Source: an uncultured Clostridia bacterium (lineage in GTDB: Bacteria; Bacillota; Clostridia; Oscillospirales; Acutalibacteraceae). Taken from it: DNA of 64,000 bases. The position numbers and the translations under genes are program-made. Below, one piece after another: positions 1 through 64,000 of this stretch. The notes beneath the pieces were generated by a model, which was given only the letters and a program-made list of their open reading frames with translations, made no database searches and was not told where the DNA came from. Numbering within the stretch: position 1 is the stretch's first letter; every line of letters starts with the position of its first letter. Location: the NCBI GenBank assembly GCA_947628665.1, contig CANRAU010000002.1, positions 1-64,000 on the forward strand. Reading direction: 5' to 3'.

Positions 1-88
1 GTTTGTGTGGTAACTTCAATTATACCACGTCTGCTATGACTTTTTCTATATGTCCTATTTCATTTTACAATCAACCCTTTAAAATTTA

Positions 89-117
89 TTGTATTTTCTA
101 TAAAATAGTGATATAAT
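89..117 (+). promoter_or_regulatory. Sigma-A-type promoter of the surface protein gene
   Basis: A TTGTAT box at 89-94 and a perfect TATAAT at 112-117 are separated by 17 bases. The leader that follows is about 85 bases long and ends in the GGGGAG ribosome site of the surface protein gene. Upstream of this (1-88) I see only AT-rich sequence and a short GTGGTA/TACCAC inverted repeat near the window edge. Confidence 0.6.
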
Positions 118-206
118 CTTCGTAATAATGTGGTTATGTTTATGATTTCTCACCGAATTCTTGACAGCTCACACACCATTTCACACATCTCGGGGAGTTG
201 ATTCAT

Positions 207-3200
207 TTGAAAACGCATTCCAAAAAGGCCGCGAGCATACTGCTTTGCATTGTGCTTGTCGGTACGATGCTTCTGCCGGGGCTTACCTCGTTCTCGGCGG
301 ACATCACTTTGGAGATCACACAGGACAATACGCCCGTCACCGAGCGGCTGGAGGTGCAGGAGGATCGCACGATCCAACTCGGCTATACCTTATCGACAGA
401 CGCGCCCGAAGGCTCCTATGTAGTGTGGGAGAGCAGTCAGCCGCTGCTTGCGAGTGTTGACAGCAGCGGCACAGTGCGCGGTTTGGATTATTCTAAAGCG
501 ATTATTATTCAACAATGGCTGGATACCGAGGTGCGTTCCACGCCTGTCGTCGGCGAGACAATGGCTAATGCCATTGAAAATGCACTTGCCTCCAGTGGAA
601 TAGACCTTGAAACGGCCAATACGGATTTGATCGTGGGCATTGTGTCCGGGATCAGCCCCGACTTGGGAGAGAGTCTGCGAAAGGTTCTCGACAACATGAA
701 TGTTGAGATCACCGCAACGCTGTACGATGCGGAAGGAAACGCGCTTGCATCGGATAAGGTCGAGGTCATTGTGACGCAGAGCGTACTCGGCACCATAGCG
801 CCGACCGGCGTATTTATTACAAACAAAAAAGCAGTTCCCACCACAGTGGCGGTAGGGGCTACCGTGAAGCTGTACGGTGCGGTCACGCCTGTCCGACTGA
901 AACAGGGAATCAAATGGTCGATCGGCAGTTCTGCGTTTGACCGAAATTCTGCAAACTATGCGACCGTCTCCGCAGACGGCCTTGTGACCTTTACCGCACC
1001 CGGTACTGCAACGGTAAGGGTCAATCCGCAAAGCACGCTGTATGCGGCCTTTTCGGATACCATCACCTTTACGATCGTCGATCCGTCAGAGCTTCCTGTT
1101 ACCAATTTTGATATTATAGGTGAAACGACCGTCAGTGAGGGTGCGACGACGCAGCTCTCCATTGATAATTTAGATCCTCCCGGTGCATACACGGGTAACT
1201 TAAAATGGGAATCGGACGATCCCTCAATCGCCACGGTAGACCAGCACGGTGTGGTCACGGGCTTGGACGGCGGCAGCGGTCTGACCTATTCCAAGACGGT
1301 CACGATCCGTGCGACCATCGGTGAAGTGACCCGCACGACCACCGTTACCGTAACACGCAGCTTACTCGGCGCAACGATTTCCGGCGTAGAAATCAACGGC
1401 CCTACAGCTGTGGGTATTGACAATACCGCACAGTATACTGCGAATATCTCTCCCGCCAGACTGGAATCTAACCGAGATGTGGTCAGGACATGGGGGATTA
1501 AGGATCCTGTAACCGGAGAAAAACGCAGCGCCTCTCAAGACCTCGAAGCGTCAACGGATATTGCCAAAATTGACAACAGCGGTTTGTTAACAGGTCTTTC
1601 CAGCGGCACGGCGACGATTTTTGTGGATGCCACCTATAACGGCACGACCGTGACGAATGAATTTTTGGTGCTTGTCGGCAATGCCATTACCGATTTCACA
1701 ATCACGGGTACGGCTTCGATCACCGAGGGCAATACCACGCAGCTGTCGATCTCCAACATTACGCCGGGGGACTATGACCCTGCGCTGTTGGATACGGTCG
1801 TATGGAAGGTGGAAGATCCGGGTATTGCTTCGGTCGATCAAAACGGCCTTGTGAAGGGTCTTGACGCGGGCGGAAGACTGAACTCCAATACAAAAAGCAC
1901 GGTCGTTACAGCAACGATCGGCGGTGTTTCGAGGACATTTACGGTAACTGTTCGCGGCCCCGGAATTTTTGCTACGAACCAATATACGGGCGGCTCTATC
2001 ATCGGCCCGGACGCAGTGGTCGTGGACTTCCCATATACCTATTCGGCCATACATACGCCCGAAAGAATGGACGTTGGACGTCAGTATTGGGGTGTTGTCA
2101 CGGATGACGGCAGCGCGCCGTGGTCGTCCAGCAACAATTTCAGAGGCGGCGGCAATACGGATAACAGCTACGCCTCCGTTGATGAGAGCGCGGGTCTTGT
2201 AACGGGCAAACAGGCGGGGAAAACGACGCTTTGGACGTTTATGTCCAACAGCAATCTTGTACCGACCAGCCATCAGGATATTCAAAAAGAAATCGAAGTT
2301 GTTGAGCTGACGCCGAAAAGCATAACGATCACAGCACCTGAAAAATATGATTACTTAGAGGGCGAGAGCGAGCTTGATTTGACGGGGCTTGTCGTGAAGC
2401 TGACCTATGATCGCGACGAGCTTGCGCAATATTACCCGGAGGCAGCGGGATTTTCTGAGGATCAGCTGACCGTCGAGGTCACCGACTATACGGTCAGTGC
2501 CATCAACACGTCCCTTTTGGACAATGAGCAGTATATTGTGGTCACCGTCACGCGTGCAGGCAAGGATATGCGCGGCATTTTCCCGATCCTTGTGCATTCC
2601 AAGCAGGTCGATACGATTGAAGTGATCGAAAATCCGAAATATCAGTATTTGGAAGGCGAGACGGAATTAGATACCACAGGACTTCGCATTCGGGCGAATT
2701 ATCTCAATGCTGAGAGCGAGGAAGTCACTGATTTTGTCGTCACGACGACGGATTTTGACAGCACGCTTTATAATGTGGAGCAAAATATTCGGGTTACATA
2801 TTCGCACGCGGGAAGAAGCGCAACCACTACATTTCCCGTGATCGTCTACGGCATTCCTGTAGTGTCGGTCTCGGTCGGAGATGAATATGAAGGCAACTGG
2901 ACAAAAGACGACGTTACCTTTACGCTGGATGCGACCAATCAGGTGGACGGCATTACCTACTATTATAAAACCGATTCCAATCCCGAATGGAAGGCAATCA
3001 CAGGCAATACCCTTACCGTGGATACGGATATAGAAGAGATATATTACTTCAAGGCCGCCAACGGCATTGGGATAGAGAGTGCCGAAACCATCGGTTATCA
3101 AGTGCGCATCGACAAAGTCACGCCGGTGTTTACACTTGTTCCCGATACGAACGATCTTACCAATCAGTCCTATAACGTGACTGTCAACGTAGGGGAGATC

Positions 3201-6200
3201 GGGCGTTCCGGCGTATCCTCCATTATGCAGGGCGAAAGCGATATTACAGAGCAGCGCCAATTTGTCGTGGATAAAAACGGAACCTATACCGTCAAAGTCA
3301 CTTCCGTCAGCGGCCTTGAAAGCGAACAGACGATCGAGATCGCCAATATCGACAAGGATGCGCCTACGGTTACAGGTATTGACCTTGCCCAAAAGAACAT
3401 TGGCGGCTTTGCACGATTCCTCAATTCCCTGACCTTTGGATTGTTCTTTAAAGAAACGGTTGTCATCACCATATCTGCGGAGGATACAGGCGTCGCGGGC
3501 ATTGACCGTATCGAATACCGTTTTTTGGATGAAACAGGCAACCCCATCGGCGATTGGGAGGTCTATGACGAAAGCCATAAGCCCGAGCAAGACCCTGATT
3601 TTAAGGGATATGTGGAAGCGCGGGCGTTCGATAAGGCGACGAATGAATCCGAAAGCATTTCCTCCAAGGGCTATGTTATCGACGGTACCGCGCCCACTGA
3701 CATCGAAATTCAGGCAAAAGATGCGGACGGCGTGTATATAGATGGTACATGGACTTCTACGGACGTTACGTTGAAGCTCTCGTCCAAGGCGTTCTCGGAT
3801 ATTTATAAATACTATTATAAAACCGACGGCGATTGGGTGGAAATGGATGGCGATACCCTTACGGTTTCGAGCCACGGCGTGACAGACTATCAATTCAAAG
3901 CCGTTTCCTATTCCGATTTGGAAAGCGAAATCGCTGCGTTTACCGTAAAGATCGATAAGACCACGCCGGTCATTCGCGTGAAGTTTGCGGGTACTTTCGG
4001 ACGTTGGACCTCCGGAGATGTGCATTTTGATTTTTCCCTTTTGGAGAACGCCATTTCGGGAATCACGTATTATTACAGCACCAACGGGGAAGATTGGATA
4101 CCTGTCACCACAGGCGATGCGCTGGTGCTTCATGAAAACACCAACGCGACCTATGTGTTCAAAGCGGTCAACGGTGCAGGCGTCGAAAGCACGCTTTCCG
4201 ACAGCTATCCCGTGATGATCGACAGCGTTGCGCCAACCGTTACGTTCACGCCTGCGGTCACATCGGAAACGACTGAGCCTTATGACGTGGCATTCCAAAT
4301 CAAAACGGGCGAAGCGGGGCTTCGTTCGGTCAGTGTAAACGGCGTTGATATGACAGGGCAAGATCATCTTACCGTCAGCAAAAGCGGCGAATATGTATTT
4401 GTCATCACGGGTGAAAACGGCCTTGTCACGACCGAGGTTTTGACGATTGAAAATATCGTTGACGAATTCTCCATTGAAGTTTCCGCGATTTCTATGCTGG
4501 GGCAGACTTCGGGCAGCTTTGCCAACTACCTGAATGAGCCGTTCGGCAAGTTCTTTAAAGAACCGGTGGAAATTACCGTGTCTGTTGCCTGCTCGGGCTG
4601 CAAGCTCGGAAACATCCAGTATCGTCTGCTAAATGCCGGCGCGGAGCCGACGACGGATTGGCTGCCTTACAACAGTGCGGAGAAACCGATCATCGCGCCG
4701 AATTTCAAAGGCTATGTGGAAGCGCGCGCGTTTGACGCTTCCGATAAGCACGTGTCCGAGATCATGCGAAGCGAAGGCATTACCGTGGACGCGACAGCTC
4801 CTGCCGCGCCCGTTGTCACGGCAACCGTCGGCGACAGCGACTATACGGGCGATTGGACAGGTAAGCCCATCACGGTCACGCTTAGTTCCGAGGCGTTTTC
4901 GGGTATTTGGAAGTATTCCTACAGCGTAAACGGCGGTGAATTTACCGATCTCCCGGGCAACACCGTAACGCTTACCGACGTCGGCGAAAACACGTATACG
5001 TTCAAGGCCGTTTCCAAGGCGACCTTGGAAAGCGTTACATCTACCCTGAAAGCTAAGGTCGATAGCGTTCAACCCGCATTGGCGGTCGCGGTGGACGGTA
5101 TGATCGGCCACAGGACGAGCGACGACGTGCAGTTCACACTGACTTCGCCCAACACGCCTTCCGGAACTGCTTATTATTATAATACGGGCAGCGAGTGGGT
5201 CGCACTTGACGGCAACACGCTTACCGTAAGTGAAAACGGCGATGCGCAATATGTGTTCAAAGCCGTCAACGGCGCAGGTGTGGAAAGCCATCCGAGTCCG
5301 TATTATCATGTTATTCTGGATAAAAACTATCTCCTTGTGGAGAAGAAGCCTATCCTGAATGTCTCTGTCAGCGGCAAAACCGACGCATATACGGCGCTTC
5401 CCGTGCAGTTTATTCTTTCCGCAGCGGAATGCGAGGGTGACGTTCTCTATTACTATGATAACGGCGCGGGCTGGCAGCTTATGAAGTCCAATACCCTTGC
5501 TGTTACTGCAAGCGGAACGGGCGTTTATAAGTTTAAGGCCGTCGATTCGACGGGACGCGAGAGCTTGGAGAGCGCTGCCTATACCGTCATGATCGATACG
5601 GTTATGCCGACCGTTACAGTCGCGCTTGACAGTACCGACTTCACAAGTTCCGCACGCACTGCCACAGTCAACACCACTTCGGGCGTGTCGGGTATCCAAA
5701 GCATCACGGTCAACGGCGAAGATATTACAGAAGCAAGCGCGTTCACCGTAACCGAGAACGGTACATACACCGTAACGGTCACGGCAAACAACGGGCTTTC
5801 GGCGACTACCACGCTTACGGTATCGAGCTTCGATTACGAAGCCCCGACCGTCACGGATATATCCATGGCGCATAAGAACACGGGCGGCTTTGCACGATTC
5901 CTCAACAAACTGACCTTCGGCCTGTTCTTCAACGAGGTAACGGAAATCACCGTCACCGCTGGGGACGAGGGCGCGTCGGGTCTTGACCGTATCGAGTACA
6001 GACTTTTGGATGAAAACGGCGCGGTGACAGCGGATTGGGCGGTCTATGACGAAAGCGACAAGCCCACGGTAGACAACGCATTCCGCGGCTATGTGGAAGC
6101 GAGAGCTTACGACAAGGCGGGCAACGAGTCTGCGGTCGTCAGTTCGCAGGGCTTCACGGTGGATATGGAAGCGCCGAAGAATATCGCAGTTGCCGCGACG

Positions 6201-7142
6201 GTGGACGGCGAACCCTATGACGGCGCATACACGTCGAAAGACGTTGTTTTGACCCCGAGCGCAGAAGCGTTCTCGGATATCTATGCGTATCAGTACAAGA
6301 TCGACGACGGCGCGTGGAACACCATGACGACCGAGAGCATCACGGCGATCGAGGGCGTACATGCATACGCCTTTAGAGCCGTATCCAATGCCGATCTTAC
6401 GAGCGATACCGTCTCCGTGATCACCAAGGTCGAAAAGGGAACGCCCGAGCTTAGCGTAACGGTAACGGGCACGACAGGCGCATGGACGGCGGACGACGTA
6501 GTCGTCACCTTGAACGGCACGCACGGCCAGTCGGGTCTTACCTACTACTACGACAACGGCAGCGGTTGGGTCGAAATGGACAGCAACGTGCTGGTTATCG
6601 ACGACAACGTGGAAGCCGAATATCGCTTCAAGGTCGTTAACGGCGCGGGCGTTGAAAGCAAAGCTTCCGACCCCGTCACGATCATGGTCGATAAGACCGT
6701 GCCGGGCAATTTCGCGATCACTGCGGTTTCAAATGGCAGGGAAATTGTAAACGGCTCTGTTTCTACCGAGAGCGTTACGCTTACCATTTCCGCAAAGCAA
6801 AGGAATGCGGGCGTTCTGAACTATCAGTATAAGCTCAACAACGGCGAATGGACCGATATGGACGGTGATTCCATTACAGTTGAAGATGACGGATTCTATG
6901 CCTATAGCTTCCGAGCGGTTTCGCGGGTGGGCGTTTACAGCGATATAGAACAGATCGCGTTTATGATCGACCATGCAAAGGCTTCCGAAGGTGCTCCGGA
7001 CAACAACGGTAACCGCATTACCGATGTTTCGATTCCGAAAACGGGCAGTGCTGCAGCCGTTTCGATCCTGCCGGTCGGACTGCTGATTACAGGTCTTGTG
7101 CTTGCGAAAAAGGCAAGAAAAGACGAGGAATCCGAAGGGTAA
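207..7142 (+). CDS. Giant Ig-like repeat surface protein with IPKTG C-terminal signal
   Basis: A secreted, probably wall-anchored protein of 2311 residues. I prefer the TTG at 207 as start because GGGGAG (192-197) sits 9 bases before it; an in-frame TTG at 198 directly abuts that site. A Lys-rich N-terminus and hydrophobic stretch ending near SFSA form a signal peptide. Residues about 35-700 hold successive Big_2-like domains (WES/WSI, SVD.SG.V.GL patterns). About 700-880 are two group-3 Ig-like units sharing YLEGE.ELD.TGL. About 885-2255 are many modules of the pattern W(T)xDDVxxTL, ITYYY, W..(M/I)xGNTLTV, YxFKAVNGAGVES, resembling OmpL47-type beta domains. The C-terminus has IPKTGS, a membrane segment and a KKARKDEE tail, a sortase-like signal although not a strict LPXTG. 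The role is likely adhesion or carbohydrate binding (inferred); no catalytic domain is visible. Confidence 0.85.
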   Translation: MKTHSKKAASILLCIVLVGTMLLPGLTSFSADITLEITQDNTPVTERLEVQEDRTIQLGYTLSTDAPEGSYVVWESSQPLLASVDSSGTVRGLDYSKAIIIQQWLDTEVRSTPVVGETMANAIENALASSGIDLETANTDLIVGIVSGISPDLGESLRKVLDNMNVEITATLYDAEGNALASDKVEVIVTQSVLGTIAPTGVFITNKKAVPTTVAVGATVKLYGAVTPVRLKQGIKWSIGSSAFDRNSANYATVSADGLVTFTAPGTATVRVNPQSTLYAAFSDTITFTIVDPSELPVTNFDIIGETTVSEGATTQLSIDNLDPPGAYTGNLKWESDDPSIATVDQHGVVTGLDGGSGLTYSKTVTIRATIGEVTRTTTVTVTRSLLGATISGVEINGPTAVGIDNTAQYTANISPARLESNRDVVRTWGIKDPVTGEKRSASQDLEASTDIAKIDNSGLLTGLSSGTATIFVDATYNGTTVTNEFLVLVGNAITDFTITGTASITEGNTTQLSISNITPGDYDPALLDTVVWKVEDPGIASVDQNGLVKGLDAGGRLNSNTKSTVVTATIGGVSRTFTVTVRGPGIFATNQYTGGSIIGPDAVVVDFPYTYSAIHTPERMDVGRQYWGVVTDDGSAPWSSSNNFRGGGNTDNSYASVDESAGLVTGKQAGKTTLWTFMSNSNLVPTSHQDIQKEIEVVELTPKSITITAPEKYDYLEGESELDLTGLVVKLTYDRDELAQYYPEAAGFSEDQLTVEVTDYTVSAINTSLLDNEQYIVVTVTRAGKDMRGIFPILVHSKQVDTIEVIENPKYQYLEGETELDTTGLRIRANYLNAESEEVTDFVVTTTDFDSTLYNVEQNIRVTYSHAGRSATTTFPVIVYGIPVVSVSVGDEYEGNWTKDDVTFTLDATNQVDGITYYYKTDSNPEWKAITGNTLTVDTDIEEIYYFKAANGIGIESAETIGYQVRIDKVTPVFTLVPDTNDLTNQSYNVTVNVGEIGRSGVSSIMQGESDITEQRQFVVDKNGTYTVKVTSVSGLESEQTIEIANIDKDAPTVTGIDLAQKNIGGFARFLNSLTFGLFFKETVVITISAEDTGVAGIDRIEYRFLDETGNPIGDWEVYDESHKPEQDPDFKGYVEARAFDKATNESESISSKGYVIDGTAPTDIEIQAKDADGVYIDGTWTSTDVTLKLSSKAFSDIYKYYYKTDGDWVEMDGDTLTVSSHGVTDYQFKAVSYSDLESEIAAFTVKIDKTTPVIRVKFAGTFGRWTSGDVHFDFSLLENAISGITYYYSTNGEDWIPVTTGDALVLHENTNATYVFKAVNGAGVESTLSDSYPVMIDSVAPTVTFTPAVTSETTEPYDVAFQIKTGEAGLRSVSVNGVDMTGQDHLTVSKSGEYVFVITGENGLVTTEVLTIENIVDEFSIEVSAISMLGQTSGSFANYLNEPFGKFFKEPVEITVSVACSGCKLGNIQYRLLNAGAEPTTDWLPYNSAEKPIIAPNFKGYVEARAFDASDKHVSEIMRSEGITVDATAPAAPVVTATVGDSDYTGDWTGKPITVTLSSEAFSGIWKYSYSVNGGEFTDLPGNTVTLTDVGENTYTFKAVSKATLESVTSTLKAKVDSVQPALAVAVDGMIGHRTSDDVQFTLTSPNTPSGTAYYYNTGSEWVALDGNTLTVSENGDAQYVFKAVNGAGVESHPSPYYHVILDKNYLLVEKKPILNVSVSGKTDAYTALPVQFILSAAECEGDVLYYYDNGAGWQLMKSNTLAVTASGTGVYKFKAVDSTGRESLESAAYTVMIDTVMPTVTVALDSTDFTSSARTATVNTTSGVSGIQSITVNGEDITEASAFTVTENGTYTVTVTANNGLSATTTLTVSSFDYEAPTVTDISMAHKNTGGFARFLNKLTFGLFFNEVTEITVTAGDEGASGLDRIEYRLLDENGAVTADWAVYDESDKPTVDNAFRGYVEARAYDKAGNESAVVSSQGFTVDMEAPKNIAVAATVDGEPYDGAYTSKDVVLTPSAEAFSDIYAYQYKIDDGAWNTMTTESITAIEGVHAYAFRAVSNADLTSDTVSVITKVEKGTPELSVTVTGTTGAWTADDVVVTLNGTHGQSGLTYYYDNGSGWVEMDSNVLVIDDNVEAEYRFKVVNGAGVESKASDPVTIMVDKTVPGNFAITAVSNGREIVNGSVSTESVTLTISAKQRNAGVLNYQYKLNNGEWTDMDGDSITVEDDGFYAYSFRAVSRVGVYSDIEQIAFMIDHAKASEGAPDNNGNRITDVSIPKTGSAAAVSILPVGLLITGLVLAKKARKDEESEG

Positions 7143-7154
7143 AACAGCATACCA

Positions 7155-7184
7155 CAAGGGGGGAGAAACTCTCTTCCCTTGTTT
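7155..7184 (+). terminator. Terminator after the surface protein gene
   Basis: A 12-bp stem (7155-7166 with 7170-7181, two G-U pairs, loop AAC) is followed by a short TTTGT run. It separates the surface protein gene from the downstream lipoprotein gene. Confidence 0.55.
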
Positions 7185-7199
7185 GTATACCATACAAAC
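7181..7199 (+). promoter_or_regulatory. Perfect 8-bp palindrome upstream of the GH95-like gene
   Basis: GTTTGTAT-ACC-ATACAAAC is a perfect inverted repeat with a 3-base spacer, just before the lipoprotein start. It looks like a dimeric regulator's operator, but no regulator gene is adjacent and I see no convincing promoter around it. It could also be the tail of the preceding terminator. Confidence 0.35.
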
Positions 7200-7215
7200 G
7201 AAAATCAGCAATGAA

Positions 7216-9900
7216 ATGGGTGATTTTGTGCAGAAAATTTTCAAAAAAGGGATATGTGTCCTACTCGCCTGTGTGTTTGTGTTTGCCATATCCTCCTGCG
7301 GCAAACAAAATACGGATGTGCAGAGCTTGTTTACAGATCCCAAAAAAATGTCTTACAGTACGGACTATTATGAGCTGTCCGCAACCAAGACAAACAAAAC
7401 CTCCGTTTGGCGGCAGGGAATGGTGTCCGGAAACGGTTTGCAGGGTGTTGTCACCAGCGGCTCGCCGTACAGCGATACGCTGATTTTCCAAAATATTCAT
7501 TTCATTTTACCCAATCAAAACACGCGCGACTGCCCCGTTACATCCGACGAACTGGAAACGGTCAAGCAGAATATCGCCGCGGGCAAGGATATTACGGATG
7601 ATGCCGAATATCTCGAAGTGTATTCCTTCCACCCGGGTGCGTCGCTTCGCATCGATCAGCAAAAGCACCGTGCGAAGGATTATATTCGCTATACCGATTA
7701 TGAAACCGCGCAGGTCGGCGTTCGCTACACCGATACCAACGGGACTTGGGAGCGTGCTGCCTTTACCTCGCAGGTTGACGGCGTGACGGTGACCCGCATC
7801 GGGCAATCCTCCGAGGGCAGCAAAGTCAACCTTACGCTTTCTTATGACGATATTTCGACCTTTGCCAATTTCGGCGACGGCTGTGAGAAGGATCTGCTCT
7901 ATAAAAAGCAGGTCACCGAGGGCGCAGACGCGATCTCTATGGTCGCGCATTACCCGAATTATGAAAACAGCGAACTGAAAAACGGCGGCTATGCGACTGT
8001 GACGTATGTCATTTGCGAGAACGGCACTTGTCAGAAAGCTGTGGGCGAGGCGGTCAAGGATACGCAGTATGTGGGAAAAGAGAATCCGCAGCTGCAAATT
8101 ACGGATGCGGACGCAGTGTATTTGCTGACCATATCCGACCGCACCTACGATATGGGGGCGTATGACGCCTTTGCCGATACGGACAGCTTCGCGTTGACCG
8201 ACCAAATGTATCAAACGCTCAAAGGCGTTGCCGAAAAGTACACCAAGGACGGCGTTTTCGATTACGACGAAGCACTCAAGGCGCATACCGCTGTGTTTAC
8301 GCCTTTGTATGACGCCGTGACCTTCTCGTTGGCGGACGGCGACAGCGATCTTCCCAATGAGACGCTTTTGAAAAAGCAGCGGCACAACAAAAATCTGCAA
8401 TCCGCATTGGTGCAGCGTGCATATTATGCGGGCAGATACGCCTATCTGTGCTGTGCGGGGTATTCCACCAGCCGTTTGGGCGGTATGTGGACAGGTGAAT
8501 GGAATCCGGGCTGGGGCAGCAAGTTCACTATGGATGCCAATGTGAACTTGCAAACCTCCTCCATGAATACGGGCAATTTGAAAACCGCTCCCATCGGGTA
8601 CACCTATTTCCTGCTGCGGCAAGCGCCGGACTGGGAAGAAAACGCCTTCGCGACGCACGGCTATACCGATGCGCTGCAAGCGCCCGTACATACCGACGGC
8701 GACAATGCGACCCTTGTAGAGACCTGCTACCCGTATCCCTTCCGGTACTGGAACGCGGGCGCAAGCTGGATGCTCCAGCCGCTTTATGAGACGCTGCAAT
8801 GCTACGGCGATATGCAGATCCCCTTGAGCAACGAATTTGATTTGGAAGCGCTGAAATCGGTTTTGTCGCCCGTGGAGGCGGATCTGACAGACGCGCAGAT
8901 CGCGGCCATCCGCGCACGCGGTTACCTTGACCTGCGGAATGAAATTTTATTGCCCATGCTAACGAAATCGGCAAATTACTGGGCGCAGATGATGACGCCC
9001 GAATACTATACGGACGCGAACGGCTACATCCATTACGAGGCCGGCAAAACGGAGCTGAAGGACGGCGAGACCTATTGCATTTTGCCCGGCCACTCTCCGG
9101 AAAACAATCCGGCGAATTATCCGAGTCCGTCTGTTGCGAACTGCGCGATCGATATTGCCGCCTGCCGCGACAACTTGAATATGCTGATTTCCGTAAGCAA
9201 ACAGGTTGACCCCAATGCGGACGTCTCCAAATGGGAAACGCTTCTGCAAAAACTGCCGCCCTATCTTTATGACGACAGCGGCGCGCTGAAAGAGTGGGCT
9301 GCGCAGCAGTTTGAAGAAAATAACGAACACCGCCACTTGAGCCATTTGTATTGCGTGTGGCCGCTGCACGAGACGCAGAACGACACGCAGCTCAAAGACG
9401 CCTGCATACAGGCCATTGACAATCGCGAGAGCGAAAACGAGGCAAGCCATGCGCTTGTACACCGTTCGCTGATCGCGGCGCGGTTGAAAGACAGAGAATC
9501 GCTTACCGACGCGCTGACCAAATTGATGAATCACAAAATTCATTATGATTCCCTCTTGACCAACCACGACTATGATCGCGGAAGCGCCTATTGCACGGAT
9601 TTTGCCATCGGCTACCTCGGCATCATCAATGAGAGCTTGGTCTACTCAAATGACGGCGTGATCGAGGTTCTGCCCGCACTGCCCGAAACCGGTTTCGACA
9701 GCGGTTCGATTGCGGGCATCAAGACCCGCACGCGCGCGACGGTCGAAAATCTGGTTTGGAATGTAACTTCCGGCAAAGTGATGCTTACCGTACAGTCGGA
9801 TATCGACCAAACCGTCGAGATCTCCTGCGGCCTCAGCGATGAAACGCAGTCGGTGACCTTTAAGGCCGGCGAAAGCAAGACCTTGAACTTCGCCGTATGA
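7216..9900 (+). CDS. GH95-like glycoside hydrolase lipoprotein
   Basis: An exported lipoprotein of about 894 residues. The start is ATG 7216 or GTG 7228 (GGGTGA lies before the latter); both give a short signal peptide ending in an ISSC lipobox. The mature protein has a beta-rich N-terminal half (SVWRQGMVSGNGLQG resembles the GNG.LG start of GH65/GH95 N-domains) and an (alpha/alpha)6-toroid C-terminal half with GEWNPGWGSKFTMDANVN and, near residue 704, HRHLSHLY, both matching conserved GH95 stretches. GH95 members are alpha-L-fucosidases or galactosidases acting by inversion; the substrate here cannot be read from sequence. The gene sits alone between two terminators, behind the giant surface protein; together they suggest use of host or plant glycans at the cell surface (inference). 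Confidence 0.75.
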   Translation: MGDFVQKIFKKGICVLLACVFVFAISSCGKQNTDVQSLFTDPKKMSYSTDYYELSATKTNKTSVWRQGMVSGNGLQGVVTSGSPYSDTLIFQNIHFILPNQNTRDCPVTSDELETVKQNIAAGKDITDDAEYLEVYSFHPGASLRIDQQKHRAKDYIRYTDYETAQVGVRYTDTNGTWERAAFTSQVDGVTVTRIGQSSEGSKVNLTLSYDDISTFANFGDGCEKDLLYKKQVTEGADAISMVAHYPNYENSELKNGGYATVTYVICENGTCQKAVGEAVKDTQYVGKENPQLQITDADAVYLLTISDRTYDMGAYDAFADTDSFALTDQMYQTLKGVAEKYTKDGVFDYDEALKAHTAVFTPLYDAVTFSLADGDSDLPNETLLKKQRHNKNLQSALVQRAYYAGRYAYLCCAGYSTSRLGGMWTGEWNPGWGSKFTMDANVNLQTSSMNTGNLKTAPIGYTYFLLRQAPDWEENAFATHGYTDALQAPVHTDGDNATLVETCYPYPFRYWNAGASWMLQPLYETLQCYGDMQIPLSNEFDLEALKSVLSPVEADLTDAQIAAIRARGYLDLRNEILLPMLTKSANYWAQMMTPEYYTDANGYIHYEAGKTELKDGETYCILPGHSPENNPANYPSPSVANCAIDIAACRDNLNMLISVSKQVDPNADVSKWETLLQKLPPYLYDDSGALKEWAAQQFEENNEHRHLSHLYCVWPLHETQNDTQLKDACIQAIDNRESENEASHALVHRSLIAARLKDRESLTDALTKLMNHKIHYDSLLTNHDYDRGSAYCTDFAIGYLGIINESLVYSNDGVIEVLPALPETGFDSGSIAGIKTRTRATVENLVWNVTSGKVMLTVQSDIDQTVEISCGLSDETQSVTFKAGESKTLNFAV

Positions 9901-9912
9901 TCTTTACTTTCA

Positions 9913-9950
9913 CTTCCTTGACTGACCCGATTTAGGGTCGGTCAAGGAAG
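9913..9950 (+). terminator. Strong terminator after the GH95-like gene
   Basis: A 16-bp stem (9913-9928 with 9935-9950, one T-G pair) and a 6-base loop, followed by ATTTGCAATTTT. It ends the lipoprotein transcript. Confidence 0.75.
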
Positions 9951-9952
9951 AT

Positions 9953-9981
9953 TTGCAATTTTCTGCAAAACGATGTACAAT
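9953..9981 (+). promoter_or_regulatory. Promoter of the signal peptidase-rbgA operon
   Basis: TTGCAA (9953-9958) and TACAAT (9976-9981) are 17 bases apart, directly behind a terminator and 23 bases before the ATG at 10004. Confidence 0.55.
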
Positions 9982-10003
9982 ACAAATCCGGGAGGTGTGC
10001 AAT

Positions 10004-10600
10004 ATGAGAAGAACCGAACGATTTGAACTGTCGTATTCGGAATTGTCACTTGTGGGCAAGAAGCCTTCCAAGCTGTGGCAGTTTATCTATGAGTGGCTGG
10101 ATTCTTTGATTTTTGCGGTTATCACGATCCTGCTTTTGTTTACGTTTTGTTTTCGCATCGTCGGCGTCAGCGGCGAATCCATGGTTCCCACCTTGCAGGA
10201 CGGCAACTGGCTTGCAGTGCGCGCCGTCAATACGCAGGTGGAGCGCGGGGACATCGTTGTAATTACCCAGCCGAATGAACTCAACGAGCCTTTGATCAAG
10301 CGTGTGATCGCGGTCGGCGGTGATCGGGTGAATATCGACTTTATGCGCGGCACGGTCACCGTGAACGGCGAAACGCTCGACGAACCTTATATTGCGGAAT
10401 TAACGCATCGGCGATACGATGTGGATTTTCCGCTGACCGTCCCCGAAGGATGCCTGTTTGTTATGGGCGATAACCGCAACTACTCATTGGACAGCCGATC
10501 CAGTGCGATCGGTTTTATCGATAAGCACTATGTACTCGGTGTGGCCGAATGCAGATTTTATCCTTTTGGCGAATGGGAGTTGAAAAGTTTTGCAGAATAA
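10004..10600 (+). CDS. lepB: Signal peptidase I (first copy)
   Basis: A membrane serine protease of 198 residues that removes signal peptides from exported proteins. ATG 10004 is preceded by GGAGG at 9991-9995. One N-terminal membrane segment (about 34-52) leads into SGESMVPT with catalytic Ser59; the general base is Lys99 in LIKRVIAVGGD, and the GDNRNYSLDSR box is intact. The short form with a single membrane segment is the Gram-positive SipS type. Its 3' end overlaps the second peptidase gene by 11 bases, and the pair precedes rbgA-rnhB, a neighbourhood common in Firmicutes. Confidence 0.93.
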   Translation: MRRTERFELSYSELSLVGKKPSKLWQFIYEWLDSLIFAVITILLLFTFCFRIVGVSGESMVPTLQDGNWLAVRAVNTQVERGDIVVITQPNELNEPLIKRVIAVGGDRVNIDFMRGTVTVNGETLDEPYIAELTHRRYDVDFPLTVPEGCLFVMGDNRNYSLDSRSSAIGFIDKHYVLGVAECRFYPFGEWELKSFAE

Positions 10601-11126
10601 GCGTATACAGACCGTTTATGACATTGCATCGATTTTGGTGTCGTCCGTTTTGGCGGTATGCTTTATTTTTACCTTTTTGTTTAAAATTTCCGCCGTGGAC
10701 GGGAGCTCCATGAATCGCACCCTGTATCACGGCGATAAACTCATGATCACGGCGCGTGACTGGAATGTGGAATATGGCGACATCGTCGTGATCGCACAGC
10801 CGAACGCTATGGGAAAGGTGCTCATTAAGCGCGTGATCGCGACCGAGGGGCAGACCATCGAAGTGGACGCTTCCAAAGGCACGGTCACGATTGACGGCAA
10901 GGTGCTCGATGAGCCGTACATTGCCGAACGCATGACCGAAAAGGGGCAGGGCGATATGACCTATCCGCTGACCGTTCCCGAGGGCTATGTGTTCTGCATG
11001 GGCGATAACCGCAACAATTCCACCGACAGCCGTTTTCAGATCGTGGGGCTGATCGATACACGCTATATTGTCGGCGAAGCGTTTTACCGCATCGGCGATA
11101 AGAATTTGTTGCTTTTAGGAGCTTGA
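10590..11126 (+). CDS. lepB: Signal peptidase I (second copy)
   Basis: A second type I signal peptidase of 178 residues. The TTG at 10590 is the likely start: it has GGGAG ten bases upstream and gives a Lys/Arg-bearing N-terminus before the membrane segment. The catalytic pair is Ser40 (AVDGSSMNRT) and Lys80 (VLIKRVIATEG), and the GDNRNNSTDSR box is intact. It shares the overall fold with the first copy but differs in the tail, so this is an old duplication rather than a recent one. The overlap with the first copy implies translational coupling. The two enzymes may divide substrates, as SipS/SipT do in Bacillus (inference). Confidence 0.92.
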   Translation: MQNKRIQTVYDIASILVSSVLAVCFIFTFLFKISAVDGSSMNRTLYHGDKLMITARDWNVEYGDIVVIAQPNAMGKVLIKRVIATEGQTIEVDASKGTVTIDGKVLDEPYIAERMTEKGQGDMTYPLTVPEGYVFCMGDNRNNSTDSRFQIVGLIDTRYIVGEAFYRIGDKNLLLLGA

Positions 11127-11133
11127 GAGTGTT

Positions 11134-12003
11134 ATGGCGGATTCCGTGAAACAAACCGTACAGTGGTTTCCCGGGCATATGGCCAGGACGCGGCGTAAAA
11201 TCAAGGAGTTTTTGCCGCAGGTAGACGCCGTGACCGAGGTGCTTGACGCCCGCGTACCCGAGAGCAGCCGCAATCCCGAGCTTTCCGCGCTGATCGGCGA
11301 CAAGCCCCGCATCGTGCTTTTGAACAAATGCGACGTTGCGGATGAAAAAGCGACCGCGCGGTGGGTCGCATATTATAAAAAAAGCTGCGCGGCCGTACTG
11401 CCCGTGGACTGCAAAAGCGGCAGGGGCTTACAGCAATTCGTTCCGCTGCTGCGCGAAGCCCTGCGCGACAGAATTGCCAAAAACGAGGCGCGCGGCATGG
11501 CGGGCAAACCCCTGCGTATTATGGTCGTCGGCATTCCCAATACGGGCAAATCGTCGTTTATCAATAAAATGGCGGGGCGAAATCGCGCCGAAACCGCCGA
11601 TAAAGCGGGCGTGACCCGCCAAAGCCGTTGGTTTTCGGTAGGCGGCGGGATCGAGCTTTTGGATACGCCCGGCGTGCTTTGGCCGAAGTTTGACGACCCG
11701 AAGGTCGGCGACAGGCTCGCGTTTATCGGTTCGGTCAAGGACACGGTCGTCGATACGGAAATGCTGGCCATCCGCCTTTTGGAAGTCATGAAAACCGACT
11801 ATGCCGACCGCCTGACGGCACGGTATAAAATTACGGATTTTGCCGACTGCGAGGCTTTTGAAGTCTTAGAGCAGATCGCCCGCAAACGCGGTATGCTGCT
11901 GCGCGGCGGCGAGGTGGACACCATGCGTGCGTCCGTGATGCTGCTCGATGAATACCGCGGCGGCAAGCTCGGCAAAATCACGTTGGACAGATTGGGTGAA
12001 TAA
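11134..12003 (+). CDS. rbgA: Ribosome biogenesis GTPase RbgA (YlqF)
   Basis: A circularly permuted GTPase of 289 residues that acts in late assembly of the 50S subunit. The permutation is visible: NKCD (G4, residues 64-67) precedes GIPNTGKSS (G1, 133-141) and DTPG (G3, 177-180). WFPGHM near the N-terminus is typical of the YlqF family, and the C-terminal helical domain is present. The start at ATG 11134 follows an AGGAG. It stands between the signal peptidases and rnhB and ends directly at the rnhB start codon, so the genes are very likely one operon. Confidence 0.95.
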   Translation: MADSVKQTVQWFPGHMARTRRKIKEFLPQVDAVTEVLDARVPESSRNPELSALIGDKPRIVLLNKCDVADEKATARWVAYYKKSCAAVLPVDCKSGRGLQQFVPLLREALRDRIAKNEARGMAGKPLRIMVVGIPNTGKSSFINKMAGRNRAETADKAGVTRQSRWFSVGGGIELLDTPGVLWPKFDDPKVGDRLAFIGSVKDTVVDTEMLAIRLLEVMKTDYADRLTARYKITDFADCEAFEVLEQIARKRGMLLRGGEVDTMRASVMLLDEYRGGKLGKITLDRLGE

Positions 12004-12621
12004 ATGGTCGATTTGGAACTGGAAACAAAATATCGTCAAAGCGGAAGTCTTTGTATTTGCGGGGTCGATGAGGCGGGGAGAGGCCCGCTTGCCGGCCCCG
12101 TTTATGCTGCTGCGGTCGTTTTGCCGACGGACGCCCAGATCGAGGGGCTGAATGATTCCAAAAAGCTGAGCGAAAAGAAACGCGAGGCGCTTTTTCCCGT
12201 GATTTTGGAAACCGCTTTGGATTACGGGATCGGCTGTGCGAGCGAACGCGAAATCGACGAGCTGAACATTTTAAACGCCACCTTTCTCGCCATGAAGCGC
12301 GCCGTGGAAGCGCTCTCGCTGTGTCCCGACCTTTTGCTGATCGACGGCAACCGCGCGCCGCACATCGGCGCTGCGCGTGAGATCACGGTGATCGGCGGCG
12401 ATGCAAAATCCATGTCGATTGCGGCGGCGTCCGTACTCGCCAAGGTCAGCCGGGACCGCTATATGCTGGAAATGGCGGCACGCTATCCGCAGTACGCGTT
12501 TGAAAAGCATAAGGGCTACGGGACGAAGCTGCATTATGAGAAATTGGCGGAATTCGGCGCTTCTCCCATTCACCGTCTCACTTTTTTAAAAAACATGGAT
12601 CGGGCGAAAACCAATGGATAA
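12004..12621 (+). CDS. rnhB: Ribonuclease HII
   Basis: An endonuclease of 205 residues that cuts RNA in RNA-DNA hybrids and removes single ribonucleotides from DNA. The signature [15 protein letters not shown] carries the metal ligands Asp22 and Glu23; Asp114 lies in LLIDGNR, and [14 protein letters not shown] supplies the later conserved aspartate. The ATG abuts the rbgA stop codon, with only a weak GGGTGA inside the end of rbgA, which suggests coupling. It overlaps the next gene by 8 bases. Confidence 0.96.
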
Positions 12622-12979
12622 GGCAATGCTTGGGCAGATCGGCGAATTGGCTGCCGCACGGTATCTGCGGGAAAAGGGGTATCAGATCCTTTCCGCAAAT
12701 TATCGCTGCCGCTTGGGAGAGATTGACATAATCGCGGAAAACGCGCGATATATTTGTTTTGTCGAAGTAAAAACGCGCAGCGAAAATAACTTGTACGCGC
12801 CCGCAGACGCGGTGGATGCGGCAAAGCGCAAACGGATCGTCGCCACGGCGCAGTTGTATCTGCAAAGGAATCCGCAGGAAAAACAGCCGCGCTTTGACAT
12901 TATCGAGGTTTTCCTTAAAAATGCGCGTGTGCAAAAGCTCAGGCACATCGAAAATGCATATGACGGAGCGGGAAAATGA
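12614..12979 (+). CDS. YraN/UPF0102 endonuclease-like protein
   Basis: A small protein of 121 residues. [17 protein letters not shown], then LGEIDIIA and FVEVKTRS, make up the restriction-endonuclease-like core with its Asp and Glu-x-Lys residues. The family is found across bacteria next to rnhB; its cellular role is not settled (a DNA repair or processing nuclease is likely). It overlaps rnhB by 8 bases and the dipeptidase gene by 4 (ATGA). Confidence 0.9.
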
Positions 12980-13923
12980 AATTTTTTGATTTTCATGCAG
13001 ACACCATCGGCGAATGTTTTTTGCAGAACAAGCGCCTTTTGGAAAATGACCTGCACATCGACCTTCGGCGTGCGGGCTGTTTTTCCGACTATGGGCAGAT
13101 TTTTGCCATTTGGATCCCCGACGAAAAGCGCAGCGACGAAGCTTTTTCCTATTACCGTTCGGTGCGGGCGCGCTTTTTTACGGAAATGCGGGAAAATGCC
13201 TCCCAAGTCGCTTTTTGCCAAACCCCGCAGGACATTGAAGCCGCTTTTGCACAGGGCAAAATCGCGGCTTTGCTCTCCGTGGAGGGCGGCGCGGTGCTCG
13301 GCGGACAATTGGAACGGCTGGACGACTTATACCGCGACGGCGTGCGCCTGATGACGCTTACTTGGAACGGCTCGAATGAGATCGGCCACGGATGCTTTGC
13401 CGAGGATAAGAGCGGTTTGACCGCTTTCGGAAAATCGGTGGTGGAAAAAATGCAGCGTTTGGGAATGCTCGTGGATGTCTCCCATTTAAACGAACGCGGC
13501 TTTTACGACGTCGCCGCGTATACCGATCGGCCGTTTTTGGCGAGCCACAGCAACGCAAAGATCATAGACAATCCGTTTGCCACTGCGCGGAATTTGACGA
13601 AAGAGCAAATCGGGGTTCTCATCGACAGAAAGGGGCTGATCGGCGTCAATCTTTGTATGGATTTTCTCGGAAACGGCGACGATACGGGTATGGATGCGGT
13701 TCTTCGACAAATTGTATACTTTTTGGACTTGGGCGCGCGGGAAAATCTTTCGTTTGGCTGTGATTTTGACGGCTGTACGGTACATCCCGATCTTGCGGGT
13801 ATTTCGCGCATCCCGTCTTTGTTCGATTACCTTTTGCAGCACGGCATATCCGAAGCTGTACTTCGCGATATATTCTTCGCAAACGGCAAGCGATTTCTCG
13901 TTGCAAATCTGCAAAAGCTATGA
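12976..13923 (+). CDS. Membrane dipeptidase (peptidase M19) family
   Basis: A zinc-dependent dipeptidase of the renal dipeptidase family, 315 residues. The N-terminal FDFHADT gives two metal ligands, VEGGAVL the bridging Glu, and VSHLNERG plus ASHSNAK the later His residues. TLTWNGSNEIGHGCF is the usual substrate-side segment. No signal peptide is visible, so it is probably cytoplasmic, as in other Clostridia. It is the last member of the run that begins at 10004, joined to the YraN gene by an ATGA overlap. Substrate (dipeptides, possibly with a D-residue) is inferred from the family. Confidence 0.9.
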   Translation: MKFFDFHADTIGECFLQNKRLLENDLHIDLRRAGCFSDYGQIFAIWIPDEKRSDEAFSYYRSVRARFFTEMRENASQVAFCQTPQDIEAAFAQGKIAALLSVEGGAVLGGQLERLDDLYRDGVRLMTLTWNGSNEIGHGCFAEDKSGLTAFGKSVVEKMQRLGMLVDVSHLNERGFYDVAAYTDRPFLASHSNAKIIDNPFATARNLTKEQIGVLIDRKGLIGVNLCMDFLGNGDDTGMDAVLRQIVYFLDLGARENLSFGCDFDGCTVHPDLAGISRIPSLFDYLLQHGISEAVLRDIFFANGKRFLVANLQKL

Positions 13924-13959
13924 TAGAATATGTTTCATAATGAAATGGGAAGTGGAACC

Positions 13960-15453
13960 ATGATTTATACGAGTACAAGAGACAATACCGTGCGGGTCTC
14001 CGCCTCGGAGGCAATCGCAAAGGGCATTTCCGCCGACGGCGGTCTGTTCGTTCCGATGACGATACCCACCTTGAACCTTGTGGATATCGAGCGGATCGCG
14101 CGCCTTGACTATATAGGCAGAGCAAAGGAAATTTTAAAGCTGTATTTGACCGATTTTACCGACGATGAGATTTCCATGTGCGTACAGGGCGCGTATCGGG
14201 AGGGCAAATTCAGTTCGCCAAAGATCGCGCCTTTATATAAGCTCAACGACGACGCGCATGTTTTGGAGCTTTGGCGCGGACCGACCTGCGCGTTCAAGGA
14301 TATGGCGCTGCAGCTGTTGCCGTATCTTTTGACGGTATCCGCAGGAAAAACCCGCAAGGACACCAAAATCGTGATTTTGGTCGCCACCTCGGGCGATACG
14401 GGCAAGGCCGCGCTGGAGGGCTTTAAGGATGTGCCGAATACCGAGATCTTGGTGTTCTATCCCGTGGACGGCGTAAGCCCCATGCAAAAATTGCAAATGA
14501 CGACGCAGGAGGGCGAAAATGTCGGCGTGTGCGCGATAGAGGGCAACTTTGACGATGCGCAAAGCGGTGTAAAAGCCATTTTTACCAATCGCGAGATCGA
14601 ACAGAAATTTGCCGAGAATCATATGGCGTTTTCCTCCGCCAATTCCATCAACTGGGGCAGGTTGGCGCCGCAGATCGTGTACTATGTTTCGGCATACTGC
14701 GATTTGGTAAAAAGCGGCAGCGTAAAGCTCGGCGACCCGATGAATGTCGTTGTGCCGACGGGCAATTTCGGCAATATTTTGGCGGCGTTTTACGCAAAGC
14801 AAATGGGCGTGCCGATCAAAAAGCTCGTTTGCGCTTCCAACGCGAACAACGTGCTGACGGATTTCCTCGAAACCGGCACATACAACAAAAACCGTCCGTT
14901 CTATTGCACGACCTCGCCGTCTATGGATATTTTGATCTCCAGCAATTTGGAGCGTCTTTTGTTCCTGCTTTCGGGGCAGGACGCGCAAAGCACGAAAAAA
15001 TGGATGGAGCAACTGTCTGCGACAGGGACGTACACCGTCAGCGATAAGGTGTTTTCGGCGATACAGGAGCTGTTTTCGGCGGGCTTCTGCGACGACGAGG
15101 ACACCAAGCGCACCATTCGCAAAATTTTCGACGAATATCATTATCTTTGCGATACGCATACGGCGGTCGCGCTGAATGTTTACGCAGCCTACAAAACCAA
15201 AACCGGCGACAAAACGCCGACCGTGATCGCATCCACCGCCAATCCCTACAAATTTTCCAAGAGCGTTTTGCGCGCGCTCAAAAGTCATATCCGTTCTGCG
15301 GATGAATTTGATATGGTCGAAGAACTGCATGAGGTAAGCGGCGCGCCCGTGCCGCCGCAGTTGGCGAATTTAAAGGGCAAAGAGCCGCGCTTTACAAAGG
15401 TATCGGCAAAAGAGGACATGGCAAAAGTCGTCTTTGAAATGCTTGGCTTATAA
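13960..15453 (+). CDS. thrC: Threonine synthase
   Basis: A PLP enzyme of 497 residues that converts O-phosphohomoserine to threonine, the last step of threonine biosynthesis. ATG 13960 follows GGGAAGTGG; an in-frame ATG at 13930 lacks a site. YTSTRDNTV at the start, GPTCAFKDMAL with the PLP lysine, ATSGDTGKAALEGF and the glycine-rich PTGNFGNILA are all characteristic. The roughly 500-residue length fits the longer bacterial/fungal class. No other threonine genes are near; it stands alone before a terminator. Confidence 0.95.
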   Translation: MIYTSTRDNTVRVSASEAIAKGISADGGLFVPMTIPTLNLVDIERIARLDYIGRAKEILKLYLTDFTDDEISMCVQGAYREGKFSSPKIAPLYKLNDDAHVLELWRGPTCAFKDMALQLLPYLLTVSAGKTRKDTKIVILVATSGDTGKAALEGFKDVPNTEILVFYPVDGVSPMQKLQMTTQEGENVGVCAIEGNFDDAQSGVKAIFTNREIEQKFAENHMAFSSANSINWGRLAPQIVYYVSAYCDLVKSGSVKLGDPMNVVVPTGNFGNILAAFYAKQMGVPIKKLVCASNANNVLTDFLETGTYNKNRPFYCTTSPSMDILISSNLERLLFLLSGQDAQSTKKWMEQLSATGTYTVSDKVFSAIQELFSAGFCDDEDTKRTIRKIFDEYHYLCDTHTAVALNVYAAYKTKTGDKTPTVIASTANPYKFSKSVLRALKSHIRSADEFDMVEELHEVSGAPVPPQLANLKGKEPRFTKVSAKEDMAKVVFEMLGL

Positions 15454-15471
15454 ATTTTGGCAAAACAGAAA

Positions 15472-15497
15472 GAGAGTGGAGTATGCAATCCACTCTC
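15472..15497. terminator. Bidirectional terminator between thrC and the DUF1540 gene
   Basis: GAGAGTGGA (15472-15480) pairs with TCCACTCTC (15489-15497), with further partial pairing outside. The plus strand continues into CTGTTTTT; the minus strand is less T-rich. The flanking genes converge here. Confidence 0.6.
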
Positions 15498-15528
15498 CCT
15501 CTGTTTTTGACCGTTCTTTTGCCGAAAG

Positions 15529-15681
15529 TTATTCCTTCGGCTCGAACGTGCCGCACTCCGTTTCGCTGCACTCGCAAGCCTCATGACTGCATTCGCAGGC
15601 GACCTTGATTTCATCCGCCGTGCAGGTCGAAACGCCTCGGTGGTATATACAGTTGGATACATTACATTTGATCTCGTTCAT
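15529..15681 (-). CDS. DUF1540 small cysteine-rich protein
   Basis: A 50-residue protein. ATG at 15681 is chosen because AGGAGGA sits just upstream on the minus strand; a longer in-frame extension has no site. The sequence follows the DUF1540 pattern: IKCNVSNCIYH, STCTADEIKV, ACECSHEACEC and a final CGTF, with nine cysteines. The family is widespread in spore-forming Clostridia and probably binds metal; its function is unknown. Confidence 0.8.
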   Translation of the reverse strand: MNEIKCNVSNCIYHRGVSTCTADEIKVACECSHEACECSETECGTFEPKE

Positions 15682-15750
15682 GGTTCTTCCTCCTTTCACG
15701 ATTAGTTTTTGAATTTTCGCATGCGTTATGCATGATCGGAGCGTACAAAA

Positions 15751-16449
15751 ATGTCCATTTATGCAATAGGCGACCCGCATTTGTCTTTTGCCGCCGATAA
15801 ACCGATGAATATCTTTAAGGGCTGGGACGATTATGTGGAGCGCTTGGAAACGAACTGGCGCGCGCTTATCACGGCAGACGATACGGTCGTGATCCCCGGC
15901 GACATTTCCTGGGCGATGCGTCTGGAGGACGCCGCGGCGGATTTCCTATTTTTGCACGATTTGCCCGGACAAAAAATTTTGGCAAAGGGCAATCACGATT
16001 ATTGGTGGAGTACGCGCCGCAAAATGGAGGATTTTTTGGAAGAAAACGGTTTTTTTTCACTGCACATCCTCCACAACAATGCGTTTCGCGTCGGCAATTT
16101 TTGCATTTGCGGCACACGCGGCTGGTTTTTTGACGCGGAGCAGCAGGACGCCGATAAGGTCGTTCTGCGGGAAGCGCAGCGTTTGCGCGCGTCGATTGAG
16201 GCGGGCAAAGCGCTCGGCGGCGAACCGATTGTGTTTTTGCACTATCCGCCCGTCACGGCGACGCAGCGGTGCGAGCCGCTCTTACAGGTGCTGCAGGAAG
16301 AAAATGTGCGTCGCTGTTATTATGCCCATTTGCACGGCGCTGCCGCCTATCAGGCGTTTCAAGGGGAAACCGACGGTGTGAAATTTGAACTTTTGTCTGC
16401 GGATTACCTGAAATTTTGTCCAAAATTGATAGAAATCGTAAAAATGTAA
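15751..16449 (+). CDS. Calcineurin-like metallophosphoesterase
   Basis: A 232-residue phosphoesterase. The dimetal-site motifs are clear: IGDPHLSF, VIPGDISWA, AKGNHDYWW, and a late HYPP followed by YAHLHGAA. The start ATG 15751 follows GATCGGAG. No signal peptide or extra domain is present. Homologues in Clostridia are called metallophosphoesterase without a known substrate. It ends about 70 bases before the trigger factor gene, which has its own promoter. Confidence 0.85.
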   Translation: MSIYAIGDPHLSFAADKPMNIFKGWDDYVERLETNWRALITADDTVVIPGDISWAMRLEDAAADFLFLHDLPGQKILAKGNHDYWWSTRRKMEDFLEENGFFSLHILHNNAFRVGNFCICGTRGWFFDAEQQDADKVVLREAQRLRASIEAGKALGGEPIVFLHYPPVTATQRCEPLLQVLQEENVRRCYYAHLHGAAAYQAFQGETDGVKFELLSADYLKFCPKLIEIVKM

Positions 16450-16456
16450 AAAAGTA

Positions 16457-16485
16457 TGGTAATTTTTAACAGGTTCTGTTATAAT
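16457..16485 (+). promoter_or_regulatory. Promoter of the trigger factor gene
   Basis: A perfect TATAAT (16480-16485) with a poor -35 (TGGTAA, 16457-16462) at 17 bases. It lies in the AT-rich gap before the AGGAGGAAAA ribosome site of tig. Confidence 0.45.
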
Positions 16486-16521
16486 ATATAAGTTAGTGCA
16501 TAACTTTTCAGGAGGAAAAAA

Positions 16522-17970
16522 ATGAGCTTAAAATCGTCTAACAAAGTGGAAACCAATGTATGGGAATTGGAAATCTCGATTGACGGCGAAAAATTTGAGG
16601 CCGCTGTCAATCAGGCGTATTTAAAGCAACGCAAAAATATTGCCGTACACGGTTTTCGGAAGGGCAAAGCGCCGCGCAGTTTTATTGAAAAAATGTACGG
16701 CGAGGGCGTTTTCTATGAGGACGCTTTGGAGATTCTGTATCCCGACGCGGTGGAAGAGGCCGTCAAAGAAGCGGGGCTTGAGCTTGTGGATACACCTTTT
16801 GATTTGGAAGTCCCCGAAATGGGCAAGGACGGCGTAACGCTGAAGCTGAAGGTCACCGTGAAGCCCGAGGCAAAGCTCGGCGAGTACAAGGGCTTGAAGG
16901 TCAGCAAAAAGGCCGTGAAGGTTTCTGCGGACGAAGTCAAAGCAGAGCTCAACAGAATGCTGGAACAGAATGCGCGCATGGTCACCGTGGAGGACAGAGC
17001 CGTACAGAATGGCGACATCACCGTAATTGATTTTGAGGGCTTCACCGACGGCAAACCGTTTGAAGGCGGCAAGGCGGAGGGGTATGAGCTGACTATCGGC
17101 TCTAACCAGTTTATCCCGGGCTTTGAGGAGCAGATCATCGGCCACAAAACGGGCGAAGCGTTTGACGTCAATGTCAAATTCCCCGAGGATTATCACGAGG
17201 AATTGGCGGGCAAAGACGCCGTGTTCAAGATTCAACTGCACGAGATCAAGGTCAAGGAACTGCCCGAGCTGGACGACGAATTTGTCAAGGATGTCAGCGA
17301 GAAGGACACCGTTGACGAGCTGAAAAAGAGCATTAAGGCCGATTTGGAAAAATCCAAAAAGGATGCGGCGGACAACGAAGTCAACAACGCGCTTTTGGAT
17401 ATGGTCGTTGCGGGCGTGGAGGTCGAGATCCCGCAGGCGATGATCGATAAGCAGATCGACAACGAGGTCAATGAATTTGCCTATCGTTTGCAGGCGCAGG
17501 GGCTGGAACTGAAAACCTATTTGCAGTATACCGGCATGAATATGGAGAAGTTCCGCGAGGGCTTCAAAGAGAGAGCCGAGAAGCAGGTCAAGCTGGATCT
17601 TGCTATAGAGCAGATCGTTGCCGCCGAGAAGATCGAGGCTTCCGACGAGGATGTGGACGCGGAGTATCAGAAGCTCGCAGACGCATATCAAATGGATGCG
17701 GAAGCCATCAAAAAGTCCATTCCCGCCGAGCATTTGAAGTCCGAGATCGTTTCGCGTAAAGCGGTCGATCTGATCGTCGCAAACGCCGTCATCACCGAGG
17801 AAAAGCCCGCGGCTAAAAAGACGGCGGCCAAGAAAGCGCCGGTGAAGAAGGAAGACAAGGCGGCCGGGGAGAAAAAGCCCGCAGCCAAGAAGCCGACTGC
17901 TAAGAAGGCGGCGGAAAAAACGCCCAAAGCGGCAGACGCCGAAAAAAAAGAAGCGGCGGACGCCGAATAA
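16522..17970 (+). CDS. tig: Trigger factor with Ala/Lys-rich C-terminal tail
   Basis: A ribosome-bound chaperone and peptidyl-prolyl isomerase, 482 residues. The ribosome-binding loop HGFRKGKAPR lies near residue 45, the FKBP domain in the middle (GDITVIDFEGF, SNQFIPGFEEQIIG) and the helical chaperone arms after it. Trigger factors usually end near 430 residues. Here about 50 further residues are low-complexity repeats such as KPAAKKTAAKKAP, ending in a Glu/Asp/Ala patch, like histone H1 or disordered nucleic-acid-binding tails. It precedes clpP and clpX, the usual tig-clpP-clpX order. Confidence 0.95.
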   Translation: MSLKSSNKVETNVWELEISIDGEKFEAAVNQAYLKQRKNIAVHGFRKGKAPRSFIEKMYGEGVFYEDALEILYPDAVEEAVKEAGLELVDTPFDLEVPEMGKDGVTLKLKVTVKPEAKLGEYKGLKVSKKAVKVSADEVKAELNRMLEQNARMVTVEDRAVQNGDITVIDFEGFTDGKPFEGGKAEGYELTIGSNQFIPGFEEQIIGHKTGEAFDVNVKFPEDYHEELAGKDAVFKIQLHEIKVKELPELDDEFVKDVSEKDTVDELKKSIKADLEKSKKDAADNEVNNALLDMVVAGVEVEIPQAMIDKQIDNEVNEFAYRLQAQGLELKTYLQYTGMNMEKFREGFKERAEKQVKLDLAIEQIVAAEKIEASDEDVDAEYQKLADAYQMDAEAIKKSIPAEHLKSEIVSRKAVDLIVANAVITEEKPAAKKTAAKKAPVKKEDKAAGEKKPAAKKPTAKKAAEKTPKAADAEKKEAADAE

Positions 17971-18014
17971 GGGATTAAAATCCGCTGTTTCGGTCGATAA
18001 TGGAATAGAATCCC

Positions 18015-18059
18015 AACCGTAAGGGCGCGCCGCAAGTCTTTTGCGCGCGCCTTGCGGTT
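18015..18059 (+). other. GC-rich hairpin between tig and clpP
   Basis: A strong stem formed by 18015-18030 and 18043-18059 (CGCGC core, one bulged base) lies just ahead of the clpP ribosome site. No T-run follows, so it is a poor intrinsic terminator. It may be an mRNA-stabilising or attenuating structure. Confidence 0.45.
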
Positions 18060-18079
18060 CAGTTTCAGGAGGTAGTTTT

Positions 18080-18661
18080 ATGGCATTGGTACCTTATGTT
18101 GTAGAGCAGACCAATCGCGGAGAACGGTCTTATGATATTTTCTCCCGTTTGCTCAACGACCGTATTATTGTGCTGTCGGATGAGGTCAATGACGCGACCG
18201 CGAGTTTGGTCGTGGCACAGCTTTTGTATCTGGAGGGGCAGGACAGCGAAAAGGACATCAGTCTTTATATCAACAGCCCCGGCGGTTCGGTCACGGCGGG
18301 CTTGGCCATTTACGATACCATGCAGTATGTCCATTGCGATGTATCGACCATTTGCATGGGCATGGCCGCGAGCATGGGCGCGTTCCTGCTGTCCTCGGGC
18401 GCGAAGGGCAAGCGCTTTGCCCTGCCGAACAGTGAAATTATGATCCACCAGCCCAGCGGCGGCGCACAGGGGCAGGCGACGGAGATCGACATCGTCGCCA
18501 AGCATATTTTACGCACCCGCGAAAAGCTGAATCGCATTTTGGCAGAAAACACGGGCAAGCCAATCGAGCAGATCGCGCGCGACACCGAACGCGACAATTT
18601 CCTTTCCGCGCAGGAAGCGTTGGATTACGGCTTGGTCGATAAGATTTTCTATAAGCGATAA
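18080..18661 (+). CDS. clpP: ATP-dependent Clp protease proteolytic subunit
   Basis: A serine protease of 193 residues that forms the tetradecameric chamber used by ClpX/ClpC. ATG 18080 follows AGGAGG. The catalytic triad is Ser98 (GMAASMGAF), His123 (MIHQPSGG) and Asp172. The N-terminus ([19 protein letters not shown]) is the standard start. It lies between tig and clpX, 72 bases before clpX. Confidence 0.97.
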
Positions 18662-18733
18662 AATCACAGAAAGGGTCGGCGCCTGTCTGAAAATTCCGTT
18701 TGCTTTTGACGACGGGCGTCGTGTGGCATCAAT

Positions 18734-20047
18734 ATGGCGAGAGAGAACGACGGCAGAGAAAAGACTGTTCGCTGTTCGTTCTGCGGCAAATCGCAGGATG
18801 AAGTGGAAAAACTGATTGCGGGTCCCGGCGTATGCATTTGCGACGAGTGTATTGAGCTTTGCATGGATATCGTGCAGGAAGGCTCGCCAAATCCCCGCCG
18901 CCAAAAAAAGAGCGCCTCAAGACAGCCCAATCGTCCTCTGCCGAAGCCGCAGGAGCTGAAAGCGCATTTGGACGAATACGTCATCGGGCAGGATGACGCC
19001 AAGGTCGCGTTGAGCGTAGCGGTCTATAACCACTACAAGCGTATCTATTACGGCGATGCGCAGGATGTGAACATTCAAAAGAGCAATGTGGTGTTGCTCG
19101 GCCCCACGGGCGTCGGCAAAACGATGCTTGCGCAGACCTTGGCGGAAATTTTGGATGTTCCCTTTGCAATCGCCGACGCGACGACGCTTACCGAAGCGGG
19201 TTATGTCGGCGAGGATGTGGAAAACATTCTGCTTCGGCTCATTCAGGCGGCGGATTTTGACATTGAGCGCGCGGAAAAGGGCATTATTTATGTGGATGAG
19301 ATCGATAAGATCGCCCGCAAGTCCGAGAATCCCTCGATCACCCGCGACGTAAGCGGCGAGGGTGTGCAGCAGGCGTTGCTCAAAATTTTGGAGGGTACGG
19401 TTTCCAACGTCCCCCCGCAGGGCGGCAGAAAGCATCCCCAGCAGGAATTTATTCAGATCAACACCGCCAATATCCTCTTTATTTGCGGCGGCGCGTTTGA
19501 CGGGATCGACAAGATCATCGAAAAGCGCACGGGCAATAAGGTGCTGGGCTTCGGGAGCGAATTGACGACTGCGGAAAAGGCAAATGCCGATGCGATTTAC
19601 GCAAAGGTGATCCCGCAGGATCTGATCAAATACGGCCTGATCCCGGAATTGGTCGGCCGTCTGCCCGTCATCACGGCGTTACACAACTTGAATCGGGAAG
19701 CGCTGATCCGCATCCTGTCCGAACCGAAAAATGCGTTGCTCAAGCAGTATTCGGCGCTGTTCCGCATGGACGGCGTGACGCTGGAATTTCAGGAGGACGC
19801 TTTGACGGCAATTGCTGACGCGACGTTGGAGAAGAATACGGGTGCGCGCGGGCTTCGCGCCATTATGGAAAAGACGCTGTTGCCCATTATGTATGAGATT
19901 CCATCCGACGAGAGTGTCTCGAAGGTCGTGATCACCAAAGGCTGCGTGACAAACGGCGAAAAGCCGCTGGTGGAGTCGTCTGCGGCGTCCAAAGGGCAAT
20001 CTCCGCTGAAAAACGGCACAAAACGCACCCCGCGCGACGCGGTTTAA
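18734..20047 (+). CDS. clpX: ClpX, ATPase subunit of the Clp protease
   Basis: An AAA+ unfoldase of 437 residues that feeds substrates to ClpP. The zinc domain has Cys14, Cys17, Cys36 and Cys39; GPTGVGKT at 123-130 is Walker [10 protein letters not shown] Walker B, and the IGF-type loop appears as VLGFGSE. The small domain ends normally, followed by a Ser/Lys-rich tail. The ribosome site is weak. A strong terminator follows at once. Confidence 0.97.
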
Positions 20048-20069
20048 GCCAATCGATTTTGCAAAGTAA

Positions 20070-20105
20070 AACGCCTGCTTATGCGTGCAAGCATAGGCAG
20101 GCGTT
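20070..20105. terminator. Bidirectional terminator between clpX and trmO
   Basis: A 15-bp stem (20070-20084 with 20091-20105, one T-G pair) is followed by TTTTTGA on the plus strand and TTTACTTTG on the minus strand. It serves both converging genes. Confidence 0.8.
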
Positions 20106-20130
20106 TTTGACTGTAAGCTGAGGGGAGTCG

Positions 20131-20820
20131 TTACCGAGCCCTGACCGAGCAAACGGTCAACACATCGTTTTGCACCGTGAATTGTATTTCAAGCCCCGCA
20201 AAGCAAAAGCCGTATACGCGCGCCGGATCGCTTTGATAGGCAGGGCGCGGGTCAAGGGCGAGTACGCGCAACAGGACGGCTCGTTTTTCGGGCGGCACAT
20301 TTTGGAGCAGAGCGTCGGGAAATACGACCTGTAAGCGATCCGCCGCAGATGGCACGGAAAATCCGCCGCGCGCATTTGGATACGCATCCGCATAGGGGAG
20401 ATAGGGCTTGACGTCGAGGATCGGCGTGCCGTCCATCAGATCTGCGCCCGCAATATGCAGGACGGGCGCATCCTTGGCGGCAAAATCGACGCATGCAAGC
20501 CGCACGCACGAAAGTCCTATGGGATTCGGGCGAAACGGCGCGCGCGTGGCAAATACGCCCATTCGCGTATTGCCGCCGAGCATGGGCGGACGCACCGTCG
20601 GCGACCAATCCGCCCGTACATTTTCCGAAAACAGCCACAAAAGCCAAATGTGTGAAAAACCTTCCAAGCCCCGCACGGCGGCAGGGTCGCGGTATTCGGG
20701 CGCAAAGACAACAGTGGACTTTAATTCGTCGATCATGCCGCTTTGACGCGGAATGCCGAATTTTTCCTGAAAATCACTGTGTATATGTGCGACTGCACGA
20801 AATTCTATCGTATCTGCCAT
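20131..20820 (-). CDS. trmO: TrmO-like tRNA (t6A37) N6-methyltransferase
   Basis: A 229-residue protein of the TsaA/YaeB (TrmO) family, which methylates N6-threonylcarbamoyladenosine at tRNA position 37. The start ATG 20820 has GAGGTAA upstream; longer in-frame sequence reaches into the RNA candidate and is not coding. LEGFSHIWLLWLF, RPNPIGLS and LMDGTPILDVKPYLP are the family's conserved stretches. The C-terminal part beyond about residue 150 is the usual beta extension. tsaD, whose product helps make t6A, lies 2 kb away on the other strand. Confidence 0.85.
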   Translation of the reverse strand: MADTIEFRAVAHIHSDFQEKFGIPRQSGMIDELKSTVVFAPEYRDPAAVRGLEGFSHIWLLWLFSENVRADWSPTVRPPMLGGNTRMGVFATRAPFRPNPIGLSCVRLACVDFAAKDAPVLHIAGADLMDGTPILDVKPYLPYADAYPNARGGFSVPSAADRLQVVFPDALLQNVPPEKRAVLLRVLALDPRPAYQSDPARVYGFCFAGLEIQFTVQNDVLTVCSVRAR

Positions 20821-20974
20821 AGGTCTTGTTACCTCACATATCCGGGGAATGAACCCCCACGGCTTTTTACGGCGTATGGGCATAGCGCTTTTCTTGGGTA
20901 TCCCAAAATTTCCGCTTATATCCTGCCAAACCGCCCCGCAGTTTGCGACAAATGCGTTTCGCGGACGGCGCGAC

Positions 20975-21180
20975 CGTAAATATACGAAAGCGTCCGAACG
21001 CATACGCACTCGGACGCTCTTTCTTTGAAATCCCCACCCGACCGCACACGGCAAATAATAACCTGCAAAAAGCAGGTGGGTGTCTCTCCTTGGGTTTAGT
21101 GCTCCCAGCGTCCGCAGAATGCGGGAGGTCTGCACACCGCCTCGGAATTCTGACTCCCTAAAAAAACGTGTTGGGTTAAT
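20975..21180 (-). ncRNA. Structured RNA candidate, possibly 6S RNA
   Basis: No ORF lies between 20821 and 21239. On the minus strand a TACAAT -10-like box (near 21184) precedes about 200 bases that end in a 9-bp hairpin (20989-20997 with 21010-21018) followed by a weak U-run. Inside is GAGAGACACCCACCTGC, loop TTTTT, GCAGGTTATTATTTG. The layout GACAC...CACC-hairpin-GGTTA resembles the 3' side of the 6S RNA central bubble. A closing stem between the ends is not convincing by eye, so the 6S assignment is tentative. The boundaries are approximate. Confidence 0.45.
20989..21018 (-). terminator. Hairpin ending the minus-strand RNA candidate
   Basis: AGCGTCCGA (20989-20997) pairs with TCGGACGCT (21010-21018). 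On the minus strand it is followed by TTTCGTATATTTACG; on the plus strand by CTTTCTTTG. Confidence 0.5.
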
Positions 21181-21239
21181 ATTGTACCGTGCGTTTGTCG
21201 CATCGGGCAGGTAGATTTAGGATGGAAAGAGCAATATTC

Positions 21240-21551
21240 CTAAGAATCTTCCTCTTCCTCGTCTTCAATATCAAACAAATCGCAAAGCCGTTCTTCAAAA
21301 ATCTTGCCGATCTCGTTGAATTCGTCCTCGTCCTCGATTGGCTCTAAATAGGTTTCGCCGTCCTCCTCGCTGACACGCAGGATGATCAGCTCGCCGTCAT
21401 CCTCCAAAATATCCTCCGCCTCGTCATACACAGGCAACAGCGCCACATAGCGACCCTCGTCTGTCTCGATGCGATCAAGCTCCTCAAAAGTATGCTCCAC
21501 ACCGTCCTCATCGACGACGCTGACAATATCGGGGTTGTAATTTTCGTCCAT
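21240..21551 (-). CDS. DUF1292 protein (YrzB-like)
   Basis: A very acidic 103-residue protein. DIVSVVDEDGVEHTFEELD at the start, YVALLPVYD and ELIILRVSEEDG in the middle match DUF1292; the C-terminus ends in a Glu/Asp run. The family is common in Firmicutes, often next to the YqgF/alaS region, and has no known function. The ATG at 21551 is preceded by AAAAGGAGAA. Here it stands alone, transcribed toward the RNA candidate. Confidence 0.85.
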   Translation of the reverse strand: MDENYNPDIVSVVDEDGVEHTFEELDRIETDEGRYVALLPVYDEAEDILEDDGELIILRVSEEDGETYLEPIEDEDEFNEIGKIFEERLCDLFDIEDEEEEDS

Positions 21552-21757
21552 CGTATTCTCCTTTTGCGCGGATGCGTTCGCAAGCTCCGCGCCGCGTTTT
21601 GTGCGCCAAAAGCAGGCGGCTTTTTCTTTATCGTTATTTTACCCCGAAAAGGCGATACAGTCAACTGTTAAAACCTGTATATGTTTGTCGCTTTTTCAGA
21701 ATAGATGGCAAGTCCAACATTTTATATAATTTTTTTAAAAATTTTTGAAAAAAACTA

Positions 21758-21786
21758 TTGACAATTCATAACCTTGCTGGTATACT
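21758..21786 (+). promoter_or_regulatory. Consensus promoter of an unidentified RNA
   Basis: TTGACA (21758-21763) and TATACT (21781-21786) with a 17-base spacer, one of the best promoters in the window. It faces a region without a convincing gene. Confidence 0.8.
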
Positions 21787-21789
21787 GTA

Positions 21790-22130
21790 GATGAACAAAG
21801 GGAGAAACCAAAAAGAAAATCAAAAATGTATGGCAGGATTTGGTTCTGAAAAGCCCGTTGTTACTTTTGAAATCGGAAAGGGAGGCGAACCCGATGTACA
21901 GTTTAACAGAAGAACCGCAGCAAACGGTTCGCTGCCCGTTGCGGTAATTTGGCGGGGTATTTGTTCCGACAGACCGTAAACCGATAAAAACCAAACGGAA
22001 GAGAAGTTTCCGTTATCCGATGCGAGAATAGGGAAAAACAAAACAGTTACGTTTCCCCGAAGACGCAGCGGGCAGCAAAGATGCAAATGAATATAGATAG
22101 AAAGCGCACCGCTTGTATGCGGTGCGTTTT
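21790..22130 (+). ncRNA. Unidentified structured non-coding RNA, about 340 nt
   Basis: A consensus promoter and an intrinsic terminator bracket about 340 bases with no believable gene. Several hairpins are visible: ATCGG/CCGAT (21872-21876 with 21891-21895), ACCGC/GCGGT (21914-21918 with 21941-21945) enclosing AACGG/CCGTT (21923-21927 with 21936-21940), and AACGGAA/TTCCGTT (21994-22000 with 22008-22014). I do not recognise tmRNA, RNase P RNA, SRP RNA, T-box or riboswitch signatures. A 62-codon frame from ATG 21791 starts at the expected RNA 5' end with no ribosome site and cuts through the stems. tsaD follows but has its own promoter. Confidence 0.65.
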
Positions 22131-22131
22131 T
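22105..22131 (+). terminator. Terminator of the unidentified RNA
   Basis: CGCACCGC (22105-22112) and GCGGTGCG (22119-22126) with a 6-base loop, followed by TTTTT. Confidence 0.85.
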
Positions 22132-22140
22132 GGTTTTGCG

Positions 22141-22169
22141 TTGAATTTTCGCATAGAATATGGTAAGAT
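22141..22169 (+). promoter_or_regulatory. Promoter of tsaD
   Basis: TTGAAT (22141-22146) and TAAGAT (22164-22169), 17 bases apart, lie just after the RNA terminator and 33 bases before the tsaD ATG. Confidence 0.5.
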
Positions 22170-22201
22170 AATGGCAATGTGGTAAAAACGGATGTGAAGC
22201 T

Positions 22202-23218
22202 ATGAAGATCCTCGCGTTGGAAAGCTCCTGTGATGAAACCGCCGCTGCGGTTGTGGAAAACGGGCGCACGGTACTTTCCTCTGTTGTTGCAACGCAAATC
22301 GAAGAACATAAGCGATTCGGCGGCGTCGTGCCTGAGATAGCCTCCCGCATGCACACCGAATCCATTTGCGCCGTCACCGAACAGGCGCTCGCCGATGCCG
22401 ATTGTACGCTTTCGCAAATCGACGCGATTGCAGTTACCTATGCGCCGGGGCTGATTGGCGCGCTGTTGGTGGGCGTGAACTATGCAAAGGGACTTTCTTT
22501 AGGGAGCGGCAAGCCGCTTGTACCCGTACATCATTTGCGCGCGCATATTGCGGCAAATTACATCACGCACCCCGATTTAGAACCACCGTTTTTGTGTTTG
22601 GTGGTTTCGGGCGGGAATACGCTTTTGGTACTCGTCAGAGACTATACGGATTTTGAAGTGCTCGGCAGAACGCGCGACGACGCGGCAGGGGAGGCGTTGG
22701 ACAAAGCCGCCCGAGCGCTGGGGCTTTCTTACCCGGGCGGCGTGCATCTCGACAGGGTCGCCCAAAGCGGCGACCCCAAAGCCTATGCATTTCCGCATCC
22801 GCACGTCGATGGCAGCCCTCTCGATTTCAGCTTTTCGGGGCTTAAAACGGCGGTGCTCAATACCATCCATACGGCTGAAAATAGAAGGCAAACGGTCTCC
22901 GTCCCCGACGTGGGGGCTTCCTTTCTGCACGCTGTGGTGGACGCACTCGAAAACAACACCCGCACGGCGCTCCTCATGCATCCGGAAATGCACAAGCTCG
23001 TGCTTGCGGGCGGAGTATCGGCAAATTCCGTTTTGCGTGAACGCATATTCAATCTTGCAAAACAGATGCATGTGCAGCTGTATCTGCCGGAGCTGTCCCT
23101 GTGTGGGGATAACGCCGCCATGGTCGGTGCGCAGGGGTATTACGAATACCTGGCCGGCAAGCGCGGAACAATGTCGCTCAACGCGTGCGCAAGTATGCCG
23201 ATTGAAGAAAATGTATAG
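22202..23218 (+). CDS. tsaD: tRNA t6A37 threonylcarbamoyltransferase TsaD
   Basis: The catalytic subunit that transfers the threonylcarbamoyl group to A37 of ANN-decoding tRNAs, 338 residues, of the Kae1/YgjD family. ESSCDETAAAVV opens the ASKHA fold; HHLRAHI near residues 110-116 gives the metal-binding histidines; VSGGNT and the late CGDNAAMVG are the nucleotide and metal-side motifs. The partners TsaB/TsaE are not in the window. It is monocistronic here. Confidence 0.96.
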   Translation: MKILALESSCDETAAAVVENGRTVLSSVVATQIEEHKRFGGVVPEIASRMHTESICAVTEQALADADCTLSQIDAIAVTYAPGLIGALLVGVNYAKGLSLGSGKPLVPVHHLRAHIAANYITHPDLEPPFLCLVVSGGNTLLVLVRDYTDFEVLGRTRDDAAGEALDKAARALGLSYPGGVHLDRVAQSGDPKAYAFPHPHVDGSPLDFSFSGLKTAVLNTIHTAENRRQTVSVPDVGASFLHAVVDALENNTRTALLMHPEMHKLVLAGGVSANSVLRERIFNLAKQMHVQLYLPELSLCGDNAAMVGAQGYYEYLAGKRGTMSLNACASMPIEENV

Positions 23219-23311
23219 GCATAAAACGTGCAAGGAACGGTTAAAAAAGGATTTTCGGCATTATGAATTAAAAATCCGTCCGAAATTGTTATTTTCTTCA
23301 CATTTTCCATG

Positions 23312-23340
23312 TTGCTTTTTTACCGAGTCCGTACTATAAT
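23312..23340 (+). promoter_or_regulatory. Promoter of pckG
   Basis: TTGCTT (23312-23317) and a perfect TATAAT (23335-23340), 17 bases apart, in the 219-base gap between tsaD and pckG. A leader of about 90 bases follows; I see no riboswitch in it. Confidence 0.6.
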
Positions 23341-23437
23341 ATTTTACAATGGTTGCATTCGGCATTTTGCATTTTTCATACTTCCATTATGCAAAATTGT
23401 CTGAAACACCGATTTGTTTTAAGAAGGAGATCATTTT

Positions 23438-25228
23438 ATGGCAGCATTGACGCAGAACAAAGGCATTTTGTCTTGGCTCGACGAAAAAATTGAGCTTGTC
23501 AAACCCGATAAAGTCGTTTGGATCGACGGCTCTGAGGAGCAGCTTGAAGGTTTACGCAAAGAGGCTTGCGCAACCGGCGAGATGATCAAACTGAACGAGG
23601 AACTGCTTCCGGGCTGCTATTATCACAGAACCGCGCCCAACGACGTAGCACGCGTGGAGGACAGGACTTTGATCTGCTCCAAAAAGGAGGAGGACGCAGG
23701 TCCGACCAACCATTGGATGGATCCCGAAAAGGCATATGCGATGCTTTACGACATCGCCCGCGACAGCTACAAGGGCAGAACCATGTATGTCATTCCCTAT
23801 TCCATGGGGCCTGTCGGTTCGCCGCTTGCGAAGATCGGTATTGAAGTGACCGACTCGATTTATGTTGTGCTCAACATGGCCATTATGACCCGCGTCGGCA
23901 AGAAGGTCATGGACGTGCTCGGCGACAGCAACGACTGGGTGCGCGGGCTGCACTGCAAATGCAATGTAGACCCCGAGAAGAGATGGATCTGCCAGTTCCC
24001 CGAGGACAACACCATTATTTCCGTCAACTCCGCATACGGCGGCAACGTGCTGCTCGGCAAAAAGTGCTTTGCGCTGCGCATCGCTTCCTATCAGGGCAAA
24101 AACGAGGGCTGGCAGGCGGAGCATATGCTCATCCTCGGCATCGAAAATCCGCAGGGCGAGGTCAAATATATCTGCGCGGCGTTCCCGTCCGCTTGCGGCA
24201 AAACCAATTTGGCCATGCTTATCCCGCCCGAGGGCTATCGGAAAAAGGGTTATAAAGTATGGTGCGTCGGCGATGATATTTCGTGGATTCGCAAGGGTGA
24301 GGACGGCAGACTGTATGCCATCAACCCCGAAAACGGCTTCTTCGGCGTCGCGCCCGGCACCAACGAGAAATCCAATCCCAACGCGCTGGCTTCCACCAGA
24401 AAAGGGACGATTTTCACCAACGTCGCGCGCAATTTGGACAACAACACCGTTTGGTGGGAAGGTCTTGACAAGAATCCGCCCGTAAACGCAGAGGAATGGA
24501 CGGGGATTCAAACGAACGGCGCAGAATGGAAAGCCGAGAGCAAAAACCTTGCGCATCCGAACAGCCGTTTCACCGCGCCCGCGGTAAACTGCCCGTGCAT
24601 CAGCTCGGAATTTGAGAATCCGCAGGGCGTGCCGATCTCCGCATTCGTGTTCGGCGGCAGACGCGCAAAGCTCGCGCCCCTGGTCTATCAGTCGAGAGAC
24701 TGGAATCACGGCGTGTTCGTCGGCTCTATCATGGCTTCCGAAACGACCGCCGCCGCTGCGGGCGCAGTCGGCGTGGTGCGCCGTGACCCGATGGCGATGC
24801 TGCCGTTCTGCGGCTACAACATGGGCGACTACTGGAAGCACTGGATCGAGATCGGCAAGACGTTAGACCCCGCGAAAGCGCCGAAGATATTCAACGTCAA
24901 CTGGTTCCGCAAGGATGACGAAGGCAACTTCATGTGGCCGGGCTTCGGCGACAACCTGCGCGTTTTGGAATGGATCTTGAAGCGCTGCGACGGCGAGGTC
25001 GACGCCAGAGAAACGGCGATTGGGTATCTGCCCTATGCCAAGGATATCAATATCGAGGGCTTGGAGGGCGAAGTTTCCCGCGAGTCTTTGGAAAGCATTT
25101 TGGATGTCGATGCTTCCCTTTGGAAGGTCGAAGCGGACGGCATTGCCGAATTCTATGCCAAATTCGGCGACAAGCTGCCCAAAGAGCTTGCGCAGGAACT
25201 CGAAACGCTCAAAGCCAATTTGCAGTAA
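23438..25228 (+). CDS. pckG: Phosphoenolpyruvate carboxykinase (GTP)
   Basis: A 596-residue enzyme that interconverts oxaloacetate and PEP with GTP/GDP. The kinase-1a loop is FPSACGKTNLAML, followed by DDISWIRKGEDG; PYSMGPVGSP and FGGRRAKLAPLV are hallmark segments of the GTP type, distinct from the ATP-type PckA. AAGAAGGAGA precedes the ATG. In fermentative Clostridia the GTP enzyme may run in the carboxylating direction toward oxaloacetate and fumarate (inference). It has its own promoter and terminator. Confidence 0.97.
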   Translation: MAALTQNKGILSWLDEKIELVKPDKVVWIDGSEEQLEGLRKEACATGEMIKLNEELLPGCYYHRTAPNDVARVEDRTLICSKKEEDAGPTNHWMDPEKAYAMLYDIARDSYKGRTMYVIPYSMGPVGSPLAKIGIEVTDSIYVVLNMAIMTRVGKKVMDVLGDSNDWVRGLHCKCNVDPEKRWICQFPEDNTIISVNSAYGGNVLLGKKCFALRIASYQGKNEGWQAEHMLILGIENPQGEVKYICAAFPSACGKTNLAMLIPPEGYRKKGYKVWCVGDDISWIRKGEDGRLYAINPENGFFGVAPGTNEKSNPNALASTRKGTIFTNVARNLDNNTVWWEGLDKNPPVNAEEWTGIQTNGAEWKAESKNLAHPNSRFTAPAVNCPCISSEFENPQGVPISAFVFGGRRAKLAPLVYQSRDWNHGVFVGSIMASETTAAAAGAVGVVRRDPMAMLPFCGYNMGDYWKHWIEIGKTLDPAKAPKIFNVNWFRKDDEGNFMWPGFGDNLRVLEWILKRCDGEVDARETAIGYLPYAKDINIEGLEGEVSRESLESILDVDASLWKVEADGIAEFYAKFGDKLPKELAQELETLKANLQ

Positions 25229-25246
25229 GGTATATCGTTTCCCGAT

Positions 25247-25276
25247 GACCCTCCGAAAAATCGGAGGGTCGTTTTT
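25247..25276 (+). terminator. Terminator of pckG
   Basis: GACCCTCCGA (25247-25256) and TCGGAGGGTC (25261-25270), loop AAAA, then GTTTTT. Confidence 0.9.
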
Positions 25277-25331
25277 ATCCCTACAAACGAACGGTTTGCT
25301 GAAAAAATACGGCGCAGTCTTGCAAAAACAG

Positions 25332-25360
25332 TTGCGGCGTTTTTTAAAGTATGCTAATAT
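25332..25360 (+). promoter_or_regulatory. Promoter of the coiled-coil/fumarase-beta pair
   Basis: TTGCGG (25332-25337) and TAATAT (25355-25360), 17 bases apart, 48 bases before the coiled-coil gene. Confidence 0.45.
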
Positions 25361-25408
25361 ATATACAGATTTTTTGCGCAGCGCGTTTGCAAAGGCAGGA
25401 GGATACAA

Positions 25409-26140
25409 ATGGATTCCGAAAGAATACTCAGAACCGCTGTTTTCGGCGGCTTTAAGCGTGAAGATGTCATCCGATATGTGGAGCAGTTAAAAGAGGAAAT
25501 ATCCGATCTTTCCGAAGAGCTTCGGGATAAGACCGAGCAGATAAAAGCATTGCAGGAAAAGGCCGATACGCTGTCCGCAGAATGCGAAAAGGCGAAGGAA
25601 ACGAAAGAAATGCTGGCCGAGGCTGTGGCCGCTTTGGAGACGGCGAATACGGAAAATGACCGTCTGCAAGCCGAAAATGGCGCGCTTTCCGAGCGTCTAT
25701 CCGCCGTAGATCGGGAACGGGAAACGCTTGACCAAAAAGCACAGGAGATCAAGGCGTCGGAAGCGCAGCTGGGCGTTGCCTTTTTGGATGCGCGAAAATA
25801 CGCTGACGAGATCGTTACAGCCGCCAACCAAAAGGCGGGCGAAACACAGACCGAGGCTTCCGACAGCATTGCCAAACAGGCGGGCGAGGTGGCGCGCCTT
25901 TCCAATGACGTGGATGCGCTTGCCGCAACACTTGCAAAATCCATTGACGAATTGCATGCCGACATATCTGCATTATCCGTGAAGCTGTCCTGCGCCGCGC
26001 AATCTCTTGCAAACCGCAAGGAAGCCGAGCGCTTTGTCCCCGACATCTCTATAAAAATCGAAGGTTCGCCGTCATCTCCCTCGGGGGATTCTGCGAAAAC
26101 CGACAACAGCGGGTTGACGCTTTTGAGGGCAGAGCATTGA
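25409..26140 (+). CDS. DivIVA-like coiled-coil protein
   Basis: A 243-residue, mostly coiled-coil protein of unknown function. The N-terminus (RTAVFGGFKREDVIRYVEQL) resembles the short membrane-curvature and turn region that begins DivIVA/GpsB-like proteins, followed by long Glu/Lys/Ala heptads to about residue 205 and a disordered tail. AGGAGG precedes the ATG. It overlaps the fumarase-beta-like gene (stop TGA inside its TTG start), so the two are cotranslated. A role in cell division or septum placement is possible but unproven. Confidence 0.65.
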   Translation: MDSERILRTAVFGGFKREDVIRYVEQLKEEISDLSEELRDKTEQIKALQEKADTLSAECEKAKETKEMLAEAVAALETANTENDRLQAENGALSERLSAVDRERETLDQKAQEIKASEAQLGVAFLDARKYADEIVTAANQKAGETQTEASDSIAKQAGEVARLSNDVDALAATLAKSIDELHADISALSVKLSCAAQSLANRKEAERFVPDISIKIEGSPSSPSGDSAKTDNSGLTLLRAEH

Positions 26141-26667
26141 ACGAATACAGCATACATACCGATGCGCTGAAAAGCTATGTACCGAAGCTCTCGGCGGGCG
26201 ATACCGTGTATTTGAGCGGTACGGTCTACACCTCCCGCGACGCGGCGCACAAACGAATCATGGCCGCACTGCACGCGGGGGAGGCGCTTCCCTATCCGCT
26301 TCGGGACGCGGTGATCTATTACGCCGGACCTACGCCTACGCCGCCTGGGCTTTCGATCGGCAGCTGCGGGCCTACCACATCGGGCAGGATGGACGCCTAT
26401 GCGCCCGAAATGCTCGATCACGGCCTTGCCGCCATGGTCGGCAAAGGGCCGCGCAGCGAGGCGGTTTGCGAAGCGATCATCCGTAACGGCGCGGTGTATT
26501 TCTGCGCGGTTGGGGGCGCGGGCGCGCTTGCGTCCAAATGCATTACCGCATGCGAGGTCATTGCGTATGATGACCTCGGCTGCGAATCCGTCAAACGGCT
26601 GACTTTCTACGATTTTCCGCTGACGGTGGCGATCGATTGCCACGGCGGGAACTTATTTCATACCTGA
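26137..26667 (+). CDS. Class I fumarase beta/C-terminal-domain protein, without partner
   Basis: A 176-residue protein matching the C-terminal (beta) domain of iron-sulfur fumarase and tartrate dehydratase. LSGTVYTSRDAAHKR, YYAGPTPTPPG, GSCGPTTSGRMD and MVGKGPRS are conserved family segments. TTG 26137 overlaps the upstream stop codon and has GAGGG seven bases before it. The iron-sulfur alpha subunit, normally directly upstream, is absent: the upstream gene is a coiled-coil protein. Either alpha lies elsewhere or this domain has another use. No defect is visible in the frame. Confidence 0.85.
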   Translation: MNEYSIHTDALKSYVPKLSAGDTVYLSGTVYTSRDAAHKRIMAALHAGEALPYPLRDAVIYYAGPTPTPPGLSIGSCGPTTSGRMDAYAPEMLDHGLAAMVGKGPRSEAVCEAIIRNGAVYFCAVGGAGALASKCITACEVIAYDDLGCESVKRLTFYDFPLTVAIDCHGGNLFHT

Positions 26668-26683
26668 AATTTCGGAGAAGGAA

Positions 26684-29098
26684 ATGGATTACAACGAATT
26701 TTTATCCCTGCGCCGACAGATCATAGAAACCGAATTCAAGCGAATGAATGCCATGCAGAAAAAAGCGGTCTTTCAAGTCGATGGGCCGCTTTTAATTCTG
26801 GCAGGCGCAGGCAGTGGAAAAACGACGGTACTGGTCAACCGTATCGCCAATTTAATGAAATTCGGCGACGCTTACAACAGCGACTATGCCGAGCGCACTC
26901 CGGATGATGCCGATCTTACGGCTATGCGCGCATATTTGGCGGGGGACAGAAGCGTTTATCCCCAAATTGCGGATGTGCTTTCGGTGCGCGCGCCGAAGCC
27001 CTGGCAGATTTTGGCGATCACCTTTACCAACAAGGCTGCAAATGAGCTGAAAGAGCGGCTCGGCACGATGCTCGGCGAGGACGCGAATGACATTTGGGCA
27101 AGCACGTTTCATGCCTGCTGTGTACGCATTATGCGGCGTTTTGCGGATCGACTCGGCTTTACGAGCCGTTTTACGATTTACGACACGGACGACAGCCGAC
27201 GCGTCATGAAGGAATGCCAGCGGCTTTTGGGAATCGAGGATCGCTTTTTGCCGCATAAAACGATTTTGGCCGAGATCAGCCGTGCAAAGGATTCGCTGAT
27301 CTCTCCCGAAGCCTTCCTCAAAGAAGCGGGGCAGGATATCCGTCTGCAAAAAATCGGCGAATGTTATCAAAAATATCAACAGCTTTTAGCCAATGCGGAC
27401 GCCATGGATTTTGACGATATCCTTTTCCACACCGTTCGTCTTTTTGAAGAAAATCCCGATGTTCTCGAGCATTATCAGCAGCAGTTTCACTATATCATGG
27501 TCGATGAGTATCAGGACACCAACCATGCGCAGTATAAGCTGACTGCCATGCTTGCCGACGGTTACCGCAACATTTGCGTGGTCGGCGACGACGACCAAAG
27601 CATTTACCGTTTTCGCGGCGCGACCATTGAAAATATTCTGCTTTTTGAAACGCGCTACCCGAACGCGACGCTCATCCGATTGGAGCAGAATTACCGTTCG
27701 ACGCAAAGTATTTTGGACGCGGCCAACGCGGTCATTCAAAACAACAGCCAACGCAAGGGCAAGAATTTGTGGACGGCGAACGGCACGGGTGAAAAAATCG
27801 AGCTGGAGACCGCCGAGGATGAGACCGCCGAGGCAAACTATATCGCCGAGCAGATCATGAACTTCGTGGCGCGCGGACGTCGGTTCGGCGACCATGCCGT
27901 TTTGTACCGTATGAACGCGATGTCAGGCCCCATTGAGCGTGCGCTCGTGAAAAACGCGATCCCGTACCGTATGATCGGCGGGCATAAATTCTATGACCGC
28001 ATGGAGATCAAGGACGCGCTTGCGTATTTGTCCGTTGTCAACAATCCCGCCGACAAGATCCGTTTGCAGCGCATCATCAACGTGCCCAAACGCGGTATCG
28101 GTGAAACCTCCGTGCGGCACGCGAATGAAATCGCTGATCTGCTGGGCGTTTCGCTGTTCGAGGTATTCAAAACCGCCGACGAATACGACGTGCTGCGTCG
28201 ATCTGCTTCCAAGCTGCGGGAATTTGCGGATATGATCACGCGCATCGCCGAAGCCGCAGAGGACGCGCCGTTGGCGGATACGCTCGGCCGTATTTTGCAG
28301 GAAACGGCGTATGTGGAGTATCTGCGCACAACAGAGCCTGAAAAATTGGAGGATCGTGTCAACAACCTCAATGAGCTAACCGCGACGCTTTTGCGCTTTT
28401 CCGAGGAAAACCCCGAGGGTACGCTCAACGATTATCTAGAGGAAGTCGCGCTGCTGACCGATATAGACAATTACAACGCCGATACCGACGCCGTCGTGCT
28501 GATGACCCTGCACGCGGCAAAGGGTTTGGAATTCCCCGTCGTGTTTATCCCAGGGCTAGAGGAGGGCGTTTTTCCCGGGCAGCAGAGTATGTATATCGAA
28601 TCCGAAGTCGAGGAGGAGCGCAGGCTCGCCTATGTCGGTATCACGCGTGCAAAAGAGAAGCTCTATTTGACGCACGCAAAGTCCCGCATGATCTACGGCT
28701 CGACCAATTATTACAGACCCTCTCGCTTTGTGACGGAAATACCCGAAAATCTTCTGGAAATGCACCGGAGCTTCGGTTTCCAAACGCGTTTGGATTCCGG
28801 TTTCCGTTCGCGCGGTACATCTGCTCCCGCTATGGGCGCGCACGCATTTGGGGAGACTTCGTCGGCGGAAGCGAAGGCACGGCGCGGTTTCTCCGATCCC
28901 GCCGCATCGAAAGCTGCCGGAAAGGGTTCCCTGCCGCAATTCAATCCCGGCGATACGGTAGAGCATAAAGCGTTCGGCGTGGGCGTGGTCTCCTCCGTCC
29001 GTCCCATGGGAAACGACTGCCTTTTGGAGATCGCGTTCCAAAAGGTCGGCACCAAAAAGCTCATGGCGCGTATGGCCAATTTGAAAAAGCTGACATAA
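26684..29098 (+). CDS. pcrA: ATP-dependent DNA helicase PcrA/UvrD
   Basis: A superfamily 1A 3'-5' helicase of 804 residues acting in repair and replication restart. Motif I is GAGSGKTT (41-48), motif Ia ITFTNKAANEL, motif II VDEYQDTN, motif III GDDDQSIYRFRGA, motif IV LEQNYRS, motif V TLHAAKGLEFP and motif VI YVGITRAK. An insertion after motif I (around PDDADLTAMRAYLAGD) is longer than in Bacillus PcrA. The C-terminal region ends in a Tudor-like segment (GDTVEHKAFGVGVV), as in PcrA. No ligA follows, unlike the common pcrA-ligA order. Confidence 0.95.
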   Translation: MDYNEFLSLRRQIIETEFKRMNAMQKKAVFQVDGPLLILAGAGSGKTTVLVNRIANLMKFGDAYNSDYAERTPDDADLTAMRAYLAGDRSVYPQIADVLSVRAPKPWQILAITFTNKAANELKERLGTMLGEDANDIWASTFHACCVRIMRRFADRLGFTSRFTIYDTDDSRRVMKECQRLLGIEDRFLPHKTILAEISRAKDSLISPEAFLKEAGQDIRLQKIGECYQKYQQLLANADAMDFDDILFHTVRLFEENPDVLEHYQQQFHYIMVDEYQDTNHAQYKLTAMLADGYRNICVVGDDDQSIYRFRGATIENILLFETRYPNATLIRLEQNYRSTQSILDAANAVIQNNSQRKGKNLWTANGTGEKIELETAEDETAEANYIAEQIMNFVARGRRFGDHAVLYRMNAMSGPIERALVKNAIPYRMIGGHKFYDRMEIKDALAYLSVVNNPADKIRLQRIINVPKRGIGETSVRHANEIADLLGVSLFEVFKTADEYDVLRRSASKLREFADMITRIAEAAEDAPLADTLGRILQETAYVEYLRTTEPEKLEDRVNNLNELTATLLRFSEENPEGTLNDYLEEVALLTDIDNYNADTDAVVLMTLHAAKGLEFPVVFIPGLEEGVFPGQQSMYIESEVEEERRLAYVGITRAKEKLYLTHAKSRMIYGSTNYYRPSRFVTEIPENLLEMHRSFGFQTRLDSGFRSRGTSAPAMGAHAFGETSSAEAKARRGFSDPAASKAAGKGSLPQFNPGDTVEHKAFGVGVVSSVRPMGNDCLLEIAFQKVGTKKLMARMANLKKLT

Positions 29099-29116
29099 AG
29101 CCCTACGGAGATTGGT

Positions 29117-29758
29117 ATGAAAGAACAAACACAGGCAGAAATTACGAAAAAGGGAAATCCGCGCAAACCACAGGGAGACGCGGGTCGCCTGATGCTTTGC
29201 CGCATGAATCAAAGTCACGCGCCGATGACCGATTGGGCGCTCGGCTTTGCTGATTTTCGGCAGGACGATACGGTGCTGGATATTGGCTGCGGCGGGGGCG
29301 CGGCGCTTCGCCGACTGTCCGAAAAAATGGCGCACGGCGTCCTTTACGGCGTGGATTATTCGGATGTATCCGTCGCTTTGGCCAAGGAGAACAATGCCGA
29401 GGACATCAAAAGCGGCAAAATGCACATTTTGGAGGCTTCCGTGGAAAGTCTACCCTTTGCGGACGCTGCCTTTGACAAGATCATCACCGTGGAGAGCTTT
29501 TATTTTTGGCCGAGTCCTGCTGAAAATCTTCGGGAAGTCCTGCGCGTTTTGAAGCCGAACGGCGTTTTTCTGCTGATCGCGGAGATTTACCGGAAAAACG
29601 GGCTGTCCAAAGAGACATTGCAGACCGTCGAGCAGTATCAGCTTTGCAATCCGACCACGGATGAATTTGAAACCATGTTCCGAAACGCGGGATTTGCCGA
29701 GGTGCGTATCCATAAAAAAGACGGCACGGATTGGATCTGCGTGCAAGGCGTAAAGTAG
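29117..29758 (+). CDS. Class I SAM-dependent methyltransferase
   Basis: A 213-residue methyltransferase of the Methyltransf_11 type. VLDIGCGGG is the SAM-binding motif I, followed by YGVDYSDVSV and EASVESLPFADAAFDK. The N-terminal segment with GRLMLCRMNQSHAPMTDWAL is shared with a Clostridia group of small-molecule or quinone-type methyltransferases. The substrate is not evident. It begins 18 bases after pcrA and may be cotranscribed with it. Confidence 0.8.
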   Translation: MKEQTQAEITKKGNPRKPQGDAGRLMLCRMNQSHAPMTDWALGFADFRQDDTVLDIGCGGGAALRRLSEKMAHGVLYGVDYSDVSVALAKENNAEDIKSGKMHILEASVESLPFADAAFDKIITVESFYFWPSPAENLREVLRVLKPNGVFLLIAEIYRKNGLSKETLQTVEQYQLCNPTTDEFETMFRNAGFAEVRIHKKDGTDWICVQGVK

Positions 29759-29904
29759 ATCGAAACGCAGAACCGTCCGCAAAATAAAAAGCACAGCGCA
29801 TGATACAAGCCTGTATAGCGGGTTTTTGTACGCTTTGCATGCAGGTAATGTTACAATAGCGCCGTACCTACAGCCCCGCCGGCGGAAGTAATGAGGAAAA
29901 ACGG

Positions 29905-30192
29905 ATGCACAAGATTTTCGGAATCAGGGAAAACGTCGCATACCGAACGAGAAAAGGCGCGTATTTGATCGCCGTAAAAGGGAATACCGTCGGCGTGGTT
30001 CAAACGCCGAAGGGCTATTTCCTTTTGGGCGGCGGTATGGAATACGGGGAAACGGATGAAAGCTGTATCATTCGAGAATGCATGGAAGAAACGGGGTACG
30101 CCGTTTGCATAAAAAAGCGGCTGTGTTCTGCCGAAGCCTATGAAATGCACCCGAAATTAGGCTATTTTCATCCGATACAAACGTATTTATAG
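29905..30192 (+). pseudogene. Nudix hydrolase, 5' part (cut by inversion)
   Basis: Codes for the first 94 residues of a Nudix hydrolase, then one foreign codon and a stop. The Nudix box is complete: GGMEYGETDESC followed by IIRECMEETGY fits GX5EX7REUXEEXGU. The product stops right after HPIQTY, where a beta strand and the C-terminal helix should follow. That missing part lies on the opposite strand at 30413-30264. Rejoined at 30186/30413 the reading frame continues through TYYLGELTEK to a natural stop, giving 143 residues, a normal length. As it stands the product lacks the C-terminal helix and is probably inactive. Confidence 0.9.
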
Positions 30193-30254
30193 CAATGCGC
30201 ACAGCCCTCGCTGCATTTCACGCAGCCGTGCCACGGATTCCAAATATCATGCAT
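30187..30254 (-). pseudogene. DUF5131 protein, 5' part (inverted)
   Basis: The minus strand from ATG 30254 reads MHDIWNPWHGCVKCSEGC then AHCY, which is the typical start of DUF5131 (phage Gp37/Gp68-like) proteins with the cysteine cluster C-x2-C-x3-C-x2-C. The frame is cut after 22 codons plus two bases at 30187. The two bases are completed by A30414 on the other side of the inverted segment. Before inversion this ATG lay 9 bases after the Nudix stop, so the two genes formed an operon. Confidence 0.88.
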
Positions 30255-30263
30255 TTTCTCGTC

Positions 30264-30413
30264 CTATCTTTTCAATAGACCCTCGATTTGTTCCAACGCC
30301 CAATTTTGCATTTCCAAATGCATTTTCCCCTTGAGCTCTGCATACGGCAGCCACACGAGCGTATGGTCTTTTTCGGTTGGGGCTCGGCGTTTTTCGGTCA
30401 ATTCCCCCAAATA
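30264..30413 (-). pseudogene. Nudix hydrolase, 3' part (inverted)
   Basis: The minus strand from 30413 codes for 49 residues and a TAG at 30266-30264: YLGELTEKRRAPTEKDHTLV, then WLPYAEL and a C-terminal helix ending in LKR. This is the expected end of the Nudix protein whose 5' part is at 29905. It has no start codon or ribosome site of its own. Confidence 0.88.
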
Positions 30414-31221
30414 ATACTTCCTTGACCGCGCGCGGGAGCGAAGCGGCGACGAGATTTACAAAACGAAATCGGGCTTTACATATCCTATCCAAAAGAAAAG
30501 AGACGGCAGTTATAAAATCCAAAGCGGTGAAATGATCCGCGTTTGCATGACGTCGGATTTCTTTTTGGAGGAGGCGGACGCCTGGCGCGGGGAAGCGTGG
30601 GAACTTATGCGCGAGCGTTCGGACGTCATCTTTTTTCTGCTGACCAAACGTCCGCAAAGGGTGGCGGATTGTCTGCCGGAGGATTGGGGCGACGGGTGGG
30701 AAAACATCTTTTTCAACGTCACCTGCGAGAACCAGCGGCGAACCGACGAGCGCGTGCCGATTTTGCTCGACTTGCCGTTTCGGCACAAGGGCATTATGTG
30801 CGCGCCTTTTATCGGCGCGGTCAGCCTTGAAAAATATCTCGCTTCGGGGCAGATCGAACAGGTCGTTTGCGGCGGCGAGAATTACGACGGCGCAAGGCCA
30901 TGCAATTTTGATTGGGTGAAAAATCTGCATGCGGAATGCGCGGCACACAATGTTTCCTTTTGCTTTATGGAAACGGGAACGGTTTTCCTCAAGGACGGGA
31001 AACGCTACCGCTTGCTGAATAAGCAGATTCAAAGCGAAATGGCGTTTAAATCGGGAATGCAGTATGTCGGGAAGCCGATCAAATGGAAGCTGACGGATCA
31101 CTTCGGCCTGCCGATCCCGAAAGCGGATTTGTATGTGCCGCACTACCGCGACAGATGCGCGCAATGCGGCAGCAGACCGATCTGCAACGGTTGCTCCGAC
31201 TGCGGCAAATGCGGCGATTAA
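30414..31221 (+). pseudogene. DUF5131 protein, 3' part (lost its start by inversion)
   Basis: Open from the right edge of the inverted segment to TAA. It reads KYFLDRARERSGDEIYKTKS and continues through IRVCMTSDFFLEEADAWR, FFLLTKRPQR, NVTCENQ, GPI-like segments and CGGENYDGARPC, all typical of DUF5131, ending in a Cys-rich tail (CAQCGSRPICNGCSDCGKCG). With the 22 inverted codons the protein is 291 residues, a usual size. ATG 30532 could restart translation but would give 229 residues without the N-terminal cysteine cluster. The family function is unknown. Confidence 0.85.
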
Positions 31222-31278
31222 ATCGTGCGCAAAATCGTTTTGGCTCGGCGTTCTCCGAACGAGTAAATATAGATAAGA

Positions 31279-31314
31279 AAAGACCGCGCGAAAGAACTTT
31301 TCGCTGCGGTCTTT
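31279..31314. terminator. Bidirectional terminator between DUF5131 and the ABC operon
   Basis: AAAGACCGC (31279-31287) pairs with GCGGTCTTT (31306-31314), with extra inner pairing CGAAA/TTTTCG. T-rich sequence follows on both sides; the flanking genes converge. Confidence 0.7.
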
Positions 31315-31353
31315 ATAGGTTTTGTGTGTTGCGGGAAAACCTTAGAGCGACAA

Positions 31354-31971
31354 TTACATCTCCCGCTTTTCATAAAGAATGACGGATAAAAACCACGACA
31401 GCGCGTAAAGCAGCAAAGCGCCCGCCACGACGAGCCACATCCCGCCTCCGCTTCCGAAAGACAGGGAAAAGCCGTATTGCACACCTAAAAACGTACTCAT
31501 GCTAAAGGCCAGTGCAATCACGAAGTAGTAAGCAATTCTTGCTTTTTCCGTACCGAACCGAAATACAAGCGGAAGCAACACTGCGGGGGAGAGCAGACCG
31601 ACCGCGAATATCAAACTTGCCATGCCGTAAAAGGATTCCCAGTCCGCACTTCCCTGTATCGCCGCGCGCACGGCATGGGCGGCTATGGCCGGCACTAATG
31701 TGAGAATGATAAGGATAAGCCCGATCAAATATTTTGCGGAAACAAGCTGTGCGCGCGTGTAGGGGAGCGTTCCGCTGTAGATCGTCCATTTTTCCCGCTC
31801 ATCATAGGATTGCAGTGTTACGGGCAGAAGACCGAACAAAATACACGGATAAAACTGAAACAGACTGTTGTCGGAAAAAACGGATGCGGCGGCAAAAATG
31901 ATCATGAGCAGTAAATAAGAGCGGCAATACTTGCAGAGTAAGTAAACATCTTTGCATAACAAACCTTTCAT
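31354..31971 (-). CDS. ABC-2-type transporter permease
   Basis: A 205-residue membrane protein with about six hydrophobic segments (for example around 18-40, 75-100, 118-140 and 150-198). The N-terminal MKGLLCKDVYLL is typical of small ABC2 permeases (ABC2_membrane_5 type) that pair with YtrB-like ATPases. The gene is last in a three-gene minus-strand operon and starts one base after the ATPase gene stop. Cargo unknown; export of an antibiotic or peptide, or envelope stress relief, is usual for such sets. Confidence 0.8.
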   Translation of the reverse strand: MKGLLCKDVYLLCKYCRSYLLLMIIFAAASVFSDNSLFQFYPCILFGLLPVTLQSYDEREKWTIYSGTLPYTRAQLVSAKYLIGLILIILTLVPAIAAHAVRAAIQGSADWESFYGMASLIFAVGLLSPAVLLPLVFRFGTEKARIAYYFVIALAFSMSTFLGVQYGFSLSFGSGGGMWLVVAGALLLYALSWFLSVILYEKREM

Positions 31972-31972
31972 G

Positions 31973-32815
31973 TCAGTTTGCCTCCTTTGCCATAAAAATA
32001 AAGAGCTGTTCGATGTCTATGGGACTTGTCGGCATCCCGTTCGGTACAAAATCTCTTGCGACGATGGCGTCCACACCGTAAGGGGTCGTCTTTTTGCCCT
32101 TTATAGCGGCGGGGGAGATGTCTGCCAAATCCTGAGCCGTGCCGTGTACGATGCAAAACTGCTCTTTCAAGCGGTCTTTTTCTTCAAAAAGCAGGAGCTT
32201 TCCTTTGTGGAGAAAAGCAATGTAATCGCAAATTTTCTCCAAATCGCTGACGATATGGGAGGAGATCAGCACCGCATGGTTTTCGTCTCGGGTAAACTCG
32301 CTGAAAATGTCCGTTACGGAATCCCGCACGATCGGGTCGAGACCCGAAGTGGCTTCATCCAAAATCAACAGCTTGGGGTTATGCGACAACGCCACGGCAA
32401 TGCCCAATTTCATTTTCATACCGCGCGAAAATTCCTTAAATCGCTTGTCGTCGGGGATAGACAGCCGCTTTAAACAGTCGTCATATTTGGCGCTGTCCCA
32501 ATTTCGGAACGTAAGCGCCATGATGCGCCCGACTTGCCGCGCGTTCAGGCATTCCGAAATGCCGATTTCATCGGGTACGACGCCGATGTCCTCTTTGTTC
32601 AGGCGGAGATTTTTTCGATTGTCCCGTCCCAAAATGGTGATCGTGCCGCTGTCACGACGGAGCATATCCAAAATCAGCTTGATCGTGGTGGTTTTGCCTG
32701 CGCCGTTTTCGCCGACAAGTCCCAATATACAGCCCATGGGCAGGGTCAAATCCAAATGATCCAAGGTAAAACCCTTATAGGATTTGCAGAGACCTTTGAT
32801 TTCCAAAGCATACAT
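31973..32815 (-). CDS. ABC transporter ATP-binding protein (YtrB-like)
   Basis: A 280-residue ATPase. Walker A is GENGAGKTT, the signature is FSRGMKMKLGIAVAL (a YtrB/CcmA-type variant of LSGGQ), Walker B is LLILDEATSGLD, and the H-loop lies in AVLISSHIVSDL. It has a C-terminal extension of about 60 residues common in export ATPases. It lies between the GntR regulator (3 bases away) and the permease. Confidence 0.9.
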   Translation of the reverse strand: MYALEIKGLCKSYKGFTLDHLDLTLPMGCILGLVGENGAGKTTTIKLILDMLRRDSGTITILGRDNRKNLRLNKEDIGVVPDEIGISECLNARQVGRIMALTFRNWDSAKYDDCLKRLSIPDDKRFKEFSRGMKMKLGIAVALSHNPKLLILDEATSGLDPIVRDSVTDIFSEFTRDENHAVLISSHIVSDLEKICDYIAFLHKGKLLLFEEKDRLKEQFCIVHGTAQDLADISPAAIKGKKTTPYGVDAIVARDFVPNGMPTSPIDIEQLFIFMAKEAN

Positions 32816-32818
32816 AGT

Positions 32819-33190
32819 TTATCCCTCCAAAATGAGCAAAAACATTTCCATGATTTCTTCGCGGCTTAAATTGCAGGAGGCCGAAAGTGAAGCGATCTTT
32901 TCCATATAGTCTTCAATTTTTTTCAGGTTTTCTTCCCGAAGCAGTTCCACGTTTTTGGGGGCAACAAAACAGCCTTTCGCCGCGATGGTATAAATAAAGC
33001 CTTCCCGCTCCAACTCGTCATATGCCCGTTTGGTCGTGATGACGCTGATGCGCAGATCCTTCGCCAAATTGCGGATCGACGGCAGGGGTTCGTCCGCCTG
33101 GAGCGTGCCGCTGATGATTTGCGATTTGATCTGCGAGTAGATTTGATCGTAGATCGGCGCGCCGCTTTTGTTATCAATAAAAATATGCAC
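32819..33190 (-). CDS. GntR-family regulator (YtrA subfamily)
   Basis: A 123-residue repressor with a winged-helix domain (APIYDQIYSQIKSQIISGTL, PLPSIRNLAKDLRIS, AYDELEREGFI) and only a short C-terminal helical tail, the size and form of YtrA-type regulators. It is the first gene of its operon with the ABC transporter. The palindrome across its own -10 box suggests it represses itself and the transporter until an inducer, often a cell-wall antibiotic in this subfamily, is present. Confidence 0.88.
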   Translation of the reverse strand: MHIFIDNKSGAPIYDQIYSQIKSQIISGTLQADEPLPSIRNLAKDLRISVITTKRAYDELEREGFIYTIAAKGCFVAPKNVELLREENLKKIEDYMEKIASLSASCNLSREEIMEMFLLILEG

Positions 33191-33210
33191 ATACGCACCT
33201 CCCTTTGCTT

Positions 33211-33235
33211 ACTGTATATGAACAGTATATACAGT
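33211..33235 (-). promoter_or_regulatory. Palindromic operator of the GntR/ABC operon
   Basis: ACTGTATAT (33211-33219) and ATATACAGT (33227-33235) form a perfect 9-bp inverted repeat with a 7-base spacer, covering the -10 box of the minus-strand promoter. Position and form fit YtrA-type binding sites. Confidence 0.7.
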
Positions 33236-33252
33236 TTGTTTATGCTTGTCAA
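33224..33252 (-). promoter_or_regulatory. Consensus promoter of the GntR/ABC operon
   Basis: On the minus strand TTGACA (33252-33247) and TATACT (33229-33224) have a 17-base spacer, followed by GGGAGGTG before the regulator gene. Confidence 0.8.
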
Positions 33253-33319
33253 GAGGTATTTTGCAGATCTGTTTCTTGTCGCAAAAAAAGAATTTTTTAT
33301 CCTTTGGCGGATATTTCAG

Positions 33320-33348
33320 TTGCGCGCAAACCAAAAACGTCCTATAAT
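33320..33348 (+). promoter_or_regulatory. Promoter of the MATE gene
   Basis: TTGCGC (33320-33325) and a perfect TATAAT (33343-33348), 17 bases apart. It diverges from the GntR promoter about 70 bases away. Confidence 0.6.
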
Positions 33349-33414
33349 GGAGTTTGATTTCCGCATAGGGTCTTTCATAAGCCCGGGTATTATGCAAACG
33401 GGGAAGCGAAACAA

Positions 33415-34797
33415 GTGGCAAAAGTGAACGGCAAGGATATATTTGAAACGCTGCCTGTGCCGAAGGCAGTCAGGACCATGGCGCTGCCGACGATTTTCAG
33501 TCAGATCATCATTCTGATTTACAATATGGCGGACACATTTTTCGTGGGGCGCACGAACAACCCCTATATGGTGGCGGGGGCGTCGCTGATTTTGCCCGTG
33601 TTCAATATCAGTCTTGCGCTGGCGGGTCTGACGGGCGTTGGCGGCGGCGCGCTGATCTCGCGGCTTTTGGGCGAGGGAAAGACGGAGGAAGCGAAAAAAA
33701 TATCCGCGTTCAGCTTTTATCTGGCCATTTTGACAACGGGCATTTTTTCTGTGGCCGTACTTCTTCTAATGAAGCCGATTTTACATATTCTCGGCGCGAG
33801 CGCTCACACATTTCAGTATGCAAAGCAATATGCGTTTTGTGTCATTGTCCTCGGCGGCATTCCGACGGTGCTTTCCAATGTGTTGTCAAATCTGCTGCGC
33901 AGCGTCGGCGTATCTAAAGAAGCGGGCTTCGGCATCACCATGGGCGGCCTTATCAATATCGCGCTCGATCCGCTGTTTATGTTTGTACTTCTGCCGAAAG
34001 GCAAAGAGGTGTTGGGCGTCGGGATCGCAACATTGCTTTCCAACTGTATCGCGTGTATCTATTTTTTCTGCGTCCTATACAGGATTCGCAAACAGGTCGC
34101 GCTCAGCTTTCGGCTTCGGCAGGGGATGCCTGAAAAAAAGAGCATATGGGCAGTCTTTAACGTCGGCGTCCCTTCGGCGATCGCAACCCTGCTTTTTGAT
34201 GTGGATTATATCGTTGTGGACAAGCTGATGTCCGCTTACGGCGACGTAGCCCTTGCCTCGGTCGGTATTGTACTGAAAGCCGAGCGACTGCCGCTCAACG
34301 TCGGTATCGGCATTTGTCAGGGCATGATGCCGATTGTCGCGTACAATTATGCCGCCAAAAATCAAAAGCGCATGAACGATACCATCCGATTTTCCATTAA
34401 AATCGGCATTGTTGTCAGTTTGGTAAGCATTGCGCTTTATGAAATTTCAGCGGGGGCGATCATGCGCGTATTCATCAGCGACCCGCAGACGGTCACGCTC
34501 GGAACGGGATTTTTACGGATTCGCTGTCTTGCCACGCCGCTCATGTTCCTGAGCTTTTTTACGGTGTATGTGTTCCAGGGCTTCGGAAAGGGCAATATAT
34601 CGCTGTTCCTCGGCGTGATGCGCTGGGCAGTGTTCAATATCCCGATGCTGTTTTTGCTCAATCACATATTCGGCAAGTACGGCATTGTCTGGTCGCAGGT
34701 GACCGCAGACACTCTGACGGTCATTATGTCCTTTTTGGTGTACCACAGATACACCCGCGATCTTGCAAAGCAGATGCAAACGGATGCGGAAACTTAA
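33415..34797 (+). CDS. MATE family efflux transporter
   Basis: A 460-residue membrane protein with about twelve hydrophobic segments in two similar halves. The start is probably GTG 33415 after GGGGAAG. Signs of the family: PTIFSQIIILIYNMADTFFV in the first helix, AGLTGVGGGALISRLLG, and the mirrored NVGVPSAIATLLFDVD in the second half. It exports cationic drugs or metabolites in exchange for Na+ or H+. It diverges from the YtrA-type operon and might share its inducer, but the palindrome does not overlap this promoter. Confidence 0.92.
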   Translation: MAKVNGKDIFETLPVPKAVRTMALPTIFSQIIILIYNMADTFFVGRTNNPYMVAGASLILPVFNISLALAGLTGVGGGALISRLLGEGKTEEAKKISAFSFYLAILTTGIFSVAVLLLMKPILHILGASAHTFQYAKQYAFCVIVLGGIPTVLSNVLSNLLRSVGVSKEAGFGITMGGLINIALDPLFMFVLLPKGKEVLGVGIATLLSNCIACIYFFCVLYRIRKQVALSFRLRQGMPEKKSIWAVFNVGVPSAIATLLFDVDYIVVDKLMSAYGDVALASVGIVLKAERLPLNVGIGICQGMMPIVAYNYAAKNQKRMNDTIRFSIKIGIVVSLVSIALYEISAGAIMRVFISDPQTVTLGTGFLRIRCLATPLMFLSFFTVYVFQGFGKGNISLFLGVMRWAVFNIPMLFLLNHIFGKYGIVWSQVTADTLTVIMSFLVYHRYTRDLAKQMQTDAET

Positions 34798-34815
34798 AAA
34801 TACGCAAGCAAAAGA

Positions 34816-34845
34816 AAAGCGGTCGTCTCGGATGGCCGCTTTTTT
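34816..34845 (+). terminator. Terminator of the MATE gene
   Basis: AAAGCGG (34816-34822) and CCGCTTT (34836-34842), extended by a further mismatched pair, followed by a T-run. Confidence 0.7.
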
Positions 34846-34910
34846 GCCGTGAAAAGTATCGTGTCCGCACGGTAAAAATCAGAGAATTTACCGATTTCTC
34901 CTTTTTCTTA

Positions 34911-34939
34911 TTGAAAAATTTGTCAGATTATTGTATACT
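34911..34939 (+). promoter_or_regulatory. Promoter of xpt
   Basis: TTGAAA (34911-34916) and TATACT (34934-34939), 17 bases apart. The leader to the xpt ATG is only about 65 bases, with a small CGGTTC/GAACCG hairpin and no purine-riboswitch core. Confidence 0.65.
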
Positions 34940-35006
34940 TGTCCTGTAATGATGAAAGTATGGATTCGGTTCTTTGAACCGTTTCCGTGATTCTGCGGGG
35001 AAAATC

Positions 35007-35585
35007 ATGAAGCTGTTGGAAGAACGCATTCAAAAAGACGGTGTCGTCAAGGCGGGCAATGTCTTAAAAGTCGATTCTTTTTTGAACCATCAAATGGATA
35101 TTGCGCTGTTTAACGCCATGGGCAAGGAGTTTTACCGTCTGTTTGCGGATGCGGGCGTCAATAAGATCATGACCATCGAGGCGTCCGGGATCGGCATCGC
35201 CTGTATTGCGGCGCAGTATTTTCATGTGCCTGTCGTTTTTGCGAAAAAGGCGCAGAGCATCAATTTGGACGGTGAAATGCTTTCTACCAAAATCGAATCC
35301 TTTACGCACAAACGCGTGTATGACGTGATTGTTTCCAAAAAGTACCTCGGCGCAGGCGACCGTGTTTTGATTATTGATGATTTTCTTGCAAACGGCTGTG
35401 CGCTCGAGGGACTTTTGCGTTTGGTCGATTTGGCGGGCGCACAGGTCGCGGGCGTGGGAATCGCGATAGAAAAGGGCTTCCAAAAGGGCGGCGAACGCAT
35501 ACGCAGTCTCGGCGTTCGGCTCGAATCCCTGGCCATTGTGGAATCCATGGATGAAAAAAGCGGGCAAATCACATTTCGGACGTAA
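35007..35585 (+). CDS. xpt: Xanthine phosphoribosyltransferase
   Basis: A 192-residue purine salvage enzyme that joins xanthine to PRPP to give XMP. ATG 35007 ([15 protein letters not shown]) follows CGGGGA; the frame is open further upstream from a TTG that lacks a site. SFLNHQMD and [11 protein letters not shown] (PRPP loop) are Xpt hallmarks. The nucleoside importer genes follow directly, so uptake and salvage are linked. A 9-bp hairpin separates the two units. Confidence 0.94.
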
Positions 35586-35604
35586 AGTCCTTTTTAAGGT
35601 ATGT

Positions 35605-35626
35605 ACGGCAAAGGTTTCTTTGCCGT
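35605..35626 (+). terminator. Hairpin between xpt and the importer operon
   Basis: ACGGCAAAG (35605-35613) and CTTTGCCGT (35618-35626) with loop GTTT, followed by an interrupted T-rich stretch. It is probably a partial terminator that lowers read-through into the importer. Confidence 0.55.
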
Positions 35627-35666
35627 TCATCATATTTTATTTATTTTTTATTTAGGAGGAAGTGTC

Positions 35667-36920
35667 ATGAAAAAAGTTCTCAGCATCATCCTGGCTTTGA
35701 CGCTTACCGTGCTTTGCTTTGCAGCATGCGGTAAGACCGACGACGCCGCCGGCAACGACGCCAACAGCGATTTCTTAGTCGGTGCGATCTACATCAACAG
35801 CCAGAATGATACCGCGGGGTATACCTACGCGCACCACAATGGGATCACCACGGCCATGAAGCAGCTCGGCATGGATACGGCTAAGCAGCTCAAGATCGTG
35901 GACAACATTCCCGAGGATACCGAGCAGGTTTCCAAGGCGATCGATACGCTCGCCGGTCAAGGGTGCAAAATCATCTTCGGCATCAGCTTCGGCTATATCG
36001 ATGCGTTTGCGGAAGCGGCCGAAAAGCCCGAATACAAGGACATCATTTTCTCGCATGCAACCGGCTATAAGTCCAACGACGTCAACTTCAACAACTATTT
36101 CGGCAGAATTTATCAGGCGCGTTATCTTGCGGGTATCGCGGCGGGTCTGAAATCGCTGAAGCTGCAAAACAACAACCTCGGCTATGTCGCCGCTTGGGGT
36201 ACGGAATACGCAGAGACCTGCTCCGGCATCAACGCGTTCGCGCTGGGCGCACAGTCCGTCAATCCGAAAGCGGTCGTACATGTCAATAAGATCAGCACCT
36301 GGGGCGATGAGGCTAAGGAAAAGGCCGCTGCCGAAACGCTGATCAATACATACAACTGCTGCGTGATCGCACAGCACTGCGACAGCGCACAGCCGCAGCT
36401 CGCCGCCGCCAACGGCAAGGTATTCGGCTGCGGGTACAACTCCGACATGACCGCGCAGGCGCCGACTTCGCACCTGACCGCGCCGATTTGGCATTGGGAC
36501 GTATATTATAAGCTCGCCATTGAAACCGCGATGAACGATCCCGCACACTTCATGGAGAAGGTCGGTATCTACTACGGCGGCCTTAAAGAAGGCTTTGTCG
36601 ATATTTCTCCGCTTTCTGAGAATTGCGAACCCGAAACGGCCGGCATCGTTGAAAAGGTCAAGACCATGATGGTAAACGGCGAGTGGGATGTGTTCACGAA
36701 TGTGAAGCTCTCCATTGACGCCAACGGCAACATCACGAAGAACACCGAGGCGATGAAGGACAATAAGGGTGCGGACGTGATCTCTGCGGACGGCAACACC
36801 TATTTTGCCTATAACACCGAAACGGGCGCTTTGGAGGCTGTGGACGGCGGCAAGGACGCTTGCGACGGCGTGATCAAAGGTTCGATGAACTATTATGTAG
36901 CGGGCGTCGTGGAAGGCTAA
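35667..36920 (+). CDS. BMP-family nucleoside-binding lipoprotein
   Basis: A 417-residue extracellular substrate-binding lipoprotein of the BMP/PnrA (TmpC) family. ATG 35667 follows AGGAGGAAG; the lipobox puts the lipidated Cys at residue 21 (CFAACGKT). The mature part has VGAIYINSQNDTAGYTYAH, IFGISFGYIDAF and HLTAPIWHWDVYYK, typical of purine-nucleoside binders. Some Clostridia versions are annotated simply as BMP family. It leads the ATPase and two permease genes. Confidence 0.9.
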   Translation: MKKVLSIILALTLTVLCFAACGKTDDAAGNDANSDFLVGAIYINSQNDTAGYTYAHHNGITTAMKQLGMDTAKQLKIVDNIPEDTEQVSKAIDTLAGQGCKIIFGISFGYIDAFAEAAEKPEYKDIIFSHATGYKSNDVNFNNYFGRIYQARYLAGIAAGLKSLKLQNNNLGYVAAWGTEYAETCSGINAFALGAQSVNPKAVVHVNKISTWGDEAKEKAAAETLINTYNCCVIAQHCDSAQPQLAAANGKVFGCGYNSDMTAQAPTSHLTAPIWHWDVYYKLAIETAMNDPAHFMEKVGIYYGGLKEGFVDISPLSENCEPETAGIVEKVKTMMVNGEWDVFTNVKLSIDANGNITKNTEAMKDNKGADVISADGNTYFAYNTETGALEAVDGGKDACDGVIKGSMNYYVAGVVEG

Positions 36921-36963
36921 GCTCTTTTCCGACTTCCGAATTCTAAGCAGGGGAGATTTTTCG

Positions 36964-38565
36964 GTGGCAGCAGAATACGCGATCGAATTACGAAATATCA
37001 ACAAAAGCTTTGGTAGTGTAGCTGCCAATAAGAATATCAACCTGACCGTTAAGCAGGGCGAGATCCTCGCCCTGCTTGGCGAAAACGGGTCCGGCAAGAC
37101 CACTTTAATGAATATGCTGTCCGGCATTTACAAGCCGGACAGCGGGCAAATTTTCGTCGACGGCAAAGAAGTGGTCATCAATTCCCCCGAGGACTCGAAA
37201 AAGCTCGGCATCGGCATGGTGCATCAGCATTTTAAGCTGGTCGAGATCTTTTCCGCCGCCGACAACATTTGGCTCGGCGCAGAGCCGGGGGACGGCGGCA
37301 AAAAAGCGGGTCTTTCCCGCGTACTTCTGAAAAAAGAGCGTTACGACGAAATTGCGCGTACAGCCGAACAGTTCGGCTTCCATATTGACCCTAAAAAACC
37401 CGTGCAAGCGATGTCTGTCAGCGAAAAGCAAACGCTGGAGATCATCAAGGTGCTGTATTACGGCGCCAAAATCGTTATTCTGGACGAGCCCACCGCCGTT
37501 CTTACCGTGCAGGAGATCGAGAAGCTGTTCGATATTCTGCGCAAAATGAAGGCGCAGGGGCGTTCGATCATCATCATCAGCCATAAGCTCAACGAGGTGC
37601 TGGAGATCAGCGACCGCGTGGCGATCCTTCGCAAAGGCGAATATATCGGTACGGTGGAGACCGCCGAAACCGATCAGGAGGCCTTGACCGAGCTGATGAT
37701 GGGCAAAAAGGCGGATCTCAATATCCGCCGCACCAAAATTGAAAAAAAGAATCCGCTTTTGGAGATTCGTGACCTCACCGTGAAAAACGACGAGGGCGCG
37801 ATCGCGATCGACCATGTGAATTTCTATGTGCGCGGCGGGGAGATGCTCGGTGTGGCGGGCATAGCCGGCTGTGGGCAGAAGGAGCTTTGCGAGGCGATCG
37901 CAGGGCTTCGTAAGATCGAAAGCGGGATGATGAATCATAACGGGGAGAGCATTGTCGGGCTTTCGCCGCAAAAAATTATTGAGATGGGCATTTCCATGAG
38001 CTTCATTCCCGAGGATCGGCTCGGCATGGGTCTGGCGCCCTCTTTATCCATTACCGACAACATGATTTTAAAGAAATACAAGAACAATCGGCTGAGTCCT
38101 CTCGTGGATCGCAAAACCGCGCGGCGTGACGCGCAGGAGGTGATCGACGAATTGGAGGTCGTCACCCCCTCCGCCGAAATCCCGGTTCGACGTCTTTCGG
38201 GCGGCAACGTGCAAAAGGTGCTGCTTGGGCGTGAGATCAAGTCCGAGCCGAACGTGCTGATCACGGCGTATCCCGTGCGGGGCTTGGACATCAACTCGTC
38301 CTATACGATCTACCGTATCTTGGACGATTTGAAGCAAAAAGGCGTGGGCATCCTGTTTGTCGGCGAAGATTTGGATGTTTTGCTGGCGCTGTGCGACAAG
38401 ATCATGGTGCTTTGCCACGGCAAGGTGATGGGCGTTGTACACGCGAGCAAAACCACAAAGGAACAGCTTGGGCTGATGATGACCGGCGTGCTCGACCTTT
38501 CCGAGGCCAACGGAAAAACCGCAGGCATTGCGAAGGACAGCAACATTAAGGAGGTGCAGCCGTGA
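36964..38565 (+). CDS. Nucleoside ABC importer ATPase (two ATPase domains, NupA-like)
   Basis: A 533-residue tandem ATPase of the sugar/nucleoside type. The start is GTG 36964 after GGGGAGA. Domain 1 is canonical: GENGSGKTT, SVSEKQTLEI (signature variant) and IVILDEPTAVL. Domain 2 is degenerate as in NupA/RbsA: GIAGCGQKEL instead of a P-loop, a good LSGGNVQKVLLGRE signature, and ITAYPVRGLD where the Walker B Asp and Glu are replaced by Ala and Tyr (many relatives have Ala-Gln there). ATP hydrolysis thus probably occurs at one site. It overlaps the permease gene start. Confidence 0.92.
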   Translation: MAAEYAIELRNINKSFGSVAANKNINLTVKQGEILALLGENGSGKTTLMNMLSGIYKPDSGQIFVDGKEVVINSPEDSKKLGIGMVHQHFKLVEIFSAADNIWLGAEPGDGGKKAGLSRVLLKKERYDEIARTAEQFGFHIDPKKPVQAMSVSEKQTLEIIKVLYYGAKIVILDEPTAVLTVQEIEKLFDILRKMKAQGRSIIIISHKLNEVLEISDRVAILRKGEYIGTVETAETDQEALTELMMGKKADLNIRRTKIEKKNPLLEIRDLTVKNDEGAIAIDHVNFYVRGGEMLGVAGIAGCGQKELCEAIAGLRKIESGMMNHNGESIVGLSPQKIIEMGISMSFIPEDRLGMGLAPSLSITDNMILKKYKNNRLSPLVDRKTARRDAQEVIDELEVVTPSAEIPVRRLSGGNVQKVLLGREIKSEPNVLITAYPVRGLDINSSYTIYRILDDLKQKGVGILFVGEDLDVLLALCDKIMVLCHGKVMGVVHASKTTKEQLGLMMTGVLDLSEANGKTAGIAKDSNIKEVQP

Positions 38566-39698
38566 ATAAGGCGAAAGACCCGTTCGTGCGCGTCGTTAAA
38601 CGCGACAAAATGCATCCGCTTTTGATGGTTGCCTTTTACTGTATCGCCATTTTGGCGGCTCTGCTCGTCGGCGCGGTGTTGCTGATCTCGCTGGGCGTAA
38701 ACCCGCTGGTGCTGTATAAGGATATGTTCACCATAGGCATGATCGGCAGCCGCTTTGCCTACAAGAGCATCGAAGGGCTTCTGACCGTGTTTACACCGTT
38801 GCTCATTACTTCGCTGGCGCTCTCGCTTGCCTTTAAAATGCGCTTTTGGAATATCGGCGGGGAAGGGCAGTTCATTATGGGCGCGCTGGCGGCTGCGACC
38901 GTCGCTTTGCGGCTCGGAGGCCGTATGCCGTCCTTGCCGCTGCTGCTGTTGATGTTCTTGGCGGCTATGCTCTGTGCGGGCGTTTACGGCGGCGTGGTTG
39001 CGCTTTTAAATGTGCGCTTCCGCACCAATGAAACGCTCATGACCTTGATGCTCAACTACGTCGCGCTCTATTTGCTGCACTTTGTCGGGGAAACGCAGGC
39101 ACCCTGGAATTTTTATTTGAGCAGCGAATCCGTTCGCCCCGTGTTCCAAAAGCTGCCGAAAGCGGCTTTTATGCCGACCATCCCGATTGGCAAATTTTCT
39201 TTGAACATATCGTTTCTGTTTGCCGTAGCCATTTGTGTGGGCATTTACTTCTATATCAAAAAAACCAAGCAGGGCTACGAAATTTCCGTGGTCGGCGACA
39301 GCGTCAGCACCGCACGGTATGCGGGGATGCGCGTAAACCGCATCATCGTCCGCACGATGTTCCTGTCTGCGGCGCTCGTCGGCCTTGCGGGCGGATTTTA
39401 CGTTTCCGGCGCGCAGGCGCTTTCCACGTCGATCACCAACAACGTCGGGTGGACGGGCGTGATCGTGGCATGGCTTTCCAAGCTCAATACCTTTGCCATT
39501 TTCGGCGTGTCGCTGCTTATCAGTATTATGCAGTACGGTTGCCAGGTCGCGAGTACGCAGTTTCCGATCATTGATTCCAATTTTGCCGATCTTTTGCAGG
39601 GCGTGATCCTGTTTTTTGTACTGGCGGCGGATTTCTTTATCCGCTTTAAGCTCGTTTTCCGTAAATCGGCGAAGCAGCAAAAGGGGGAAGAAGCATGA
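38562..39698 (+). CDS. Nucleoside ABC importer permease 1 (NupB-like)
   Basis: A 378-residue permease of the BPD_transp_2 family with about nine or ten membrane segments. GTG 38562 overlaps the ATPase stop. WNIGGEGQFIMGALAA and NVRFRTNETLMTLMLNYVAL are hallmarks of the YufP/NupB half. It overlaps the second permease by 4 bases (ATGA). Confidence 0.93.
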   Translation: MNKAKDPFVRVVKRDKMHPLLMVAFYCIAILAALLVGAVLLISLGVNPLVLYKDMFTIGMIGSRFAYKSIEGLLTVFTPLLITSLALSLAFKMRFWNIGGEGQFIMGALAAATVALRLGGRMPSLPLLLLMFLAAMLCAGVYGGVVALLNVRFRTNETLMTLMLNYVALYLLHFVGETQAPWNFYLSSESVRPVFQKLPKAAFMPTIPIGKFSLNISFLFAVAICVGIYFYIKKTKQGYEISVVGDSVSTARYAGMRVNRIIVRTMFLSAALVGLAGGFYVSGAQALSTSITNNVGWTGVIVAWLSKLNTFAIFGVSLLISIMQYGCQVASTQFPIIDSNFADLLQGVILFFVLAADFFIRFKLVFRKSAKQQKGEEA

Positions 39699-40690
39699 AT
39701 CGTTTGGATGTTTTTACCCTGTTTTTGTTCAATATCGTCGTTTACAATATCCCGCTTTTGTACGGTACGGTCGGGGAGATCATCATTGAAAAATCAGGCA
39801 GCCTGAACCTCGGCGTAGAAGGCATTATGGCCGTCGGCGCGATTTTCGGGTATCTTGTCGGCTGTTACACGAACAGTCTGGCTGTCGGTATTTTGACTTC
39901 CTTTATCTGCGCGGGGCTGTTCGGCATTGTTTTTGCAGTCCTTACGGTCACGATGCAGGCCAATCAGAACGTCACGGGTCTTACCATGACGACCTTTGGC
40001 GTGGGGCTGTTTTTCTTCATCGGCAAGGGCTTGAGCGGCTCTTGGCCTGTGATGACGCAGTACGCTTCTGTGAATGACGGATTTAAGAATCCGATTTTGA
40101 TCCCATTGCTTTCCAAGATCCCCGTGCTTGGCAAAGCGTTCTTTTCCCATAATATTCTTGTGTATTTGGGAATTTTGATCGCGGTCGGCGTTTGGTTCTA
40201 TATGAATAAGACCAAAGCGGGTCTTCGCCTGCGCGCCATCGGCGAAAATCCGGCGGCGGCGGACTCCATGGGCATCAACATTACCCTGTATAAATACGTA
40301 CACATCATTCTCGGCTCGGGAATTATGGGTATAGGCGGCTATTATATGGGGCTTAACCTCGGGGGAAGCTTTGAGGGCAGCAACTGCTGGATCAACGGCT
40401 ACGGCTGGATCGCGGTTGCGTTGGTGATTTTCGCCAACTGGAGTACGGCAAAGGCCATTCTCGGCACGTTGGTGTTCGGCTTCTTCAATACGCTGCAGAT
40501 CTACAGCGGGTCTCTTGCATATGCTTTTCCGAAAGCGCTGGGCTTTTTGTCGAAAGTCCCGCCGCAGTTGTATCAGGCATTGCCGTTTATCATCACGGCA
40601 ATCGTGCTGATCCTGACCTCGGTGCGCAAGAGCAACAAATCGGCGCAGCCCGCCGCATTGGGACTCAATTATTACCGCGAGGAACGCTGA
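39695..40690 (+). CDS. Nucleoside ABC importer permease 2 (NupC-like)
   Basis: A 331-residue permease, the partner of the upstream permease. GEIIIEKSGSLNLGVEGIM and LRLRAIGENPAAADSMGIN are characteristic of the YufQ half. Eight to nine membrane segments are visible. It is the last gene of the importer operon and is followed by a terminator. Confidence 0.93.
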   Translation: MNRLDVFTLFLFNIVVYNIPLLYGTVGEIIIEKSGSLNLGVEGIMAVGAIFGYLVGCYTNSLAVGILTSFICAGLFGIVFAVLTVTMQANQNVTGLTMTTFGVGLFFFIGKGLSGSWPVMTQYASVNDGFKNPILIPLLSKIPVLGKAFFSHNILVYLGILIAVGVWFYMNKTKAGLRLRAIGENPAAADSMGINITLYKYVHIILGSGIMGIGGYYMGLNLGGSFEGSNCWINGYGWIAVALVIFANWSTAKAILGTLVFGFFNTLQIYSGSLAYAFPKALGFLSKVPPQLYQALPFIITAIVLILTSVRKSNKSAQPAALGLNYYREER

Positions 40691-40704
40691 AAAAAGGAAT
40701 AAAG

Positions 40705-40745
40705 AAACAGGACGCCGGCCTGCTGCGGTCAGCGTCCTGTTTTTG
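40705..40745. terminator. Bidirectional terminator after the importer operon
   Basis: AAACAGGACGC (40705-40715) and GCGTCCTGTTT (40732-40742), followed by TTTG on the plus strand and TTTATTCC on the minus strand. The next gene converges. Confidence 0.85.
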
Positions 40746-40768
40746 TTTATTTTTCGGAAAATCAAGCC

Positions 40769-41440
40769 TTATAATACATACACGCCCGAATCAAGCTGGA
40801 CGATCTCCTTGCCGCAGCTTCGCAAATATCGGCGTACAGGCTCGTCGAAGGTGCGAAAATCTTGGACGGAATAATCCTTGAGATTGACGGTGCGGATTTT
40901 GCACGAACCCGCGTTGCAGACAAACAACTCGTTTCCGTATTTTACAAGTGCGGTCGGGTTGGAAAACGCCGTGGAATTTTCACCGCCGATGCGCATATAA
41001 AACTTTTTGTGTGCGATGGAATAGCTGATAATGGCGTTTTGCTCAGGTACGGTACACCAAATCTGATTGCCGTCGGCGGCGACGTCCTGCACGGGGCATC
41101 CGTGGTAGAGCAGATCGCCCGACCAAATGCTTTTGCCCTCGAAATCAAACACGCCCGTCTCGCCGGTGGGGTAGACGATCACCGTGTTGTTGCCGCAAAA
41201 GGCGTCCGCGTCGCAGTTTAAGTAATCCCCGATCTCATCCACAATGCGTTTGTAACCGTTGCCGAATTTGTTGAGCATATACACACTGCGGGTAACGGGC
41301 GCATTGCGGAATCGTTTTATGTCAAATCCGTAAAACGAAACTTTGCATTTTTCCTGATTGATCATTTCCTTTTTGGAAAAAATGATACCGCATGAAAAAG
41401 GAATAATATCTACGATTTCAAAAGCTATGATTTTTTTCAT
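40769..41440 (-). CDS. Hypothetical protein, beta-propeller-like
   Basis: About 223 residues; not assigned to a family. ATG 41440 is chosen because GGTGA lies five bases before it; GTG 41449 is also possible. Repeating elements such as NTVIVYPTGETGVFDFEG, NQIWCTVPEQNAIISY and NELFVCNAGSCKIRTVN have the spacing of WD/NHL-like blades, so a small beta-propeller or half-propeller is likely. No signal peptide. It lies alone between the nucleoside importer and a tiny Cys-rich gene. Confidence 0.6.
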   Translation of the reverse strand: MKKIIAFEIVDIIPFSCGIIFSKKEMINQEKCKVSFYGFDIKRFRNAPVTRSVYMLNKFGNGYKRIVDEIGDYLNCDADAFCGNNTVIVYPTGETGVFDFEGKSIWSGDLLYHGCPVQDVAADGNQIWCTVPEQNAIISYSIAHKKFYMRIGGENSTAFSNPTALVKYGNELFVCNAGSCKIRTVNLKDYSVQDFRTFDEPVRRYLRSCGKEIVQLDSGVYVL

Positions 41441-41607
41441 TTTGATCACCGAATATATAGAAAAGCATAAAGCCTGTTGTCATCAGCTTCTTGATGTATG
41501 GGGAAAGTGCGGACGAAAAGTCGCTTTATCCTACAACTTTCCAACATAAAATCAAGCTGTATGACAGTATTTTACTAAATTTTTTATATTCGGTCAACCG
41601 TTTGCGT

Positions 41608-41802
41608 TTATTTTTGCAAATATTTAGAAATTTTTAGACTTTCCGTGAACTGTTTGACGCATTTGCATGCGTTCGGATGGCAATCCGTACAGGATTTACA
41701 GAGAATGGTATATTCGCCGTCGGGTGTAAAACGCTGTTCCAGCAAGACGTTTCGGTTTTTGACGATGCAGAATTGTTCATACGTGTCTATAATTTCGTTC
41801 AT
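41608..41802 (-). CDS. Small cysteine-rich protein, 64 residues
   Basis: ATG 41802 has GGAGGGG just upstream on the minus strand, a strong site. The protein starts MNEIIDTYEQFCIVKNRNVL and carries the cluster ILCKSCTDCHPNACKCVKQF, five cysteines that may bind metal. Not recognised. It is not a shadow: the ribosome site, the length and the spacing from bofA (divergent, 115 bases) support a real gene. Confidence 0.6.
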   Translation of the reverse strand: MNEIIDTYEQFCIVKNRNVLLEQRFTPDGEYTILCKSCTDCHPNACKCVKQFTESLKISKYLQK

Positions 41803-41917
41803 ACGTTCCCCTCCGAAAACAGACTTCATTATCAGTATATTCCCAAAGCCTCGATAAACTACCGGAATAATTTGTCCTTTCTGCCGCATATAGTGTAAAA
41901 AAGGGAGCGGATGATAA

Positions 41918-42175
41918 ATGACGGGATGGATTTGGTTCGTGCTTGTGTTCGGCGGCGTGATCATACTGCTGACCATGCTTCGCACAAAGCGATTTTTCGC
42001 GGCGCTGGTCTTAACGGCGCTTCAGGGCGTCGCGGCCTTTTTTGCCGCCAATTTTGCGGGCGGATTTTTCGGGGTGCATTTGCCGTTGAACTTTGCGAAT
42101 CTCGGCATCGTTTCCATCGGCGGCACGCCTGCGGTCATTATGCTTTTGCTCATTCATACGATTTTTAAACTGTAA
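41918..42175 (+). CDS. bofA: BofA-like inhibitor of pro-sigma-K processing
   Basis: An 85-residue membrane protein with two hydrophobic segments and the C-terminal GTPAVIMLLLIHTIFKL typical of the BofA family. In Bacillus BofA sits with SpoIVFA and SpoIVFB in the outer forespore membrane and holds the protease inactive. The start ATG 41918 follows GGGAGCGG. The genes for likely partners lie 0.3 kb downstream, past a tRNA on the other strand. Confidence 0.85.
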   Translation: MTGWIWFVLVFGGVIILLTMLRTKRFFAALVLTALQGVAAFFAANFAGGFFGVHLPLNFANLGIVSIGGTPAVIMLLLIHTIFKL

Positions 42176-42244
42176 TAGGAAAAATAAAAAAACCGAACCT
42201 GCACAAGCGGATTCGGGTCTGTTCACGTATAGATTTCGCATACA

Positions 42245-42279
42245 TAAAAAGCCGCCGCAGGCTTACAGCCTGCGGCGGC
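42245..42279 (-). terminator. Terminator of tRNA-Val
   Basis: A perfect 12-bp GC-rich stem (42251-42262 with 42268-42279, loop of 5) followed on the minus strand by TTTTTA, immediately after the tRNA CCA end. Confidence 0.9.
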
Positions 42280-42280
42280 A

Positions 42281-42356
42281 TGGTGGACGTTAACGGACTC
42301 GAACCGCTGACCCTTCGCACGTCAAGCGAATGCTCTACCAACTGAGCTAAACGTCC
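42281..42356 (-). tRNA. tRNA-Val (GAC)
   Basis: The minus strand gives a 76-base cloverleaf. The acceptor GGACGTT pairs with AACGTCC, the D-arm contains TAGCTCAGTTGGTAGAGCA, the anticodon stem TTCGC/GCGAA frames loop TTGACGT with anticodon GAC, and the T-arm contains GGTTCGAGTCC. CCA is encoded. It has its own promoter and terminator. Confidence 0.97.
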
Positions 42357-42372
42357 CTGTCATTGCTGTTGT

Positions 42373-42401
42373 ATTATATCGGAAACTTACCAAAAAATCA
42401 A
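42373..42401 (-). promoter_or_regulatory. Promoter of tRNA-Val
   Basis: On the minus strand TTGATT (42401-42396) and TATAAT (42378-42373), 17 bases apart and about 17 bases before the tRNA 5' end. Confidence 0.75.
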
Positions 42402-42512
42402 GCCCTTTTTTGAATTTTTCTAAAGTTTCTGCTTGTGCGAACATATCCCGCGACGGACAACGCATATAAATTTGGATGAGAACCCAAAAATCTTACAAAT
42501 ACGGTGATGCAA

Positions 42513-43394
42513 ATGCCACGAGACGAATATGACGCGTATATGCGCGAAGAAAGTCGAAGCCCTGTGCGCGAGTATCGAAGGACGCGCCTCCGGACGAACG
42601 AAGAAGAAAACGCGGCGAAAGGCGATTATATCGTGCGGGTCGTGGCAGTCCAACTCGTGGTTTGTCTTTTGATCGTGCTTGCGGTGTTCGGGCTTTATAA
42701 ATCCGGCTCGCAGAAATTTGCCGAACTGCGCGATACCTATACGGCGATGTTTTCAAAGGATATGGACTCCGCCGAATTGAAAGCCGCCTTAAAGCGCGTA
42801 TCCGCTTTTGTGTTTTCGCCTGCCGCCTTGGACGGCGCGGACAATGAGAGCGATACAGAGAACGAAACGGACAACGGCGAGACGACCGTACCGATTCCGC
42901 AAGCCGATGCTTTGACGCTCGCGGACGCGGGCGGCGAGGATCTGCTGTATCCCGACAAAACCGCCTCTTTTGCACCCCTGACGGTCGCAGGCGCGTTTAC
43001 CGTGCCTGTGGAATATACCCGCGTAAGCTCTGATTTCGGATACCGCATCAATCCCGTCACGAATCGCTATGGCTTTCACGGCGGCTTGGATCTTGCCGCA
43101 CCCGAGGGAACGCCGATTTTTGCCGCATTTACCGGTACGGTGACCAAGGTGGCTCGATCCGATGCACGCGGCAATTACATTGTGCTTTCACACGGCAGCG
43201 GCCTTGAAACGCTCTATTGCCATTGCAGCGAAATTGTGGCGCAAGAGGGGGAAAATATCCGCAACGGCGAGGTGATCGCGAAGGTGGGCAGCACGGGGCA
43301 GGTGACCGGCCCGCATCTGCACTGGGAAGTGCATATGAACGGCGTCCGCTTTGACCCCGCGTGGATATTGGGCTTGCATGACACTGACGCTTAG
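42513..43394 (+). CDS. SpoIVFA-like M23/LytM membrane protein
   Basis: About 293 residues. ATG 42513 is preferred (GGTGA five bases upstream); ATG 42507 is possible. A charged N-terminus, one membrane segment (about 43-65), a variable linker and a C-terminal M23 domain (SDFGYRINP, HGGLDLAAPEGTPIFA, LSHGSGLETLY, GPHLHWEVHMNG). The zinc His residues appear intact, unlike in many SpoIVFA. By its overlap with a SpoIVFB-like protease gene and the nearby bofA it is likely SpoIVFA, which controls sigma-K activation in the mother cell. Confidence 0.78.
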   Translation: MPRDEYDAYMREESRSPVREYRRTRLRTNEEENAAKGDYIVRVVAVQLVVCLLIVLAVFGLYKSGSQKFAELRDTYTAMFSKDMDSAELKAALKRVSAFVFSPAALDGADNESDTENETDNGETTVPIPQADALTLADAGGEDLLYPDKTASFAPLTVAGAFTVPVEYTRVSSDFGYRINPVTNRYGFHGGLDLAAPEGTPIFAAFTGTVTKVARSDARGNYIVLSHGSGLETLYCHCSEIVAQEGENIRNGEVIAKVGSTGQVTGPHLHWEVHMNGVRFDPAWILGLHDTDA

Positions 43395-43986
43395 GGGCGT
43401 TCGTGTCCGAATCGGGTTTTTCTTCGCGTTTACGGTCTGCTTTTTATTGACCTGCAGCAACAGCACGGTGATTCGCTTTGCCGTGTTGTTTTCGCTTTTG
43501 CACGAATGCGGACACCTGACCGCAGATTGCCTGTTCGGACAAAAGCCGCGGGAAATTCGACTGGGGCTTTTCGGCATGACGATCTGCCGCGCGGACGACC
43601 TGCGTTTAAGCTATCGGCAGGAGATCTGCTCGGCGTTGGCAGGCCCTGCGGTCAATTTTTTGTTTGCCTGCCTGTTCGTCGCCTGGTATGTGCACAGTTC
43701 GGCCGAAACCGCGCTGCAATGTGCCGCCGTGAACCTCTATATTTTTCTGTTCAACGCCATGCCTGTGTTTTCCCTCGACGGCGGCAGAGCGTTCGACGCT
43801 TATTTGAGCGTGCATTTGCAAGACCCCGATCGGCGTTTGCGCGTGGAAACCATCGTTTCGTTGCTTTGTATTATCGTCGTCATGGGCTTCGGATTTTATG
43901 TACTTTTGCGTAGCGGTTATAATTTCACGCTGCTGCTCGTCGCGGTCTACTTAACGGTCACGCTGTTTTTAAAATGCGGAACGTAA
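43378..43986 (+). CDS. SpoIVFB-like site-2 protease (M50)
   Basis: A 202-residue intramembrane metalloprotease. ATG 43378 overlaps the previous gene by 17 bases; longer in-frame sequence is inside that gene. HECGH (42-46) in a membrane segment and the late NAMPVFSLDGGRAFD with Asp134 are the zinc-site motifs. Small size, four to six membrane segments and coupling to the SpoIVFA-like gene fit SpoIVFB, the pro-sigma-K protease. No C-terminal CBS domain is present, as expected for the short clostridial form. Confidence 0.8.
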   Translation: MTLTLRGVRVRIGFFFAFTVCFLLTCSNSTVIRFAVLFSLLHECGHLTADCLFGQKPREIRLGLFGMTICRADDLRLSYRQEICSALAGPAVNFLFACLFVAWYVHSSAETALQCAAVNLYIFLFNAMPVFSLDGGRAFDAYLSVHLQDPDRRLRVETIVSLLCIIVVMGFGFYVLLRSGYNFTLLLVAVYLTVTLFLKCGT

Positions 43987-43993
43987 GGAGCGT

Positions 43994-44022
43994 TTGCATT
44001 TTTCTGCATTTTCGTGTATGAT
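43994..44022 (+). promoter_or_regulatory. Promoter of the radical SAM pair
   Basis: TTGCAT (43994-43999) and TATGAT (44017-44022), 17 bases apart, 29 bases before the ATG at 44052. Confidence 0.55.
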
Positions 44023-44051
44023 AAGCGTATCACAGAAAGCAGAGGGATCGT

Positions 44052-45893
44052 ATGCTCAGCAAAACGCAGGAACGGTTGCTTAAAAATGTACAAAAGCCCG
44101 CGCGGTATACAGGCGGGGAACTCAACAGCGTTATCAAGGACAAGGACGCCGTGAAGCTGCGGTATGCGTTCTGTTTTCCGGACAGCTATGAGATCGGCAT
44201 GTCGCATCTCGGCATGAAAATTCTGTATAGCCTGATCAACGCGCGTGCGGACGCCTGGTGCGAGCGCGTGTTCGCCCCATGGCCGGATATGGAATCCGAA
44301 ATGCGCAAGGCGGGCGTGCCGCTGTATGCGCTGGAGAGCGGCGACGATTTGCGGAAATTCGATATGATCGGCTTTACGCTTCAATATGAACTCAGCTACT
44401 CGAATGTACTCAATATGCTTGATCTTGCGGGACTGCCCCTCAGAAGTCGGGACAGAACCGAACTGACGCCCATTGTGGTCGCCGGAGGTCCTTGCGTGTG
44501 CAATCCTGAGCCTTTGGCGGATTTTATTGATCTGTTTCAGCTCGGTGAAGGGGAGGAAGCTACCAACGAACTGCTTGATCTGCTGATCGAATGCAAGGAA
44601 AAAGGCGCGACCAAGGCGGAATTTCTGCGCGCCGCCGCGCAGATCGAGGGCGTGTACGTACCCGCGTTTTATGACGTGACCTATCACGACGACGGCACGA
44701 TCGCGGCCGTCACGCCGAAAGAGGGCGCACCCGCGCGCGTGACCAAGCGGATCATTTCGGATTTGAATGCGGTGTATTATCCCGAGAATTTTGTCGTACC
44801 GTTTATTGAGATCGTGCATGACCGCGCCGTGGCGGAGGTGTTTCGCGGCTGTATACGCGGCTGTCGGTTTTGTCAGGCGGGCTTTATTTATCGCCCCGTG
44901 CGCGAGAAAAGTGCGAATACGGTCAACCGACAGGCACAGTGTCTCTGCGATACGACGGGCTACGACGAAGTATCGCTCTGTTCTTTAAGCACCAGCGATT
45001 ATTCGCAGGTTGAACAGCTTATCCCGCAAATGCTCGAATGGGCGATCCCGCAAAGGGTCAATGTGGCATTGCCGTCTTTGCGTGTGGACAATTTCTCGGA
45101 CGAGCTGATGGAGGAACTCAAAAAAGTACGCCGCAGCGGTCTGACCTTTGCGCCGGAGGCGGGTTCACAGCGTCTGCGTGATGCGATCAACAAAAATGTG
45201 ACGGAAGAAGAAGTCCTGCGTACCTGTGCGCAGGCATTTCGCGGCGGCTGGACGGCGGTCAAGCTGTATTTTATGATGGGACTGCCCACCGAGACGCTCG
45301 ACGATATCGCGGCAATTGCACAGCTTGCGCAAAAGGTGGTCAACGCGTTTTATCAAAACCCGGACAAGCCCAAAGGGAAGGGCGTGACGGTCAGCATCAG
45401 CGTGGCGTCTTTTGTGCCGAAGCCCTTTACGCCGTTCCAATGGGAACCGCAGGCCACCATGGAGAGCCTTGCGGAAAAGCAAAAGGTATTGCTCGAAAAC
45501 GTGCATACGCGCAAAATTCAGGTCAGCTATCACCAGCCGCAGACCAGCTTTTTGGAGGGCGTATTCGCACGCGGCGACCGCAGGCTCTGCGATGTGTTGG
45601 AAAAGGCCTGGTCGCTCGGCTGCAAGTTTGACGGCTGGGACGAGCATTTTCGATTTGACAGTTGGATGGAAGCCTTTCACGCGTGCGGCATAGACCCGGG
45701 CTTTTACGCCAATCGGCGGCGTGATTTTTCGGAGATCCTGCCTTGGGATCATTTGGATTACGGCATTCGCAGGGCGTTTTTGGAAGAGGAAAACCGAAAG
45801 GCGCACCAAAGCGTGACGACGCCGAACTGTCGCGAGAAATGTGCGGCGTGCGGTGCGGCAAAATTGAACGGAGGGCGCTGCGATGCAAAATGA
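44052..45893 (+). CDS. TIGR03960-type B12-binding radical SAM protein
   Basis: A 613-residue protein with an N-terminal cobalamin-binding-like region (FPDSYEIGMSHLGMKILY, GDDLRKFDMIGFTLQ), then a radical SAM core with the cluster motif RGCIRGCRFCQAGF (C-x3-C-x2-C) and PEAGSQRLRDAINK. The C-terminal CREKCAACGAAKLNGGRC adds a zinc-type cluster. The family always pairs with the TIGR03936 gene that overlaps it by 11 bases and usually precedes RNase G and rplU. Its reaction is unknown; an RNA or ribosomal modification is guessed from context. Confidence 0.92.
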   Translation: MLSKTQERLLKNVQKPARYTGGELNSVIKDKDAVKLRYAFCFPDSYEIGMSHLGMKILYSLINARADAWCERVFAPWPDMESEMRKAGVPLYALESGDDLRKFDMIGFTLQYELSYSNVLNMLDLAGLPLRSRDRTELTPIVVAGGPCVCNPEPLADFIDLFQLGEGEEATNELLDLLIECKEKGATKAEFLRAAAQIEGVYVPAFYDVTYHDDGTIAAVTPKEGAPARVTKRIISDLNAVYYPENFVVPFIEIVHDRAVAEVFRGCIRGCRFCQAGFIYRPVREKSANTVNRQAQCLCDTTGYDEVSLCSLSTSDYSQVEQLIPQMLEWAIPQRVNVALPSLRVDNFSDELMEELKKVRRSGLTFAPEAGSQRLRDAINKNVTEEEVLRTCAQAFRGGWTAVKLYFMMGLPTETLDDIAAIAQLAQKVVNAFYQNPDKPKGKGVTVSISVASFVPKPFTPFQWEPQATMESLAEKQKVLLENVHTRKIQVSYHQPQTSFLEGVFARGDRRLCDVLEKAWSLGCKFDGWDEHFRFDSWMEAFHACGIDPGFYANRRRDFSEILPWDHLDYGIRRAFLEEENRKAHQSVTTPNCREKCAACGAAKLNGGRCDAK

Positions 45894-46551
45894 TATTCGG
45901 ATTTTTTTCACCAAAACGGGCATGGCAAAGTACATTTCGCATTTGGATTTGATGCGTTGCATGACCCGCGCTGTGAAGCGCGCACAGCTTCCCTTGTGGT
46001 TTACGGAAGGGTATAACCCGCATTTGTTCATGACCTTTGCCCGTCCGCTTTCCTTAGGACAGGAAAGCCTTTGCGAATCGGTCGATGTGCGTCTGGTCGG
46101 TGAAATGACATTCAAAGAGATCAAGACCCGCTTAAATGCCGCATTGCCCGCCGATATTACGGTACTTTCGGCGGCAAAGCCCGTCCATAAGCCGTCGGAG
46201 ATCGCGTATGCCGACTATGAGATTCGCCTGTTTTCACAAAATCCGACGGAATTGCTTGCGGCAATCGAGCAAAGCATGGCAAAGCCCGCGCTGTTGGTGC
46301 AGAAAAAAGCCAAACAGGGGCGGCGAAAAATCGAAAAAGAGATCGATATAAAACCCAATATCTCCGCATTTCACGCGCAGGCGGAGGAAGCCTGCGTGAC
46401 CCTTGCGCTGCGGCTGACGGCGGGCGATTGCAACAATATCAACCCCGCGCTCCTGCTGGAAGCGCTTTGTCGGGATTTCAGCGGGGAAATCCAAAATACG
46501 GACATCCTAAAAAAGCGTTTGCTGCTTGAAAACGGCGAGGTGTTTTGCTAA
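45883..46551 (+). CDS. TIGR03936/DUF2344 radical SAM-associated protein
   Basis: A 222-residue partner of the upstream radical SAM protein. FTKTGMAKYISHLDLMRC and LPLWFTEGYNPHLFMTFA are the conserved DUF2344 segments. It overlaps the upstream gene by 11 bases. Function unknown. RNase G and L21 genes, the common next neighbours, are missing here; a separate rplS unit follows. Confidence 0.92.
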   Translation: MQNDIRIFFTKTGMAKYISHLDLMRCMTRAVKRAQLPLWFTEGYNPHLFMTFARPLSLGQESLCESVDVRLVGEMTFKEIKTRLNAALPADITVLSAAKPVHKPSEIAYADYEIRLFSQNPTELLAAIEQSMAKPALLVQKKAKQGRRKIEKEIDIKPNISAFHAQAEEACVTLALRLTAGDCNNINPALLLEALCRDFSGEIQNTDILKKRLLLENGEVFC

Positions 46552-46606
46552 TGCGGCTTGGCTTTTTAGAAATTTCCAAGGAATTTCAACAATTTGAAAA
46601 AAATTC

Positions 46607-46635
46607 TTGCATTTTTATGTTTGGTGTGTTATCAT
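46607..46635 (+). promoter_or_regulatory. Promoter of rplS
   Basis: TTGCAT (46607-46612) and TATCAT (46630-46635), 17 bases apart. The transcript would begin about 46642. Confidence 0.6.
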
Positions 46636-46641
46636 ATCTAA

Positions 46642-46740
46642 GCATTTTATGCGTTGGTATCTTGCCAACGGCAGTTAATGGCAACATTAAAGCGGACGGT
46701 CCTCTGTATTCGCATGGGTGCATGAACGTCTGAAAACAAT
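46642..46740 (+). promoter_or_regulatory. Structured leader of rplS (L19 leader candidate)
   Basis: About 100 bases lie between the promoter and the rplS ribosome site. They contain TTGGTATCTTGCCAA (a small hairpin) and GGACGGTCC followed by CGCATGGGTGCATG (with CGCATG/CATGCG-like pairing) and GAACGTCTGAAAAC. This looks like the L19 leader found before rplS in Firmicutes, through which L19 controls its own synthesis. The assignment is from memory of the family and position. Confidence 0.45.
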
Positions 46741-46753
46741 CAGGAGGACAAAC

Positions 46754-47095
46754 ATGGACGCACTCAAAGTTATCACGGAAGGTATGCTCAAGGAAGATCG
46801 CCCGCAGGTCAAAATCGGCGACGTTGTACGCGTACACGTCAAGATCCGCGAGGGTGAAAGAGAAAGAATTCAGGTTTTTGAAGGAACGGTCATTGCGCGC
46901 AAGGGCAGCGGCGTTTCCGAAACCTTTACCGTTCGCCGCGTTTCTTACGGCGTCGGCGTGGAGCGCGTATTCCCCGTGCATTCCCCGAACGTCGCAAAGG
47001 TAGAGACGGTTCGCGTCGGTAAGGTTCGCAGAAGCAAGCTCTACTATCTGCGTGACAGAGTCGGTAAGGCGGCTAAGGTCAAAGAGCAGATTTGA
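46754..47095 (+). CDS. rplS: 50S ribosomal protein L19
   Basis: A 113-residue ribosomal protein. ATG 46754 follows AGGAGGA; a longer in-frame start in the leader is unlikely. [53 protein letters not shown] and the end [11 protein letters not shown] are standard. In many Firmicutes rplS is followed by lepB and rbgA; here those genes lie 35 kb away. Confidence 0.98.
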
Positions 47096-47118
47096 CAGAA
47101 CCTGTCAATTTGTCAGGC

Positions 47119-47153
47119 AAGGCGCTCCCGTATTTTACGGGGGCGCCTTTTTT
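47119..47153 (+). terminator. Terminator of rplS
   Basis: A 14-bp stem (47119-47132 with 47136-47149, one T-G pair), 3-base loop, then a run of seven or more T. Confidence 0.92.
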
Positions 47154-47240
47154 TGCTGTGTGGATAGAAGGCAATTTGCCTCATTTTTTGAAAAAAACGG
47201 TGAAAGCTGTAAATTTTACTGATTTTTAATAAATTCCGAC

Positions 47241-47268
47241 TTGCACTTTACAGGAAATACTATATAAT
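47241..47268 (+). promoter_or_regulatory. Promoter of the polysaccharide deacetylase gene
   Basis: TTGCAC (47241-47246) and TATAAT (47263-47268), 16 bases apart, 50 bases before the ATG at 47319. Confidence 0.65.
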
Positions 47269-47318
47269 AAAAAAGGCAAAAAGAAAAGGATTTTGTCGAA
47301 AAAAGAGGGGGTATTCGT

Positions 47319-48329
47319 ATGCGCGAGCTTAAAGAGAAGCATGTCCGTATTTTGTTGGTCGCCTGTGCGGTCGTTATACTGGCGCTGTCGATTACGGTAG
47401 CGTGCATGACTTTGAAAAACCGCACCCTGCGCACGGCGGATGCCGAGGTGTCCAAAGCGCTTGCAAGCGCGCAGCAGGCGAACGAGAGCCTGAAAGCGGA
47501 AGAGGCTGAAAAAGAGTCCTCCCTTGCAGATCAGATGAAAAAGCAGAGTGAAAGCTATTCGCGCGAAAAAGAATCGCTCCAAAAAAACATTGCGGACTTA
47601 AATAAGCAGCTTGCCATTAAGCGCGCGGCTGCCACCGCCAGTCCCTCTGCCGTTAAACCGTCGCCTACACCGCTTCCTCCGGGGAAAGTACCGAATTTAT
47701 CCTCCAAAACGATTTATTTGACCTTTGACGACGGCCCGTCGCCCAGAACACCGGAGATTCTGAAAATTTTGAAGGATAACGGTGTGAAGGCGACGTTTTT
47801 TGTCATCAACGGCGGGAAAAATAATCATTACATGAAGGACATTGTAGAGCAGGGGCATACAATCGCGCTGCACACCTACACCCACAACTATTCATCCGTT
47901 TACGCGTCGGATGACGCTTATTTTTCGGATCTTCAAAAAATTTCCGATTTGGTTTATCAACAGACGGGCGTGCGCAGTACGATCCTCCGCTTCCCCGGCG
48001 GCAGCAGCAATACGGTCAGCCGCAAATACTGCAAGGGCATTATGTCCCGCGTGACCAAGGAAGTGGAGAAGCGCGGCTATACCTATATGGACTGGAATCT
48101 CAGTTCGGGCGACGCAAGCTCCAATTCCGTATCCGCCAATACGATCATCAATAACTGCCGAAATGTCCCGAAAAGCAATACGGTGGTCGTATTGATGCAC
48201 GACGCCGCCGCAAAGCACAGCACAGTGCAAGCCCTGCCCCAAGTGATTGCCTATTACCGTGCGGCAGGCTGTACGTTTGCCGCTATGGACAGCAGCACGC
48301 CTGCAGTGCATCAGAGGGTGCAAAATTAG
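47319..48329 (+). CDS. Polysaccharide deacetylase (NodB domain)
   Basis: A 336-residue membrane-anchored carbohydrate esterase 4. One N-terminal membrane segment (about 8-30), a coiled-coil of about 70 residues, a Ser/Pro/Thr-rich linker, then the NodB domain: LTFDDGPSPRTPEIL (catalytic and metal Asp), ATFFVINGG, ALHTYTHNY (metal His pair) and RFPGGSSN. It probably removes acetyl groups from peptidoglycan GlcNAc outside the cell, which protects against lysozyme. AGAGGGGG precedes the ATG. Confidence 0.92.
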   Translation: MRELKEKHVRILLVACAVVILALSITVACMTLKNRTLRTADAEVSKALASAQQANESLKAEEAEKESSLADQMKKQSESYSREKESLQKNIADLNKQLAIKRAAATASPSAVKPSPTPLPPGKVPNLSSKTIYLTFDDGPSPRTPEILKILKDNGVKATFFVINGGKNNHYMKDIVEQGHTIALHTYTHNYSSVYASDDAYFSDLQKISDLVYQQTGVRSTILRFPGGSSNTVSRKYCKGIMSRVTKEVEKRGYTYMDWNLSSGDASSNSVSANTIINNCRNVPKSNTVVVLMHDAAAKHSTVQALPQVIAYYRAAGCTFAAMDSSTPAVHQRVQN

Positions 48330-48473
48330 AGAATTCGTTCCATTTTTGTGTATATTTAATAGACAAATCGAATTTTTGTTGTGATTTTGCACAAAGTTTG
48401 GGGAGCGCATGTCAACCCACTTTGGAACACCCACCGAAATTCGCAAAATCCCCCATATATCGTGTTTTAGACG

Positions 48474-48501
48474 TTGACGAGGACAAGATTTGTGGTATAA
48501 T
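48474..48501 (+). promoter_or_regulatory. Promoter of the HPr gene
   Basis: TTGACG (48474-48479) and TATAAT (48496-48501) with a 16-base spacer. Confidence 0.75.
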
Positions 48502-48558
48502 ATGTTACTGGAAATCTGCAAAACGTATTTCTATTATGATGTATGGGGAGCAATGATT

Positions 48559-48822
48559 ATGTTCGTTAAAGAAGTACTTGTTCAGAACCAGGTCGGTTTG
48601 CATGCGCGTCCGGCAACTTTCTTTATCCAGAAAGCCAATGAGTACAAATCTTCGATATGGGTGGAAAAGGATGAAAGAAGAGTCAATGCAAAAAGCCTTC
48701 TTGGCGTGCTTTCACTCGGCATTATGGGCGATACCAAAATCCGTATTATTGCCGGCGGCCCGGATGAAGAGCAGGCGGTCGATGGACTTGTGAAGCTCGT
48801 GGAATCCGGTTTTGCCGAATAA
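48559..48822 (+). CDS. ptsH: Phosphocarrier protein HPr
   Basis: An 87-residue PTS phosphocarrier. ATG 48559 lies 8 bases after GGGGAG; ATG 48553 is too close to it. With this start the active-site His is exactly His15 (GLHARPAT) and the regulatory serine exactly Ser46 (NAKSLLGVLSLG), so both the sugar-transport and the HPr-kinase (carbon catabolite) functions look intact. ptsI is not adjacent, which is common in Clostridia. Confidence 0.93.
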   Translation: MFVKEVLVQNQVGLHARPATFFIQKANEYKSSIWVEKDERRVNAKSLLGVLSLGIMGDTKIRIIAGGPDEEQAVDGLVKLVESGFAE

Positions 48823-48847
48823 TTGATTTCCTCCATATGTTTTCTTT

Positions 48848-48890
48848 CAGACACGCCGCTTTGCCCCTTTTGGCGTGTCTGATTTTATTT
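48848..48890 (+). terminator. Terminator of the HPr gene
   Basis: CAGACACGCC (48848-48857) and GGCGTGTCTG (48872-48881), followed by ATTTTATTTTTA. Confidence 0.88.
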
Positions 48891-48911
48891 TTATAAAAAG
48901 GCGGTGACGGT

Positions 48912-50744
48912 ATGAATGAAAAACGCGCGGCGCTTCGCAAAAAGGCCATGCATCTGCCCCTGCTTCCGGGCGTGTATATCATGAAAAATAAAAACGGCGA
49001 GATCATTTATATCGGCAAAGCCAAGGCGCTCAAAAACCGCGTCAGCCAGTATTTCGGCTCACCGAACGGCCATACGGTCAAGGTGCGCAAAATGGTCGAT
49101 AACGTCGATGATTTCGATTATATCGTCACCGACAGCGAATTTGAAGCGCTGGTTTTGGAATGCAGCCTCATTAAACAGCATATGCCGAAATACAACATCC
49201 TTTTAAAGGATGATAAGGGCTACAGTTATATCAAGGTCGCTGGCGATACCTATAAAACGATCACGGCGGTTTTGCAAAAGGCGGACGACGGCGCGGAGTA
49301 TATCGGCCCTTATACCAGCTCTTACGCCGTTAAGCAAAGTGTGGACGCCGCCAACAAAATTTTTATGCTGCCGCAGTGCGGCAAGGTGTTTGACGGCAAG
49401 ATCACCCGTTCGCGGCCATGCCTCAACTATTATATTGCGCAGTGCTGCGGCGTATGCACGGGCAAGGTGCGCAAAGCAGATTATCAGGAGGCGGTTTCGC
49501 AGGCGATCCGTTTTTTAAAGGGCGATACGAAAGAAATTTTGGCTTCTTTGCAGGAGGATATGCTTCGCGCTTCCGAGGATATGGATTTTGAGCGCGCGGC
49601 GAAAATTCGCGACCGAATTCGCGCCATTGAGCGGATGCGCGAAAAGCAAAAGGTCGTGTTTAAGTCCGTGGAGGAGCAGGACGTTTTCTCCATGGCGGAG
49701 AGCGACAATACCGTATGCCTTGCCGTGCTGCGCTTTGCGGACGGACGGTTGTTTGACAGCGAGCATTTCTTTTTTGAAAAGACCGAAAGTCCCGCATCCA
49801 TGATGGCGGATGCGATCACGTCCTATTATTCCATGCGGCAAAACATTCCAAAGCGCGTGACCGTGGACGGCGCTGTGGAGGGCGCGGCGGATGTGGAACG
49901 CTGGCTTTCTGAGAAAAAAGGAAAAAAAGTCGTTGTTTTCACACCGCAGCGCGGCGAGCAGGCGGAGGTCGTGCACATGTGCCGCGAAAACGCGCAGGAA
50001 AAGCTGGCGTTGAAAATGGGCAAAACGGGCAAAGCCGTGGCGGCGCTTGAGGAACTGCGCGATTTGCTGGGGCTGCCCTTCGCGCCGACCTATATCGAAT
50101 CTTACGATATTTCGCATACGGCGGGGCAGGACAGCGTCGCGGGAATGGTCGTCTTTCAGGACGGGAAACCGCTCAAGCAGGCATATAAACGGTTTAAAAT
50201 CAGCGAAACCGTGGGCAATGACGACTATACCTCCATGCGCGAGGTACTTACACGGCGGTTTACGGAGTATGAAGCGCATAAGGACAGCGGCGAGGGCTTC
50301 GGCAGACTGCCCGATCTTATCCTGCTCGACGGCGGCGTGGGGCAGGTGAACGCGGTCGCACCCGTACTTGAGGCGTTCGGACTGCAAGTACCGCTGTTCG
50401 GCATGGTTAAGGACGATCGTCACCGCACGCGCGCGATCGCGCAAAACGGCGGCGAGATCGAAATTCGCTCCCATCGCCGCGTGTTTACGCTGATTGCCGA
50501 AATTCAGGAGGAAGTACACCGCTTTTCGGTCGCTTATCACCGAAGCCGCCATCAAAAACGCAGTCTGACGATGTCGCTTACGGAGATCGAGGGCGTGGGA
50601 GATAAGCGCGCGCGTGCGCTTTTGCAGAAATTCAAGACGCTGACCGCCATCAAAAACGCCACTGTGGATGCACTTGCCGAAACGGAGGGCGTCAGCCGCA
50701 AAACTGCCGAAAAAATTTATGCCTATTACCACACCGAGGAATGA
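48912..50744 (+). CDS. uvrC: Excinuclease ABC subunit C
   Basis: A 610-residue nuclease that makes both incisions in nucleotide excision repair. The N-terminal GIY-YIG domain (LPGVYIMKNKNGEIIYIGKA), the UVR/UvrB-binding helix pair (DMDFERAAKIRDRI), the RNase H-like domain (ESYDISHTAGQDSVAGMVVF, DLILLDGGVGQVNA) and the C-terminal helix-hairpin-helix (LTEIEGVGDKRARALLQKF) are all present. AAGGCGGTGA precedes the start. uvrA and uvrB are not in the window. Confidence 0.97.
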   Translation: MNEKRAALRKKAMHLPLLPGVYIMKNKNGEIIYIGKAKALKNRVSQYFGSPNGHTVKVRKMVDNVDDFDYIVTDSEFEALVLECSLIKQHMPKYNILLKDDKGYSYIKVAGDTYKTITAVLQKADDGAEYIGPYTSSYAVKQSVDAANKIFMLPQCGKVFDGKITRSRPCLNYYIAQCCGVCTGKVRKADYQEAVSQAIRFLKGDTKEILASLQEDMLRASEDMDFERAAKIRDRIRAIERMREKQKVVFKSVEEQDVFSMAESDNTVCLAVLRFADGRLFDSEHFFFEKTESPASMMADAITSYYSMRQNIPKRVTVDGAVEGAADVERWLSEKKGKKVVVFTPQRGEQAEVVHMCRENAQEKLALKMGKTGKAVAALEELRDLLGLPFAPTYIESYDISHTAGQDSVAGMVVFQDGKPLKQAYKRFKISETVGNDDYTSMREVLTRRFTEYEAHKDSGEGFGRLPDLILLDGGVGQVNAVAPVLEAFGLQVPLFGMVKDDRHRTRAIAQNGGEIEIRSHRRVFTLIAEIQEEVHRFSVAYHRSRHQKRSLTMSLTEIEGVGDKRARALLQKFKTLTAIKNATVDALAETEGVSRKTAEKIYAYYHTEE

Positions 50745-50747
50745 AAT

Positions 50748-51407
50748 ATGAAAAAAGCCGTGATTTTTGATTTGGACGGAACGCTTTTAGACACGCTGGA
50801 GGATCTGTGCGACAGTACAAATTACGCGCTGCGGCAATGCGGGTATCCCGAACGGGAACTCGATGAGATCCGGCGCTTTGTCGGCAACGGCGTGCATAAG
50901 CTCATCGAACGCGCTGTGCCGCCCGAAACAGATCCGGCGCAAAGAGAGGTCTGCTATCGGCTGTTTTGCGAATACTATAAGCAAAACATGGAAAATAAAA
51001 CCAGAGAGTACAGCGGCATTTCCGACATGCTCGCGGCTTTGTATGAAGCGGGCTACCGGCTCGCCATCGTGACCAACAAGGCGGATTTTGCCGCGCAGCC
51101 TTTATGCGGAAAGCTGTTCGGGCGTTATGTGAAAACCGTGATCGGCAGCGTGCCGACAAGACCCAATAAACCCGCGCCCGACGGTGTATATGCCGCGCTC
51201 GACGCCATGCACGTCACGCGCGAAGAAGCCGTGTATATCGGCGACAGCGAGGTCGATGTGCAAACCGCGCAAAACGCGGGCGTGGACATCATCGGCGTTT
51301 TGTGGGGATTTCGCAACAGAGACGATTTGCAAAAAGCGGGTGCAAATGTGACGGTTTCCGACGCACAGGAACTAAAAAATCGGCTGCTCGCATTAAAAAA
51401 TTGCTGA
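50748..51407 (+). CDS. HAD hydrolase, phosphoglycolate phosphatase-like
   Basis: A 219-residue HAD phosphatase. FDLDGTLLDT gives the catalytic Asp pair, IVTNKADF motif II, RPNKPAPD with the motif III Lys, and YIGDSEVDVQTAQNAG motif IV. The cap is helical. Gph-like enzymes clear 2-phosphoglycolate formed in DNA repair, which fits its place 3 bases after uvrC, but substrate cannot be proved from sequence. Confidence 0.88.
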   Translation: MKKAVIFDLDGTLLDTLEDLCDSTNYALRQCGYPERELDEIRRFVGNGVHKLIERAVPPETDPAQREVCYRLFCEYYKQNMENKTREYSGISDMLAALYEAGYRLAIVTNKADFAAQPLCGKLFGRYVKTVIGSVPTRPNKPAPDGVYAALDAMHVTREEAVYIGDSEVDVQTAQNAGVDIIGVLWGFRNRDDLQKAGANVTVSDAQELKNRLLALKNC

Positions 51408-51473
51408 TTTATGTTGACATTTGTGTTAGAATAGTTAAAAATAAGAGTGCTTCATTTTTTTAGGGAGTAAGCT

Positions 51474-52025
51474 ATGCGTGTAATTACGGGTTCGGCACGC
51501 GGCAGAAAGCTGCGTACCCCGTCGGGCGGCGAGATCGTCCGTCCAACAACGGACAAGGTCAAAGAGGCTATGTTCAGCATCGTGCAGTTTGAACTGGAAA
51601 ACGCGGTCGTGCTGGATGCTTTCGCGGGTTCGGGTCAGCTGGGGATCGAGGCGCTCAGCCGCGGCGCGCGCCATGCGTATTTCACCGAAGAGAACAAAAC
51701 CGCCTTTGAAGTTGTGCAGAGCAATTTGCAGACGACGGGGCTTTATGAACGCGCAACGCTTTTGCAAACGGATGTTTTTTCGTTTTTGGCACGCACGGAG
51801 GAATTCTTTGACATCGTGTTTTCCGACCCGCCCTATGAAAAGGGGCTGACCGAGCGAATTTTGCCGCTGCTTTCCGCGCGTTGTCGGGCAGGCGCGCTTG
51901 TCATGTGCGAGACGGCTGCCGTGGAAGAGCTTCCCGCGTCTGTGGGAGAGCTTCAAAAGTTGCGCGAATACAAATACGGCAAAACCAAATTGACGACATA
52001 CCGAAAATCCGAGGAAAGCATATGA
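51474..52025 (+). CDS. rsmD: 16S rRNA (guanine966-N2)-methyltransferase RsmD
   Basis: A 183-residue methyltransferase. MRVITGSARGRKLRTP at the start, VRPTTDKVKEAMFSI, LDAFAGSGQLGIEALSRGA (SAM site) and SDPPYEKGL (catalytic DPPY) are diagnostic. It overlaps coaD by 4 bases (ATGA); the rsmD-coaD pair is widely conserved. Confidence 0.96.
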   Translation: MRVITGSARGRKLRTPSGGEIVRPTTDKVKEAMFSIVQFELENAVVLDAFAGSGQLGIEALSRGARHAYFTEENKTAFEVVQSNLQTTGLYERATLLQTDVFSFLARTEEFFDIVFSDPPYEKGLTERILPLLSARCRAGALVMCETAAVEELPASVGELQKLREYKYGKTKLTTYRKSEESI

Positions 52026-52519
52026 AAACAGTCATTTGTCCGGGCAGCTTTGACCCCGTGACGCAGGGACATATGGACATCATCCGCCGTTCTGCTGCTT
52101 TGTTTGACAGGGTGATCGTGGTGGTGATGACCAACTATCATAAAAAAAACAGCTATGCTTTTTCCGCCGAGGAACGCGTACACTTTTTGGAGCGCTGTAC
52201 CGCGTCCATACCCAATGTCGAGGTGGATGCCTATGACGGCCTTTTGGCGGAGTATGCGCGGCAAAAGGGTGCGGTCGCGGTCGTGAAGGGGCTGCGCGCC
52301 GTTTCGGACTTTGAATATGAATTCCAGCAGGCGCTGACCAATCAAAAGCTCAATCAGGGCTTGGAAACCGTTTTCGTAACGGCTACGGCGGAGAATATGT
52401 TTTTAAGCTCCAGCGTGGTCAAACAGGTTTGTGAATTGGGCGGCGACATCGGCAACTTTGTTCCCGAAGAAATTCGTGACGATATAATCCAAAGAATCAA
52501 AAGGGGTGGACAATCATGA
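52022..52519 (+). CDS. coaD: Phosphopantetheine adenylyltransferase
   Basis: A 165-residue enzyme that makes dephospho-CoA from 4'-phosphopantetheine and ATP. The start ATG 52022 gives MKTVICPGSFDPVTQGHMD with the T/HxGH nucleotidyl-transfer motif; KGLRAVSDFEYEFQ and the late FLSSSVVKQVCELGG are standard. It is coupled to rsmD before it and to the coiled-coil gene after it by 4-base overlaps. Confidence 0.97.
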   Translation: MKTVICPGSFDPVTQGHMDIIRRSAALFDRVIVVVMTNYHKKNSYAFSAEERVHFLERCTASIPNVEVDAYDGLLAEYARQKGAVAVVKGLRAVSDFEYEFQQALTNQKLNQGLETVFVTATAENMFLSSSVVKQVCELGGDIGNFVPEEIRDDIIQRIKRGGQS

Positions 52520-53049
52520 CGATAGAGAGCTTATTGGATGAAATCGATGAGATTTTGGAAGAAGGAAAAAGCGTACCTTTTACCTCCAATTTGTTGCTGG
52601 ACGTCAATGAAATCAAGCGTGTGATCGAGGATATTCGTCTGAATATGCCCGACGAACTGATGCAGGCGCGTAAAATCGCTTCGGAGCGTAAAGAGATTTT
52701 GACGGCCGCGCAGAATACCGCAGACGGGATTATTGCAGAAGCGCATAAAAAGGCGCAGGAGCTGGTGCAGGAACACGAGATCACAAAGGGCGCGGAAGCC
52801 GAAGCCGCCGATATTATGGCGCAGGCGCGTGCGCAGGCCGCCGATATTGTGGAGGGCGCGCGCACGACCGCTTCGGAGCTTACGGATCAGGCGCAGAAAT
52901 GGGCGCACGATATGCGTACAAGCGCAGGGGAGTATGTGGAGAATATCGTCGCCTTGGCGGATGAGACCTTGACCAATTCCGTGAATGAGATCCGCCGCGC
53001 AAGGCAGTCTCTGCGCGCCGCTTCCCAGCACAGAAAAGTCGAAAAATAA
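52516..53049 (+). CDS. Coiled-coil protein after coaD
   Basis: A 177-residue, highly charged helical protein of unknown role. The body (residues about 50-160) has long Ala/Glu/Gln heptads like the b subunit of F-type ATPase or V-ATPase stalks, but there is no membrane segment. LLDEIDEILEEGKSVPFTSN at the start is a stretch seen in Clostridia proteins found next to coaD. Cotranslated with coaD by an ATGA overlap. Confidence 0.7.
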   Translation: MTIESLLDEIDEILEEGKSVPFTSNLLLDVNEIKRVIEDIRLNMPDELMQARKIASERKEILTAAQNTADGIIAEAHKKAQELVQEHEITKGAEAEAADIMAQARAQAADIVEGARTTASELTDQAQKWAHDMRTSAGEYVENIVALADETLTNSVNEIRRARQSLRAASQHRKVEK

Positions 53050-53077
53050 TTCCTCAGACTGAATTTGCATTTTTTCT

Positions 53078-53108
53078 CACCTCGTCGCATACTATTGTGT
53101 ACGAGGTG
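53078..53108 (+). promoter_or_regulatory. Hairpin/palindrome covering the DUF4830 gene's ribosome site
   Basis: CACCTCGT (53078-53085) pairs with ACGAGGTG (53101-53108), and the right arm is the GAGGTGA ribosome site for ATG 53116. In RNA the hairpin would hide the site. The loop holds TACTAT (53090-53095), 19 bases after TTGCAT (53065-53070), so it could instead be an operator around a weak promoter. Confidence 0.4.
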
Positions 53109-53115
53109 AAAGTTT

Positions 53116-53616
53116 ATGTTCGTGTTTTCTGTGCATAAAAGGCAGGTCAAGCTGGCGATTTTGATCGGCTGCATTGCCGTGATTGCCGCCGCATTCTTTT
53201 TCGTGACGAGATCCGGCAATGTGGAGACCGCCAAAACGCCGACGGTCAACATCAACGCTTCCACCGCCGAAGAACGCATCGCCTATTTGTCGCAATTCGG
53301 CTGGAGCGTGGAGGCAGACCCATTGGAGGTCACGGAAGTCATCATTCCCGAGACCTTTGACGATACCTACACGAACTACAACGCCTTACAGCAATCGCAG
53401 GGCTTTGATTTGACTTTATATGCGGGAAAACGTGTGAAAAAGTGGAGCTACCGTGTAACCAATTATCCCGGTTACGAGGCGATGGACTGTATACAGGCGA
53501 CCTTGCTCATATATGAGGGAAAAGTCATCGGCGGCGACATTTGCTCCACGCAGCTGGACGGCTTTATGCACGGCTTTGTAAAGGAACAGACGCCCGTAAC
53601 GACAACGGGCACGTAA
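53116..53616 (+). CDS. DUF4830 domain protein, membrane-anchored
   Basis: A 166-residue protein with one N-terminal membrane segment (about 12-32) and an exported domain: AEERIAYLSQFGWSV, EVIIPETFDDTYTNYNALQ, KKWSYRVTNYPG and LLIYEGKVIGGDI match DUF4830. The family is restricted to Clostridia and has no known function. GAGGTGA precedes the ATG. It ends 13 bases before the pseudouridine synthase gene, so the two are likely cotranscribed. Confidence 0.8.
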   Translation: MFVFSVHKRQVKLAILIGCIAVIAAAFFFVTRSGNVETAKTPTVNINASTAEERIAYLSQFGWSVEADPLEVTEVIIPETFDDTYTNYNALQQSQGFDLTLYAGKRVKKWSYRVTNYPGYEAMDCIQATLLIYEGKVIGGDICSTQLDGFMHGFVKEQTPVTTTGT

Positions 53617-53629
53617 AGCAAAGGGGCTT

Positions 53630-54358
53630 ATGGAAAAGGAAAGGCTGGATAAACTCTTAGCGGGCATGGGTACGCTTTCGCGAAAGGACGTAAAAGGCAT
53701 GGTGCGCGATGGGCGCGTCTCGGTAAACGGCGTAACGGTCACGGACGCGGGACTTAAAGTGTCTGCAGATACCGATACCGTTTGCGTGGACGGCACGCTG
53801 CAGCACATCCAAAAGCACATCTATATTATGCTCAACAAGCCGGCGGGCGTAGTCTCCGCAAGCCATGCGAAAGAGGATACTACCGTTGTCGATCTGGTCC
53901 CGCCCGCGCTTCGGCGCAGCGGACTTTTCCCCGCCGGACGATTGGATAAGGACACCACGGGATTCGTTCTTCTGACGGACGACGGCGACTTTGCCCATCG
54001 CATCCTTTCGCCCAAAAACCATATCCCGAAAACCTATACAGTCGGACTTTCAGACCCTGTGACGGAGGAGCAACTTCAAATCCTGCGGGAAGGCTTGGAG
54101 CTTTATGACGGCACGCGTTTTCTGTCCGCACAGGCAGTGGCGCTTTCCGACGACCGAACGCGTGTGCGGATCACGATCTGCGAGGGAAAATATCATCAGA
54201 TCAAGCGAATGTTTGCAGCGATTGGCCGCCCTGTGCAGTATTTGGAACGCACGCATATGGGTTCGCTCCCGCTTGACCCCGATCTTCCGCGCGGCGCTTG
54301 CCGTGAACTGACCGAAGAGGAACGCAGACAAATTGAATCGTATACCCAAACGGAGTAG
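53630..54358 (+). CDS. RNA pseudouridine synthase, RsuA/RluB family
   Basis: A 242-residue enzyme with an S4 RNA-binding domain (RLDKLLAGMGTLSRKD) and the catalytic motif GRLDKDTTGFVLLTDDGD, whose first Asp is the nucleophile. ITICEGKYHQIKRMFAAIG is the conserved C-terminal segment of this family. RsuA modifies 16S rRNA position 516; RluB or RluE act on 23S. The length and single S4 domain fit RsuA best, not certain. Confidence 0.9.
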   Translation: MEKERLDKLLAGMGTLSRKDVKGMVRDGRVSVNGVTVTDAGLKVSADTDTVCVDGTLQHIQKHIYIMLNKPAGVVSASHAKEDTTVVDLVPPALRRSGLFPAGRLDKDTTGFVLLTDDGDFAHRILSPKNHIPKTYTVGLSDPVTEEQLQILREGLELYDGTRFLSAQAVALSDDRTRVRITICEGKYHQIKRMFAAIGRPVQYLERTHMGSLPLDPDLPRGACRELTEEERRQIESYTQTE

Positions 54359-54385
54359 ATCACAATATCTGCTCCGCTTTTCTTT
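54352..54385 (+). terminator. Terminator of the pseudouridine synthase gene
   Basis: GGAGTAGAT (54352-54360, overlapping the stop codon) and ATCTGCTCC (54367-54375), loop CACAAT, followed by GCTTTTCTTTTT. Confidence 0.75.
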
Positions 54386-54532
54386 TTGAACTGTCGGCTT
54401 GTCCGAAGCATAGTATGTAGCAAGACGATGCGGATAATCGGCATATGAAAAACAAAAGGAAAGGAACGATACCGTGCGCAAAATCCGTTTTTACGGGATT
54501 TTGGGCAAATTCTGTATCGCATGGCGATTCGT

Positions 54533-54754
54533 ATGAAAAAAATTATCATAAAAGTGGGATCGGTAACGTATGCGATGAAAGCCCGCAGCGTTCTGCTGCG
54601 TTACGGATACCGCGCACAAATCATTAAAACGGCACAGCCACGAAAAAACGAGGGATGCGGATATTCGGTCGCGGTGTTCGATCCGCCGACGGATATTCTC
54701 GATATTTTGCGGCGGGAAGGCATTCCGGTAAGCGAATCGAAGTGGGCGACTTGA
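54533..54754 (+). CDS. DUF3343 small protein
   Basis: A 73-residue protein (ATG 54533; ATG 54521 would add four residues, no clear ribosome site for either). MKKIIIKVGSVTYAMKARSV, LLRYGYRAQIIKTAQ and GCGYSVAVFDP are typical of DUF3343 proteins, thought to carry sulfur or selenium as a partner of cysteine-desulfurase-like enzymes; a Cys lies in EGCGYS. Its stop overlaps the start of just such a gene. Confidence 0.8.
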   Translation: MKKIIIKVGSVTYAMKARSVLLRYGYRAQIIKTAQPRKNEGCGYSVAVFDPPTDILDILRREGIPVSESKWAT

Positions 54755-55899
54755 TCTACTTTGACAACGCGGCGACGACGTATCCGAAGCCGCAAAGCGT
54801 ACTTGCCGCTGTTTCGTCCGCTCCGAGACTGTACGGGGCGAATCCCGGGCGTGCGGGCCACAAAATGGCATTTGAGACAGCCAATCAGGTGTACGCAGCG
54901 CGGGAAGCGGTTTCCGAACTGTTTGATCTCGGCGCGCCGGAGCGGGTGATTTTCACCAAAAACTGCACCGAGGCGCTGAATGACGTCATCAAAGGACTTG
55001 CGCGCCCGGGCGGGCATTTTGTTTGTTCGGATCTGGAGCATAACGCCGTCGCAAGACCCTTGCAGGCGTTAAAAATGCAGAATATCTGTGATTGGAGCAT
55101 GGCGCACGTCGGCGAAAGCACGGAGGAAACGCTGCGCAATTTTAAAAACCGCCTGCGCAAAAATACGATTGCGATCATCTGTACGGGCGCTTCCAATGTA
55201 TTCGGCACGGCGCCGCCTATCCGCGAACTCTCCGGGCTCGCCCATGAAAACGGCGTGCTTTTGGTCGTGGATGCGGCGCAAACGGCGGGCATACTGCCGA
55301 TGCATATGCGGGAATACGGGATAGATTTTCTGTGCGCACCCGGCCACAAGGGCTTGTACGGCCCTATGGGAACGGGTATATTGCTTTGCAACAGCGATAA
55401 ACCCCTTCGCACGATCATGGAAGGGGGAACGGGGACGCTTTCCGCGCAGCTCGCGCAGCCGGACGATTACCCGGAACGCCTGGAAAGCGGGACTTTGAAT
55501 GTGCCGGGGATACTTGGCCTTGCGGCGGGCATTCGCTTTGTCTCCGACAGAGGGGAAGCGAGGATCTACCGCCACGAAATGCAGCAGATTCGGTATGTGT
55601 ATGACGCCCTGCGCCATATGCGCAATATTGAACTGTATACGGATTTAGACGCGCCTGCTGTGCAATTTGTGCCGCTCCTGTCTTTCAACGTTCGGGGAAA
55701 GCACAGCGAGGAAACGGCGCAGCTGCTGTCTTATGACGGCATAGCCGTAAGAGCGGGACTGCACTGCGCAGGTTTGGCGCACAAAGCCTATCACACCGAG
55801 GAAACGGGAACGGTTCGCATATGCCCCTCAGTATTTACCGCAAAAAGAGATGTAAATAGTTTATTAAATTCCGTATTTAAAATTGCAAAAGCCGTTTGA
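54751..55899 (+). CDS. Cysteine desulfurase-like class V aminotransferase
   Basis: A 382-residue PLP enzyme. TTG 54751 is the probable start: it overlaps the DUF3343 stop (TTGA) and gives LIYFDNAATTYPKPQ right at the N-terminus; earlier in-frame starts lie inside DUF3343. The PLP lysine is in APGHKGLYGPMGTG and a catalytic Cys in RAGLHCAGLAHK. Together with DUF3343 it resembles the Clostridia desulfurase set for selenium or sulfur donation (inference). No iscU or selD is nearby. Confidence 0.88.
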   Translation: MIYFDNAATTYPKPQSVLAAVSSAPRLYGANPGRAGHKMAFETANQVYAAREAVSELFDLGAPERVIFTKNCTEALNDVIKGLARPGGHFVCSDLEHNAVARPLQALKMQNICDWSMAHVGESTEETLRNFKNRLRKNTIAIICTGASNVFGTAPPIRELSGLAHENGVLLVVDAAQTAGILPMHMREYGIDFLCAPGHKGLYGPMGTGILLCNSDKPLRTIMEGGTGTLSAQLAQPDDYPERLESGTLNVPGILGLAAGIRFVSDRGEARIYRHEMQQIRYVYDALRHMRNIELYTDLDAPAVQFVPLLSFNVRGKHSEETAQLLSYDGIAVRAGLHCAGLAHKAYHTEETGTVRICPSVFTAKRDVNSLLNSVFKIAKAV

Positions 55900-56001
55900 G
55901 TATGATACAATATATCCTGACATTGTGTGTTTTTATCATTTTTGTCGCGATATATTGTATTTTTTATTTTTATTTTCTATTTTTCAAAAGCGGGTGGTTG
56001 C

Positions 56002-56895
56002 GTGGCTTTTCCTCTTACGTTCTCCGAAACGATCGATGAAATCGGCAAAGCCATACTGGGTTTCGGCAGCATTTCGGACGTATTGGATATTTTATTGATG
56101 GCGTTTGTGATCTACAGCGTCATTAAGCTCATCCGCGAAACGCGCGCCATTCAGTTGGCCAAGGGATTTGTACTGCTGGTGATCCTGTATGCGGCGGTAT
56201 ATCTGCTGCATATGCCTGTCAGCTCCTATATGTTCTCCATGCTCTTTTCCAACATCCTTTTGGTGCTGGTGGTTATCTTTTCTCCTGAAATTCGGCATGC
56301 GCTGGAGAGCGTTGGACGCAGCAGCGTTTCCAGTTTCCGTTTTCTGGGCTTGAAAAGCAGTGAAGAACTGCGTCGGCAGGAGAGGCTCAATGCCATGATC
56401 AACGCCGTCACCAAGGCATGCGCCGATATGAGCGATAAGCGGATCGGCGCATTGATGGTGTTTGAGAGGAAAACGATCCTCGGCGAGATCATCGACACAG
56501 GCACGCGCATTGACGCAGAAATTTCGGCGGAACTGCTCGGCAATATTTTTTATCCGAAAGCGCCCTTGCACGACGGCGCGGCGATCATTCGCAACGCGCG
56601 CGTATGTGCGGCGGGCTGTATTTTGCCGCTGACGCAGAACCATGACGTCAGCAGCGAGCTCGGCACACGCCACCGCGCGGCTATCGGGATGAGCGAGCAA
56701 AGCGATGCGCTCGTCGTGGTCGTCTCCGAGGAGACCGGCGCGATTTCCGTCGCTTCCAAAGGCAGCTTGCGCCGCGATCTTTCCAGCGGCGATCTGCGTG
56801 AAGTGTTGACGCAGTGCTTTATACAGCCTGCGGAAAATTCGGACAACCCCTTGAAAAAATTGCGGAAAGGACGGCATAAGGATGCAGACAAATGA
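56002..56895 (+). CDS. cdaA: Diadenylate cyclase CdaA
   Basis: A membrane enzyme that makes cyclic di-AMP from two ATP. GTG 56002 gives 297 residues; an in-frame ATG at 55927 would add a hydrophobic stretch. Three membrane segments (to about residue 85) precede the DAC domain: IGALMVFERKTILGEIIDTG, PLHDGAAII with the catalytic DGA, TRHRAAIGMSEQ and SEETGAIS. It overlaps cdaR by 14 bases. Confidence 0.95.
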   Translation: MAFPLTFSETIDEIGKAILGFGSISDVLDILLMAFVIYSVIKLIRETRAIQLAKGFVLLVILYAAVYLLHMPVSSYMFSMLFSNILLVLVVIFSPEIRHALESVGRSSVSSFRFLGLKSSEELRRQERLNAMINAVTKACADMSDKRIGALMVFERKTILGEIIDTGTRIDAEISAELLGNIFYPKAPLHDGAAIIRNARVCAAGCILPLTQNHDVSSELGTRHRAAIGMSEQSDALVVVVSEETGAISVASKGSLRRDLSSGDLREVLTQCFIQPAENSDNPLKKLRKGRHKDADK

Positions 56896-58198
56896 TCAAT
56901 TTCCGACGTCTGTTGTGGATAAGCAAAAGCCGAAGGGACTGCGCGGTATCCTCAGCAACAACAAAATCGTTATGCTGTTTTCTCTGCTTCTGGCGTTTGC
57001 GCTTTGGATCTGGGTATCCATCGAAAAAAGCCCCGTCGTGACGCAGACCGTTTCCTCTGTCCCCGTAAAAATCGAAATGGAAAACAGCGTGCCCGCACAG
57101 TTGAACCTACAAATGTTCGGGAACACAGATTATACGGTCGATGTGATCGTCAGCGGCAGGCGTTTTATCGTTTCCACCCTGACGGCGGACGACATCACTG
57201 TCACCGCGCAGACCAATTATGTGGATTCCTCCGGAAACAAATCCTTGCAGTTAAAAGCAGTCGCCGCCCAAAGCGGAAAGGATTTTGAGATCGTCGGGCT
57301 TTCGCAGAACTATATTGACGTATATTTTGACACGTATAAAGAGGCAGAATTCGCCGTCGAGCCGCACATTGTTGCGCCTGACGGGAAAACAGTAGTCGAC
57401 GGCTGTATGCTTGGAAACATTCTGTTTTCCGAGACTTCCGTTGTGGTCAGCGGCCCCTCGACCGAGGTCAACAAGGTCACGGGCGTGCTTGCCGAAACCT
57501 CTGTCAGCGCGCCGCTCGCGGCGACGACCACCGTACAGCCGGAGATCAAACTGCAAAGCGATACGGGCGAAACGCTCTCCAATGTATCTTTGGACGTCGG
57601 CGATACGCCCATTACCATGACCATGCCCGTGCTGAAGGTGGTCACCTTGCCGACGACGGTCAATTTCAAAAACGCGCCGACCTGGTATTTGAACAACGCA
57701 GTACCCGTTACGGTTTCTCCCGCAAATGTCAGAGCGGCCGTCCCCGTTGAGCAGGTCGATGAAATCAAAAGCATACCCGTTGGCACGGTGGATTTTGCCG
57801 AATTGGATCGCGGCTATAACGTCTTTAATTTCAAAGCGTCCGATGTGACGGACTACATGATTATGGATAACACCCTGCGTTTTAAAGCAAACGTCAATAT
57901 GACGGGCACGATCATGGCAACCTTCACCGTTCCTGCACAGAATATATCGATCACGGCGCAAAAGGACGGATTTCGGTCGGAGCTGTTGGGCGGTGCGATC
58001 GAGAATGTCCGTGTTGTCGGTACGCAGGAGGATATTGCGGCGTTGACCAATGAAATGCTGTTCGCTTCGGTCGATCTGACAGATGCGGATTTGTCGGCGG
58101 GCGAGCAATCCGTCCGCGTGCGCATCGAGATCAAGGGCAATACGGCGGCATGGGCATCGGGGACGTATACCGTCCGCATTCGTTCGACCGCGCAGTAA
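56882..58198 (+). CDS. cdaR: CdaA regulatory protein CdaR (YbbR domains)
   Basis: A 438-residue protein with one N-terminal membrane segment (about 28-47, LFSLLLAFALWIWVSIEK) and four YbbR-like repeats outside the membrane. CdaR binds and modulates CdaA. The overlap with cdaA supports a complex. The usual third gene glmM does not follow; a DUF1385 gene does. Confidence 0.92.
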   Translation: MQTNDQFPTSVVDKQKPKGLRGILSNNKIVMLFSLLLAFALWIWVSIEKSPVVTQTVSSVPVKIEMENSVPAQLNLQMFGNTDYTVDVIVSGRRFIVSTLTADDITVTAQTNYVDSSGNKSLQLKAVAAQSGKDFEIVGLSQNYIDVYFDTYKEAEFAVEPHIVAPDGKTVVDGCMLGNILFSETSVVVSGPSTEVNKVTGVLAETSVSAPLAATTTVQPEIKLQSDTGETLSNVSLDVGDTPITMTMPVLKVVTLPTTVNFKNAPTWYLNNAVPVTVSPANVRAAVPVEQVDEIKSIPVGTVDFAELDRGYNVFNFKASDVTDYMIMDNTLRFKANVNMTGTIMATFTVPAQNISITAQKDGFRSELLGGAIENVRVVGTQEDIAALTNEMLFASVDLTDADLSAGEQSVRVRIEIKGNTAAWASGTYTVRIRSTAQ

Positions 58199-58243
58199 GC
58201 GGCGCGCGAACCGTTGAACCGCATGTGGAAAGGAGAATCGAGC

Positions 58244-59212
58244 TTGGGAGAAAAGAAAGTGCATAAAACCTCCGTCGGCGGACAGGCGCTTATCGAAGGC
58301 ATTATGATGAAAGGGCCGAAAGGCACGGCAATGTCCGTAAGACTGCCAAACGGCGAAATTGATACGGAATATAAAGAGACAAAGCCCTGGCGCGACAAAA
58401 ACAAATTTTTTGCCCTCCCGCTGGTGCGCGGGATCGTCGGCTTCGTGGAATCTCTGGTCACGGGGTACGGCTATTTGATGGAATCGGCCGAAAAATCCAC
58501 GCAGGGGGAGGAAGAAGCGGAAGAAGAGCTCTCCAAGCTTGACCGTTGGATCAACGACCATTTCGGGCCGAAAATGATGCAGGCCGTCGGCGCTGTCTCG
58601 GCCGTATTGGGCGTGGCACTCGCGTTTTTCCTGTTTATGTGGCTGCCGACGTATCTTGTGGATTTGGTGACCCAAAACCGACTTTTGCAATTCCATGCCC
58701 TGTTTGAGGGGATTTTACGCGTGATCATTTTTGTGTTGTACATGGTGGCCGTCTCCCAAATGAAGGACATCAAACGCGTATTTATGTATCATGGCGCGGA
58801 ACACAAATCCATCTTCTGCTATGAACACGGTTTGGAGCTGACGGTGGAAAACGTCCGCAGGCAAAAGCGGTTTCACCCGCGCTGCGGCACCAGCTTTATG
58901 TTTGTGATGATCCTTTTGAGCATTTTGCTGTCCTCGGCCTTGGTACTCATTTTTCCGCATTTGGCGGAGATCAACCGCGTTTTGTGGATCGGCGTAAAGC
59001 TGCTCATCTTACCGCTTGTCATGGGCTTGGGCTATGAATTTATTCGCTATGCGGGAAGACACGACAATATTTTGGTCAAAGCGCTTTCCGCACCCGGGCT
59101 TTGGATGCAGCGCATCACGACCAAAGAGCCGACCGACGACATTATAGAAGTCGGTATCGCCGCGCTCTCGGCTGTCCTGACGGACAACCCCGACGACGAC
59201 ACGATCCAATGA
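58244..59212 (+). CDS. DUF1385 protein (YqhQ family)
   Basis: A 322-residue membrane protein. TTG 58244 has AAAGGAGA eight bases upstream and is a better start than ATG 58223, which lies ahead of that site. VGGQALIEGIMMKGPKG, MYHGAEHKSIFCYE and KRFHPRCGTSFMFVMIL are the DUF1385 hallmarks; about five membrane segments. Function unknown, though the gene sits with prmC in many Firmicutes. The stop overlaps the prmC start (ATGA). Confidence 0.9.
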   Translation: MGEKKVHKTSVGGQALIEGIMMKGPKGTAMSVRLPNGEIDTEYKETKPWRDKNKFFALPLVRGIVGFVESLVTGYGYLMESAEKSTQGEEEAEEELSKLDRWINDHFGPKMMQAVGAVSAVLGVALAFFLFMWLPTYLVDLVTQNRLLQFHALFEGILRVIIFVLYMVAVSQMKDIKRVFMYHGAEHKSIFCYEHGLELTVENVRRQKRFHPRCGTSFMFVMILLSILLSSALVLIFPHLAEINRVLWIGVKLLILPLVMGLGYEFIRYAGRHDNILVKALSAPGLWMQRITTKEPTDDIIEVGIAALSAVLTDNPDDDTIQ

Positions 59213-60048
59213 CGCTTCGGGAGGCTTACCGCGCGGGACTTTTGCGGCTTCGTGCGGCGGAAAACACGGACGCTGAATTTGACTGCGGCTGTCTTTTGGA
59301 GTGTGCGGCGGGTATATCACGGACGGCGCGGTTATCCAATCCGCAGGCGGAGCTGTCGCCCGAAAAGGAACGGCAGTTTTTGGAAATGCTCGATCGGCGC
59401 GAGGGCGGAGAACCCTTACAGTACATTCTCGGCAAATGGTCTTTTTACGGCCGAGAATTTTCGGTCGGGGAGGGTGTTTTGATTCCGCGCCCCGAAACCG
59501 AAGAGCTGGTCGCGCTTGCAAGCGAACGCATGCTCGCGCTGCACGCGCAAACGGTTTTCGATTTGTGTGCGGGCAGCGGCTGTATCGGGCTTACCTTGGC
59601 GCTTGAACATCCCGAAGCACAAGTTTATCTTTTGGAAAAGTATGCGGCCGCGTTTCGCTATCTGCAAAAAAATCAAACGGATTTGCGAGCGGCAAACGCA
59701 CGGCTATTCATGGCGGATGTTGCCGATTTTACGCCGCCGGACGGCGAACAGGCGGATTTGCTGGTATCCAATCCGCCGTATGTGGAAAGCGGGCAAATTC
59801 CCGATCTGCAGCGCGAGGTGCAAAGAGAACCGCGTACTGCGCTCGACGGCGGCGCGGACGGCTTGGCGTTTTATCGGCTGATCGCCGAAAAATGGCTTTC
59901 CTATGTGCGTCGGGGCGGGGAGATTTTGCTTGAATGCGGCGACGGGCAGGGCGAAGCCGTGGCGGCGCTTTTTGCGGATAAAACCGCAGAGCAGCAGGTT
60001 TTGCTCGACCGAAACCATATTGACAGATTTGTCCGTGTTATAGTATAA
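59209..60048 (+). CDS. prmC: Release factor glutamine methyltransferase PrmC
   Basis: A 279-residue enzyme that methylates the Gln of the GGQ motif in RF1/RF2. ATG 59209 overlaps the DUF1385 stop; in-frame sequence upstream belongs to that gene. The N-terminal helical domain leads to EPLQYILGKWSFYG, VLIPRPETEEL, FDLCAGSGCIGLTLA (SAM site) and SNPPYVESGQ (catalytic NPPY). prfA, its usual neighbour, is not here. Confidence 0.95.
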   Translation: MTLREAYRAGLLRLRAAENTDAEFDCGCLLECAAGISRTARLSNPQAELSPEKERQFLEMLDRREGGEPLQYILGKWSFYGREFSVGEGVLIPRPETEELVALASERMLALHAQTVFDLCAGSGCIGLTLALEHPEAQVYLLEKYAAAFRYLQKNQTDLRAANARLFMADVADFTPPDGEQADLLVSNPPYVESGQIPDLQREVQREPRTALDGGADGLAFYRLIAEKWLSYVRRGGEILLECGDGQGEAVAALFADKTAEQQVLLDRNHIDRFVRVIV

Positions 60049-60049
60049 T
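60020..60049 (+). promoter_or_regulatory. Promoter inside the 3' end of prmC
   Basis: TTGACA (60020-60025) and TATAAT (60044-60049), 18 bases apart. It faces the site-2 protease gene, giving an untranslated leader of about 130 bases in which I see short repeats but no known element. Confidence 0.6.
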
Positions 60050-60187
60050 ATTCCAATAAATTGGTTGATTTGTGCTGCGCGCCTGACCAAAGCCGGCACG
60101 GGTCATGAAAAGTCCGAACGTCACACGGGAGCTGTTTAGTTGCGCGGCGCTTTTGCGAACATGAACACGCGCAAAGGAGGGAGTCTT

Positions 60188-60856
60188 TTGCTTTTCAATA
60201 TTCTTCGCGGCAATACGTCGGGAATTGAAATTATAGCGGGGCTGTTTGCTACGGCTTTCGTTGTGTTTTGCACGCTGCCTGTGCATGAATTTGCCCATGC
60301 GTGGACGGCAACCAAGCTGGGCGACCAAACCGCGCGCCTTTCGGGGCGACTTTCCCTCAATCCCATGCGGCATTTAGACCCTCTGGGCGCGATCATGATT
60401 TTCCTTGTCGGTTTCGGCTATGCGAAGCCCGTACCCGTCAATCCCCGCAATTTCAAAAATCCGAAGGCGGGCATGGCGCTGACCGCTTTGGCAGGGCCGG
60501 GCGCGAATTTACTGATGGCGGCATTGTTTATCCTGCTTCGGTACATCCTTTGGGCGCTGTTTACTGAAACCTCGGTTTTTGTGCTTGCGTTTTCGTATTT
60601 TTGTATCTATGCGGCGAGTATCAACATCGGTCTTGCGGTGTTCAATTTGATTCCCGTGCCGCCATTGGACGGGTCGCGCGTGTTGCAGCTTCTGATCCCG
60701 TCGGCGTATTATTTCAAATTCATGCAGTATGAGCGTTATATTGTGATCGTCGTGCTCGTGCTGCTGGTAACCGGCGCATTGACGAGACCTTTGGCTTATT
60801 TGCGCGGGCTTGTTTATGAAGGGCTGGATTTTATCATCGGGTTACCGTTTCGTTAA
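60188..60856 (+). CDS. Site-2 protease family protein (M50)
   Basis: A 222-residue membrane metalloprotease. TTG 60188 follows AAAGGAGGGAG. HEFAH (33-37) and the late NLIPVPPLDGSRVL with its Asp give the zinc site; about five to six membrane segments; no PDZ domain. This is the short YwhC/Rip-like group found next to scpA-scpB in many Clostridia. Substrate unknown. Confidence 0.9.
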   Translation: MLFNILRGNTSGIEIIAGLFATAFVVFCTLPVHEFAHAWTATKLGDQTARLSGRLSLNPMRHLDPLGAIMIFLVGFGYAKPVPVNPRNFKNPKAGMALTALAGPGANLLMAALFILLRYILWALFTETSVFVLAFSYFCIYAASINIGLAVFNLIPVPPLDGSRVLQLLIPSAYYFKFMQYERYIVIVVLVLLVTGALTRPLAYLRGLVYEGLDFIIGLPFR

Positions 60857-60873
60857 GGTGTTGCGTCGGATAT

Positions 60874-61614
60874 ATGGAATCGATCTCTTATAAATTAGAG
60901 GTGTTTGAGGGGCCGATGGATCTGCTCCTGCACCTGATTGCCAAGCATAAACTGAATATTTATGACATCCCGATTTTGACGCTTGTCGAGCAGTATATGG
61001 ACTATGTCCAGCGTATGCAGGATGAGGATATGTACGTCGCCAGCGAGTTTTTGGAAATGGCGGCAAGGCTTGTTTACATCAAAACCGTTTCCCTGCTTCC
61101 CGTATATGAGGAAGCGGAAGATTTGAAAAAAGAACTTACGGGCGAGCTTTTGGAATATCGGGACTGTCAGCTGATGGCGAAAAAGCTGTCCGAGCAGACC
61201 GAGGGCTTTGATCGGTTTGTTCGCACGCCCGTCACCTTCGACGTCGATCCGACCTATACGCGACTGCACGAGCCGGAGGAGCTGATGCGCGCCTATATCG
61301 CGGCTGTCGGCAAACGAATGCGCAAGCTGCCGCCGCCGATTGAAGCGTTTCGCGGGATCGTCGCGACCAAAATCGTATCGGTGCAGTCCAAAATCAAAAT
61401 GATTTATCAAAAGCTCAAAGATCGGGGCGTCCGTCACAGCTTTCAATGCCTTTTTGCGGACGCGCGCTCGCGTTCCGATATGATCGCCACTTTTTTGGCC
61501 GTATTGGAGCTTGCCAAGACCCAAAAGCTGTATTTGGACGGCGACGGCGACGCCATGTGCGTGCAGTTGCTGGCGGACGATGCGGACACTTTTGATTCAC
61601 AGGAATGGGAGTAA
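60874..61614 (+). CDS. scpA: Segregation and condensation protein A
   Basis: A 246-residue kleisin subunit of the bacterial condensin SMC-ScpAB. YKLEVFEGPMDLLLHLIAKH at the start is unmistakable, followed by DIPILTLVEQY and ASEFLEMAARLVYIK; the C-terminal winged helix (FLAVLELAKTQKL) binds SMC. It is followed by scpB after 3 bases. Confidence 0.97.
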   Translation: MESISYKLEVFEGPMDLLLHLIAKHKLNIYDIPILTLVEQYMDYVQRMQDEDMYVASEFLEMAARLVYIKTVSLLPVYEEAEDLKKELTGELLEYRDCQLMAKKLSEQTEGFDRFVRTPVTFDVDPTYTRLHEPEELMRAYIAAVGKRMRKLPPPIEAFRGIVATKIVSVQSKIKMIYQKLKDRGVRHSFQCLFADARSRSDMIATFLAVLELAKTQKLYLDGDGDAMCVQLLADDADTFDSQEWE

Positions 61615-61617
61615 TCT

Positions 61618-62235
61618 ATGGTTGGTGCAAATGCCTTGCAGGCGGCGGCCGAGGCGGTTTTGTTTTCGGTCGGCGATCCGATAGAGCTTTCGAGAATTGC
61701 ACAGGCTTTGGAAGTCGAAGAAGAGATCGCCGAGCAGGTTCTGATGAATTTGTCCGCATCTTTGGACGAGCGCGGCAGCGGCATTTGTCTGTTGCGTTTG
61801 GGGGATAAGTACCAGCTTTCTTCCCGCACGGAGTTTGCGCCGCAGATCCGCAGCATTTTGGAGGTCAAGCGCAATGCGCCTCTCTCGCAGGCCGCATTTG
61901 AGGTTTTGGCGGTCATCGCCTATAATCAGCCCGTCACGAAATCCTTTGTGGAACAGGTGCGCGGCGTGGACTGCTCGGGCGTCATTGCGACGCTCTGCCA
62001 AAAACGGCTGATCGAAGAAAAGGGCAGAATGGATCTGCCGGGTCGGCCTTTGCTGTACGGGACAACGCCCGAATTTCTGCGCTGTTTCTCGGTCTCCGAT
62101 CTTACGGAACTGCCGCAGCTCCCAAAGCAAGAGGGAAATCCTGCCGAAGCGGCTACAGAGACTGCGGAGAACGGACAGGATGCCGAAAACGGGCAGGCGT
62201 CGGCTGAAAATTCCGATTCCGAAGAATCCGTTTGA
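61618..62235 (+). CDS. scpB: Segregation and condensation protein B
   Basis: A 205-residue partner of ScpA with two winged-helix domains: AAAEAVLFSVGDPIELSRIA and LSQAAFEVLAVIAYNQPVTK, VEQVRGVD and GRPLLYGTTPEFL. The C-terminal 35 residues are an acidic Glu/Ala/Asn-rich tail. It forms dimers that bridge ScpA. Confidence 0.96.
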   Translation: MVGANALQAAAEAVLFSVGDPIELSRIAQALEVEEEIAEQVLMNLSASLDERGSGICLLRLGDKYQLSSRTEFAPQIRSILEVKRNAPLSQAAFEVLAVIAYNQPVTKSFVEQVRGVDCSGVIATLCQKRLIEEKGRMDLPGRPLLYGTTPEFLRCFSVSDLTELPQLPKQEGNPAEAATETAENGQDAENGQASAENSDSEESV

Positions 62236-62268
62236 TTCGCGATACAGATTACTTAGGGAGGTGACGCG

Positions 62269-63003
62269 ATGGTCGTTTTGTATATCCTGCTGGGTATTGT
62301 GGCTTTCTTTGTGCTGCTGCTCAGCGTAAAGGTTCGCATTGACGCGGAATATATCGACGATTTTCGCGTGCGTCTTCGCTGGCTGTTTTTGTCTTTTCCG
62401 CTTTATCCGATGAAGCCTCGGGAAAAGAAGCCGAAACAGGAAAAGCCGCAGCCGGAAAAACCGCCCGAAGAAGAGCAACCGCCGAAGGAGAAAAAGCCGA
62501 ATCCCTTTAAGACTTTTATAGACAATCAGGGCTTTGACGGCGTTATACAGCTCATACGCGATACGGCGGACGCGCTCGGCTCGCTGATGAAGAGCATCAA
62601 AAAGCATTTGATCGTTGAAGAGCTGTTTTTGTGGGTGGTCATATCGCACAACCAGGATGCGGCGCGTACCGCCATGGAATACGGAAAAGCCTGCCAGGAC
62701 ATTTATCCGGCGCTCGGGGCGATTTGCTCCACATTGACCGTGAAAAAGTACGATGTGGAGGTAGAACCCGATTTTATAGGCGTTTCCAGCAGTGCGCAAT
62801 TCGCGTTCGCTTTGTCGGTGCGACCCATCTTTTTGACCAACGCCGCAGTCGCGTTGGTGGTTCGGTTGCTGTTTAAGGTCGTTTTCAAAGTCCTTCGCGG
62901 CATAAAGCCGAAGACCTCCGAGCATACAGACCCACAAGCAGAAGCGCAAGATACACAAAACATACAAAATTCACAAAACATACAAGGCGGTGCAGTATCA
63001 TGA
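62269..63003 (+). CDS. DUF2953 membrane protein
   Basis: A 244-residue protein with one N-terminal membrane segment, a KPEE-rich linker (KPRE/KPKQEKPQPEKP) and a DUF2953-type C-terminal part (DVEVEPDFIGVSSSAQFAFA). In Clostridia this gene regularly precedes ytfJ and is probably sporulation-linked; its function is unknown. It overlaps ytfJ by 4 bases. GGGAGGTGA precedes the ATG. Confidence 0.85.
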   Translation: MVVLYILLGIVAFFVLLLSVKVRIDAEYIDDFRVRLRWLFLSFPLYPMKPREKKPKQEKPQPEKPPEEEQPPKEKKPNPFKTFIDNQGFDGVIQLIRDTADALGSLMKSIKKHLIVEELFLWVVISHNQDAARTAMEYGKACQDIYPALGAICSTLTVKKYDVEVEPDFIGVSSSAQFAFALSVRPIFLTNAAVALVVRLLFKVVFKVLRGIKPKTSEHTDPQAEAQDTQNIQNSQNIQGGAVS

Positions 63004-63464
63004 AAGAGCAATCAGCAGCGGGCATTCTCGAAACCACGATTGAAAAGGTGAAGAACCTTGTCAATGTCAGTACCATCATCGGTGAACCGATGCAGGTGGA
63101 CAGCGACATCACCATCATCCCCGTATCCAAGGTCACTTACGGCTTTGCGTCGGGCGGTTCGGATTTCCCCTCCAAAGGGAACAAGGAGATTTTCGGCGGC
63201 GGCGGCGGCGCGGGCGTGACCATCACGCCGGTTGCATTTCTCGTCATTTCGGACGGCGAAGTGACCATTAAGCATATCACCGCGTTTGACAATGCGGCGG
63301 AACGTGTGGTCAACCTTGTACCCGAAATGTTTGATAAGGTGACTTCCGTCGTCAATAAGGCGAAGAAGGAAAAGGAAGCCAAAGCGCAGGCGGCAGCCGA
63401 CGACGCCATGGTTTCCGCTACGATCGAAGATTTAACGAAAAATACGGATGTAACGGAAGGCTAA
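63000..63464 (+). CDS. ytfJ: GerW/YtfJ family sporulation protein
   Basis: A 154-residue protein of the YtfJ/GerW family, needed for germinant response in Bacillus spores. LETTIEKVKNLVNVSTIIGE, KVTYGFASGGSDFP and the Gly-rich FGGGGGAGVTITPVAFLV are typical. The C-terminus is an Ala/Lys-rich helix and a short acidic end. Coupled to the DUF2953 gene by ATGA. Confidence 0.92.
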   Translation: MKEQSAAGILETTIEKVKNLVNVSTIIGEPMQVDSDITIIPVSKVTYGFASGGSDFPSKGNKEIFGGGGGAGVTITPVAFLVISDGEVTIKHITAFDNAAERVVNLVPEMFDKVTSVVNKAKKEKEAKAQAAADDAMVSATIEDLTKNTDVTEG

Positions 63465-63485
63465 GCCGCACGAATCGCATCTAAT

Positions 63486-63533
63486 AAATCAACCACCGCC
63501 TGCATATTTTTATATATGGCAGGTGGTTGATTT
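63486..63533 (+). promoter_or_regulatory. Hairpin covering the start of the carboxypeptidase gene
   Basis: AAATCAACCACC (63486-63497) is fully complementary to GGTGGTTGATTT (63522-63533). The right arm holds the AGGTGG ribosome site and the first two bases of the TTG start; an inner CCTGC/GCAGG adds stability in an alternative register. There is no T-run after it, so it is a poor terminator but a good translation block. Confidence 0.5.
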
Positions 63534-64000
63534 GTATAAAAAGTGTTTTACCGGTTTTCTGCTTTCGATCCTTCTTCTTGCGTGCTTCCCTGTGCGGACG
63601 TTTGCCGCAGGCGCGCCGAAGGACATTTCCGCCAAAGCCTATGTGCTGATGGAGGCGGATACACGTGAGGTTTTGGCGTCCTCCCATGCGCAGGATAAGC
63701 TGTCCATGGCCAGCACGACCAAAATCATGACGTCTATTGTGGCGTTGGAGCGCGGCATTCCCGATCAGCAGGTCAAGGTCGCATCCGATATGGTCGCAGT
63801 CGAGGGGACGTCTGCGGGGCTGCTGCCCGACGATCTTGTCACGGTGCGCACGCTTGTGTATGGAATGCTGTTGGAATCGGGCAACGACGCCGCGAATGTC
63901 ACCGCATATGCGGTCGCGGGTGGTGTCAAACCGTTTTTGGAGTTGATGAATCAAAAGGCCCGCGAAATCGGTATGCTGAACACCTGCTTTGAAACGCCCT
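63532..64000 (+). CDS. D-alanyl-D-alanine carboxypeptidase (5' part, runs off window)
   Basis: The first 156 codons of a DD-carboxypeptidase of the DacF/DacB type (peptidase S11). TTG 63532 has AGGTGG five bases before it. A signal peptide (FTGFLLSILLLACFPVRTFA) ends near residue 26. Catalytic Ser61 and Lys64 lie in ASTTKIMTS and the SGN motif at 116-118 in LESGNDAAN. The KTG box lies beyond the window edge. It trims peptidoglycan stem peptides; after ytfJ a role in spore cortex or vegetative wall is possible. Confidence 0.9.
   Translation, partial: MYKKCFTGFLLSILLLACFPVRTFAAGAPKDISAKAYVLMEADTREVLASSHAQDKLSMASTTKIMTSIVALERGIPDQQVKVASDMVAVEGTSAGLLPDDLVTVRTLVYGMLLESGNDAANVTAYAVAGGVKPFLELMNQKAREIGMLNTCFETP

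Follow-up and report, generated by a model that had tools for sequence, protein, structure and literature searches.

Intragenic invertons, reportedly the subject of work by Chanin et al. in 2024, are said to be the nearest bacterial counterpart of the rearrangement described here. For invertons, the inverted repeats that were located have been grouped by homology, with motifs in 114 of 146 groups and some groups linked to invertases, according to two studies (PMC11892184, PMC11868660). The micro-inversions that separate human and chimpanzee are 17–33 nt long; all 59 of them have inverted repeats at their joints, 28 with repeats of 4–7 nt, and because template switching accounts poorly for many of them, that study proposes microhomology-mediated break-induced replication (PMC8755829). 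In yeast, inversions of the spacer were seen only where arms of >9 bp enclosed a few bases, although one began from a 5-bp arm (PMC8604942). Template-switch mutations at quasipalindromes are reported from Escherichia coli (PMC7202029). In the accessible portions of the literature on microinversion in bacterial genomes and prokaryotes, no description of bacterial micro-inversions of the kind reported below was found, and the accessible literature searched yielded no measurement of the rate at which bacterial genes are inactivated by short-repeat inversions.

The locus lies in a stretch of 64,000 nucleotides (the window) on contig C2, which has 150,888 bases (150.9 kb) and belongs to a 2.0 Mb, 35-contig draft genome that is 99.22% complete. 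A 227-bp micro-inversion at window positions 30187–30413 was found to have cut a Nudix gene and a gene of the DUF5131 family. The features are as follows.

29905–30186, plus strand: N-terminal 94 codons of the Nudix gene (PF00293, 32.0 bits, residues 32–66)
30183–30187, plus strand: left arm of the 5-bp inverted repeat, GTATT
30187–30413, no strand: inverted 227-bp segment; in relatives, each of its two minus-strand pieces is colinear with its partner
30187–30254, minus strand: first 22 codons plus 2 nt of the DUF5131 gene, with the Cys motif (PF07505 profile positions 8–28, 28.1 bits)
30264–30413, minus strand: C-terminal 49 codons plus stop of the Nudix gene (45–54% identity to three homologues over 41–42 residues)
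30413–30417, minus strand: right arm of the 5-bp inverted repeat, AATAC on the plus strand
30415–31221, plus strand: body of the DUF5131 gene, 268 codons plus stop, without a start (PF07505 profile positions 59–220, 97.4 bits)

Most of what the first-pass annotation had proposed for these pieces was reproduced. The last 49 Nudix codons, together with their stop, do lie on the minus strand at 30413–30264, and the first 22 DUF5131 codons, with the Cys cluster and two further nucleotides, at 30254–30187 on that strand; one DUF5131 codon is split across the joint. As had been claimed, re-flipping the segment restores both frames, to 143 (94 + 49) and 291 (22 + 1 + 268) residues, with a 9-bp spacer (30255–30263) between the restored genes. 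The two frames meet at the joints with no base gained or lost, and the 433 sense codons that make up the pieces are all open. Two details were amended. The Nudix piece ends at 30186 as described, but not right after the catalytic box, which we take to be residues 43–65 (read by eye against the Nudix-box consensus), the break falling after residue 94. The DUF5131 body likewise runs to 31221 without a start, but its frame begins at 30415 and not at 30414.

The 5-bp inverted repeat GTATT/AATAC that had been placed at the joints is present at 30183–30187 and 30413–30417. The ends of the segment are ambiguous inside this repeat; as the segment is named here, 4 bp of each arm lie outside it and 1 bp inside, and the arms are separated by a spacer of 225 nt. 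An inverted repeat of at least 5 bp was found for 0.6% of 61,773 segments of 227 bp in the window and for 1.0% of 1,103 local ones. The presence of the repeat at both joints thus exceeds chance, as is expected of a micro-inversion at a short inverted repeat, and this low frequency indicates that the repeat was probably involved in the inversion. The arms showed no imperfect extension, with 14 of 51 flank bases matching against a background of 12.5 of 50 (sd 3.2). Around the corresponding sites of the relatives, none of 79 DUF5131 loci has AATAC and none of three Nudix homologues has GTATT.

As in the human–chimpanzee set, a short segment has been reverse-complemented and carries an inverted repeat at its joints, but unlike the cases of 17–33 nt in primates (PMC8755829), the segment here is 227 bp long, bacterial, and has broken two genes. 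The locus resembles the yeast template-switch cases in that the spacer between repeat arms was inverted inside coding DNA; it differs from them in its 5-bp arms and 225-nt spacer, the yeast arms being >9 bp long and a few bases apart (PMC8604942). With invertons it shares a short inverted segment in a bacterium, whereas in place of the homology-grouped repeats reported in PMC11892184 and PMC11868660 it has five unconserved bases, and a search of its contig for PF00589 and PF00239 recombinases yielded none.

The orientation of the segment was compared with that in relatives by searching the four pieces separately, without re-flipping anything. A contig scan with the DUF5131 body gave 213 relatives, of which the best 80 were kept. 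The N-terminal piece was present in 79 of these best 80 loci, the other (L128) being cut by a contig end, and in 79 of the 79 usable loci (best 80 of 213) it was on the same strand as the body and colinear with it. Exactly 3 nt in register lie between the two in 77 of the 79 loci, corresponding to the codon split by the joint in the window; in L068 and L079 an offset of one base occurs at some point within the initial codons of the body. The minus-strand pieces matched close relatives with E values of about 1e-8 to 1e-14, compared with about 1e-6 for distant DUF5131 genes. In a DNA search of 59 genomes, the DUF5131-start part was matched at 12 places in 11 other genomes, and at all 12 the match was on the strand opposite to that of the DUF5131 body, which is concordant with the earlier judgement that chance is implausible.

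Close Nudix homologues were found in three other genomes of the 59. The N-terminal part had 59–64% identity over 94 residues to these three genus homologues, and in each of them (G035, L131/L137; G024, L138/L177; G003, L139/L176) the C-terminal piece directly follows the N-terminal one on the same strand, with no base between them. The homologue in G003 has a small gap in the later C-terminal piece, away from the joint. Among these outgroups, 79 of 79 DUF5131 loci and three of three Nudix homologues show the ancestral order, of which the segment in the window is the reverse complement, and the flipped state was observed in none of the relatives examined. As the pieces are colinear in the relatives, the window carries, on the sequence comparison, the derived arrangement for each gene. 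A single inversion of 30187–30413 explains both, and one 227-bp inversion is supported as the simplest arrangement fitting the relatives; that one event had cut both genes, as originally proposed, was thus upheld by the two sets of homologues.

The N-terminal Nudix part scored 32.0 bits with PF00293 (NUDIX) against a cut-off of 21.1; together with the Nudix box, this assigns the gene, here a broken copy, to the Nudix hydrolases. Its present frame is open from 29905 to a stop ending at 30192 (95 aa). The C-terminal part alone gave no Pfam match. A weak match of the Nudix piece to PDC-S07 was obtained with PADLOC.

The DUF5131 gene was assigned to its family from a body scoring above the PF07505 cut-off together with the N-terminal Cys motif, the two parts being on opposite strands here; the minus-strand 22-mer alone, at 28.1 bits, was just below the cut-off of 28.9. 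The first in-frame start of an open reading frame in the body is at 30532 (229 aa). Relatives of the body were up to 82% identical. It was matched in 24 of the 59 genomes, that of the window included, mostly at 41–57% identity. The relatives from the contig scan were for the most part gut Clostridia assembled from metagenomes, alongside some isolates, Faecalibacterium among them. To judge from these relatives the lineage is Clostridia-like, but the DUF5131 gene is mobile and so a weak guide. No significant match to the body was found among solved structures.

A number of further observations were made on this family. The body (30415–31218) matches the PADLOC candidate-defence models PDC-M30B and PDC-M41B. 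Relatives were also found on 218 plasmid and 119 phage records, nearly all at <60% identity. The genes preceding DUF5131 in relatives vary, the commonest being a divergent SIR2-family gene. Such a gene, or part of one, lies at most 150 nt upstream on the same strand in 29 of the 79 loci (L055:4941–5807 and 28 more among L051–L126), the gap often being 4 nt, and within about 2 kb in four more loci; some of the loci behind this count are cut by contig ends, and L062 is a remnant. The two SIR2-family genes tested with PF02146 scored 22.1 and 29.4 bits (cut-off 24). The recurrent SIR2 pairing possibly links DUF5131 to NAD or ADP-ribose chemistry.

A Nudix–DUF5131 pair standing side by side, which had been suggested as something to look for in relatives, was not found in the loci searched; each gene is intact elsewhere. 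A conserved Nudix–DUF5131 operon was considered and rejected, since in the best 80 loci, a good many of which are truncated at a contig end, the sole match to this Nudix protein was weak and partial and lay about 2 kb from DUF5131, in L093. The two genes of G035 are found on separate contigs. Upstream of the pair, the UvrD/PcrA-like helicase at 26684–29098 has eight relatives at 75–81% identity, and in these the helicase at 26684 and two upstream genes are conserved together. In the stretches that follow the helicase in the eight relatives, no match was found to the methyltransferase, Nudix, DUF5131 and transporter-permease genes; for the ABC-ATPase, matches at <35% identity were left out of the comparison. 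Window positions 29117–32815, following the helicase, thus form an accessory stretch. A scan for promoters and terminators gave counts no higher than in shuffled sequences.

Both the Nudix and the DUF5131 gene are accessory, because the DUF5131 body occurs in 24 of the 59 genomes and close Nudix homologues in three others of the 59. Decay of DUF5131 was also seen elsewhere, with a stop within the aligned body in 4 of 79 loci and a one-base offset in 2 of 79, one locus being common to the two counts. A DUF5131 relic representing an independent loss was observed in the genus member G031 (contig C3, L132:7249–7585); the first 22 codons and body residues 183–266 are kept, and about 180 codons between them are missing.

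The inversion is well supported in the assembly; a chance mutation of recent date, which may still be polymorphic, is the most likely account of it. We consider it quite probable that a recent microhomology-mediated 227-bp micro-inversion, at a 5-bp inverted microhomology, disrupted a two-gene Nudix–DUF5131 unit, a reading that does not depend on whether the mutation has been fixed or is still polymorphic. That relatives carry each gene unflipped makes a recent chance mutation more likely than a switch. As all 433 codons are open, neutral divergence since the event is bounded (95% upper bound) at 5.4% without indels and at 1.6% with one indel per ten substitutions. The event is thus recent, and its age probably does not exceed that of variation within a species. 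A reversible element would equally be expected to have intact frames.

As to mechanism, a DNA end reading GTATT may have paired, at the second arm, with the complementary sequence of the opposite strand; the segment would then have been copied backwards, with a return at the same repeat, by template switch or by microhomology-mediated break-induced replication. A double cut followed by microhomology-directed rejoining would give the same outcome. Given arms of 5 bp at a distance of 225 nt, a simple template switch seems no more likely than the microhomology-mediated route or double-cut rejoining. Arms and spacer of this size fall outside the cases in PMC8755829 and PMC8604942, which counts against a microhomology-mediated micro-inversion. 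The event would have shortened the Nudix protein to 95 residues, with its last third gone, and deprived the DUF5131 protein of its Cys-bearing N-terminus, so that both proteins are probably non-functional. As both genes are accessory, their loss would be tolerated.

The first-pass annotation had left a fixed mutation, a switch, a sub-population and an assembly error as alternatives. An ordinary inversion present in only part of the population, whose path was taken by the assembler, would be a special case of the micro-inversion reading; it is compatible with a recent event and with a 35-contig draft, and it is a possibility that we hold tentatively. A reversible inversion (inverton or phase switch) silencing both genes together, with the assembly holding the off state, would account for an inversion that is clean at both ends and for undecayed frames, and invertons are common in gut bacteria (PMC11892184, PMC11868660). 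The genome also holds four PF00589 recombinases (two on C7 and one each on C22 and C23) and one of PF00239 (C4). None of either family, the two that were searched for, was found on the 150.9-kb contig C2, however, and the arms are only 5 bp long, lack an imperfect extension and are absent from the equivalent sites of 79 of 79 DUF5131 and three of three Nudix relatives, none of the relatives examined being in the flipped state. Neither long or conserved repeats nor a nearby recombinase of these families, common with invertons and not required, was thus found. The unconserved arms and the lack of PF00589 or PF00239 on C2 argue against an inherited switch; a conserved one is disfavoured on these grounds, and a switch is on the whole unlikely. 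A reversible two-gene off-switch working with only 5-bp arms, by an unlinked recombinase or at a fragile replication site, is very unlikely; if true, one flip would silence a nucleotide hydrolase and a DUF5131 protein together.

An artefact of assembly or library, such as chimeric reads or strain mixing, might be suspected in a 35-contig draft. A clean inversion, however, demands that two artefact joints coincide with one 5-bp repeat. Assemblers use words much longer than 5 bp, and chimeric reads usually have one fold-back joint. Furthermore, no other gene-breaking case was found in 1.26 Mb compared with G003 (simulated sensitivity 41/107 and 64/132), and we regard an artefact as decidedly unlikely. 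It could also be supposed that the new arrangement is functional, with the truncated frames or new antisense open reading frames being used, given that the plus-strand frames are open (95 aa, and 229 aa from 30532). Against this, the Nudix protein has lost its last third and DUF5131 the N-terminal Cys motif that is present in 79 of 79 usable loci, and the same order was seen in no relative examined; this explanation is highly improbable.

The recent micro-inversion is a good example of an already known kind of event, and offers a clean, outgroup-polarised bacterial case in which one event broke two genes and left a short repeat signature. Gene callers would report such inversions as truncated genes, and a piecewise opposite-strand search could measure how frequently bacterial genes are inactivated by short-repeat inversions. 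In a survey of this type, the 1,235 proteins predicted in 1.23 Mb of the G003 genome were compared with 1.264 Mb of the window's genome; 554 had a homologue at ≥45% identity, and 140 of these were searched locally for opposite-strand pieces. No second gene-breaking inversion was found among the 140 proteins searched locally, at a sensitivity of 38–48%, the known event being the sole candidate. In simulations, the local search recovered 10, 27, 41 and 90 of 107 inversions of 100, 150, 227 and 500 bp, respectively, and 64 of 132 in a second sample at 227 bp. Given a sensitivity of 41/107 and 64/132, one or two more inversions may have escaped detection.

In the reverse direction, 520 proteins were used and 181 of them searched locally; a single weak candidate emerged, which DNA comparison showed to be a real whole-gene flip. 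It comprises about 330 bp outside the window, at C2 82954–83285 (L179:18954–19285), which in G003 lie on the other strand between colinear flanks. The stretch holds a whole gene for an alpha/beta-type spore protein (SASP; PF00269, 104.1 bits), beside a spoIIID-like gene. Two groups of the genus differ in this respect, G003 and G024 being flipped relative to G000 (the window's genome), G015, G018, G019, G011 and G013; the order of the window's genome is matched almost throughout by G015, G018 and G019, and in pieces on the same strand by G011 and G013. As this flip is shared by G003 and G024, short inversions do become fixed in the genus, the SASP gene being left unbroken there.
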